Of a DNA stretch of 41,157 nt, positions 1 through 41,157 are shown in pieces. Below the pieces are notes generated by a model. It was not told the origin of the DNA. It saw only the letters and a list, made by a program, of their open reading frames with translations, and did not search any database. Position 1 is the stretch's first letter; each line of letters begins with the position of its first letter. Location of the stretch: positions 1-41,157 of the forward strand of contig NZ_VWSJ01000034.1 in the NCBI RefSeq assembly GCF_009690845.1, given 5' to 3'. The DNA comes from Campylobacter portucalensis. GTDB taxonomy: Bacteria; Campylobacterota; Campylobacteria; Campylobacterales; Campylobacteraceae. Position numbers and translations under genes: made by a program.

Positions 1-114
1 GAAATTTATTCTGTTTTATTTAAGGGTTGGATAAAGTGGATTTTTTGTAAAGATATTTAAAATTTTTTATGAATTTAGTATTGATAAATATCGTATTTTG
101 TTATGATTTCATAA
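1..114. repeat. Left arm of 114-bp terminal inverted repeat
   Basis: The first 114 bases are the reverse complement of bases 41044-41157, with one mismatch (position 23 against 41135). The arm covers the last 13 codons of the ABC ATPase gene, stop codon included, plus 74 bp downstream. Identity stops abruptly at 115. Both arms reach the window edge, so the true repeat may be longer than what is visible. Confidence 0.95.
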
Positions 115-785
115 ATCATATTTTTTTGTTTTTCTAAATTATCAACACCTTTTATTTCAAATATCTTTTTTATGGTCGCAGGTCTTCCTGATAATATATA
201 TACTATATCGCATAAATGCAAAACTTCTTCGATATCGTGGCTGATAATTAAACTAGTTAAGTTCATCTTATTTTTTATATCTAAAAACCACTTATGTATT
301 TCGTGTTTGGTAAAATAATCTAATGCCGAAAAAGGTTCATCCAAAAGTACTATATCATCACTAAACATATATGTTCTAAGAAGTGCTGCTCTTTGTCTTT
401 CTCCACCAGATAGTGAATTTGGATATTTATTTTCTAAACCTTTTAGGCCAAAAATTTCTAGTTTTGATTCTATTTTTTCTTTTATATATTTTTTGCTTTT
501 TTTTTGTATCACCAAAGGCAGTGCAATATTATTATATACAGTTTTAAAAGGAAGCAATAGATCTTTTTGCAACATATAGCTTATTTTGATATTTTTATCA
601 TATATTATTTCACCCGATGTTTGTTTTAATAAGCCCGCTATTATATTAAATAATGTACTTTTACCTATTCCGCTAGGTCCAATCACTCCTATTGTTTCGC
701 CTTTTTTAACGCTTAAATTTATATCTTTTAGTATCTCTTTATCATCAAATTTATGGCATATGTTTTTAATATTCAAGATAGTCAT
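75..785 (-). CDS. ABC transporter ATP-binding protein, ThiZ-like (thiamine precursor/nitrate/taurine family)
   Basis: A 236-residue ATPase that should power the importer formed with the permease and binding protein encoded just upstream. Walker A is GPSGIGKS at residues 36-43, the ABC signature LSGGERQ at 125-131, Walker B VLLDEP at 146-151 and the switch histidine H183. Full length for the SsuB/TauB/ThiZ subfamily. It overlaps the 3' end of the binding-protein gene by 20 bp, so the two are co-transcribed. A GGAG-type ribosome site lies upstream of the ATG. Its last 13 codons are duplicated at the other end of the window. The substrate is inferred from the binding protein; the ATPase alone cannot tell thiamine precursors from sulfonates or nitrate. 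Confidence 0.88.
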   Translation of the reverse strand: MTILNIKNICHKFDDKEILKDINLSVKKGETIGVIGPSGIGKSTLFNIIAGLLKQTSGEIIYDKNIKISYMLQKDLLLPFKTVYNNIALPLVIQKKSKKYIKEKIESKLEIFGLKGLENKYPNSLSGGERQRAALLRTYMFSDDIVLLDEPFSALDYFTKHEIHKWFLDIKNKMNLTSLIISHDIEEVLHLCDIVYILSGRPATIKKIFEIKGVDNLEKQKNMIYEIITKYDIYQY

Positions 786-1725
786 TATTCATTCCTTCTC
801 CGCTTTTCATTTTTTTGTCTATAAGTTTATTTTCATATAGCCAATTATAAAAATCATCCCATCTTTTTTTATCTATATATCCAAATTTACCGTTTTCATC
901 AAGATATTGTGTTGATATAAATTCTTGACTTAAATATATTAAATTCTTATCTGTTTCTGGAGCATTTTTTATGAAAATATCTGCTGCTTCTTTGTGATTT
1001 TTAGCTGCAAATTCATAGCCTTTTTTTATTGCAGATAAAATTTTTTTAGCTAATTTCGGATTTTCTTTTAAAAATGTTTTATTTGCTATTATTACTGGTG
1101 AATAATAGTCAAATTTTGGCTCAAAATCCCTTAAAAAGAAAAAATTGGTTTCAACGTTTTTTAGTTTTGAGTTCATATAATCCCACCCATAAAATGCCAT
1201 AATATAATCAAATAAATTCATCTTCAATGCAGTTACTGCATCTGTTGATTCTCCTGGTATAAATTTAATATCATCTCCTACGATATGCTTAATAATCGCA
1301 TCATCAATCTTATCATCCCAAGTGGAAAATCTAAGCCCATTTAAATCACTAGGTTTTTTTATATCATCTTTTCTTAGACTCATTATGCCCATTGTATTGT
1401 GTTGTAAAATGGCAGCGACAGCTATTATATCTGCACCTTTATTTAAATATTTAACTAAATTTGGTTGAAAATGAATACCAAATTCCGCTCTTTTTGCAGC
1501 CACTATCTTTGCAGCACTATCTTCTGCAGGTTGAACTATATTTACCTTTATCCCTAATTCTTTAAAATACCCTTTTTCTTTTGCGACAAATAGCCCTGTA
1601 TGATTAGTATTTGGAACCCAATCTAGCACAAAAGTAATCTCTTTTAAATTTGATTTTTGTTCATCTTTTTCTTTGCAACCTATAATAAACATAAATGCAA
1701 TTATAAATATTAAAATTTTTCTCAT
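766..1725 (-). CDS. ABC transporter substrate-binding lipoprotein, ThiY/NMT1-like
   Basis: A 319-residue periplasmic binding protein of the NMT1/THI5-like family. The stretch LDWVPNTNHTGLF at residues 34-46 is the hallmark of ThiY-type proteins that bind formylaminopyrimidine or related HMP precursors. The N terminus is a lipoprotein signal with the lipobox FIIGC ending at C17, so the mature protein is probably anchored by a lipidated cysteine. The start has an AGGAG site 5-6 nt upstream. It is the middle gene of a permease, binding protein, ATPase operon. ThiL, which acts late in thiamine pyrophosphate synthesis, lies about 2.3 kb away, which fits a thiamine role but does not prove it. Binding of another small pyrimidine or amine is possible. 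Confidence 0.85.
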   Translation of the reverse strand: MRKILIFIIAFMFIIGCKEKDEQKSNLKEITFVLDWVPNTNHTGLFVAKEKGYFKELGIKVNIVQPAEDSAAKIVAAKRAEFGIHFQPNLVKYLNKGADIIAVAAILQHNTMGIMSLRKDDIKKPSDLNGLRFSTWDDKIDDAIIKHIVGDDIKFIPGESTDAVTALKMNLFDYIMAFYGWDYMNSKLKNVETNFFFLRDFEPKFDYYSPVIIANKTFLKENPKLAKKILSAIKKGYEFAAKNHKEAADIFIKNAPETDKNLIYLSQEFISTQYLDENGKFGYIDKKRWDDFYNWLYENKLIDKKMKSGEGMNNDYLEY

Positions 1726-1741
1726 TTTTATCTCCTGTTGT

Positions 1742-2470
1742 TTAATATTTTATTATTTTTTTCTCTAATTTATCTATTAAATTCATTAAAATTAAACTAA
1801 GAAAGCTTATTAGAAATATTACTGCAAACATCTTATCTATAGCAAATGCTTTTTTTACTCTAGTCATATAGACACCCAGTCCATAATATCCACCTAGCCA
1901 CTCTGCTATTACAGCAGAAATCAATGCATAAGACATTGAAACTTTCAAACCCGATAAAAAATATCTAAATGAACTTGGTATTTTTAAGTGTTTGTAAATT
2001 TGAAATTTACTAGCACCCATTGATTTAAATAAATTTAAACTATCTTTATCTATTGATTTATATCCCTCTAATAAAGAGACTAAAAGTGGAAAAAATGTAG
2101 ATAAAATGACTAACACAATTTTAGGCTTCATATAATACCCAAGCCATATTATGAGCAATGGAGCAATTGCGACAGTCGGTATGGTTTGGCTAAGTAGGGC
2201 TATTGGATATATTAACTCATACACAATTTTATATCTATCCATAATTAAAGACAGCATAAAGCTAAATATTATAGATATACCAATCCCCAAAAATGCAACC
2301 ATTAGAGTATGATAACTATGCATCAGTAGTAGATTAAAATCAGTAATAAAAGCCTTGATTACATCCAAAGGCGATGGTAAAATTAGTCTATCAATTATAT
2401 TTAAATTTACGAAAATTTCCCAAATAATCAATATAAAATACAGTAATATGTATTTTTTAAAACTTTTCAT
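1742..2470 (-). CDS. ABC transporter permease, ThiX-like (BPD_transp_1)
   Basis: A membrane permease of about 242 residues with six or so hydrophobic segments and a cytoplasmic EAA-type loop around the phrase SMGASKFQIYKHLKIP, typical of the SsuC/TauC/ThiX family. A longer frame begins at 2506, but the ATG at 2470 has an AGGGG ribosome site at a good distance and begins MKSFKKYILL, whereas the ATG at 2506 has none, so I choose 2470. It is the first gene of the importer operon and lies 16 bp from the lipoprotein gene. I looked for a TPP riboswitch upstream and see none. Confidence 0.83.
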   Translation of the reverse strand: MKSFKKYILLYFILIIWEIFVNLNIIDRLILPSPLDVIKAFITDFNLLLMHSYHTLMVAFLGIGISIIFSFMLSLIMDRYKIVYELIYPIALLSQTIPTVAIAPLLIIWLGYYMKPKIVLVILSTFFPLLVSLLEGYKSIDKDSLNLFKSMGASKFQIYKHLKIPSSFRYFLSGLKVSMSYALISAVIAEWLGGYYGLGVYMTRVKKAFAIDKMFAVIFLISFLSLILMNLIDKLEKKIIKY

Positions 2471-2919
2471 ATTTGCCCCTAAATTTACAAACAATAAATT
2501 TCTCATAGCATAATTGCTAGTAGATTTAAATTTACTTATGAAGCAAATGCTATAAATTTATTTGAATTAAATAGACAATGCCTCAAATTTAAAACCATCA
2601 AAGTATCACAGTTACTTTTAATAACGATATTATACTAAAAAATATTATCAATCTTAAATATTTATCAAAAAATTTGCAAATTACCACTTGTGTCATATCG
2701 CTAAATAGTGATTTATTATCCTAAATTTAAAATGAAATCTATTTTTAAATCAATAAATTTCATTAAATCCTATAAAAATTATCTATTTTATAAATTTAAT
2801 TTTACTAAGAAATTTAGTGAGTTTTTTCTTATAGTTTATGGATTATTATTTGAAATAATTTTATAAAACAAAATCTAAAATTATTGTTTTGTTTGATATT
2901 TTAAAGATGAAAGATTTTG
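2471..2919. other. AT-rich intergenic region without a recognisable gene
   Basis: About 450 bp between the importer operon and the yceI-like gene with no convincing reading frame on either strand. It should hold the promoter of the minus-strand importer operon. I see no riboswitch or tRNA. AT content is too high to pick single promoter elements with confidence. Confidence 0.5.
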
Positions 2920-2942
2920 AAGAAGTAGTAAAACTACTTCTT
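2920..2942 (-). terminator. Hairpin after the yceI-like gene, possible terminator
   Basis: A perfect 10-bp stem (AAGAAGTAGT against ACTACTTCTT) with a 3-nt loop begins 4 bp after the stop codon of the minus-strand yceI-like gene. The U-rich run is on the plus-strand side (TTTTATTTATTTT), so as a minus-strand terminator it is imperfect. Confidence 0.45.
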
Positions 2943-2946
2943 TTAT

Positions 2947-3510
2947 TTATTTTGCATTCGCTTCAATTTCGATTTCTAGCTTAACTTCACTTCCAAGAGC
3001 CACACTTGATTCTCCAACACCAAAAGCCGTTCTATCTATTTTTCCTTCTAAAGTAAATCCTATTTTATCGGCTTTATCATTTTTTATTTCTCCTCCAAAA
3101 TCATAATCAAGTGTAATTGGCTTTGTAACACCTTTGATTGTCAAATTTCCTTTAACCTTTCCCTCATCTTGACTCTCTGCGATAAATTCAGTCATTTCAA
3201 ATTTCATTTCTGGAAATTTTTTAGCATCAAAATAGTCTGCTTGTTTTAGATGATTATCTCTGTTATTATTATTTGTATTTACTGAATCAATTGCTATTGT
3301 AGCGTTTAATTTTTTTAATTTTTTTGTATTTTCGTCAAAATCTATATCGCCAGAAAATTTGTTGAAATTTCCCTTAACATTACTAATTTGCATATGTTTG
3401 ATTTTAAAACCAACTTGAGAATGTGCAGTATCGACTACATAATCTTTTGCGTTTGCAAAATTTACGATCAGCAAAGAACTAGCCGCGATTGATAATAAAA
3501 TTTTTTTCAT
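2947..3510 (-). CDS. YceI-family periplasmic protein
   Basis: The protein is 187 residues from the ATG at 3510, which has an AAGGAT ribosome site; the frame extends to 3537 but that start has none. A Sec signal peptide occupies residues 1-21 and ends in ANA. The mature part starts with VDTAHSQVGFKIKHM, the typical opening of YceI proteins, and keeps the family's central F(D)AKKFPEMKFE and late TAFGVG motifs. YceI proteins form a lipocalin-like beta barrel that binds polyisoprenoid lipids; the physiological role is not settled. Single gene with its own upstream gap. Confidence 0.9.
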   Translation of the reverse strand: MKKILLSIAASSLLIVNFANAKDYVVDTAHSQVGFKIKHMQISNVKGNFNKFSGDIDFDENTKKLKKLNATIAIDSVNTNNNNRDNHLKQADYFDAKKFPEMKFEMTEFIAESQDEGKVKGNLTIKGVTKPITLDYDFGGEIKNDKADKIGFTLEGKIDRTAFGVGESSVALGSEVKLEIEIEANAK

Positions 3511-3686
3511 AATAGATCCTTTTCTTAATAAATTCAACGAGTATTTTACATTTATAAATTAAACAAAATTTGTTTTATTTAAATTTTTGATTAAAATTTC
3601 AAGTAAATCTTTGAAATTTAGTAAATTTTAAAAGCTATTTTTATTTTGACTTATTTGTTTTAAAGTTAAATTATAAATTTAATGAT

Positions 3687-4724
3687 TTACAATAAGCCAA
3701 CTTTTAATTTATGACTATCAAAATTTAATCTTTTTCCATCCAAAAGATCTAAAAATTCATTGCTTTTTAATACATAAAAATCATGCAAGCTTCTATTTTT
3801 AACATATTGTAAATCTTTTTTGAGCGTGTCGAACATAAAAAAATCACTCTCATTATTTACTAGTAAAAAATCAGCTCCGCTATCAAAGGCATCAAAAATT
3901 ATATTAGAAGCTACTTTAATAGCTACTTCTTTATCAAATTTATAAATTTCATATCCACAATCTCTTTCTTGAGAGTTGAATTCTTTTAAATTTGCTATTT
4001 TTTTGATAAAATTTCTTGCATCCTTATCGTTATAAACTGCTATATTAAATTGGCTAAAATCAGTTTTAAAATTTTTATTTTTTATATCTGCAAAATTAAC
4101 TATTTTTTGTTTTGAAAAATCTTTTAGATTTAGCATTTTTCTTAAATTTTGAATTATATTTTCTGTGTTAAATGGATCATTTAAAAGAAATTTAGGCTTT
4201 TGATAATAATAAATTTGATCTTTTATGAAATCTAAAATTTTTTCCTTTTTATTAGGAAATTTTTGAATTAAATTATAGGCAAAAACAAATGCAGAATTTC
4301 CTAAAAAATCATCCTTAAAATCTCTAATATCGCTAGAATAAAAAAGAGGTTCTAAATTTAAATAAAAATCTTTTTCATCTAAAATTTCATCTCCTAAATT
4401 TTGACTAAATTCATCAAACACGCCCATAAAATCATCATTGTTTATAATCTCATCTTTTATAGATCTTTTTTCAATTAAAGGAGAAATTTTTATAAAATTT
4501 CCAGTTTTATTTAAAATTTCATTAAAATTTTCATCTAAATTTACTAAACAGTCATTTACTTTTACAAATTTAACACCCTTAAATTCAAAATACGGATCTT
4601 GTTTTTTTATGTCATAAAAAAGCTCTTTTAAGTCCTTAAAATCAGCATTTTTATATATATACGGCTTAAAATAACTTGCCCAATCCATCTTAATATCATA
4701 ACGATAAATTTCAACCTCTAACAT
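3687..4724 (-). CDS. Conserved hypothetical protein, possibly DUF5644/HdrB-like
   Basis: A soluble protein of 345 residues with no signal peptide or membrane segment. The N-terminal 90 residues (MLEVEIYRYD..., FEFKGVKFVKVND) read like a beta-grasp domain similar to the N terminus of succinate dehydrogenase iron-sulfur subunits, but without its cysteines. The C-terminal third has alternating hydrophobic strands and one DCGYEI segment that could be a decayed CCG/HdrB-type domain. This is a weak resemblance to a Campylobacterota family often labelled DUF5644 or HdrB-like. An AAGGAAG site supports the start. It is divergent from thiL, with an 88-bp shared promoter region. Function unknown. Confidence 0.6.
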   Translation of the reverse strand: MLEVEIYRYDIKMDWASYFKPYIYKNADFKDLKELFYDIKKQDPYFEFKGVKFVKVNDCLVNLDENFNEILNKTGNFIKISPLIEKRSIKDEIINNDDFMGVFDEFSQNLGDEILDEKDFYLNLEPLFYSSDIRDFKDDFLGNSAFVFAYNLIQKFPNKKEKILDFIKDQIYYYQKPKFLLNDPFNTENIIQNLRKMLNLKDFSKQKIVNFADIKNKNFKTDFSQFNIAVYNDKDARNFIKKIANLKEFNSQERDCGYEIYKFDKEVAIKVASNIIFDAFDSGADFLLVNNESDFFMFDTLKKDLQYVKNRSLHDFYVLKSNEFLDLLDGKRLNFDSHKLKVGLL

Positions 4725-4796
4725 ATCACTTCCTTTAAAAATTTAAAAAAAATTATATCAAAATTAATCTTATAAAGAGTTTTTAACAAAAATTTA

Positions 4797-4804
4797 TATA
4801 AAAT
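4797..4804 (+). promoter_or_regulatory. -10 box of thiL, placed for a nearly leaderless transcript
   Basis: TATAAAAT ends 8 bp before the thiL ATG, and no ribosome-binding sequence lies between the two. Transcription would start at about 4811-4813, at or next to the ATG. Confidence 0.5.
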
Positions 4805-4812
4805 ACTTTATT

Positions 4813-5625
4813 ATGGATAAAGAAAAATTTATTATTTCGAAATTTGAGAATAAATTTATAGGCGATGATGGCGCTGTGGTTGGAAATTATGTTTATAGTA
4901 AAGATATTTTTTTAGAAAATACACATTTTAAAAGAGGCTGGCTAAGTGATTATGAAATCGGCAAAAAGGCTATGTTAATTAATATTAGCGATATAATCGT
5001 AATGAATGCAGTACCAAAATACGTACTTTTAGGGCTTATGATACCAAGAAATATGGAATTTGCAAAAATAATAGAGCTTAAAAAAGGTATTAAAGAAGTT
5101 TGTGATAAATTTGGAGTTGTGATTATTGGTGGCGATACAGTTGGCTCAAATTTGCTTGGCATTAGTGTTAGCGTTATTGGTTTTAGTAAAAAAGCTATTT
5201 TTAGAAATGCTATGAAAAAGGGCGAGATACTGGCATTTACTGGAAATTTAGGTTCAAGCTTAAAAGGACTTAGAGCCTTACAAAATGGCGGTAAAATCGG
5301 TAAAAATTCAAGATTTAGAAATATTATTTTAAGGGATAAATTTTTCTATAAAGCATCAAAATTTATAAACTCAGCAATGGATATAAGCGATGGTTTAGCT
5401 AGTGATTTACCTAAATTTATTCGAGATAAAAATATAAAATTTCTTAAAAATTTAAGCAAATTTGAGTTTTTAAGTGGCGAGGAGTATGAGATTTTATTTA
5501 GCTTTAATAAAAAGCATAAATTTAGAATAATAAACGAAGCAAAAAGAGCAAGGATAAATTTAAAAATTTTTGGAGAAACGACATATGGAAAATATAAAAA
5601 AAGAGCAAGAAGTTGGCATTTTTAA
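4813..5625 (+). CDS. thiL: Thiamine-monophosphate kinase
   Basis: ThiL phosphorylates thiamine monophosphate to the cofactor thiamine pyrophosphate, using ATP in the cytoplasm. At 270 residues it is shorter than the roughly 320-residue enterobacterial enzyme, as is usual in Campylobacterota. Family motifs are in order: GDDGA at 17-21, DIFLENTHF at 31-39, NISDI at 57-61, GGDT at 106-109, MDISDG at 189-194 and SGEEYEIL at 221-228. The ATG has no ribosome site and lies 8 bp after a TATAAAAT box, so the mRNA is probably leaderless. The last 41 bp overlap truD, which implies coupled translation. Confidence 0.92.
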
Positions 5626-6712
5626 ACCACTTTATGTATTAGATCATACACCTATAAATGCCTATTTTAGCAAAAATTCAGATGATTTTGTGGTAAGAGA
5701 AATTCCTCTTTATGAATTTAGCGGCAATGGTGAGCATTTGATTTTAAATATTGGTAAAAAAGATTTAACTACTTATGAAGCACTTAGAATTTTAAGCGAA
5801 ATTTCTGGAGCAAAGATGCGTGATTTTGGATATGCTGGATTGAAAGATAAAGAAGGCTTTACTACTCAGTTTATCTCAATGCCTAGAAAATTTGAAGAAA
5901 ATTTAAAAAATTTTAGTCATGAAAAGTTAAAAATTTTAAATACAACGACTCATAATAATAAATTAAGAATCGGACATTTAAAGGGGAATGCATTTTTTTT
6001 GCGACTTAAAAAAGTAGATAGTGTTAATGCTTTTAAAATTCAAGAAGCTTTTTTAAATATCGATAAAATAGGCTTTGCGAACTATTTTGGATATCAAAGA
6101 TTTGGTAAATTTGGGGATAATGCAAAACAGGGAGAGGATATTTTAAAAAACAAATTAAAGATTAAAAATCCTAAAATTAAAGATTTTTTAATTTCTGCTT
6201 ATCAAAGTGAGCTTTTCAATAAGTGGCTTAGCAAGAGAGTAGAAATTTCTAAATTTATACGAGATTTTAGCCCTAAAGAGATAAAAGAAATTTATAAATT
6301 TAGCGATTTGGATATAAAAAAATTAAAAAATCAGGATAGTTTTTTTAAAATTTTAAGTGGTGATGTGCTTGGGCATTATCCGTTTGGCAAACTATTTTTA
6401 TGTGAAAATTTAGAGGATGAAATAAATAGATTTAAAAATAGAGATACTACTGTATGTGGGCTTTTGGTTGGTAAAAAATCATTTCGAAGTATTAATTTAG
6501 CTAAAAATTTAGAGGATGAAATTTATAAAAATGCTTATGAGTATGAAAATTTAATGAGTGGTGGAAGGAGATTTGCTTGGAGTTATTTAAAAAATGCAAA
6601 TTTAAAGTACAATCCACAAACAGCACAAGTTAATTTATCATTTGAGCTTGATAAGGGAAGTTATGCAACTGTGATTTTAGAAGAAATTTTGCACAAAAAT
6701 ATTTTTGATTAA
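5585..6712 (+). CDS. truD: tRNA pseudouridine(13) synthase TruD
   Basis: TruD converts U13 of certain tRNAs to pseudouridine. The 375-residue protein carries the signature [12 protein letters not shown] with the catalytic aspartate at about D88, followed by the NYFGYQRFG segment (near residue 160) and the C-terminal SGRR-like motif [10 protein letters not shown] start it at the ATG at 5585, which has GGAGA 8 nt upstream, rather than the TTG at 5570 that falls on the ribosome site itself. The gene overlaps the end of thiL; the thiL-truD pair is also adjacent in C. jejuni. The RNase P RNA follows with its own promoter. Confidence 0.93.
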
Positions 6713-6747
6713 ATTTATATTTCATCTAAAATTTATTAAAATTTAGC

Positions 6748-6753
6748 TAAAAT
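6748..6753 (+). promoter_or_regulatory. -10 box of the RNase P RNA gene
   Basis: TAAAAT lies 7-12 bp before the predicted 5' end of the RNA at about 6760, behind an AT-rich stretch typical of Campylobacter sigma-70 promoters. Confidence 0.5.
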
Positions 6754-6759
6754 ACGAGC

Positions 6760-7075
6760 TTTGGTGTGATGAGTAATCGCGTGAAAACGAGGAAAGTCCG
6801 AGCTGCTTTAAGACAGGGTTCCATCTAACGGATGGCTAGGGTAACCTAAGGGATAGTGCAACAGAAAGCAAACTACTGCAAATGCAGAAAAGGTGAAACG
6901 GTAGAGTAAGAGCCTACCAGCGTTTTTGGCAACATTAACGGCTATGTAAACCCAACTCGCAGCAAGAAGGGGCGGTTTAGTCTTATATAAAACCCTTCGC
7001 TTGAGCTAAATTGCAAAATTTAGCCTAGATAAATGATTACTTGAAAAACAGAACTCGGCTTATAGTTACACCAAA
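6760..7075 (+). ncRNA. rnpB: RNase P RNA (M1 RNA)
   Basis: The catalytic RNA of RNase P, which matures tRNA 5' ends. The conserved 5' core GAGGAAAGTCCGAGC, the AGGGTTCC and GTGCAACAGAAAGCAAAC segments, the central GAAACGG, and the 3' core ACAGAACTCGGCTTAT all appear in the right order. The ends pair as TTTGGTGT (6760-6767) with ACACCAAA (7068-7075), forming helix P1. About 316 nt, a normal type A size. The exact ends come from that pairing. Confidence 0.95.
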
Positions 7076-7110
7076 ATTCTTTATTAAATGAGATAGATTA
7101 AAATTAAAAA

Positions 7111-7142
7111 TTTGTATAATATTAATTTTTATATTATACAAA
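7111..7142 (+). promoter_or_regulatory. Perfect 12-bp dyad in the promoter of the oxidoreductase operon, candidate operator
   Basis: TTTGTATAATAT (7111-7122) and ATATTATACAAA (7131-7142) are exact reverse complements separated by 8 bp. The right arm ends 6 bp before the likely -10 box at 7149. It could be a binding site for a dimeric regulator, or the terminator hairpin of rnpB, although no T run follows it. Confidence 0.5.
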
Positions 7143-7148
7143 TCATAC

Positions 7149-7154
7149 TATAAT
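7149..7154 (+). promoter_or_regulatory. -10 box of the oxidoreductase operon
   Basis: A perfect TATAAT 24 bp before the ATG at 7179, with an AAGGA ribosome site between them. It probably drives the six-gene run ending with the HIT gene at 11722. Confidence 0.6.
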
Positions 7155-7178
7155 ACAAAAAAATAGTGAAGGAAAAAA

Positions 7179-8129
7179 ATGGAAAATATTTATGATTTAG
7201 TTATAATTGGCGGTGGTCCATGTGGGTTGGCTTCTGTAGTTGAAGCAAAAGTTGCTGGCATTAAAAGTGTTTTATTGCTCGAAAAAGGAACTAATCACTC
7301 TCAAACTATAAGAACTTTTTATAAAGATAATAAAAGAGTTGATAAAGAATATAAAGGCTTAGAGAGTCAAACAAAAGGAAGAGTTAAATTTGAAACAGGC
7401 ACAAAGGAAGACGTTTTAAATTATTTTGATTCTCTTTTAGATAGTGAAAATATCGATGCTTTTTTTAATACCGAAGTAGAAAAAGTGATAAAAAATGGCG
7501 ATATTTTTGAAATTTATACTTCAAATAAAATCTATAAATCAAAATTTGCAATAATAGCAATTGGCAGAATGGGAAAACCAAATAAGCCTAGTTATAAAAT
7601 TCCTCCATCATTAAATGGAATTGTAAATTTTAATCTTGATAAGTGCGGAAATAATGAGAGAATTTTAGTAGTAGGTGGCGGAAATTCTGCCGTAGAATAT
7701 GCTATTAGTTTATCAAGAACAAATACAGTAACTCTATCTTATAGAAAGATGGAATTTACAAGATTAAATGATATAAATTTAAAAGATATAAAATATGAAG
7801 AAAAATATGGAAATTTAATTCTTAGATTGGGCACTGATGTAGAGAGCTTGGAAAATGAAGAGGGTAAAATTTTAGCTAAATTTAAAGATGGTCGAGAATT
7901 CATTTATGATAGAGTTATTTATGCTATTGGCGGTTCAACACCTGTTGAGTTTTTGAAAAATTCTAATGTTGAGATTGATGATAAAGGAGTTCCTATTGTG
8001 GATGAGTATTGTCAAACAAAAATAAAGGGGCTGTATATAGGCGGAGATTTAATAACAAGAAGTGGTGGTTCTATAGTTTTTGCACTAAATCATTCAAACA
8101 CTATAATAAATCACATTGTAAACAAATAA
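7179..8129 (+). CDS. FAD/NAD(P)-dependent oxidoreductase (YpdA/thioredoxin reductase-like)
   Basis: A 316-residue cytoplasmic flavoprotein. The FAD-binding Rossmann motif GGGPCG sits at residues 11-16, the NAD(P) motif GGGNSAVE in the middle, AIGG further on, and the C-terminal FAD motif GGDL near residue 290. The redox CxxC of thioredoxin reductase is missing, so it is closer to YpdA or ferredoxin-NADP reductase-type proteins that act on another substrate. First gene of an operon: its TAA overlaps the ATG of the methyltransferase gene (TAATG). The palindrome at its promoter suggests regulation. The exact substrate cannot be read from the sequence. Confidence 0.85.
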   Translation: MENIYDLVIIGGGPCGLASVVEAKVAGIKSVLLLEKGTNHSQTIRTFYKDNKRVDKEYKGLESQTKGRVKFETGTKEDVLNYFDSLLDSENIDAFFNTEVEKVIKNGDIFEIYTSNKIYKSKFAIIAIGRMGKPNKPSYKIPPSLNGIVNFNLDKCGNNERILVVGGGNSAVEYAISLSRTNTVTLSYRKMEFTRLNDINLKDIKYEEKYGNLILRLGTDVESLENEEGKILAKFKDGREFIYDRVIYAIGGSTPVEFLKNSNVEIDDKGVPIVDEYCQTKIKGLYIGGDLITRSGGSIVFALNHSNTIINHIVNK

Positions 8130-8818
8130 TGCTTATATATCAATTAAAAGATGGATATAGATACAATAGTGATACGATAATGCTTTATGATTTTGCTCTT
8201 AGCTTAAAACCTAAGGGCGAAATTTTAGAAGTAGGGGCTGGTTCTGGCGTGCTTGGGCTTTTATTAAAACGAGATTTAAAAGATATAAATTTAACTTTGA
8301 TGGATATACAAGAGCAAAATATAATTCTTTGCAAAAAAAATGCTTTAGAAAATGGTCTGGAGTGCAAAATTTTACATGCTGATTTTAGTAATTTTAAGTC
8401 ATCAAAAAGATTTGATTTTATAGTTTCAAATCCACCTTTTTATCATGATGGCGTTATAAAAAGCAAAAATTCTCACATCAATATAAGCAGATATGCATCA
8501 AATTTAAGCTTAGAAATTTTAATATCAAATTCAAATTCTCATCTAAAGCCACATGGTTCGATTATATTTTGCTATGATGCCAAGCAAATTATGGACGTGA
8601 TTTATGTTTTGCGTAAAAATAAATTTTGTTTAACTAAGTTGAAATTTATACATCCAAAAAGCAAAAAAAGTGCAAAAATTGCATTAATTGAAGCAAAAAA
8701 AAGTTCAAAATCTCTGTGTGAAGTGTTGGAGAGTTTTTATTTAAATGATGATTTTGGATACACAAAAGAGGCTGACTTAATATTTAAAAATCTAAATTTA
8801 AAGAGTCAAAATGTGTGA
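8129..8818 (+). CDS. SAM-dependent methyltransferase, TrmN6-like
   Basis: A 229-residue class I methyltransferase that starts at the ATG overlapping the previous stop; the frame is open further upstream, but that part is the oxidoreductase coding region in another phase. The SAM motif EVGAGSGVLG is at 34-43, the acidic end of strand 2 at D59, and the N6-adenine-type catalytic motif VSNPPF at 99-104. Its opening (QLKDGYRYNSDTIMLYDF) matches the TrmN6/YfiC group, which methylates A37 of tRNA-Val1(cmo5UAC); C. jejuni has a relative in the same neighbourhood. The RNA target is inferred. It overlaps the next gene by 8 bp. Confidence 0.82.
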   Translation: MLIYQLKDGYRYNSDTIMLYDFALSLKPKGEILEVGAGSGVLGLLLKRDLKDINLTLMDIQEQNIILCKKNALENGLECKILHADFSNFKSSKRFDFIVSNPPFYHDGVIKSKNSHINISRYASNLSLEILISNSNSHLKPHGSIIFCYDAKQIMDVIYVLRKNKFCLTKLKFIHPKSKKSAKIALIEAKKSSKSLCEVLESFYLNDDFGYTKEADLIFKNLNLKSQNV

Positions 8819-9191
8819 AGTAAAGAGCGGATTTAAATACTCATTTGATCCTAAAAAATGTGAAATTTGTAAAGGTAAGTGTTGTATCGGTGAGAGTGGA
8901 TATATTTGGATAAATGATGATGAAATTTATAGGTTATCAAAACATTTAAATTTAGAAGTAGAAGATTTCAAAAAAAGATATCTTATAAAAATTGGCTCAA
9001 GATATAGCATAAGAGAAAAACCATATAATTTTGGGTTTGCATGCAAATTTTTTGATGAAAAAACTTTAAATTGCTCTATATATGAATTTCGCCCTAATCA
9101 GTGCAGAACTTTTCCATTTTGGGACTATTTTAAGAAAAATTTTAAAGAATTGGAGTTGGAATGTATAGGTGTAAAATTATTGTCAAATTAA
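8811..9191 (+). CDS. YkgJ-family cysteine-cluster protein (putative Zn/Fe-binding)
   Basis: A 126-residue cytoplasmic protein of the UPF0153/YkgJ family. The metal-binding cysteines are C17, C20, C24 and C25 (CEICKGKCC), then C78, C88 and C98, the last within the family phrase FRPNQCRTFPFW. The biochemical role of the family is unknown; it is thought to chelate zinc or an iron-sulfur centre. It overlaps the methyltransferase gene upstream by 8 bp and the TPR gene downstream by 31 bp, so it belongs to the same transcript. The gene order matches the Cj0495-Cj0499 region of C. jejuni as I remember it. Confidence 0.85.
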   Translation: MCEVKSGFKYSFDPKKCEICKGKCCIGESGYIWINDDEIYRLSKHLNLEVEDFKKRYLIKIGSRYSIREKPYNFGFACKFFDEKTLNCSIYEFRPNQCRTFPFWDYFKKNFKELELECIGVKLLSN

Positions 9192-10432
9192 TATTTTGTC
9201 TTTTATTGAGTTTAAAATTAAATGCTAAAAGCTTTGAAGAAAAGATGAAATTTGATCAACAAGAAAATTTTTTGATATTAAAAGCTTTATTTTTAGATAA
9301 AGAATTAAAGCATCAAGAAAGCGTGGAAACTTACAAAAAACTATATAATCTTACTAAAAATCAAGAATATCTTCTTGAAGGATTACTGATTGCTTATGAA
9401 AAAAATCTTCCAAGTTTTGTTGAAATTTTTAAATTAGGCGATAAAAATTTGCAAAATAGCGTAGAATTTTTAAAAATTAAAATAAATCATTTAGTCAATA
9501 TCAATAAATTAAGTCAAAGTTTAGAGGTTGCAAAAAAAATAGTTGCATTAGAAAAAAATTCTGAAAATTATCATATTTTAGGCAGTATCCAAGAATATAT
9601 GGGGCTAAATAGCAGTGCTTTGCAAAATTATAAAATTTCTTATGAAATGGATAAAAATCAAGATAGTTTGCTAAAGATGGCAAAAATGTTTTTATATAAA
9701 TTAAATGACGAAAAATCAGCAATTGAGATTTTAGAAACGCATAGAAGATTAAATGGATGCACGCAAGCAATTTGCACGGTTTTGGCTGACATTTACCAAC
9801 AAAACAAAAACTATCCTTCGATGATTGAAATTTATCAAGATCTTTATGAGGTTACTAAAAAAACGGTTTTTTTAGATTATATTTTGGAGTTTTATTTATA
9901 TTTTAAAGATACAAAAAGGGCTAAAAAAATTTTAGAAAAATATAATTATCAAAATAAAATTTTAATTGAACTTTATGGATACGATAATGAATTTGACAAA
10001 GCCATAAAAAAAGCAAATGAGAGTTTTAAAAATACAAACGATTTGGAATTTTTAGCTTTAGAAGCTATGTATTTATATGAAAAAAATATACCAAATATCA
10101 GCGATAATGACTTAAAAGAAGTGGTAGATAAATTTTCAAAATCAGTGCCGAATTTAGATATGGATATTTATGATAATTTTTATGGATACGTGTTAATTGA
10201 TCATAATATTGATATCAATAAAGGGATGGAATTTGTAAATAAAGCTCTTTTAAAACAGCCAAATTCGCCTTTTTATCTTGACTCTTTAGCTTGGGGATAT
10301 TATAAATTAAATGATTGTAAAAAAGCGTATGAGGTTATAAAAAACATTAATCCAAATGAGAACAATTTTTTTGAACATTTAGATTTCAAAGAGCATATGA
10401 ATGCTATAAATGAGTGCTTAAATAAAAAATGA
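9161..10432 (+). CDS. TPR-repeat exported protein
   Basis: A 423-residue, all-helical protein with an N-terminal hydrophobic segment (about residues 5-20, ending LNAKS) that reads as a signal peptide or anchor, followed by several tetratricopeptide-like helix pairs; the clearest are [21 protein letters not shown] and the C-terminal [21 protein letters not shown]. The ATG lies 31 bp inside the YkgJ-type gene, with GGAG upstream. It corresponds in position to the TPR lipoprotein next to trpC in C. jejuni, but I see no clean lipobox here. Probably a periplasmic or outer-membrane-associated scaffold; partner unknown. Confidence 0.8.
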
Positions 10433-10439
10433 GGCTGAT

Positions 10440-11228
10440 ATGATACTAGATGAAATTTTAATTAAAACAAGATATGATTTAGAAAAAAGGAAAAAAGATC
10501 TTCCTTTTGATTTATTAGGTAGAAGTTTGGCTTCTAATGTTTATATTCCAAGAGATGTTATAAAAGCTTTAACTACAAATTTAGATGATCCATTTAAAAT
10601 AATAGCAGAAATCAAAAAAGCAAGTCCTAGCAAGGGGGTTATTAGAGAAAATTTTAGCCCTGTTGATATAGCAGTTGAGTATCAAAAAGGTGGAGCTAAC
10701 GCTTTTTCTATCCTAACCGAACCACACTTTTTTCAGGGAAATTTAGAATATTTAAGCGAAGTTAGACACTACTCAAATTTACCAATTTTAAGAAAAGATT
10801 TTATAATTGATGAGTATCAAATTTTAGAGAGTTTAGTTTATGGTGCTGATTTTATTTTGCTAATAGCTAAGGTTTTAAGTCAAAAAGAGCTAAAAAGATT
10901 GCTAGATTTTGCAAGGAGATTGGGGCTAGAGGCTTTAGTTGAAACTCACGATGCAAGAGATGTCAAAAATGCCATTTTTGCTGGAGCAGATATAATTGGT
11001 ATAAATCATAGAGATTTGCAAACTTTTGATATGCATATGGATTTAACTCAAAAGCTTATTCCTTTGATTCCAAATAATAAAATTATCGTCGCCGAGAGTG
11101 GATTAAAGGATAATTTGCAATTAAGAGAACTAAACAAAATCGGTGTTGATGCGTTTTTAATAGGTGAAACATTTATGAGACAAGATGATGTTTGTATGGC
11201 GGTTAAAAAGATGAAAGGAGATATTTGA
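10440..11228 (+). CDS. trpC: Indole-3-glycerol-phosphate synthase
   Basis: TrpC closes the indole ring in tryptophan synthesis, converting CdRP to indole-3-glycerol phosphate. The 262-residue protein is a complete (beta/alpha)8 barrel with the catalytic [11 protein letters not shown] near residues 58-68, LTEPHFFQG near 95, [12 protein letters not shown] near 120, [10 protein letters not shown] near 185 and VAESGL near 218. It stands apart from the other trp genes in a mixed operon, 7 bp after the TPR gene and overlapping the HIT gene by one base (TGATG). Confidence 0.95.
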
Positions 11229-11722
11229 TGAAATATCTTTGTGCTCCGTGGAGAAGTGAATATTTTAGTAAAAAAAGAAGTGATTGTGTTTTTTGTGACG
11301 CATTAAATTCGCCAAAAAACGATGAGAAAAATGGAGTTTTGTTTAGGGCTAAAAATTGCTTCGGGATAATGAATTTATATCCATATAATCCAGGGGCTTT
11401 TATGATTATACCAAATTTACATATTGATAATATTGAAAATCTAGATAATGAAATTTGGCAAGAGATGAGTTATTATGTAAAGATCGGTGTTGAAATTTTA
11501 AAAGATAAAATCAATGCAAATGGTGTAAATATCGGTATGAATTTAGGTGCTGCGGCTGGAGCTGGAATAGCTGAGCATGTGCATTATCATTTAGTGCCAA
11601 GATGGAGTGGAGATACGAATTTTATAACCACAATATCTTGCGTAAGAGTAAATGGCGTTCCATTTGCAAATTTGTATGAAAAAATAAAAAGTGGATTTTT
11701 AGAAATTAGAAAAAACTTATAA
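11228..11722 (+). CDS. HIT-family hydrolase (dinucleoside polyphosphate hydrolase-like)
   Basis: A 164-residue histidine-triad protein. The triad HVHYH with H117, H119 and H121 sits in AEHVHYHLVPRW, and a CxxC (C20, C23) near the N terminus suggests bound zinc. The family hydrolyses Ap4A-like or other nucleotide substrates through a nucleotidylated middle histidine. I start it at the ATG at 11228, seven bases after AAGGAG, rather than the TTG at 11225. It is the last gene of the operon; pairing with trpC is conserved in Campylobacter. Confidence 0.92.
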   Translation: MKYLCAPWRSEYFSKKRSDCVFCDALNSPKNDEKNGVLFRAKNCFGIMNLYPYNPGAFMIIPNLHIDNIENLDNEIWQEMSYYVKIGVEILKDKINANGVNIGMNLGAAAGAGIAEHVHYHLVPRWSGDTNFITTISCVRVNGVPFANLYEKIKSGFLEIRKNL

Positions 11723-11752
11723 AAATTAGTATTTATAAATAAAATATTTTGA

Positions 11753-11758
11753 TATAAT
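11753..11758 (+). promoter_or_regulatory. -10 box of the ribBA operon
   Basis: TATAAT within TTTTGATATAATTT, 37 bp before the GTG start. The extended T-rich upstream stretch fits a Campylobacter sigma-70 promoter. Confidence 0.6.
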
Positions 11759-11789
11759 TTTTATTTTTAGTATATTTTAAGGATTGAAA

Positions 11790-12800
11790 GTGGCATTAGT
11801 TAGCGTAGAAGAAGCGATACAAGATATAAAAAATGGCAAGATGATAGTAATTGTTGATGATGAAGATAGGGAAAATGAAGGCGATATAGTTTTTGCTGGA
11901 GCTTTTTGTAATCACGAAAAGGTAAATTTTGCAATTACTCACGCAAAAGGGGTTTTATGCACCCCTGTTAGTAAGGATGTGGCTAAAAAATTAGGATTTG
12001 AGCCGATGGTTAAAGATAATACTTCAAATCACGAAACAGCTTTTACTATAACTGTTGATGCTAAAAATGCAACCACAGGTGTTAGTGCATCTGAGCGTGA
12101 TATGACGATAAAACTTATTACAAATTATAAAATTTCAACACCAAATGATTTTGTAGCACCTGGACATATTTTTCCTCTTATTGCTAAAGATGGCGGAGTT
12201 CTTGAAAGGATTGGTCATACTGAAGCTAGTGTTGATTTATGTATTTTAGCAGGACTTGCACCAGTGAGTGTGATTTGTGAAATAGTAAATGATGATGGAA
12301 CGATGGCAAGAAGGGATGATTTGGATAAATTTTGTGAAAAATTTAACTTAAATATGCTTAGCATAGCAGATCTTGTTAAATATCGTTTAAAGCATGAAAC
12401 TTTAGTTAAATTTAGTCAGATTAAAAATGGATTTTTAGCAGGGAGGGAAGCTAAATTTTATGAAATCAAAGATCATAAAAATAGAACTCATAAAGCCTAT
12501 ATTTTTGGCGATATACAAAAAAATACAAATGTTAAATTTTACCAAACAACAAGCGATTATGAATTTTTAACTACAGAAAAATTTGATGAATTTCAAAGAG
12601 CTTTAGAAATTTTAAAAACTCAAAATGGGGTTTTGATTTTTTTTGATAAGCAAAATGACGATGAGATTAAAAATTTTGGCATTGGAGCTCAAATTCTAGC
12701 ACATTTAAATATAAAAGATATAGTAGTTATAAGCAAAAGCAAAGATCAAGAATTTGCAGGACTTAGCGGATTTGGGTTGAATATTATAGGATATAAATAA
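11790..12800 (+). CDS. ribB: 3,4-dihydroxy-2-butanone-4-phosphate synthase fused to a degenerate GTP cyclohydrolase II-like domain
   Basis: The first 200 residues are RibB, which makes the four-carbon unit of riboflavin from ribulose 5-phosphate: DDEDRENEGD at 23-32, THAKGVLCTPV near 52, PGHIFPL..GGVLERIGHTEA near 125-147 and CEIVNDDGTMAR near 168. The remaining 130 residues have the RibA fold position but lack the zinc cysteines and the catalytic region of GTP cyclohydrolase II, so that activity should be absent and a separate ribA is expected elsewhere. The start is GTG at 11790, six bases after AAGGA; the TTG at 11784 touches the ribosome site. 336 residues. Confidence 0.9.
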   Translation: MALVSVEEAIQDIKNGKMIVIVDDEDRENEGDIVFAGAFCNHEKVNFAITHAKGVLCTPVSKDVAKKLGFEPMVKDNTSNHETAFTITVDAKNATTGVSASERDMTIKLITNYKISTPNDFVAPGHIFPLIAKDGGVLERIGHTEASVDLCILAGLAPVSVICEIVNDDGTMARRDDLDKFCEKFNLNMLSIADLVKYRLKHETLVKFSQIKNGFLAGREAKFYEIKDHKNRTHKAYIFGDIQKNTNVKFYQTTSDYEFLTTEKFDEFQRALEILKTQNGVLIFFDKQNDDEIKNFGIGAQILAHLNIKDIVVISKSKDQEFAGLSGFGLNIIGYK

Positions 12801-12834
12801 AAGCTAAATTTAAAATTTTTTATTAAGGATAATT

Positions 12835-13374
12835 ATGAAAGTAAAAGATATTTATGCAATGATTAGCATAATTTTTGCTACAAATTTTAAAAGCATTATA
12901 GAAAGAGATAAATTTGATAATATTGCACCAAATTGGATATTAAAAAATGAAAGCGATGAAAATAAAAAAGCTCATGAGTTTTGGCATAAGGCTATAAATA
13001 GCGATTATGATGAAATTTGTAAAGATTTTGAAAATTTAAAAGATTGTTTTGATATATCATTTTTTAAACTTGTAAATGATACTGATTTAACGCTATTTTA
13101 TGAAAAAATTCGCTACAAAAAGCCATTTTTAGATCTTCCATCTAGCCATAGTGCAAATATGTTAGCACTTCTTGGAGCTATATTTAAAAGCGATGATAAT
13201 GATAAAACTCATAATTTTTTGGGATTATATCTAAGCAATTATTTTGTTTTGTCATTTAGAGCATTAAGCGAGCACTTGAAAATTTATGCAAAAAGTGATT
13301 ATTATAAGGCGATGGGCTGGTTTTTGGATGATTATTTAAAGATGATAAAAATAACATTAGGGCTTAAAATTTGA
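12835..13374 (+). CDS. TorD/DmsD-like putative chaperone
   Basis: An all-alpha cytoplasmic protein of 179 residues, preceded by AAGGA. The middle segment [17 protein letters not shown] resembles the TorD-family LP.DHxxxEL region, and the last third ([30 protein letters not shown]) resembles the family's closing helices, where a late FL..H and a YY..L pattern recur. TorD proteins guard twin-arginine-exported molybdoenzymes during cofactor loading. No molybdoenzyme is in this window, so a client cannot be named. Its TGA overlaps the TTG start of lgt (TTGA). The assignment rests on pattern only. Confidence 0.5.
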
Positions 13375-14195
13375 GTAGTTGGAATAATATTTATAGCACA
13401 TTTGACCCTGTAGCGTTTGAAATTTTTGGACTTAAGGTGCATTGGTATGGATTGATGTATGTAATTGCTCTTATTTTGGCACTTTATTTAGCTAAATATT
13501 TTTCAAAAAAAGATAAATTTCCTTTTAGTGAAAAAGAGCTTGATAGATATTTTATTTGGGTAGAAATTGGAGTGATTTTAGGAGCAAGGCTTGGATATAT
13601 TTTTATTTATTCTAATGCTCAAATTTATTATTTAACTCATCCGTGGGAAATTTTTAATCCTTTTTATAATGGCAAATTCGTAGGAATTAGCGGAATGAGT
13701 TATCATGGTGCTGTCATTGGATTTATACTAGCAACATTATTTTATTGTAAAAAATACAAAACAAATGTCTTAATTTTGCTTGATTTGGTTGCTTTAAGCA
13801 TACCTCTTGCTTATTTTTTTGGAAGAGTTGGAAATTTTTTAAATCAAGAACTTTTTGGAAAAGTTACAGACGTTTCTTGGGGAATTTATGTAGATGGGGT
13901 TTTAAGACATCCTAGTCAAATTTATGAGGGAATTTTAGAGGGAGTTATAATATTTATTATATTATTTATATATAGAAAATATAAAAAATATAATGGAGAG
14001 CTTATATGTTTATATGGATTTTTATATTCAGTTATGAGATTTATAAGTGAAATTTTTAGAGAGCCAGATGCAGGGCTTGGAACTTATGCTTTTGAATTGA
14101 GTATGGGGCAAATTTTATCTTGTATTATGATAATTTTTTCTTTAATTTTATATGCTTATATAATTTTTATAAATAAAATCAAAACAAAAATTTAA
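13371..14195 (+). CDS. lgt: Prolipoprotein diacylglyceryl transferase
   Basis: Lgt is the inner-membrane enzyme that moves diacylglycerol from phosphatidylglycerol onto the lipobox cysteine of prolipoproteins. The 274-residue protein has about seven hydrophobic segments and the family motifs HWYGLMY at 24-30, GARLGYIF at 71-78, SYHGAVIGF at 110-118, the signature [10 protein letters not shown] at 151-160 and HPSQIYEG at 180-187. The start is TTG within TTGA, overlapping the previous stop; the opening [13 protein letters not shown] matches other Campylobacter Lgt proteins, which supports it. frdC follows after 61 bp with its own promoter. Confidence 0.94.
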
Positions 14196-14218
14196 GTATT
14201 CAAAAAGCATATAAGTTG

Positions 14219-14224
14219 TATAAT
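14219..14224 (+). promoter_or_regulatory. -10 box of the frdCAB operon
   Basis: TATAAT in TTGTATAATTGC, 33 bp before the frdC ATG, with an AAGGAG ribosome site between them. Confidence 0.6.
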
Positions 14225-14256
14225 TGCACATGATTTTATCAAAATAAGGAGTTTTT

Positions 14257-14940
14257 ATGGAAGGTGTGATTGAAGGGTTTTTTGGAAAAACTGCCGATGG
14301 TAAAAAAAGTCGAATCCCAGCCCTGCAAGATAAGTTGCAAAGTTTAAGCGGTTTAATTTTGGCTGTTTTTATGCTGTGTCATATGATTTTTACAGGTACA
14401 ATTATTTTTGGAAAAGAGGCTTTTAATGGAGTTGTGAGTTTTGCTGAACCTTTTGGAATTCATCAAATAACAAATTTTATAGCTTTTGTAATTTTTATTA
14501 TTTTTTTGATTCATGCTTTTTTAGCAATGCGAAAATTTCCAGCAAATTATAAAGCATACTTAGCTTTTAAGGCACATAAAATTCGTATGAAACATTGCGA
14601 TACAACTCTTTGGTGGTTTCAATTTTTAAGTGGATTTTTACTATTTTTCTTTGCTAGTGCTCATTTGATTGCTATAATTTTTGGTGAAAAAATAGATGCC
14701 AATCTATCAATTGCAAGATTTCATCAACTCCATATTTTTTATATTTTGCTGTTGATTGTAACAGTAACGCACGCCAGTATCGGTACTTATAGGCTTTATA
14801 TTAAATGGATAAGCATAGATGGAGTCAAGAAAGAAGAAATGATATCAAAAAGACATAAATTTAAAAAACTAAATTTCTTAATTTGGGGCTGTTTTTTGGC
14901 TTTTTCTATAGTAGCAGATATAATTTGGCTTATAAGATAA
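14257..14940 (+). CDS. frdC: Fumarate reductase cytochrome b subunit
   Basis: The membrane anchor of quinol:fumarate reductase. The 227-residue protein has five transmembrane helices and four histidines, H42, H86, H136 and H172, that match in spacing the four axial ligands of the two haems in Wolinella succinogenes FrdC. It passes electrons from menaquinol to FrdAB on the cytoplasmic side during fumarate respiration. First gene of frdCAB, the order usual in this group; the gap to frdA is only 9 bp. Confidence 0.95.
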   Translation: MEGVIEGFFGKTADGKKSRIPALQDKLQSLSGLILAVFMLCHMIFTGTIIFGKEAFNGVVSFAEPFGIHQITNFIAFVIFIIFLIHAFLAMRKFPANYKAYLAFKAHKIRMKHCDTTLWWFQFLSGFLLFFFASAHLIAIIFGEKIDANLSIARFHQLHIFYILLLIVTVTHASIGTYRLYIKWISIDGVKKEEMISKRHKFKKLNFLIWGCFLAFSIVADIIWLIR

Positions 14941-14949
14941 GGAGAATTT

Positions 14950-16938
14950 ATGAATGTAGTTTATTGTGATGCATTAGTTATTGGGGGTGGCTTGGCTGGT
15001 CTTAGGGCTGCTATAGGTGCTTCTAGTAAAGGAAACACTACTATTGTTTTAAGTCTTTGTCCTGTTAGAAGATCTCACTCTGCAGCTGCTCAAGGCGGTA
15101 TGCAAGCAAGTTTAGGAAATTCAAAAATGAGCGAAGGCGATAATGAGGATATACATTTTGCAGATACTGTAAAAGGAAGTGATTGGGGATGTGATCAAGA
15201 AGTTGCTAGAATGTTTTGTCAAACAGCACCTAAAGCTATTAGAGAGCTAGCAAGCTGGGGCGTTCCTTGGACTAGAATCAAAAAAGGGAAAAGAAGTGCT
15301 GTCATAAATGCACAAAAAACTATTATTGAAGAAAAAGATGAAGTTTATGGACTTATCCACTCAAGAGATTTTGGTGGAACAAAAAAATGGAGAACCTGTT
15401 ATACGGCTGATGCAACAGGACACACTATGCTTTTTGGGGTTGCAAATGAGTGCGTAAAGCATGATATAGATATTAGAGATAGAAAAGAAGCGATTGCTTT
15501 AATTCATAAAAATAATCGTTGCTATGGTGCTGTAGTGAGGGATTTGATAAATGGAAATATTGAAGCATATGTAGCTAGAGGGACTTTAATAGCAACTGGC
15601 GGATATGGCAGGGTTTATAAACACACAACAAATGCTGTGATATGCGAAGGTGTTGGTATAGCTATAGCTCTTGAGACTGGAATTGCGCAACTTGGTAATA
15701 TGGAAGCAGTGCAATTTCATCCAACTCCAATTGTTCCAAGCGGAATTTTACTAACTGAGGGATGCAGGGGTGATGGTGGAATTTTAAGAGATGTTGATGG
15801 ACACCGATTTATGCCTGATTATGAACCTGAAAAAAAAGAACTTGCTAGTAGGGATGTTGTAAGTAGACGCATAATGGAGCATATCAGAAAAGGTAAAGGC
15901 GTAAAAAGTCCATATGGAGATCACGTTTGGCTTGATATTTCTATTTTGGGTAGGGAGCATATAGAGACAAATTTAAGAGACGTTCAAGAAATTTGTAAAA
16001 TTTTTAACGGGATAGATCCTGCTGATGAAGGTGCAAAGGGATGGGCACCGATTTTACCTATGCAACACTACTCAATGGGGGGAATTCGCGTTAAGCCAAA
16101 TGGAGAGAGTCAAACTTTAAAAGGATTGTTTAGTTGCGGTGAGGCGGCTTGTTGGGATTTGCATGGATTTAATAGGCTTGGTGGAAATTCTGTTGCTGAG
16201 ACTGTTGTTTCTGGTATGATAGTAGGGGATTATTTTGGTGATTTTTGTAAAAATAATGAAATAGATATAAGTACTCAAGATATCGCTAAATTTGTAGATA
16301 AACAAGTTGATTATATACAAAATTTGCTAAACAAAAAAGGCAAATATAACGTTTATGAAATAAAAAATAAAATGAAAGAAATTATGTGGGAACATGTTGC
16401 TATCTTTAGAGTGGGCGAGGGGCTTCAAAAGGCTGTAAATGAGCTTGAAGAGTTGCTAAAAGAGTGTGATAGCATTGAAATTAAAAATAAAGCCAAATTT
16501 GGAAATCCAGAGCTTGAAGATGCGTATAGAACTCCAAAAATGATAAAATTAGCACTTTGTGTAGCAAAAGGAGCGCTTGATAGAACAGAAAGCAGAGGTG
16601 CTCACTATAGAGAAGACTATCCAAAAAGAGATGATGCTAATTGGTTAAAAAGAACTCTTTCATCTTGGAAGGATGGCGATACAATGCCAACTATCACGTA
16701 TGAAGATTTAGATATTATGAGTATGGAGATGCCGCCAGCATTTAGGGGATATGGTGCTAAAGGCAATATTATAGAAAATGAAAAAAGTGCTATTAGACAA
16801 AAAGAAGTTGATGAGATAAGAGAGAAAATGGAAATTGAAGGCAAGAGTAGGGCTGAAATTCAAAATGCTTTAATGTATTATGAACTTCAACCTAAATTTA
16901 AAGCACCAAATGAAAGAGTAGGAGTAGATAATGAGTAG
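14950..16938 (+). CDS. frdA: Fumarate reductase flavoprotein subunit
   Basis: The catalytic subunit reduces fumarate to succinate. FAD is bound by [10 protein letters not shown] at 12-21 and is probably attached covalently to H43 in [11 protein letters not shown], the same position as in Wolinella. Further motifs are QFHPTPI, the active-site region HYSMGGIRV, and [13 protein letters not shown] near residue 400. At 662 residues it is full length. An AAGGAG site precedes the ATG. Its stop overlaps frdB by 8 bp. In Campylobacter this complex can also supply succinate dehydrogenase activity, which cannot be judged here. Confidence 0.97.
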
Positions 16939-17650
16939 AAAAATAACTATAAAAGCTCTAAAATATAATCCTTTAAGCAAAATTTCAAAACCACACTTTG
17001 CTACATATGAGCTTGAAGAAACTAGTGGAATGACTCTTTATGTGGCTTTAACTCAAATAAGAGAGAAATTTGATTCTGATTTAAGTTTTGATTTTGTTTG
17101 TAGGGCTGGAATTTGTGGAAGTTGTGCTATGGTTGTAAATGGCAAACCATCGCTTGCTTGCAGAACTTTAACAAAAGACTTTAAAGATGGCATAATAGAG
17201 CTTATGCCGCTTCCTGTTTTTAAACTTATAAAAGATTTAAGCGTAAATACTGGCGAGTGGATGGCAAGGATGAACAAAAGAGTTGAAAGCTGGATTCATA
17301 CCAGTAAGATTACAGATATTTCAAAAATAGAAACAAAAGTAGATCCTGCTTTAGCACAAGAAACTTTTGAACTAGATCGTTGCATTGAATGTGGAATTTG
17401 CGTGGCTTCTTGCGGAACTGCTTTAATGAGAGAGGATTTTTTAGGTGCTGTTGGATTAAATCGTGTTGCAAGATTTAAAGCCGATCCTTTGGATGAAAGA
17501 AACGATGAAGATTTTTATGAATTAATAGGCGATGATAATGGAATTTTTGGTTGTATGAGCTTGCTTGGATGTGAAGATAATTGCCCAAAACACCTGCCTT
17601 TACAAAATCAAATCGCTTTCATTAGACGAAAGTTATCTAGCGTGAATTAG
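16931..17650 (+). CDS. frdB: Fumarate reductase iron-sulfur subunit
   Basis: Carries electrons from cytochrome b to the flavin through three clusters. The [2Fe-2S] ligands are C57, C62, C65 and C77; the cysteines C151, C154, C157, C161, C208, C214 and C218 supply the [4Fe-4S] and [3Fe-4S] clusters. All these positions coincide with those of Wolinella FrdB. 239 residues, full length. Last gene of the operon, followed directly by a strong terminator. Confidence 0.97.
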
Positions 17651-17652
17651 AT

Positions 17653-17680
17653 TCTAGTCCTAAATTTAGGACTAGATTTT
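17653..17680 (+). terminator. Rho-independent terminator of frdCAB
   Basis: A perfect 24-bp palindrome (arms TCTAGTCCTAAA and TTTAGGACTAGA, 17653-17676) follows the frdB stop by 2 bp and is followed by TTTT. Confidence 0.8.
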
Positions 17681-17741
17681 ATAAATGCACTCTTAAAATT
17701 TAAATCAGTGTTATAAATTAAGCTGTTTTTTTTAATATTTT

Positions 17742-17749
17742 GATAAAAT
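17742..17749 (+). promoter_or_regulatory. -10 region of the dynamin-like gene pair
   Basis: GATAAAAT behind a run of eight T and TTTTG, 19 bp before the ATG at 17769. The pair therefore probably has its own promoter, separate from frdCAB. Confidence 0.5.
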
Positions 17750-17768
17750 TATCCAAAAAAGGCTAAAT

Positions 17769-19730
17769 ATGAATGAATTTTTAGATCAGATTTGGGGTAT
17801 TGAAAGGCTTTATATAAAAAATTTAGACACGATTAAACTAAATCCGCAATGCGCTGCCATTATTTTATCTTGCAATGCTAAAAATTACGACAGATTCATA
17901 ACTCTTGCAAATTTTAAAAATATAGTAAATGATATATCTATTTTTGGTGTTCAAAATTTACAAATTTCAGTAATAAATGGAATAAAAAATCTTGAAATTT
18001 CTAAATTTGAAACCCTTGGATATCTTAAAATTTTAAATGATGAAAGAATAATTGATAAAGATTTTTACGAAATTATTTATAAATTTTTAGATAATTTAGA
18101 ACTTGTTGATAGCGAGATAATTTTTGATAAACGAAGAAGAAGTAGTAAATTTAAAATAGAACTAGATAATTTAAATTTAGTGGCTGATGAGTTGATAAAA
18201 TTTGATAGTAGCATTAAATTTTTAAAAGAAGATGTGCTAAATAATAAATTTACAATCTCTATTACGGGTGTTATAAATTCTGGCAAATCGAGTATGTTAA
18301 ATGCTATTTTAAATAGAGAAATTTTAGGCACTTCAAACATACCAGAAACTGCAAATTTAACTGTTTTATCATATGGAGATGAAGAAAAAGCAGAAGTTTA
18401 TTATGAAGATGGCGCTTTTGAAGATATAAAATTATTTGATGTGCAAAAATTTAGTTCCGCAAAATTTGAGATTTCAGATAGTGTAAAATATATAAATTTA
18501 AAACTAAATAATTATTTGCTTAAAGAAAATATTATTATTGTTGATACTCCAGGTCTTGATGATGATGTTTTTAAACGAGAAGAGCTAACTATGAATTTTA
18601 TGAAAAATAGCGATGCGATTATTCACTTAATGAATGTTTCTCAAAGCCTTACAAACAAAGATATAAAATTTATTAAAAATATTATTAAAAATACAAAAAA
18701 TAGCACCTTTATTATAGCCTTAACTCACTCTGATAGCATTAGCAAAAGCGATTTGATAGAGGTTTTAAACTATACTAAAAAAAATATAAATGCTTTTTTG
18801 GATGATGTAAGCTTTTTTGCTATAGATAGTGTTAGTAAAAATGGAATCAATGAACTTGTAAATTTTATATTTGAAAATTTTTTTGGAAATGAGAGTAAAA
18901 AGGCTAATTTGATCATCCAAAACTATAAAAAAGCCCTGAATTTAGCTATATTAGATAAAATTCAAAACATAAAAACAAATCTTTCAAATTTAAATAAGAG
19001 TATAGTTGAGTTAAATTCTCAAAATATAAATTTAGAAAATGAGATTAAATCTATAAATTTAAAGCATAAAAATATAAAAAATGATTTTGATTTAGCTTTA
19101 AAAAGCTTAGATTATAGCGATTTAAAATTTGATATATCTTTTAAAAGCGGACTTATTATTATAAAAGATAGAATAATTTCTGATTTAAAATATAATAAAA
19201 TTTATAATAAAAACACTGATTTAGATAGAATTTATTTTATGTTTGAAAATGGTTTTAAAGATTTAATGAGTGATGTTTTGAGAGATTTTTCATATAGAAT
19301 TTTTAAAGATATAAAAAATACAGCCCTAAATTTAAATATAAAATTAGATGATGAGTATAATTTTGATGTTAGAAATTTTTTGCAAGATTTTACTTTTAAA
19401 TTTGATGATATAAAAATTTCATTAAAAGAAGTTGTAAATTTAGATCCTTTAAGCGCTAATAAAATTTTAGAAGATAAATTTAATGATTTTATCAATAAAC
19501 TTGATTTAAAAGAGATTTTAAACAAACTTTTTATTGAAAATACGAAAAAATTTAAACAAACAATTGAACAAAAATTTCAAATTTTAGAAAATGAGTTAAA
19601 AGAAAAACAAATTCTTTTGCAAAACATAGCTTTATCAAAAAATTCTCAAAATCAAGATGAATTTTTAAAAATAAATCAATTTAAAGATGATTTAAGATCT
19701 TTAGAAATCTTGCAACAAAGGATAAATTAG
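17769..19730 (+). CDS. Dynamin-like GTPase, first of pair (DLP1/Cj0411-like)
   Basis: A large GTPase of 653 residues. The G1 loop GVINSGKSS is at 167-175, the switch threonine is in NIPETANLTV near 190-199, G3 DTPGLDD at 259-265 and G4 THSD at 319-322. After the G domain come long helical, lysine-rich coiled-coil stretches, the layout of bacterial dynamin-like proteins with a stalk. It sits directly downstream of frdCAB and overlaps the second GTPase by one base, the same order as Cj0411-Cj0412, whose products form a hetero-oligomer that tethers membranes. The G4 motif departs from the usual (T/N)KxD. Its N-terminal 150 residues before the G domain are unassigned. Confidence 0.85.
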   Translation: MNEFLDQIWGIERLYIKNLDTIKLNPQCAAIILSCNAKNYDRFITLANFKNIVNDISIFGVQNLQISVINGIKNLEISKFETLGYLKILNDERIIDKDFYEIIYKFLDNLELVDSEIIFDKRRRSSKFKIELDNLNLVADELIKFDSSIKFLKEDVLNNKFTISITGVINSGKSSMLNAILNREILGTSNIPETANLTVLSYGDEEKAEVYYEDGAFEDIKLFDVQKFSSAKFEISDSVKYINLKLNNYLLKENIIIVDTPGLDDDVFKREELTMNFMKNSDAIIHLMNVSQSLTNKDIKFIKNIIKNTKNSTFIIALTHSDSISKSDLIEVLNYTKKNINAFLDDVSFFAIDSVSKNGINELVNFIFENFFGNESKKANLIIQNYKKALNLAILDKIQNIKTNLSNLNKSIVELNSQNINLENEIKSINLKHKNIKNDFDLALKSLDYSDLKFDISFKSGLIIIKDRIISDLKYNKIYNKNTDLDRIYFMFENGFKDLMSDVLRDFSYRIFKDIKNTALNLNIKLDDEYNFDVRNFLQDFTFKFDDIKISLKEVVNLDPLSANKILEDKFNDFINKLDLKEILNKLFIENTKKFKQTIEQKFQILENELKEKQILLQNIALSKNSQNQDEFLKINQFKDDLRSLEILQQRIN

Positions 19731-21541
19731 TGCTAGATGAGTTTATAAAAGAGTATAAAGAGAAATTTTTAAAAGAGTATAGGAGTTGTTTTTGGGGTAG
19801 GGTTGATAGAGTGTGTTCTATCTTGCTTGATCCAAAAAATCACGCTAGTTTTTATTTAAAAAATAGATTAAAACATTTAATGGGTTTTGAAAATAAGCCT
19901 CTTGAAATCGCTGTTGTTGGACAGTTTAGTAGCGGAAAATCTACTTTTTTAAATTCACTTTTTAAATCAAATTTATTACCAACAGGCGTAGTGCCAGTAA
20001 CTGCAAAGGTTATAAAAATAAAATATTGTTCTTTTGAGATGATAAAAATAAAACATCTCAATGGTCTAGAAGAGATTTTAGAAATCACAAATTTATCGAA
20101 TTTTGTGGATCAAAGATTAAATTTAAAAAGCATTCAATCTATAGAAATATATGCTAATATCGATATTTTAAAAAAATTTACCTTTTTAGATACTCCTGGT
20201 TTAAACTCTATAAATATAAATGATACAAATGAAGCTATTGCAATTTTAAATGATGCTTGTTCTATTGTTTGGATTAGTTTGATAGATAATGCAGCAAGAA
20301 GCAGTGAAAAGGATGGGCTAAATTTAGTTTCTAAAAGCGTTTTAAATAATTCAATTTGTCTTTTGAGTCAAAAAGATAGATTGAGTAATGCTGAGATAGA
20401 TAGGGTTTTGGAGTATTCAAAAGATGTTTTTAAGGACTATTTTAAAAATATAGTAGCAATTTCTTCAAAAGAAGAAAATATGGGCTTAAAAAATAGCGGT
20501 TTTGATGAGTTTATAAATTTTTTAGATAAAATTTATATCAACAAAAATGAAATTATAAAAGATAAATTTATCCAAATCATCAATTTATTGAAAGATGAAA
20601 GAGAATTTTATATAAAATTTTATAATGATTTAATGAAAATTATAGAGTTTAATTTAGAAAAAATATTAAATAATTTAGATGATAATCTAAAAATATACTT
20701 ATATGAATTTGAGAAAATTTATGCAAATATTAAAGAAATTTCAAACTCATTTAGCACTATTTTTGAAAATTCTATAAAAATAGAAAAGGGGTATTTTTTA
20801 GTTCAAAAAAAAGGTTTTTTAAATAAAAATTCATATGAAAAAGTCGTGTATGAATTTCCAAATTTTAATAAAGACTTTGCTTTTTCAAAAATGATATACA
20901 ATAATGATGGTCTGATTTTTAGAAGATTAAAATCAAAATCTATAAAATTAAGGGATGAAATTTTAAGTAATTTAAATTTAAACTACAATATTTTAATGGA
21001 TGAAATTTTGCTGTTTAAAGCTAAATTTGAAACATATCAAAAGAAAAGTCAAATCCATTCTACAACACAAACATCTAAAATTCAAAAACTTGCAAGCGAA
21101 GTTTATGAGTTTATCTTAAAAGACTATGAAAATAAATTTCAAAAAATCTCGCAAAAAATTATGTTGTTTTTTGAGAAAGTTGATATAAAAATAATTTCTA
21201 ATTATGAAAATTCCATCTTATTAACAGGGCATTATGTATCAGATAGAATTTTAAACTCAATCAATGCTTACAAAAGCGATCCATTAACATTTTCGATTTT
21301 TTATCCAAATTTTAATGATTTTAATGAAAATTTGCTTAAAAATTTACATTATTATGAATTTGAAGATGATTTTTTAGCTGAAAAATCATTTATAAAAAAA
21401 TGCATTATTGAGCTAAAAGAACAACTAAATATCAATCTTCAAAAAAATAGAAATTTCCTTATAAATCACATTGATAAACACAAGGAAATTTTAAAAGAAC
21501 TAGACTTTTGTATTGGTATTATCAACAATGAATCCATATGA
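19730..21541 (+). CDS. Dynamin-like GTPase, second of pair (DLP2/Cj0412-like)
   Basis: A 603-residue dynamin-like GTPase: G1 GQFSSGKST at 64-72, G2 threonine at T91 (VVPVTAKV), G3 DTPGLN at 154-159, G4 QKD at 214-216. The G domain is followed by about 380 residues of mainly helical sequence for neck and trunk; no clear transmembrane segment is visible. The GTG start shares its G with the TAG of the first gene and has AAGGA upstream, so translation is coupled and the two products are probably made in equal amounts. The last 42 bp overlap the 3' end of the convergent permease gene. Confidence 0.85.
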   Translation: MLDEFIKEYKEKFLKEYRSCFWGRVDRVCSILLDPKNHASFYLKNRLKHLMGFENKPLEIAVVGQFSSGKSTFLNSLFKSNLLPTGVVPVTAKVIKIKYCSFEMIKIKHLNGLEEILEITNLSNFVDQRLNLKSIQSIEIYANIDILKKFTFLDTPGLNSININDTNEAIAILNDACSIVWISLIDNAARSSEKDGLNLVSKSVLNNSICLLSQKDRLSNAEIDRVLEYSKDVFKDYFKNIVAISSKEENMGLKNSGFDEFINFLDKIYINKNEIIKDKFIQIINLLKDEREFYIKFYNDLMKIIEFNLEKILNNLDDNLKIYLYEFEKIYANIKEISNSFSTIFENSIKIEKGYFLVQKKGFLNKNSYEKVVYEFPNFNKDFAFSKMIYNNDGLIFRRLKSKSIKLRDEILSNLNLNYNILMDEILLFKAKFETYQKKSQIHSTTQTSKIQKLASEVYEFILKDYENKFQKISQKIMLFFEKVDIKIISNYENSILLTGHYVSDRILNSINAYKSDPLTFSIFYPNFNDFNENLLKNLHYYEFEDDFLAEKSFIKKCIIELKEQLNINLQKNRNFLINHIDKHKEILKELDFCIGIINNESI

Positions 21542-22549
21542 ATGAATTGTAGCTACAAATAGCGTAACTATTGCAGGTCCAAGTATAATGCCCCAAAATC
21601 CAAAAGTAGAAAGTCCTGCAAGCATAGAGAAAAATATAATTAATTCATTTATATTTGCTGGTTTATCTACGAGTTTTGAATTTATAAATTTAATGATAAA
21701 AGGTTTTATGAAATTATCAGCTATGGTAGAGATTATAATAATAGAGTATAAAAATATCACGATACTATTATTTATGTTGTGGTTAGCGATTTCATATATG
21801 CTAATTGGTACATAAACCAAAGCTCCACCAACGATTGGAATCATTGAAGCAAAAGCATATAAAATTCCAAGTAAAAATCCATTATAATCAAAAAATATTA
21901 TCATAGAGCCAAATAAAAACCCTTGCAAAACAGCATTTAATATAGTGGAGTATAAAACAACACTCATTGTATTTCCGACTTCACCAAATATATAGTTAAA
22001 TAAAGAATTTTCTATAGGCAGGGATGATTTTGCAAAATTAATCAACGGCTTTCCATATAAATTTGAAAAGAAATAAAACACCAAAATTAAACCCAAATCA
22101 ACAATAAAATTTGCACTTGATTTACCTACACTCGATGCATAACTCATACATTGTTTTATAGTGTCATTTATATCAATTGAGGTTATAAAATCTTTTATTT
22201 TTGGTTCTAAAAATTCAATCGCAGAAGGTAGTTTAAAATCGTAATTTTTTATATAATCTAATATTTGTGTTATATAAGATATATCAAAATTAGATATATA
22301 TTTTGCTAGTTGAATTACTGCATATATAAAAGGTATCAAAAACAACAAAAATACCGTTAGGGTTGTCAAAATAGCACTAATAGTTTCTTTATTGTTTGTG
22401 AGTTTTAGGAATTTTATATTTATGTTGGCTGTTGAAACTGCTAGCAAAATACCTATTGATATGGTTAGTAAAAATGGACTAAAAAGATAAATAAGCCATC
22501 CAAAAACAAATAAAATAAATGATATAAAAAAGTATTTACTAGTTTTCAT
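21500..22549 (-). CDS. AI-2E family transporter (UPF0118/PerM-like permease)
   Basis: A membrane protein of 349 residues with about eight hydrophobic segments: a pair at the N terminus (residues 5-45), one near 65-85, and a C-terminal block of several helices with the family-type phrase [21 protein letters not shown]. Family members are linked to export of autoinducer-2, sodium/proton exchange or other solutes, so no substrate is assigned. The frame runs up to 22645, but that part lies inside ruvB; the ATG at 22549 has AGGAC at good spacing and overlaps the end of ruvB by 11 bp. Its 3' end overlaps the convergent dynamin-like gene by 42 bp. Confidence 0.85.
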
Positions 22550-23549
22550 CAAATAGTCCTTTTTGATATGAAATTTTAAGAGTATCATATGTTTTATATG
22601 TAGCGATCCTGCCTTTTGCTGTTCTTTGAATATAGCCATTTGCAAGTAAATAAGGCTCTATAACATCTTCAATAGTGCCTTCATCTTCACTAAGTGCAGC
22701 TGAAATAGTATTTAAACCAAGAGGACGTCCGTTTTGTTCGGTTAAAATTTCTAAATATCTTAAATCCATTTCATCAAAACCAAGCTCATTTACTCCGAGT
22801 TCATTTAGTGAAATTTCTGCTCTTTGTTGCGAAATTTCACTCTCATTATTTACATCAGCATAATCTCTTATTCTTTTTAGGAGTCTAAGAGCAATTCTAG
22901 GAGTTCCTCTGCTTCTTTTAGCAATTTGTAAGGCGGCGTTTTTTGTGGATGATTTGTTTATTTTTAGGCTAGCTTTTTGTAGAATTTGAGATAGTTCATC
23001 AGGTGTATAAAATTGTAGTCTAAACGAAATTCCAAATCTATCCCTAAGCGGTGCAGAGATCATACCTGCTCTTGTTGTGGCACCAATTAGAGTAAATTTA
23101 GGAATGTCTATTTTTATAGTTTGTGCAGCTGGTCCAGAGCCTATAATTATATCAAGTCTAAAATCCTCCATCGCTGAATATAAAATTTCTTCAATAGCGG
23201 AACTTAAGCGATGAATTTCATCTATAAAAAGCACATCGCCAGCTTCTAAATTTGTTAAAATGGCTGCTAAATCCCCACTTTTTTCAATCATAGGAGCTGA
23301 AGTAATTTTTATATTTGATTCCATTTGTGTTGCTATAATGTGTGCAAGTGTTGTTTTGCCAAGTCCAGGCGGTCCATAAAACAAAGTATGATCTAGTGGT
23401 TCATTTCTCATTTTGGCAGCTTGGATGAAAACTTTTAAATTTTGCTTTATTTTTTCTTGTCCTATATAGTCATCAAAATTTGAAGGTCTTAAACTTATTT
23501 CATACTCATTTTCAAAGCTGATTTTTTCTATTTCAACTATTCTATCCAT
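22539..23549 (-). CDS. ruvB: Holliday junction branch-migration helicase RuvB
   Basis: RuvB is the AAA+ motor that, with RuvA, drives branch migration of Holliday junctions. The 336-residue protein has Walker [10 protein letters not shown] at 59-67, Walker B FIDEIH at 108-113, the sensor/arginine-finger region [19 protein letters not shown] near 155-173, and the C-terminal winged-helix segment [11 protein letters not shown]. Full length. It lies 2 bp after the Sel1-type gene and overlaps the permease gene, so all three are one minus-strand unit. Confidence 0.97.
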
Positions 23550-23551
23550 AA

Positions 23552-24226
23552 TTATTTCTCTTTTAAGCCTTTTTCTAGCATAATTTTTCTAAGTTCAGTT
23601 TCAAATTCACACCCTTTTTTATATTCTAAATCACACCCTTTTTGAAAATACTTTAAAGCACTATCAAAATTTATATCAACACCTAAACCATTAAAATATA
23701 ATGTTCCTAAATTTGAGCAAGCTTCGCCTTCATTTAGTTCACACGCTTTTTTATAAAATTCAAATGCTTTTGCGTGATTTTGCTTTACCCCATCTCCATT
23801 TTCATATTGATAAGCAAGTTGAGAACAAGAAAAAGCATTATTTAACTCACACCCTTTTTGAAAATATTTAAAAGCCTCTATAAAATTTAAATCGACCCCA
23901 TCACCCCTAAAATATAAAACGCCTAAATTTGAACATCCAAGCCCATCACCTAACTCACACCCTTTTTTGTATAGCTCTATAGCTTTTTGCTTATCTACTT
24001 TAAAACCAAGACCATTATCGTAAAAATAGCCTAAATTTGTACATCCCTTAGCATTATTGTTTTTGCATAAATTTTCATAAATTTCTTTTGATTTGTCGTA
24101 TTTTTTATCTTCAAAAGCACTAAATGCTTCATTAAAATAATCTCTTTTTGATGAATTTTCATCTTTTTTCATCGAATTTGCATTGCTAAAAATAATAATC
24201 AAGCTTAAAAATATTAATTTTTTCAT
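23552..24226 (-). CDS. Sel1-repeat/Hcp-type cysteine-rich periplasmic protein
   Basis: A 224-residue protein with a signal peptide ([18 protein letters not shown]). About five 36-residue Sel1-like repeats follow; each carries a pair of cysteines spaced to form a disulfide within the repeat (for example [19 protein letters not shown]), the pattern of Helicobacter cysteine-rich proteins. Such proteins are secreted or periplasmic scaffolds; individual partners are mostly unknown. The frame continues upstream to 24370 across the tmRNA 5' end, but the ATG at 24226 has AAGGAT at proper spacing and begins the signal peptide. The promoter lies between this gene and the divergent tmRNA gene. Confidence 0.87.
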
Positions 24227-24310
24227 AAAAATCCTTTTTGAAATTTGAAGCCATATTTTACCAAATTTTCTTGAAAAATAGTAAAATTTGACTTTTTTTT
24301 TGAAAAACAG

Positions 24311-24316
24311 TAAAAT
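24311..24316 (+). promoter_or_regulatory. Possible -10 box of the tmRNA gene
   Basis: TAAAAT, 18 bp before the mature 5' end of tmRNA, behind a run of nine T. The spacing leaves a short 5' leader to be removed by RNase P. Confidence 0.35.
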
Positions 24317-24333
24317 ACCGCCTATATTTTTTT

Positions 24334-24695
24334 GGGGGTGACTTGGCTTCGACAGGAGTGGAGTGATCACAGTGGCATGTCGCTTTGAACAAAGCGTTAA
24401 AAGTTCAAATTAAAATTAAACGCAAATAACGTTAAATTTGCTCCTGCTTACGCAAAAGTAGCGTAAGTTCAGTTGAGCCTTGCTAAGTGCTGATACTATT
24501 TAGGTGCTTGTGCGAGTCATTTTTAATAGTGTAGTTTAGGTGTTTGACGAGCATTTAGATGAAATTTTAGTCTTAGTCTAAAAGTATGGTTTTGGAAAGT
24601 GAGCCTTTTTAGATGAATTTTTCACTTTTGCTAAACATGTAGAGGCTTTGAAATTTTGCTTTTGGACTGCGGTTCGACACCGCACACCTCCACCA
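24334..24695 (+). ncRNA. ssrA: tmRNA (10Sa RNA)
   Basis: tmRNA rescues stalled ribosomes and tags the unfinished peptide for degradation. The 5' end GGGGGTGACTTGGCTTCGACAG pairs its first seven bases with the 3' acceptor strand CACCTCC before the encoded ACCA; the T-loop GGTTCGACACC is intact. The tag frame starts at GCA (24422) and ends at TAA (24464-24466), giving ANNVKFAPAYAKVA, close to the known Campylobacter tag. About 362 nt. The 3' end marks the start of the accessory-looking region, and I found no second copy of it that would mark an attachment site. Confidence 0.97.
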
Positions 24696-25249
24696 AAAGT
24701 ATTAATCTTATATATTGAAAATCTAAAAAAATCTCTTTAAGCTCCTTAGAAAAGGTTATTTTAAAGCTTTTAAAAAATGTTGATTGCTTCATAAAAATCT
24801 CATACTATTTCTAAAATTTTAGAAATAGTATAAAAATAGCTAAAATGATACTTTATAAAGTAAAAGAGTTGCAGTTATGAACAAAGAAAAATAAAGCATT
24901 AAAACTAATATATTATGATAATAGTTCTTAAGGTAGAGCATAAAAACATAATGATAGCAATAATAGAACTTTTGGTATGTGCATAAATGCTAGATATATT
25001 TAATAAGATTGGAAATGCAAACGTAAAATATTTTAACTGATAGTTAAATGTTATAAGTAAAGTTATTAATATTTTTTTCAAATGTAACAGTTTGAAAGCG
25101 TGGCGATCTTAGCTAAGTAAAATTAGAAATTCTTTTAAATAAATATTAAGACGGAATTTTAGATAAATATGAGTAGGATTTTAGAGATTTTAAGTGGATG
25201 TATCTTGATGAGATAAAATAGTTTTTTGTTTTATTGAGTCAATTAAAAT
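24696..25249. other. AT-rich gap between tmRNA and the defence remnants
   Basis: About 550 bp with no credible gene. It contains a perfect 30-bp palindrome (24802-24831) and a 14-bp one (24849-24862). Short frames such as one beginning at 25169 stop within about 15 codons. The stretch may be decayed remains of the element that brought in the DISARM genes, but nothing recognisable is left. Confidence 0.5.
24802..24831 (+). repeat. Perfect 30-bp palindrome
   Basis: ATACTATTTCTAAAA and its exact reverse complement, with no spacer, about 107 bp after the tmRNA 3' end and followed by TAAAAATAG. It could form a hairpin terminating ssrA, or be a protein-binding site. The lack of GC pairs and of a T run makes it a poor terminator. 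Confidence 0.75.
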
Positions 25250-25582
25250 TTAATATTTTTTCATTATATGCAAACAACTTCTTACTCTACTAAAACCAAC
25301 ATAAGAATTTAAAATATCATCACTGCTTAAATCAATACAAATTATGATATCATTTTCTAATCCTTTAAAATCCTTAATCGTTGAAAAGCCTATTTTTCTA
25401 TCTTGCTTGCAACCAAAATCATCTAAAACGGTAATTAAATTTTTATATTTTTGTGATAAATCTTTAACCATTGAATCAAAATATAAATTTGGTGATAAGA
25501 TAGTAATATCGCCTAAAAATATATTTTTTGATATTAAATTTTCTATTAAATCTTCTAAATTTTTTAATAGAACTATCCATAA
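25250..25582 (-). pseudogene. C-terminal remnant of an SF1 (UvrD-like/NERD-type) helicase
   Basis: An open stretch of about 110 codons without a proper beginning. Read in its frame it contains ITILSPNLYFDSMVKDL, then FSTIKDFKGLENDIIICID and SYVGFSRVRSCLHI. These match the end of UvrD-type superfamily 1 helicases, where (T)xxxFKGLE..VI is motif V and YVxxSRAR is motif VI. Walker A, Walker B and everything upstream are missing. The frame overlaps the end of drmB by 107 bp in another phase, so the 5' part of this gene was probably lost in a deletion ending in or near drmB. Confidence 0.65.
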
Positions 25583-27383
25583 TTACAACTTCCATTCCAT
25601 CACCAATTTCACTGTTTCTAACATCTGCTTTTAGGTTATTTTGTATAAATGATAGAATTGGAACACCTCTATCATTTCCTTTAATAAAAATTCTATCTAA
25701 ACATAAATTTGAGTATGAACAACTCACCTCTGAAGTTAGCACACAAGCATGACAAGCCGCCATATTTAACCACGCCACGCCTTGACCGGTTTGTTCGCTA
25801 CAAACTGGATCCATAGAACACCAAAGAGCTCTTTGAAGTGCTTTATTTAGTAGTTTTATAAAATTTTCAGGTTTTGCGTTTTGCTCTATACCACCAAGAG
25901 TGCCTATCTCATCTGCAACTGAAGTGTATATTAATATACCAGCCATATTGTTTATTTTAGAACTATAAATTCTCTCTTTTAATGATGCTTCTGGGTAACC
26001 CGAGTTTATAACTAACTCTTTTATTATAAGATGTGATAAGGTATGAAGTAGTAAAAATCTAGGTTCAATTACTACATTTTCAAAAGCGGAGTTATGGCTA
26101 TCATTTATTCTTTTTTTAAATTCACTTGTTCTATTTTTTATAGTGCTATTTTCTTCCCAAATTTTTAAAAATCTCTCATCTAAACTAAAAAATATCCCCT
26201 CACCAAATAACTCAATAGCAGGTAGGTATTTAGAACTTCCATCAATATCTGGCTTTACTAAATTTTCTTTAATATCAGCTTCTATCCTATAAAATCCATT
26301 AAAAATTACAATCTCTCTTAGTTTTTTTACGGATACTAAATTTGATACTATCTTTACTAAAAATTTAGCATCTTCTATGTCTGATAATTTTTTAAAATCA
26401 TCTGTATAGTGTTTTGTAACAAAATCTTCACTATCGTCCATATCATCAAATTTAGTAGTTAAAGCTTTATATTCTTCTTTTAATAGGTCTAGTTTTGTAA
26501 AGTCCTTGCCATAATCTGGATAGCCATTTTTTATATCGTTTATAGCATTTATTAACTCATCTTTTGTGCATTTAAATTTATGCATATATATTTCAGGTCT
26601 AAATTTAATTTTATTAATTATTAATTTTTTATAAAGCTCTTCATTGTTTAAAATCATCTCTCTTAGGTCGTTTTTGCTAATTCTAGATTCTGGTGGTATT
26701 ACAAGTGCTGCTGTTTTTTTAGGTATGTAAATTCTAGAATCATTTATAGATAAAATTTGTGCTTTTTGCTTATCATCTAATTTTTTACTTTGAGAAATCC
26801 AGGGCTGAATTTTGCTAAAATATTTAGGAAAATAACTATCTATTTTGCCACTTGAGCCACATTTTTTACAAGTTATAGTAGGTGTTTGTTCGTGATTATT
26901 AAATTTAAGATAAGCGTTTTGTAAATCACGTTTGCAATTTCCATCATTATTTTGATGTGCAACATTATGCCATAAAACATCGTCCATATAGCCATTTGAA
27001 CTAACTTGACAATGTGGAATTTGTTCTAAATTACCACCGCATTTGCATTTTAATTCTTGGTTATCTTTAAAAGGATTTTGATATATTAGCCCACATTTTT
27101 TACAAAAACAAGATTTTGGAAAGATGGTAGATTGCAAATAAGTTCCAATTAATTCTCCTTTGTTGTTAATATCTCCAGTTGGTGGAAAAATTAGCTTTTT
27201 ATTTATACCTAAACTGTCTCTTATTCTTTTTGTATGTTTTATCTCTAAATCATCTGAAATTATCCAAGATTTTATATCTTTTAAAGTTGTAAAAAATTTG
27301 TTATTATCTCTTATTATAGAGCCTATACCAGCGTATGAAAGTAAGTGTGAAAATCTTCTTTTCATATAGTCATTATTCATCAA
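25476..27383 (-). CDS. drmB: DISARM component DrmB (DUF1998), probably an orphan with altered C terminus
   Basis: A 635-residue protein with the DrmB layout: an opening RFSHLLSYAGIGSIIRD, zinc-finger-like cysteine sets (C115 to C140 region, with CFCKKCG and CKCGG, and later CKKCGSSG), and the DUF1998 end MAACHACVLTSEVSCSYSNLCLDR. DrmB works with the DrmA helicase to block phage DNA entering the cell. Its ATG overlaps the drmA stop (ATGA). The last 25 or so residues are basic and aromatic (RRFNRKFNIKKYIFRR) and are read from DNA that in the next frame encodes a helicase tail, so the natural C terminus has been replaced. With drmA broken, function is doubtful. Confidence 0.8.
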   Translation of the reverse strand: MMNNDYMKRRFSHLLSYAGIGSIIRDNNKFFTTLKDIKSWIISDDLEIKHTKRIRDSLGINKKLIFPPTGDINNKGELIGTYLQSTIFPKSCFCKKCGLIYQNPFKDNQELKCKCGGNLEQIPHCQVSSNGYMDDVLWHNVAHQNNDGNCKRDLQNAYLKFNNHEQTPTITCKKCGSSGKIDSYFPKYFSKIQPWISQSKKLDDKQKAQILSINDSRIYIPKKTAALVIPPESRISKNDLREMILNNEELYKKLIINKIKFRPEIYMHKFKCTKDELINAINDIKNGYPDYGKDFTKLDLLKEEYKALTTKFDDMDDSEDFVTKHYTDDFKKLSDIEDAKFLVKIVSNLVSVKKLREIVIFNGFYRIEADIKENLVKPDIDGSSKYLPAIELFGEGIFFSLDERFLKIWEENSTIKNRTSEFKKRINDSHNSAFENVVIEPRFLLLHTLSHLIIKELVINSGYPEASLKERIYSSKINNMAGILIYTSVADEIGTLGGIEQNAKPENFIKLLNKALQRALWCSMDPVCSEQTGQGVAWLNMAACHACVLTSEVSCSYSNLCLDRIFIKGNDRGVPILSFIQNNLKADVRNSEIGDGMEVVIMDSSIKKFRRFNRKFNIKKYIFRRYYYLITKFIF

Positions 27384-27997
27384 GACTCCTTTTTCATAGT
27401 TCTTATAAGTGCATTTTTTTCTACATTTCTCATAGATCTAAGTGTTTTCCAAAGTCCTTTTTTAGGATCATCATCAAAACCTCTTAGTAAATTTAGGCTT
27501 GAGTTATATGTATTTGAGTAGCAAAGTTTATAGTTTAAAGAGAGTGCTTCTTTTTGTTTTTCTTGCCACATTAAAATTAGCTCATCAATGTGTTTTTGGG
27601 TATTAATTATTTGACTATCACTAGTTCTAGCAATTCTTTTTATGAAAGTTTTAATAATATCTTTTACTAAATCGTCATCAAAATTAATATCTTTTGGTGC
27701 ATCATTTGGTGTAAATTTAGAATTTGAGTGTCTTATACAAAAAATTAAAGCCGCATGTAAAGCCCTATCTCTTGCTTGTTTAGTAAATGGTGTTATGCTA
27801 GTTGGCTCAACAAAAGTGTAAAAATTACTATGATAACTAATAAAATTTTCATAAAAAGAGATATTTCTAGCTTCAGTTTTATGATAATTTGTAAAAACAA
27901 TTCCTGGAGTTGAAGCTCTACCAACTCTACTGCTTGCTTGGATATATTCAGCTGTAGTTCCAGGCTGACCATTGATAATCATAAGTCCTATTTTAAA
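27380..27997 (-). pseudogene. drmA: drmA C-terminal fragment (helicase motif VI onward)
   Basis: The fragment encodes the end of the DrmA helicase: KIGLMIINGQPGTT, then the SF2 motif VI AEYIQASSRVGR, and the C-terminal domain ending in SMRNVEKNALIRTMKKES. In intact DrmA this follows several hundred residues of DEAD/DEAH helicase core, all missing here. An ATG at 27982 could initiate a 200-residue peptide, and the frame is open a little further upstream to the deletion joint. The stop overlaps the drmB start (ATGA), so the downstream junction is native. Confidence 0.8.
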
Positions 27998-29028
27998 TTT
28001 GAGATGGAATTTAGCATCCTTTTTGCAGTAATTTTTTGTTTATTTACTATATTTTTAGCAGTTTTTTTATCGTTTTCTAAATTAGCTTTTTGGCTTTGAT
28101 TTTCTATCCATTCTATATAATTTTTTACAAAATTATTTAAACCTATAAAGCTATTTTCATCTAAATTTTTAAGATTTTTAAATTTTAAAATTTCATTATT
28201 ACCATAGTTACTTGCACTACTTACTGGAATTTCAAATTTAGGTAAAAAATCAGCTTTTAGTTCAATTATATTATTTTTATGAAATTTCCAAGAAGCAGCC
28301 CAGCCATGCCCTACAGCATAAATTTCATTATCTTGATATCTTAGCTTTAACTCTTTTTCTTCATCATCTAAAAAAATATCATCATTGTTTGGATAGTTTC
28401 CTATTTTGTCACTATCTAAAAAGCATTTTAACTCAACCTCAAATAAACTTAATCTATTTTGATCAAAAGTAAGAGTTTTTATATCGCTATCAAATAGTTT
28501 TTGTTGATTTATAATAGTTATGGTAAAAATATATCCATTTTTTATTTTTCTAGGTAGAATTTCTATACTTGCCTTATTGTTAAAAATGTTATATCTTGTT
28601 TTTTCTTTACTAAATTTATAGTTTATATACTCGCCATCTGTTGAAAAATAACTTTTTTCCCATCTAGTTGTTTTAAATCTACCAAACTCATCTCTTAAAT
28701 CTTTAGTATAATAAGCTGCTTTAAAGTAAATATCAAAATCAAGTGATTCTTCACTACTAAAAAATGAAAATCCAACACTAGATGGTGGTATATAATATCT
28801 TGTTTTTTTATCTTTTTTGTCGCTTGCATCTTCATCTGTTTCATCTTCTTCTAAATCTTTAAAGTTATCTAATAACTCATATTTTTCTCTTTCAGTGATG
28901 GGAAACAAAAACCCTGTAAAATATCTATCTAGTGGATTTATATTTAATATAATATCATTACCGCAACCAGTTAATTCTTTTTCTATAAAATTTACAAACT
29001 CTTCTCTTTTTTGTGAAATTTCTATCAT
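27988..29028 (-). pseudogene. drmA: drmA N-terminal fragment
   Basis: The 346-residue frame matches the N-terminal, pre-helicase part of DrmA: an opening like REEFVNFIEKELTGCGND, LDRYFTGFLFP, a low-complexity acidic patch (EEDETDEDASDKKDKK) near 78-93, and IPPSSVGFSFF. It ends at a TAG after RMLNSISNLK, where the helicase core should begin. The remaining C-terminal part starts within a few bases but in another frame. The ATG overlaps the metI stop (ATGA). This could still be translated as a truncated protein, but without motifs I to V it cannot be a helicase. Confidence 0.75.
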
Positions 29029-29849
29029 TTCTTGACTTTTTTATAAATTTGATTTCCCGTCATTTGCACTATTTGAACCATAGCAATTAAAATTATAACC
29101 GTATAAAGCATAATGTCGCCTCTAAATCTTTGAAAGCCATATCTTATAGCAACATCTCCAAGACCGCCACCACCTAAAGTTCCTGCCATAGCTGAAAAGC
29201 CAATAACTACGATGATAGTTAGAGTTAAAACATTAATTAGCGATGGAACCGCTTCAACTAACATAACTCTAAAGATAATTTGAGTTTTACTAGCTCCAAA
29301 GCTTTTTGCCGCTTCAATCACCCCTTTATCAACTTCAATCAAGGCATTTTCTATAAGTCTAGCCATAAAAGGAGCCGTACCAATGGTAAGTGGAACGATA
29401 GCAGCGTCTGTGCCAATGCTAGTTCCAATAATTAGCCTAACAAAAGGGAAAAGCACGATTATAAGCACGATAAAAGGAAAACTTCTAAAAACATTAATGA
29501 TAAAATCAAGTACATTATAAATAGGTCTGTTTTCCAACAAGCCATCTTTTCTGGTAAAAACTAAAATAATTGCTAAAAATAAGCCTAAAATAGCAGCAAA
29601 AACAGTAGAAGTTATAGTCATATAAAGAGTTTCCCAAGCAGCAACTAATAGTATATCTATTAATATTTTATATGATTTGTTTCCTAAAATTTCTTTTAAA
29701 CTAACCGCCCAGCCATCAAAAAGCGTCCTAAAAAAAGGAGTTTGTTTAAAAAATATCTTGTCAATACTTTCAAAAATATTTTCACCCATAAAAAAAGGAT
29801 AGATAAAAAATAGCCCTAAAATTAAAGTTAAAAATATAATTTTTTTCAT
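29025..29849 (-). CDS. metI: D-methionine ABC transporter permease MetI
   Basis: The membrane permease of the methionine importer. The 274 residues include the typical MetI core: FRSFPFIVLIIVLFP, the cytoplasmic EAA loop EAAKSFGASKTQIIFR, and AGTLGGGGLGDVAIRYGF. Compared with the roughly 217-residue enterobacterial protein it has an N-terminal extension of about 55 residues, including an extra hydrophobic segment at 3-20. AAGGAG lies 7 bp before the ATG. metN is upstream but separated from it by a Sel1 gene. The expected binding-protein gene metQ does not follow; the DISARM remnant starts at the stop codon instead. Confidence 0.92.
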   Translation of the reverse strand: MKKIIFLTLILGLFFIYPFFMGENIFESIDKIFFKQTPFFRTLFDGWAVSLKEILGNKSYKILIDILLVAAWETLYMTITSTVFAAILGLFLAIILVFTRKDGLLENRPIYNVLDFIINVFRSFPFIVLIIVLFPFVRLIIGTSIGTDAAIVPLTIGTAPFMARLIENALIEVDKGVIEAAKSFGASKTQIIFRVMLVEAVPSLINVLTLTIIVVIGFSAMAGTLGGGGLGDVAIRYGFQRFRGDIMLYTVIILIAMVQIVQMTGNQIYKKVKK

Positions 29850-29879
29850 AATAGCTCCTTATTAAAATTTATTTATTAC

Positions 29880-29922
29880 TTCCCATAAAACGCCAGTTTT
29901 TTTGAGATAATTTACTACTTTT
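29880..29922. repeat. Copy 1 of 43-bp direct repeat (metN 3' end)
   Basis: Identical over 43 bp to 30598-30640. Read on the minus strand and extended, it encodes a metN-like tail ending VLWEVINKF and a stop right before the metI ribosome site. It therefore looks like the original 3' end of metN, left behind when the Sel1 gene was inserted. Confidence 0.93.
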
Positions 29923-29944
29923 CATTTATCAAAATTTAATAAAT

Positions 29945-30568
29945 TTAATAACCTTTTTTATTTAATTTAGCGTATTCCTCACAACCTATTTGAAGCCCTA
30001 AATCGCAAGCTCTACCAAAATACTCTTTTGCTTTAATATGATCTTGTTTAACACCTTCACCAAGGTTATACAAAAAACCAATAGCAACACAATTATTGGC
30101 ATTTTTACCATCACAAGCTAATTTTAAATATTTAAAAGCCTCTTTATAATCTTGTCTTATGCCTTGACCATTGCCATATAAAAATCCAAGTTTACCGCAA
30201 CCAAAAGCATCTTTACCATCGCAAGCTAATTTTAAATATTTAAAAGCCTCTTTATAATCTTGTCTAACACCTTCGCCATAGTAGTATAAATCCCCAAGAC
30301 CAGTGCAACCAAAAGCCTCTCCACCATCACAAGCTAATTTTAAATATTTAAAAGCCTCTTTATAATTTTGTCTAACACCTTCGCCATAGTAGTATAAATC
30401 CCCAAGCCCAGTGCAACCAAAAGCCTCTCCACCATCACAAGCTAATTTATAGTATTTAAAAGCTTTTTGGTAATTAGCAGTTTCGTAAGCCTTGCGTGCA
30501 ATATCAAAATCATCTCCAAAGCTAAAACCTACCACTAAAAGCATACCTAAAGCTATCTTTTTCATCAT
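29945..30568 (-). CDS. Sel1-repeat protein inserted between metN and metI
   Basis: A protein of about 207 residues with a signal peptide (MKKIALGMLLVVGFSFG) and five 36-residue Sel1/Hcp repeats, each with two cysteines (ACDGGEAFGCTGLGDLYYYGEG). Repeats are nearly identical at DNA level with a 108-bp period, which points to recent expansion. Three ATG codons in a row lie behind GGAG; I take the second (30568), the third is equally possible, and the longer frame to 30604 has no ribosome site. The gene has no known part in methionine transport. It is flanked by a 43-bp direct repeat of the metN 3' end. Confidence 0.85.
   Translation of the reverse strand: MMKKIALGMLLVVGFSFGDDFDIARKAYETANYQKAFKYYKLACDGGEAFGCTGLGDLYYYGEGVRQNYKEAFKYLKLACDGGEAFGCTGLGDLYYYGEGVRQDYKEAFKYLKLACDGKDAFGCGKLGFLYGNGQGIRQDYKEAFKYLKLACDGKNANNCVAIGFLYNLGEGVKQDHIKAKEYFGRACDLGLQIGCEEYAKLNKKGY
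30203..30418. repeat. 108-bp tandem repeats inside the Sel1 gene
   Basis: Two adjacent 108-bp units (30203-30310 and 30311-30418) differ at only a handful of bases; weaker copies lie on both sides. Each unit encodes one 36-residue Sel1 repeat, so copy number can change without breaking the frame. Confidence 0.85.
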
Positions 30569-30582
30569 CATATCTCCAAATT

Positions 30583-31545
30583 TTATTTTTTCACAATTTC
30601 CCATAAAACGCCAGTTTTTTTGAGATAATTTACTACTTTTTCTTTATCTTTTGGATCTATGTTTATAACTAAATGTCCTAAAACTAGGTCGCTTAATTGC
30701 TCAATCTTACCCCAAACTATATTAAAATTAATATCCAAATTTCTTGCCATCTGAGTTATAACGCACTCAAAAGCAACATCTTTTGGAAAATAAATAGCTA
30801 TATTAATACCATCTTTTGGAACTATCATCTTTTCGCCTAAAAATTCACGCATATTTTCATCGGGTTTTAAGAAAAGTTCGTGAATTTCGCCTTGATTTGT
30901 TATAATGCCTTTGCTTAAAAGAACGGCTTTATTTGCTATAGTTTTTACAACATCCATCTCATGAGTAACTAAAACTATAGTAATGCCAAATTCTTTATTT
31001 ATGCGTTTTAGAAGTTCTAAAATTTGATTTGTTATATTTGGATCAAGGGCTGAAGTAGCTTCGTCTGAAAGTAAAATTTTAGGATTTAAAGCTAACGCTC
31101 TAGCAATTGCAACGCGTTGTTTTTGTCCGCCTGAAAGCTCGCTTGGATAGCTGTATTTTTTATCGATTAAGCCAACTATTTCTAAAAGTTCATCTACTCT
31201 TTTTTGAGTATGATTTTTATCATATCCCCAAAAATTTAGTGGCATTGCAACATTATCAAATACATTTTTTCTACTCATTAATGCAAAATGTTGAAATATC
31301 ATACCTATATTTTTTCTAAGCTCTCTTAAATCTTTACCTTTTAGATTTTTAATTTCAACGCCATTTACTTTTAAGCTTCCATCTTGATAATTTTCAAGTC
31401 CGTTAATTAGGCGAAGTAGGGTGCTTTTGCCAGCACCGCTATGTCCAACTAGACCAAAAATTTCACCTTGATTTATGGTAAAGTTAATATCTTTTAAAAC
31501 TTCTACCTCTTTATATTTTTTACTTAAATTTTTAACTTCTATCAT
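30583..31545 (-). CDS. metN: D-methionine ABC transporter ATP-binding protein MetN
   Basis: A 320-residue ATPase of the methionine importer. Walker [10 protein letters not shown] at about 34-42, signature LSGGQKQR near 139-146, Walker [13 protein letters not shown] near 160-171, and the H-loop VTHEMD. The last 90 residues form the NIL domain, which binds methionine and shuts down transport when the cell is replete. Its last residues (VLWEIVKK) differ from the displaced tail further down (VLWEVINKF), showing that the 3' end was exchanged when the Sel1 gene entered. It follows the DUF302 gene by 26 bp. Confidence 0.94.
30598..30640. repeat. Copy 2 of 43-bp direct repeat (metN 3' end)
   Basis: Identical to 29880-29922, 718 bp away, and in the same orientation. 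This copy forms the present C-terminal codons of metN. Confidence 0.93.
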
Positions 31546-31571
31546 TATAGCTCTTGATTAAAATTTAGAAT

Positions 31572-32009
31572 TTACTTAATAATAGCGTTAAAGATTTTAT
31601 CTTGTGCTTTGCTTAGTTTCTCTACCGCGTCGCAGTTATTTAAATCATATCTTTTTGATATATTTTTGATATCTTCATACGCTATAAAAGTTTCATTGTT
31701 TTTATTATAAATTAGAAATTTTAAAGGTAGCTCAAGAGAAATTCTTGTATCACACTGCATAAGCAAAGTGCCTGCTTTTGGGTTGCCAAATATCACAACA
31801 GTAGCACCGTCCATCTTAAGTCCGACATCTTTAGCTAGTTTTGAATGTTTTATTACATTAAAAACAGTAAGATTGTTTTCTTTTAAGATATTTTCTAATT
31901 TTAAAGTAGCTTCATCTAAACTAAAATTTACCTTTTTTTCTTTTAGTATGTTTTCTGCTCCAAAAACACTAATAGCTGAAAATAAGAATGTGAAAATAAC
32001 TTTTTTCAT
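31572..32009 (-). CDS. DUF302-family exported protein
   Basis: A 145-residue protein with a signal peptide (MKKVIFTFLFSAISVFGA). The mature part contains the DUF302 pattern: LENILKENNLTVFNVIKHSKLAKDVG, then VVIFGNPKAGTLLMQCDTRISLELPLKFLIY. The family is widespread and of unknown biochemical role; members are often periplasmic. AAGGAA precedes the ATG. It heads the minus-strand unit that continues through metN, but I see no reason to link it to methionine uptake. Confidence 0.88.
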   Translation of the reverse strand: MKKVIFTFLFSAISVFGAENILKEKKVNFSLDEATLKLENILKENNLTVFNVIKHSKLAKDVGLKMDGATVVIFGNPKAGTLLMQCDTRISLELPLKFLIYNKNNETFIAYEDIKNISKRYDLNNCDAVEKLSKAQDKIFNAIIK

Positions 32010-32089
32010 AATTTTTCCTTAAATTTGATTTTTAAATGTTTATTATACACAAAATATTTCTATTTTATAGTAAATTTAAATTATACTCA

Positions 32090-32458
32090 TTATTCTTTAA
32101 AGATAAAATAAACAGCTAGTATTAAAAAAATAAAACCAATTAGATGATTTAACCTAAAAGTTTCATTTTTAAAAACCAAAAGTGTAAAAATGCTAAACAC
32201 ACTTAAAGTTATAACTTCTTGTAAAACCTTTAATTGCCAAATGTTAAATGCCCCGCCATTTTCTACAAATCCATAGCGATTTGCTGGAACTTGGAAGCAG
32301 TATTCAAAAAACGCTATCCCCCAGCTAATTACGATTATCCAGATTAAACTAAGAGAACTAAAAGCAGGAATTTTACTAAATTTCAAATGCCCATACCAAG
32401 CAAGTGTCATAAAAATATTTGACATAATTAAAAGCATAATTGTGTAGTGTGGTTTCAT
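32090..32458 (-). CDS. DUF486-family small membrane protein (DMT-like)
   Basis: A 122-residue inner-membrane protein with four transmembrane helices. The phrase ISWGIAFFEYCFQVPANRYG and the following W-LKVLQEVITL are typical of DUF486, distantly related to drug/metabolite transporters. Function unknown. Its ATG overlaps the stop of the restriction gene (ATGA), so it is the last gene of the chain that begins with valS. Confidence 0.9.
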   Translation of the reverse strand: MKPHYTIMLLIMSNIFMTLAWYGHLKFSKIPAFSSLSLIWIIVISWGIAFFEYCFQVPANRYGFVENGGAFNIWQLKVLQEVITLSVFSIFTLLVFKNETFRLNHLIGFIFLILAVYFIFKE

Positions 32459-33171
32459 TTATTACCTTGGATAATGTAATTTAAAATCTCTAAACAGTCG
32501 TACTTATGAGCTTTGCTTAAAAGTCCAAATATCTTAAAAATTTTTATAAAAATTAAGATATTGTTGTTATTTATCTCTAAATATCCACTTTCCTTACTAT
32601 TTATTTTTCTACCTATAAAACTAAAATTACCGTTTTTATCTTTGATGCTTGCCAAACTTATACAAAAATAAAGCATAGGTATTGTGCCAACTGCTCTTTG
32701 CTTTTCACGAACAATAATTTCACAAAGCAAATCATCGTTTTGAAATTTGCTAATTAGAAGTGGGTAGCTAACTTTTGATTTTAAAAATTCAATATTATTT
32801 ATAGTTTCTGGCACAAAATGAGAACGAGTAATTGATTCTTTTTCATCTATAAAAATTTTGTTATCTCCAATTTCATTTTTTAAATTTTCTAAAATTTCAA
32901 ATGATATAAGACTATTTTCTAGCCCAAATTTTAAAAATTCACTTAATTCATAAATTTGTTTATTTTTACCATTTGCACCGATAAAATGAATATTTTCGCC
33001 TTTTTCTATAACTCTATCATAACCTATTTGCCATTCTATATAATGTTTTGGAGTTATAATAGTTTTAGTTGGAGCAATAGGTACTCCATAATCATTAAAG
33101 GCAAGTCTTTCTTTTATTCTAATTTTGCCTGTTATTTTAGTGAGTGGAAATTCATAAATTAAATTTGGCAT
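32455..33171 (-). CDS. R.PabI-family restriction DNA glycosylase
   Basis: A 238-residue protein resembling R.PabI, a restriction enzyme that cuts by removing adenines from 5'-GTAC rather than by hydrolysing phosphodiesters. Candidate active-site residues fit the known set by spacing: E46 and Y51 in IEWQIGYDR correspond to E63 and Y68 of R.PabI, and H222 and D225 in KAHKYD to H211 and D214. No PD-(D/E)XK or HNH motif is present. The gene overlaps the methyltransferase gene by 13 bp, with AGGAC before the ATG. Relatives occur in Helicobacter. Target GTAC is inferred from the family. Confidence 0.78.
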   Translation of the reverse strand: MPNLIYEFPLTKITGKIRIKERLAFNDYGVPIAPTKTIITPKHYIEWQIGYDRVIEKGENIHFIGANGKNKQIYELSEFLKFGLENSLISFEILENLKNEIGDNKIFIDEKESITRSHFVPETINNIEFLKSKVSYPLLISKFQNDDLLCEIIVREKQRAVGTIPMLYFCISLASIKDKNGNFSFIGRKINSKESGYLEINNNNILIFIKIFKIFGLLSKAHKYDCLEILNYIIQGNK

Positions 33172-34220
33172 ATATGTCCTTTAAACAGATCTTTAAAGTA
33201 ATTTTCTATGATTTGTTTTCTTTTTAGTTCTAAAAATTCATCTGATATTTTTAAAAATTCACTATTGTTTATAAAAATATCTAAATTTCCAAAATAATAT
33301 GGAAGCTTATTAGCATATTGTTTAAAATGATGAATATAGCAGTAATATTTCAGATTTTCTTTAAAGATTTTAATGGAATTTGAGTTTTGTTTTTTTTGAA
33401 AAGTTTGATTTCTTTTTAAAGCATTTATGTCTCTTAAAGTGTGAAAATACGCAACAGCTTCTCTTTTATCGTTTGGATTTGGATACTTTCTAACATAATT
33501 TGTTATAAAATCAAAGTCATTTAGCCTAAATTTATGTTTTTCTAAGGTTTTAAACTCAAAATTTTTAATAAAATCATAAGTCATTGCGTGATTATCTTTT
33601 TTATATAGTGCGATAATTATGGGGAAAAATGTGCTTGAATTTGGTGTAAAGATTTCACTGCTTATAACTAAGCCGTCAATTAAAGTATAATTTTCTCTAA
33701 ATTTAGCCAAAGCATTGAAATTTGTTTCTTTTATAAGATATGAAAGTGGGTGCAAAACGCAAACAAATTCTGGCTTTAAAACTGCATAAGAGCGTAAAAA
33801 TGAAATTCCTAAATCTCTAAAAGCTAAATCTTTATCTACTTCAAAAAGTGATTTTTTTATGCTATTTCTAATAATTGAAGTTTTATCATTGTATGGGGGA
33901 TTGCCTATTATTATTAGTTTTTGATTAATGCTAATTTGAAATTTATTTCTGCTAACATTTTTAAGTGAATTTGTGTGAAGTGTGGGAATTTTAAAAGGCA
34001 CTTTTGATAACGCAATCTCATCAATATCAGCTCCTAAATAATTTATATCATCGTAAATAAAAAAATCTCCATATCCGCAGCTACTATCAAAAAGCAAAAA
34101 TTCTTTTAAATTTAGCCTAGACTCAAGCAAATCATAAGCTTTTCTAACGATAAATTTAGGAGTGTAGAAACTTCCTAAATTTATGGTATGAAAACTATTT
34201 AAATGAGATTGAACATTCAT
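33159..34220 (-). CDS. Adenine-specific DNA methyltransferase of the R.PabI-type system
   Basis: A 353-residue N6-adenine methyltransferase. Motif X-like FYTP at 18-21, SAM motif I DSSCGYGDFF at 45-54, acidic D65/D67 of motif II, and catalytic motif IV NPPY at 107-110; the C-terminal half would be the target-recognition region. It should protect the site cut by the adjacent restriction enzyme, presumably GTAC. AAGGA precedes the ATG. It overlaps the membrane-protein gene (ATGA) and the restriction gene, so methyltransferase is made first and in coupling with the nuclease. Confidence 0.85.
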   Translation of the reverse strand: MNVQSHLNSFHTINLGSFYTPKFIVRKAYDLLESRLNLKEFLLFDSSCGYGDFFIYDDINYLGADIDEIALSKVPFKIPTLHTNSLKNVSRNKFQISINQKLIIIGNPPYNDKTSIIRNSIKKSLFEVDKDLAFRDLGISFLRSYAVLKPEFVCVLHPLSYLIKETNFNALAKFRENYTLIDGLVISSEIFTPNSSTFFPIIIALYKKDNHAMTYDFIKNFEFKTLEKHKFRLNDFDFITNYVRKYPNPNDKREAVAYFHTLRDINALKRNQTFQKKQNSNSIKIFKENLKYYCYIHHFKQYANKLPYYFGNLDIFINNSEFLKISDEFLELKRKQIIENYFKDLFKGHICQI

Positions 34221-34681
34221 TGCAATCCTTGTATAATCTGTGCAATAAAAATATTAAAAATTACCTTTATTAATAAAATAATAAATAAAAAATTTACTGA
34301 TAAAAGTGCAATCAATATGGAGAATAATATCATATTAACAGAATAAATTTTCAAAGAATATGTTAATAAAAATAGTATTGATAACATAATAGTTATTAAG
34401 GCTGTATAGATAGAGTTCTTAAAATAAGCACTTAATGTATGAATAAGTCTTTTAGTTTTTATTTCTACATCTTCTTCTTTTAAATTATGCATATATTTTG
34501 ATGAAAACAATATTGATATACTGGTAAAGTAAAAACCTAAAATTATGGCAAGAAATGTTATTATATTTGAAACTAATTCTTCAAAAATATGACTAAAATC
34601 ATAAAATTTAAAAGCAAATAAAGAAATAATAAAAAATATTAAAAATACTGAAATTATTAGCATTATATGATTATTTCTCAT
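34217..34681 (-). CDS. Unknown four-helix membrane protein
   Basis: A 154-residue protein with hydrophobic segments at about 7-26, 38-60, 91-110 and 114-145 and a short charged loop at 66-79 (LKEEDVEIKTKRL). No signal peptide, no enzymatic motif. I do not recognise the family. It overlaps the soluble protein gene upstream by 11 bp and the methyltransferase gene downstream by 4 bp. The small multi-helix build next to a soluble partner and a restriction-modification system resembles membrane effectors of abortive phage-defence systems; that is inference only. Confidence 0.7.
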   Translation of the reverse strand: MRNNHIMLIISVFLIFFIISLFAFKFYDFSHIFEELVSNIITFLAIILGFYFTSISILFSSKYMHNLKEEDVEIKTKRLIHTLSAYFKNSIYTALITIMLSILFLLTYSLKIYSVNMILFSILIALLSVNFLFIILLIKVIFNIFIAQIIQGLQ

Positions 34682-35471
34682 TTAATCGCTCTAAAATAAT
34701 ATTTTTTATTGTATCTGGATCAAACATTCCATTTTCATCTTTTTCTATATTTATGGATATTTTTTTTATAAAAGTATCCAAATTAAAAATTTTTTCCATA
34801 TTTTTATCATCTTTTCCAACACAAATTACTCTATCGATTTCACCGTTTTCTTTTTTATTTTTTAAAATTAAAAGTGTATCTTTTAATTTTTCTAAAATAA
34901 AATTATTTCCTTTATATTTTGCTTCGATACTAAACGATATAGGCATATTATACCCACAAACATCAGCAACTTCACCAAAAATATCATTATTAAATAAAGT
35001 TCGATTTGTTGAAGTAAATTTTATGCTACTTATGCTATTTATTTCATTTGCAAAAGATTCTGGTTCAATATAGTATTTATTTATAGAAAATTCTTGATTA
35101 AAATGTGCTTTCAAAAAATTTGATAAGAATGTATTTTTTCTATAGTCCGAAATATATAATACAGCATTCTTTGGATAATAAACACAAAAGAGCTGATTTT
35201 TTAATTCTAGCTCTTCTTGTGTACGTGGATTTGGTCTATCTTCTTGTGTTGTTATATCAAAGACGCTATCTGTATATGGTGTTTTATTGCCAAATTTAGC
35301 ATATATCCACAAAATATCATCTTTTATCTCACATTCTAATCTATAAGTAGTATTTTCATATTCATAACTATATTTACTTTTTATACCATTAAACATATCA
35401 AGTGTAGGAATTTGTGAATTATTGGCAATTAAATTACACTCACTAAATGTTAAAGTACTTTTTAATCTCAT
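34671..35471 (-). CDS. Unknown soluble protein coupled to valS and to a membrane protein
   Basis: A 266-residue cytoplasmic protein, mixed alpha/beta, without signal peptide or membrane segment. Notable stretches are QLFCVYYPKNAVLYISDYRKNTFLSNF near 93-119 and SFSIEAKYKG at 179-188. The latter, with D170 before it, could be a D...ExK nuclease-type motif, but the context is weak. No NTP-binding loop. Its ATG overlaps the valS stop (TAATG) and its end overlaps the membrane-protein gene, so it is translated from the valS message. I do not recognise the family. Candidate sensor or nuclease of a two-gene system. Confidence 0.7.
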   Translation of the reverse strand: MRLKSTLTFSECNLIANNSQIPTLDMFNGIKSKYSYEYENTTYRLECEIKDDILWIYAKFGNKTPYTDSVFDITTQEDRPNPRTQEELELKNQLFCVYYPKNAVLYISDYRKNTFLSNFLKAHFNQEFSINKYYIEPESFANEINSISSIKFTSTNRTLFNNDIFGEVADVCGYNMPISFSIEAKYKGNNFILEKLKDTLLILKNKKENGEIDRVICVGKDDKNMEKIFNLDTFIKKISINIEKDENGMFDPDTIKNIILERLNEK

Positions 35472-38221
35472 TATATAACCTCTAAACTTTTTAACTCACT
35501 TAAAACCTTGCTGAGCTGATTTTGTGCATTTTCTAGCCCTGTTTTATTTGTTTCTATGACTGAAGCTGGGGCATTTGCTATAAATTTTTCGTTTCCAAGC
35601 ATATTTTCTAGCTTTGCAATCTCTTTTTCAAGTTTGGTTTTTTGAGCATTAAGTCGCCTTACAAACTCACTCGTATCAACGCCACTTAGCGGCACAAATG
35701 TGCTTAAATTCTCGCTTACATCAGTAATAGAATTTTCTATCTTAGAATCTGTAAATTTAACATCTTCGCATTTTGATAAAAGTTTTATAAATTTTATAGC
35801 GTCATTTAAATCAATATTGCTACTTAACTTTACATAAGCAAGTGGAATTTTTGAATTTCCTAAATCAATCACAGCTTTTGCACGGCGAATTGAAATAACA
35901 GCTTCTATTAAAATACTAAAAAGTTTTTCTATCTCTTCATCATTTTTTGAAATTTTAGGATAGTTTGAGAGCATTATGGATTTAGAATTTTCTAAATTTG
36001 AACCACTTAATTCGTGGTATAAATACTCGCTTAAAAACGGCATAAATGGGCTAAGTAGCTTCATAGCTTCTTTAAAAATCGCTCCAAGTTCGCCAACGCT
36101 TTCTTTTTCAGCCTTACTTAACTCAATGCCCCAGTCGCAAAACTCATCCCATAAAAATTTATAAATAGTATTTGCTGCGTCGTTAAATCTATACTCATCA
36201 AGATTTTTTCTAGTTTCATTAACACAAGTTTGAAACTTATAAAGCATATAAAGCCCAAGCTTTGTTTTAATTTCTAAATTTTCTAAATCATCAAATTTAT
36301 TTTCATTTAAAAGCAGGTATTTATGAGCGTTATAAAGCTTATTTGTAAAATTTCTAACTTGAATGAGTTTTTCTTCACTTAGTCTAATATCTCGTCCTTG
36401 TATGCATAAAAGCGCTAAAGTAAAACGCAAAATATCGGCACTATACTCATCAATTTTTACTAAAGGATCGATCACATTTCCTTTGCTTTTACTCATCTTT
36501 GAGCCATCAGCAGCCTTAACAAGGGCGTGAAGATAGATGTCTTTAAAAGGCAGCTTTTTTAGGGCATTTTCACTTTGAAACATCATCCTTGCAACCCAGA
36601 AAAATAAAATATCAAATCCAGTTATAAGCATAGTATTTGGATAAAACTCATCTAAATCACTAAGGGACCATTTTTCATCTTTGTAAGCTTCATTATTTCC
36701 CCAACCAAGAGTTGAAAAAGGCCAAAGCCCACTACTAAACCAAGTATCAAGCACATCAGGGTCTTGATGAAAATTTAAACTAGAACATTTTGGACAAGAT
36801 TTGGGATTATCATCTTCGCTAGCCCACTCATTACCACACTCATTGCAGTAAAATACAGGAATTTGATGTCCCCACCAAAGTTGCCTTGAAATACACCAAT
36901 CTTTTAACTCTCTCATCCACGCATTAAAGCTATTTATCCAGTGAGATGGATAAAATTTAGCTTCGCCACTATTTACAGCTTTTATGGCGTCATTTGCAAT
37001 CTCTTTTTTTACAAACCACTGCTTTGAAATATATGGCTCAACCACATTTCCACAGCGGTAGCAGTATCCAACTTGATTGTTATAATCTTCTATTTTTTCA
37101 ATATTTCCAAGATTTTGAAGCTTTTCTACTACCTTATCTCTTGCTTTGAGTCGCTCTAGTCCTTTAAATTCTCCACACTCATCATTTAAAATTCCATTTT
37201 CATCAAAGATGGTTATAAATTCCAAATTATGGCGATTTCCAACTTCATAGTCATTTTGATCATGAGCTGGAGTTACCTTAACAATACCTGTTCCAAAGCT
37301 CATATCAACATATTCATCAGCAATTATTTCAATTTCGCGGTTTATGATAGGTAAAATTACTTTTTTGCCAATTAAATCTTTATATCTTTCATCAGCTGGA
37401 TTTACCATCACAGCAGTATCGCCAAAGAAAGTTTCAGGGCGAGTCGTTGCAACGACTATATAAGTACTCGTCTCGCACGCCATTTTTGAAAAATTCTCAT
37501 TTGAGTTGAACTGTGAAGCACTATTAGTGCATCTTATTTGTTCTTCGCTCGAATTTTCCAAATTTAACGCCTTATTATTATCTGGTAAATTAACAAAATC
37601 AGATAGATAATATCTTAAATGATAAAGCTTTCCAGCGTTTTCTTTATGCTCAACCTCAATATCACTTAAAGCTCCATCGTGAGTACACCAATTTACCATA
37701 TAATTACCACGAACAATCAGTCCAGCATTATATAAATTCACAAAAGCTTTTTTTACGGCATTTTTAAGACCTTCATCCATAGTAAATCTAAGCCTTGACC
37801 AAGCAGGAGTTATGCCAAGCTTTCTCATCTGCTTTATTATGGTATCGCCACTTTCTTCTTTCCATTTCCAAACTTCATCTAAAAATTTCTCCCTACCAAG
37901 GCTTTCTTTAGTTATGCCACGCTCTAAAAGACGCTTTTCGACAACATTTTGAGTAGCGATTCCTGCGTGATCAAGTCCTGGTTGATAAAGAGTTTTAAAA
38001 CCATCCATTCTTTTGTATCTTGTCATAATATCTTGAAGTGTAAAAGTTAGCGCATGTCCGATATGAAGTACCCCTGTAACATTTGGTGGTGGCATCATTA
38101 TACAAAATGTTTTATTGTTTTGTTTAGATTGGTTGCTGTTTATTTCAAAATATCCACGTTTTTCACAAATTTCATAGTATTTTTCTTCAATCTCTTTTGG
38201 GTTATAAAAATCTTTACTCAC
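35471..38221 (-). CDS. valS: Valyl-tRNA synthetase, with a 42-residue insertion
   Basis: ValRS charges tRNA-Val. HIGH is at 53-56 in PPPNVTGVLHIGH, KMSKS at about 574-578 in DGSKMSKSKGN, the editing domain begins near VVATTRPETFFGDTA (256-270), and a C-terminal coiled coil is visible in the last 70 residues. The start is GTG at 38221 with AAGGAA six bases upstream. At 916 residues it is about 45 longer than I expect for Campylobacter; the excess is a low-complexity, serine/asparagine-rich stretch at 211-252 just before the editing domain. It is the first gene of a coupled six-gene chain. Confidence 0.96.
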   Translation of the reverse strand: MSKDFYNPKEIEEKYYEICEKRGYFEINSNQSKQNNKTFCIMMPPPNVTGVLHIGHALTFTLQDIMTRYKRMDGFKTLYQPGLDHAGIATQNVVEKRLLERGITKESLGREKFLDEVWKWKEESGDTIIKQMRKLGITPAWSRLRFTMDEGLKNAVKKAFVNLYNAGLIVRGNYMVNWCTHDGALSDIEVEHKENAGKLYHLRYYLSDFVNLPDNNKALNLENSSEEQIRCTNSASQFNSNENFSKMACETSTYIVVATTRPETFFGDTAVMVNPADERYKDLIGKKVILPIINREIEIIADEYVDMSFGTGIVKVTPAHDQNDYEVGNRHNLEFITIFDENGILNDECGEFKGLERLKARDKVVEKLQNLGNIEKIEDYNNQVGYCYRCGNVVEPYISKQWFVKKEIANDAIKAVNSGEAKFYPSHWINSFNAWMRELKDWCISRQLWWGHQIPVFYCNECGNEWASEDDNPKSCPKCSSLNFHQDPDVLDTWFSSGLWPFSTLGWGNNEAYKDEKWSLSDLDEFYPNTMLITGFDILFFWVARMMFQSENALKKLPFKDIYLHALVKAADGSKMSKSKGNVIDPLVKIDEYSADILRFTLALLCIQGRDIRLSEEKLIQVRNFTNKLYNAHKYLLLNENKFDDLENLEIKTKLGLYMLYKFQTCVNETRKNLDEYRFNDAANTIYKFLWDEFCDWGIELSKAEKESVGELGAIFKEAMKLLSPFMPFLSEYLYHELSGSNLENSKSIMLSNYPKISKNDEEIEKLFSILIEAVISIRRAKAVIDLGNSKIPLAYVKLSSNIDLNDAIKFIKLLSKCEDVKFTDSKIENSITDVSENLSTFVPLSGVDTSEFVRRLNAQKTKLEKEIAKLENMLGNEKFIANAPASVIETNKTGLENAQNQLSKVLSELKSLEVI
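37466..37591 (-). repeat. In-frame palindromic insertion in valS
   Basis: Codes for residues 211-252 of ValRS. It contains a compact dyad GCACTA-T-TAGTGC at 37518-37530 flanked by imperfect arms (GAAAAATTC at 37488 against GAATTTTCC at 37551), so the DNA can fold into a long imperfect hairpin. The peptide (NSSEEQIRCTNSASQFNSNE within it) is polar and looks like linker sequence. It is comparable in kind to the palindromic elements inserted into Rickettsia proteins. Confidence 0.6.
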
Positions 38222-38361
38222 TTAAATTCCTTAAATAAAAATGGGCAGATTATAGCTAAATTTAGCTTTTAATTTTATAAAAACTCAAAATAAGGCTATT
38301 CCTACAAAATTTTACCTTTATAAATTTTTAGACAAAAAAGCAAAGAATAAAATAAATTTAT

Positions 38362-38380
38362 TATAATTATAATTATTATT
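38362..38380 (+). promoter_or_regulatory. Fur box upstream of the TonB-dependent receptor
   Basis: The 19 bases TATAATTATAATTATTATT match 15 of 19 positions of the classical Fur consensus GATAATGATAATCATTATC, including all three hexamer cores (ATAAT, ATAAT, ATTAT). It lies about 62 bp before the receptor ATG. Iron-dependent repression is the natural reading. Confidence 0.65.
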
Positions 38381-38442
38381 TAATTTTTATTAAAGTAAAA
38401 TAAAGCTACAATAATATTAAATTTAATTTATAAAGGATATGA

Positions 38443-40413
38443 ATGCCAAGAAATAAAAATTTAGTTTATCTATTTTGTGTAATTACTGCAAATTTAGCTG
38501 CAAATGAAAACTCTATAAACTTAGATGAGGTTGTTGTAACAGCTTCTGGTTTTTCCAAAACTTTACAATACGCTCCTGCTAGCATAGATATAGTCTCAAA
38601 AGATGTTATTGAAAAAAGATCATTTTCTAACATATATAATGTCCTTGATGATATATCTGGTGTAAGTATAGAAGGGGGAGGGAGTAGAAAGCTAGATAAT
38701 AGCTCTGTTTATATCAGAGGGCTCTCGGGCGATTATACTCTTTTTATGTCTGATGGAAAACCACAAGGTTCAAATGATGCTTACTATAATGGTTTTGGGG
38801 TAGGAATGGAGGCAAATTGGCTTCCACCTGCTGGTATGATAGAGAGAATTGAAGTTATAAAAGGTCCAATGAGTTCACTTTATGGATCAGAAGCGATGGG
38901 CGGAGTTATTAATGTTATAACCAAGAAAGTTCCTAATAAATTTACAGGAAGTATTGGAAGCGAGATTACTTTGCAAGAAGATAAAAAAAGTGGAAATTAT
39001 ACAAATAATAGATTTTATTTAGGCACACCAATTCTTAAAGATAAGATTGGATTTATAGTTTATGGTTCAACTTTTAATCGAATTGAGGATAAATTTAGTG
39101 GCGGTTTTAGGCAAAAAGATAAATACGATATAAACTCAAAATTAAATTTTGTTATTACAGATGGTAGTAATTTAGAACTATTTGTCGGTTATGCTAAAAC
39201 AAAAAATATAGGAACAAAAAATAAAACCGGTGATACTTTTTTAGAAAATGATAGAAGACAACTCTCTATAACTCACGATCACAATTGGGCAGATGGTGCA
39301 AATACAACAAGTTTTATAAGTCATGAAAATGTCCATATAGATAATGGCAAAACCACTAAATCAGCATATAAAAAGACCATTTATAATACAAAAACTCTTT
39401 TGCCATTCAGTAAGCATATTTTGACTTTTGGGGTTGATTTTAAAAAAGAAGAAACAAAACATGCAAAAGCTAGATTTCACGGCTCAAACAATAATACAAA
39501 TTTAAAGAGGTGGCAAGGCGCTTTGTTTGTTGAGGATGAATTTAATATAGCGGATGATTTAATTTTTACTTTTGGTCTTAGATATGATAAAAATGAGCAT
39601 TATGGAAGCGAATTTATACCTAGATTTTATGCGATATATAATCCAAATGATTATTTAACTATAAAAGGAGGGGTAGGTAAGGGCTATAAATCACCTAGCT
39701 TAAAGCAATCAGATCCAAAAATAGGCGAACAAAGCGGTGGTGGAAAGGCTCAAAAAATGGGTATAGGCAGTATAGATATAGGAAATTATGATCTAAAACC
39801 TGAATCAAGTATTAATTATGAATTATCTATGCTTTTAAAATTTAGTCAATTTGAAGCACAAACGACTATTTTTTACACAAATTTTAAAGATAAAATTGAT
39901 AAAACTACTAACTGTGATAGTGGTGCAAAGAAAAAAGGAGATCTTCTAAAATGTCTATATAATGGCAAAAATTACAATAGAATTCATCAATATATCAATG
40001 TAGATGAAGCAAATATTAGAGGTCTGGAATTAGATTTATCATACAAATTTGACAAATTTAAAGCAAGTGCAAATTATACATACTCAAAAAGTGAACTTAA
40101 AACTGGAAAATATAAAGGTCAGCCGTTTTTTAACACACCAAAACATATGGCAAATTTAAAGCTTGATTATAATTATAATAGAAATTTAAATTTATGGACA
40201 AAAATTAAATACAAAGGCTCTACAAGAGAAAAAAATGGAAAAATGGTTAAGTCATATATTATTTCAGATATGGGAGTAAGCTATGGTATAAATGATAATT
40301 TTACAATTTTTGGAGGCATTTATAATGTTTTTGATAAGAGTTTAACTAATGAAGAATATGGTAAGAGCTTGGATGGAAGAAGATATAGCGTAGGTTTTGA
40401 AGCTAAATTTTAG
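38443..40413 (+). CDS. TonB-dependent outer-membrane receptor (siderophore/haem type)
   Basis: A 656-residue outer-membrane receptor. Signal peptide at 1-20, a TonB-box-like NLDEVVVTASG near 25-36, a plug domain with VYIRGLSGDYTLFMSDGKP and the typical end IERIEVIKGPMSSLYGSEAMGGVINVITKK near 130-165, then a 22-strand-type barrel ending in phenylalanine (FEAKF), as the Bam machinery prefers. NVFDKSLTNEEYG near the end is the usual TonB-receptor C-terminal motif. AAGGAT precedes the ATG. The Fur box and the plug resemble the CfrA/FepA group, so ferric enterobactin or a similar catecholate is likely, but a haem or other metal ligand cannot be ruled out. No tonB or ABC genes are nearby. Confidence 0.9.
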   Translation: MPRNKNLVYLFCVITANLAANENSINLDEVVVTASGFSKTLQYAPASIDIVSKDVIEKRSFSNIYNVLDDISGVSIEGGGSRKLDNSSVYIRGLSGDYTLFMSDGKPQGSNDAYYNGFGVGMEANWLPPAGMIERIEVIKGPMSSLYGSEAMGGVINVITKKVPNKFTGSIGSEITLQEDKKSGNYTNNRFYLGTPILKDKIGFIVYGSTFNRIEDKFSGGFRQKDKYDINSKLNFVITDGSNLELFVGYAKTKNIGTKNKTGDTFLENDRRQLSITHDHNWADGANTTSFISHENVHIDNGKTTKSAYKKTIYNTKTLLPFSKHILTFGVDFKKEETKHAKARFHGSNNNTNLKRWQGALFVEDEFNIADDLIFTFGLRYDKNEHYGSEFIPRFYAIYNPNDYLTIKGGVGKGYKSPSLKQSDPKIGEQSGGGKAQKMGIGSIDIGNYDLKPESSINYELSMLLKFSQFEAQTTIFYTNFKDKIDKTTNCDSGAKKKGDLLKCLYNGKNYNRIHQYINVDEANIRGLELDLSYKFDKFKASANYTYSKSELKTGKYKGQPFFNTPKHMANLKLDYNYNRNLNLWTKIKYKGSTREKNGKMVKSYIISDMGVSYGINDNFTIFGGIYNVFDKSLTNEEYGKSLDGRRYSVGFEAKF

Positions 40414-41043
40414 AAAACTATAAGTTAAAATGGCTAGTTTATGCAAATTTATAGTATGTAAATTTTGATAAAATTAGCCAATGACTTGTAGTGAATTTAT
40501 GAAAATCTATACTAGATGATAAAAAATTATATTTATCATTTTTAATTTTAAATTATCTTTTGGCTTATATAATTTTTAAACCAAACAAAATAAACCCAAT
40601 TTCAATATATTTAATAAATTATTTTACTATTTAACACAACACCAAAACTCGCACTCTTAAATATAAAAATTTCTTCTCTTCATTCCTCTAAATTTAGTCA
40701 TTTTAATCTTACAATCCCTAAAATTTATAAATTTATTTTTAAGATCACTGTGTGTAAAGAAGAAGTAAAGAGAAAGTTTTACTATATTAGTTAAAGTATT
40801 TTATTAAATTTAACAATTAAATTTACCACGACCCTTTTTTATGTAAAATAAAAATATGTTTCTATAAAACAACTTTTATCTATTTTACTTCTTAGTTTTA
40901 CTCTTTTTTAACATTAATTTTTATTTATTTAAAGATTATTTAGTAACCATTATGACTTTAAATCAAAAAATTTCTTATGAATTTAAGAGATATCTATTTT
41001 AATCTTTTTGATAAAATTGGTATTTAATTGGCAATTAATCACA
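40414..41043. other. Gene-free AT-rich region
   Basis: About 630 bp after the receptor gene with only short frames (12-20 codons) on both strands. I see no RNA gene and no clear terminator. It ends at the right inverted-repeat arm. Confidence 0.55.
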
Positions 41044-41157
41044 TTATGAAATCATAACAAAATACGATATTTATCAATACTAAATTCATAAAAAATTTTA
41101 AATATCTTTACAAAAAATCCACTTTATCCAACCCCTAAATAAAACAGAATAAATTTC
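41044..41157. repeat. Right arm of terminal inverted repeat, with duplicated ATPase tail
   Basis: Reverse complement of bases 1-114 with one mismatch. On the plus strand 41045-41083 reads YEIITKYDIYQY and a stop, exactly the C terminus of the ABC ATPase, with no gene in front of it. It is therefore a displaced fragment rather than the end of a second gene. Confidence 0.95.

Follow-up and report, generated by a model that had tools for sequence, protein, structure and literature searches.

How did a gene of the Sel1-repeat family come to lie between metN and metI in Campylobacter portucalensis, enclosed by two copies of the metN 3' end? The window, by which we mean the whole 41,157-nucleotide stretch of DNA analysed, is contig NZ_VWSJ01000034.1 (C28 in our numbering) of a 1.77 Mb genome whose genus was sampled with 14 species; judged by metN, its relatives are Campylobacter and kin. 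On the minus strand the gene order is DUF302 gene, metN, Sel1 gene and metI, and the features of the junction are as follows.

30583..31545, minus strand: metN, methionine ABC transporter ATPase (Pfam ABC_tran and NIL)
30598..30640, minus strand: upstream copy of the 43-bp repeat, in frame with the metN 3' end
30583-30597, minus strand: putatively foreign new 3' end of metN, last 15 nt, ATTGTGAAAAAATAA, reading IVKK-stop (tails aligned with relatives)
29945..30571, minus strand: apparently inserted Sel1-repeat gene, Hcp-like, cysteine-rich, with a putative signal peptide (Pfam Sel1, E 1e-35; PDB 1ouv, E 6e-62)
29923..29944, minus strand: short AT-rich stretch from the Sel1 stop to the repeat, holding the right-hand joint
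29880..29922, minus strand: downstream copy of the 43-bp repeat, the putative stranded native metN tail
29850..29879, minus strand: native metN end (..VINKF-stop; stop codon at 29862-29864) and metI ribosome-binding site AAGGAG
29025..29849, minus strand: metI, methionine ABC transporter permease (Pfam BPD_transp_1)

The 43-bp direct repeat reported in the original prediction is exact, with both copies (29880-29922 and 30598-30640) in the same direction and the Sel1 gene between them, and it lengthens to 64 bp at 89% identity. The only other exact direct repeats of comparable length in the window are internal to the Sel1 gene, and the longest repeat in first-order Markov replicas of the window never exceeded 20 bp. 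The upstream copy forms the metN 3' end and reads ...GVLWEIVKK-stop; the downstream copy, past the Sel1 stop, reads ...GVLWEVINKF-stop and is followed by AAGGAG and the ATG of metI. Aligned with the tails of relatives, the two metN ends part abruptly after GGGAA (IVKK-stop against VINKF-stop), as would be expected at a crossover. The last codons of metN look foreign and the native tail appears to be the one behind Sel1, which runs into the metI ribosome site; the claims that the downstream copy is the older tail and that metN was given a new 3' end are supported. With just 15 nt, the putatively foreign part of metN is too short for its source to be assigned.

In four congeners (G013, G006, G002 and G001) metN adjoins metI directly, without a Sel1 gene, which supports the proposed insertion into a once tight junction. 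The two 43-bp copies differ from each other at 0/43 positions, from G013, the nearest species, at 8/43 and from G006 at 9/43. Since the copies are identical while the nearest species differs at eight positions, the metN duplication postdates the splits from G013 and G006, and the event is young. G012 carries a Sel1 gene between metN and metI, and Sel1 genes on both sides of metN, while in G003 this junction contains two Sel1 copies in decay, in both cases without a copy of the metN tail; as these two species show, the junction has been used more than once. Sel1 genes are also found upstream of metN, after a small gene, c5, in G013, G005 and G012; we take c5 to be a DMT/DUF486-like gene. Because Sel1 genes are placed differently around metN among the congeners, the stretch from valS to metNI is a variable spot; in the window a restriction-modification pair and, past metI, a broken DISARM locus are found there as well.

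Several other features of the neighbourhood were recorded. A type II methyltransferase and restriction enzyme pair lies upstream of c5-metN (32455-34220), and G006 has related genes at this position. A broken DISARM locus lies past metI (25476-29028), with a DrmB-like gene at 25476-27383 and DrmA split into 27380-27982 and 27988-29028; the matches of the two DrmA pieces miss the middle of the protein. Unlike in most relatives, metQ is not beside metI (29025), and three metQ copies are located on a different contig (G000:C18:49693-52036). A second Sel1 gene stands beside ruvB (23552-24370), and G013 has one at the same position (L244).

The start of the inserted gene is likeliest among the ATG codons at 30571-30563, and not at 30604 as in the mechanical list of open reading frames. 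Compared in base composition, the insert has 33% GC and the whole window 27.5%. Its product matches Pfam Sel1 in four stretches and the PDB entries 1ouv (E 6e-62) and 1klx, and it has paired cysteines and an apparent signal peptide, both judged by reading the sequence. Because of the apparent signal peptide, the four Sel1 repeats with paired cysteines and the match to 1ouv, which is a secreted protein of H. pylori, we predict a secreted Hcp-like protein. A search for a close donor among 153 genomes of the family found none, the best matches being 55-61% identical. Concerning the host genes, the NIL domain of metN is retained (reaching residue 316 of 320), metI retains its ribosome site, and no terminator-like site was found between Sel1 and metI; we infer that the metN-Sel1-metI operon is still working.

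The direction of an event of this kind can be read at the glmS locus of another genus, g5. In G056 glmS is followed by Sel1, by 82 bp duplicated from the glmS 3' end and by the native next gene, and its sister G044 has an empty site, with glmS (99% identical to that of G056 at the protein level) directly before the same next gene. In G056 the left-hand glmS keeps native sequence (96.5% to G044) as far as AAGAGCGT, past which it has last codons and a leader (AACGGT-GAATAGGAATTTAATAAAA) of the type found in G017 and G060, two species where glmS-Sel1 is the established order and which the Sel1 gene and about 110 bp of flank behind it also resemble. Native sequence restarts at TTTTTGCTTTGGAAATTT inside glmS and, at 98.5% identity to G044, extends past the native stop. 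The joint is clearly homologous on one side, and at the right joint TTTTTGC is common to the donor-type flank and native glmS. Because the left end, the Sel1 gene and the flank are of G017/G060 type and the right copy is native, a foreign gene end and Sel1 were added here and a native segment was duplicated. In several g5 species (loci L282-L287, in G017, G060, G034, G028 and G087), a Sel1 gene or array immediately behind glmS is the established arrangement.

We consider it likely that the Sel1 gene of the window was acquired horizontally by homology-facilitated illegitimate recombination (HFIR), that is, as an 'insertion with long target duplication'. By analogy, the metN event would have taken the same path as that at glmS, with which it shares an identical repeat, an abrupt divergence before the stop, a native junction downstream and a short sequence common to both sides at the right joint, here GATAAA. 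On the incoming DNA the Sel1 gene would have stood behind the 3' end of a metN homologue, and a first crossover would have occurred close to the 3' end of the resident metN, where a short homology could be provided by the conserved TTTTATGGGAA (VLWE). Beyond this crossover metN would end in the codons brought in (IVKK), with Sel1 behind it, and the other end of the incoming piece would be joined by microhomology, without full homology, 43-50 bp upstream of the first crossover. The resident metN segment would thus be doubled, with the native tail, its stop codon and the metI ribosome site persisting past Sel1. At the right-hand joint (29923..29944), GATAAA-NN-AAAA also stands in native metN; the microhomologies at both loci (TTTTTGC at glmS, GATAAA at metN) are AT-rich and hence weak. 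The DNA would have been delivered by transformation, a route that is plausible because the genome has ComEC-family and DprA genes, although such genes occur too in bacteria without known transformation.

As had been predicted, the pattern recurs at other genes, namely at c5 in the congeners G013 and G005 and at glmS in G056. In G013 and G005, tandem Sel1 genes lie behind c5, and after every one of them comes a stretch of about 55 bp copied from the c5 3' end. The c5-Sel1 block was probably itself moved between lineages, because it is more alike in the two species (89%) than metN (71%) or the stretch holding valS (80%). In G079 and G086 tandem Sel1 genes have repeats of a convergent neighbour's 3' end between them, an arrangement accounted for by plain tandem duplication. 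The survey for tail copies compared 213 Sel1 open reading frames with 959 others from the same loci, and found six Sel1 loci with a copy of a neighbouring gene's 3' end, in four independent groups, one of them a simple tandem duplication; most surveyed Sel1 genes lack such a scar. Among the 959 other frames genuine neighbour-tail copies were judged to be absent, a result for which hits to paralogues, CRISPR arrays and dispersed repeats were dismissed by hand. The difference (4/213 against 0/959) gives a Fisher p of 0.001, which serves as a guide only, as the classes were set after the data had been seen. In G013 (L244) a non-Sel1 gene is bracketed by an exact 56-bp repeat, which turned out to be the beginning that two paralogues have in common, and other high-scoring loci were CRISPR arrays (L325) or dispersed repeats (L230, L232, L254 and L347) and not gene tails.

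An unlikely alternative is that the arrangement arose locally, by a tandem duplication that later decayed. In an ancestor the Sel1 gene would have stood upstream of metN, the Sel1-metN block would have been doubled, and the first Sel1 and most of the second metN would afterwards have been lost, giving metN-Sel1-metN tail-metI. The Sel1 genes just upstream of metN in G013, G005 and G012 (with one on either side in the last) offer a possible starting point, and the duplications in G079 and G086, neighbour's tail included, provide a precedent. Nevertheless, two separate losses are demanded, no Sel1 remnant was found upstream of metN within the window, and the insert at glmS, a locus with traceable sequences, is foreign.

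The original prediction had left the choice between a mobile cassette and a recombination-driven gene capture. Gene capture is supported, on the evidence of the foreign glmS end, Sel1 and flank rejoined to native DNA, whereas a dedicated cassette or site-specific system that targets and restores gene 3' ends, as islands do at tRNA genes, is very improbable. Such a system would account for three different host genes all being struck at their 3' ends, with all reading frames intact. However, the metN, c5 and glmS repeats have no sequence in common and derive from the resident gene and not from an element, the right glmS copy carries native-type bases, and duplication accounts for the unit borders of the tandem copies in G013 and G005. 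No recombinase or integrase was identified in the insert or in the neighbouring genes examined (25-36 kb), and no attachment or recombination site, nor any border motif, was found in common among the metN, c5 and glmS insertions. We reject a cassette with shared borders because of these unrelated repeats, and the glmS case points to recombination of incoming DNA and not to movement of a defined element. A Tn7-like use of the glmS end was also considered; nothing of that type was observed, and Tn7 leaves 5 bp, a far shorter duplication than the one found here.

Equally remote is a Campbell-type single crossover of a circularised incoming fragment carrying a gene tail and Sel1, which would leave the insert between direct repeats whose length varies, much as duplications of 109-950 bp arose by single-crossover insertion with degraded plasmids in E. 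coli (PMC3240628), but which predicts a donor-type right-hand copy up to the crossover, while that of glmS is native-type throughout; the metN copies, being identical, are silent on this point.

The likely reading, HFIR, has known counterparts. Insertion with long target duplication was described in H. pylori (Nobusato et al., 2000, as cited in PMC1643837 and PMC3031569), and its two marks are found here, relatives with an empty site and 43-bp repeats flanking the insert. As far as those citing papers relate it, the H. pylori case likewise has a gene between long, variable direct copies of the target, recognised through relatives with an empty site, in a naturally transformable member of the same phylum, and its repeats permit later tandem amplification. 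In that account it concerns mainly restriction-modification genes, whereas here a Sel1 family gene is involved, the 3' end of the preceding gene is duplicated, and its last codons appear replaced by foreign ones. HFIR itself is known in Streptococcus, Acinetobacter and Pseudomonas stutzeri, and in the laboratory shows 3-10 bp of microhomology at the illegitimate joint, usually with deletions in the recipient (PMC3240628). One end made by homology and the other by 3-10 bp of microhomology would be the likeness to our case; the duplication of 43-82 bp, where laboratory HFIR mostly deletes recipient DNA, counts against this reading, as do the failed search for a close Sel1 donor and the shortness of the putatively foreign metN end. 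HFIR has also been proposed for the immunity-gene arrays of type VI secretion in Vibrio cholerae (PMC5361080), which resemble our loci in successive gains behind a conserved anchor with parts of the old gene kept downstream; there, toxin-immunity pairs displace effectors, whereas here a single gene is gained and nothing is lost. Sel1 genes called slrV are strain-variable and lie in tandem at core-gene junctions in Haemophilus influenzae (PMC4792463), and hcp paralogues differ between H. pylori strains (PMC3608669). According to the parts of these two reports that we drew on, both are strain-variable paralogues of secreted Sel1-repeat proteins, like those treated here, and tail duplication, as seen here, is not described for either.

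The metN junction is therefore a new, well-resolved case of a known type of insertion and not a new kind, and the tail scars at several genes represent a recurring but ordinary way for the Sel1 family to move. We doubt that Sel1 genes of Campylobacteraceae go further and enter preferentially at gene 3' ends, by a repeatable capture of gene ends that leaves a native tail scar and is possibly aided by Sel1 units or the uptake machinery, beyond selection among random illegitimate events. The glmS locus, with donor-type, recipient-type and empty-site sequences at hand, gives a base-resolution view of the addition of single genes inside unbroken operons. A copy of the upstream gene's 3' end behind a new gene is a scar that can be searched for to find recent acquisitions in naturally transformable bacteria, and it suggests one reason why the number of secreted Sel1 proteins varies so strongly in this group.
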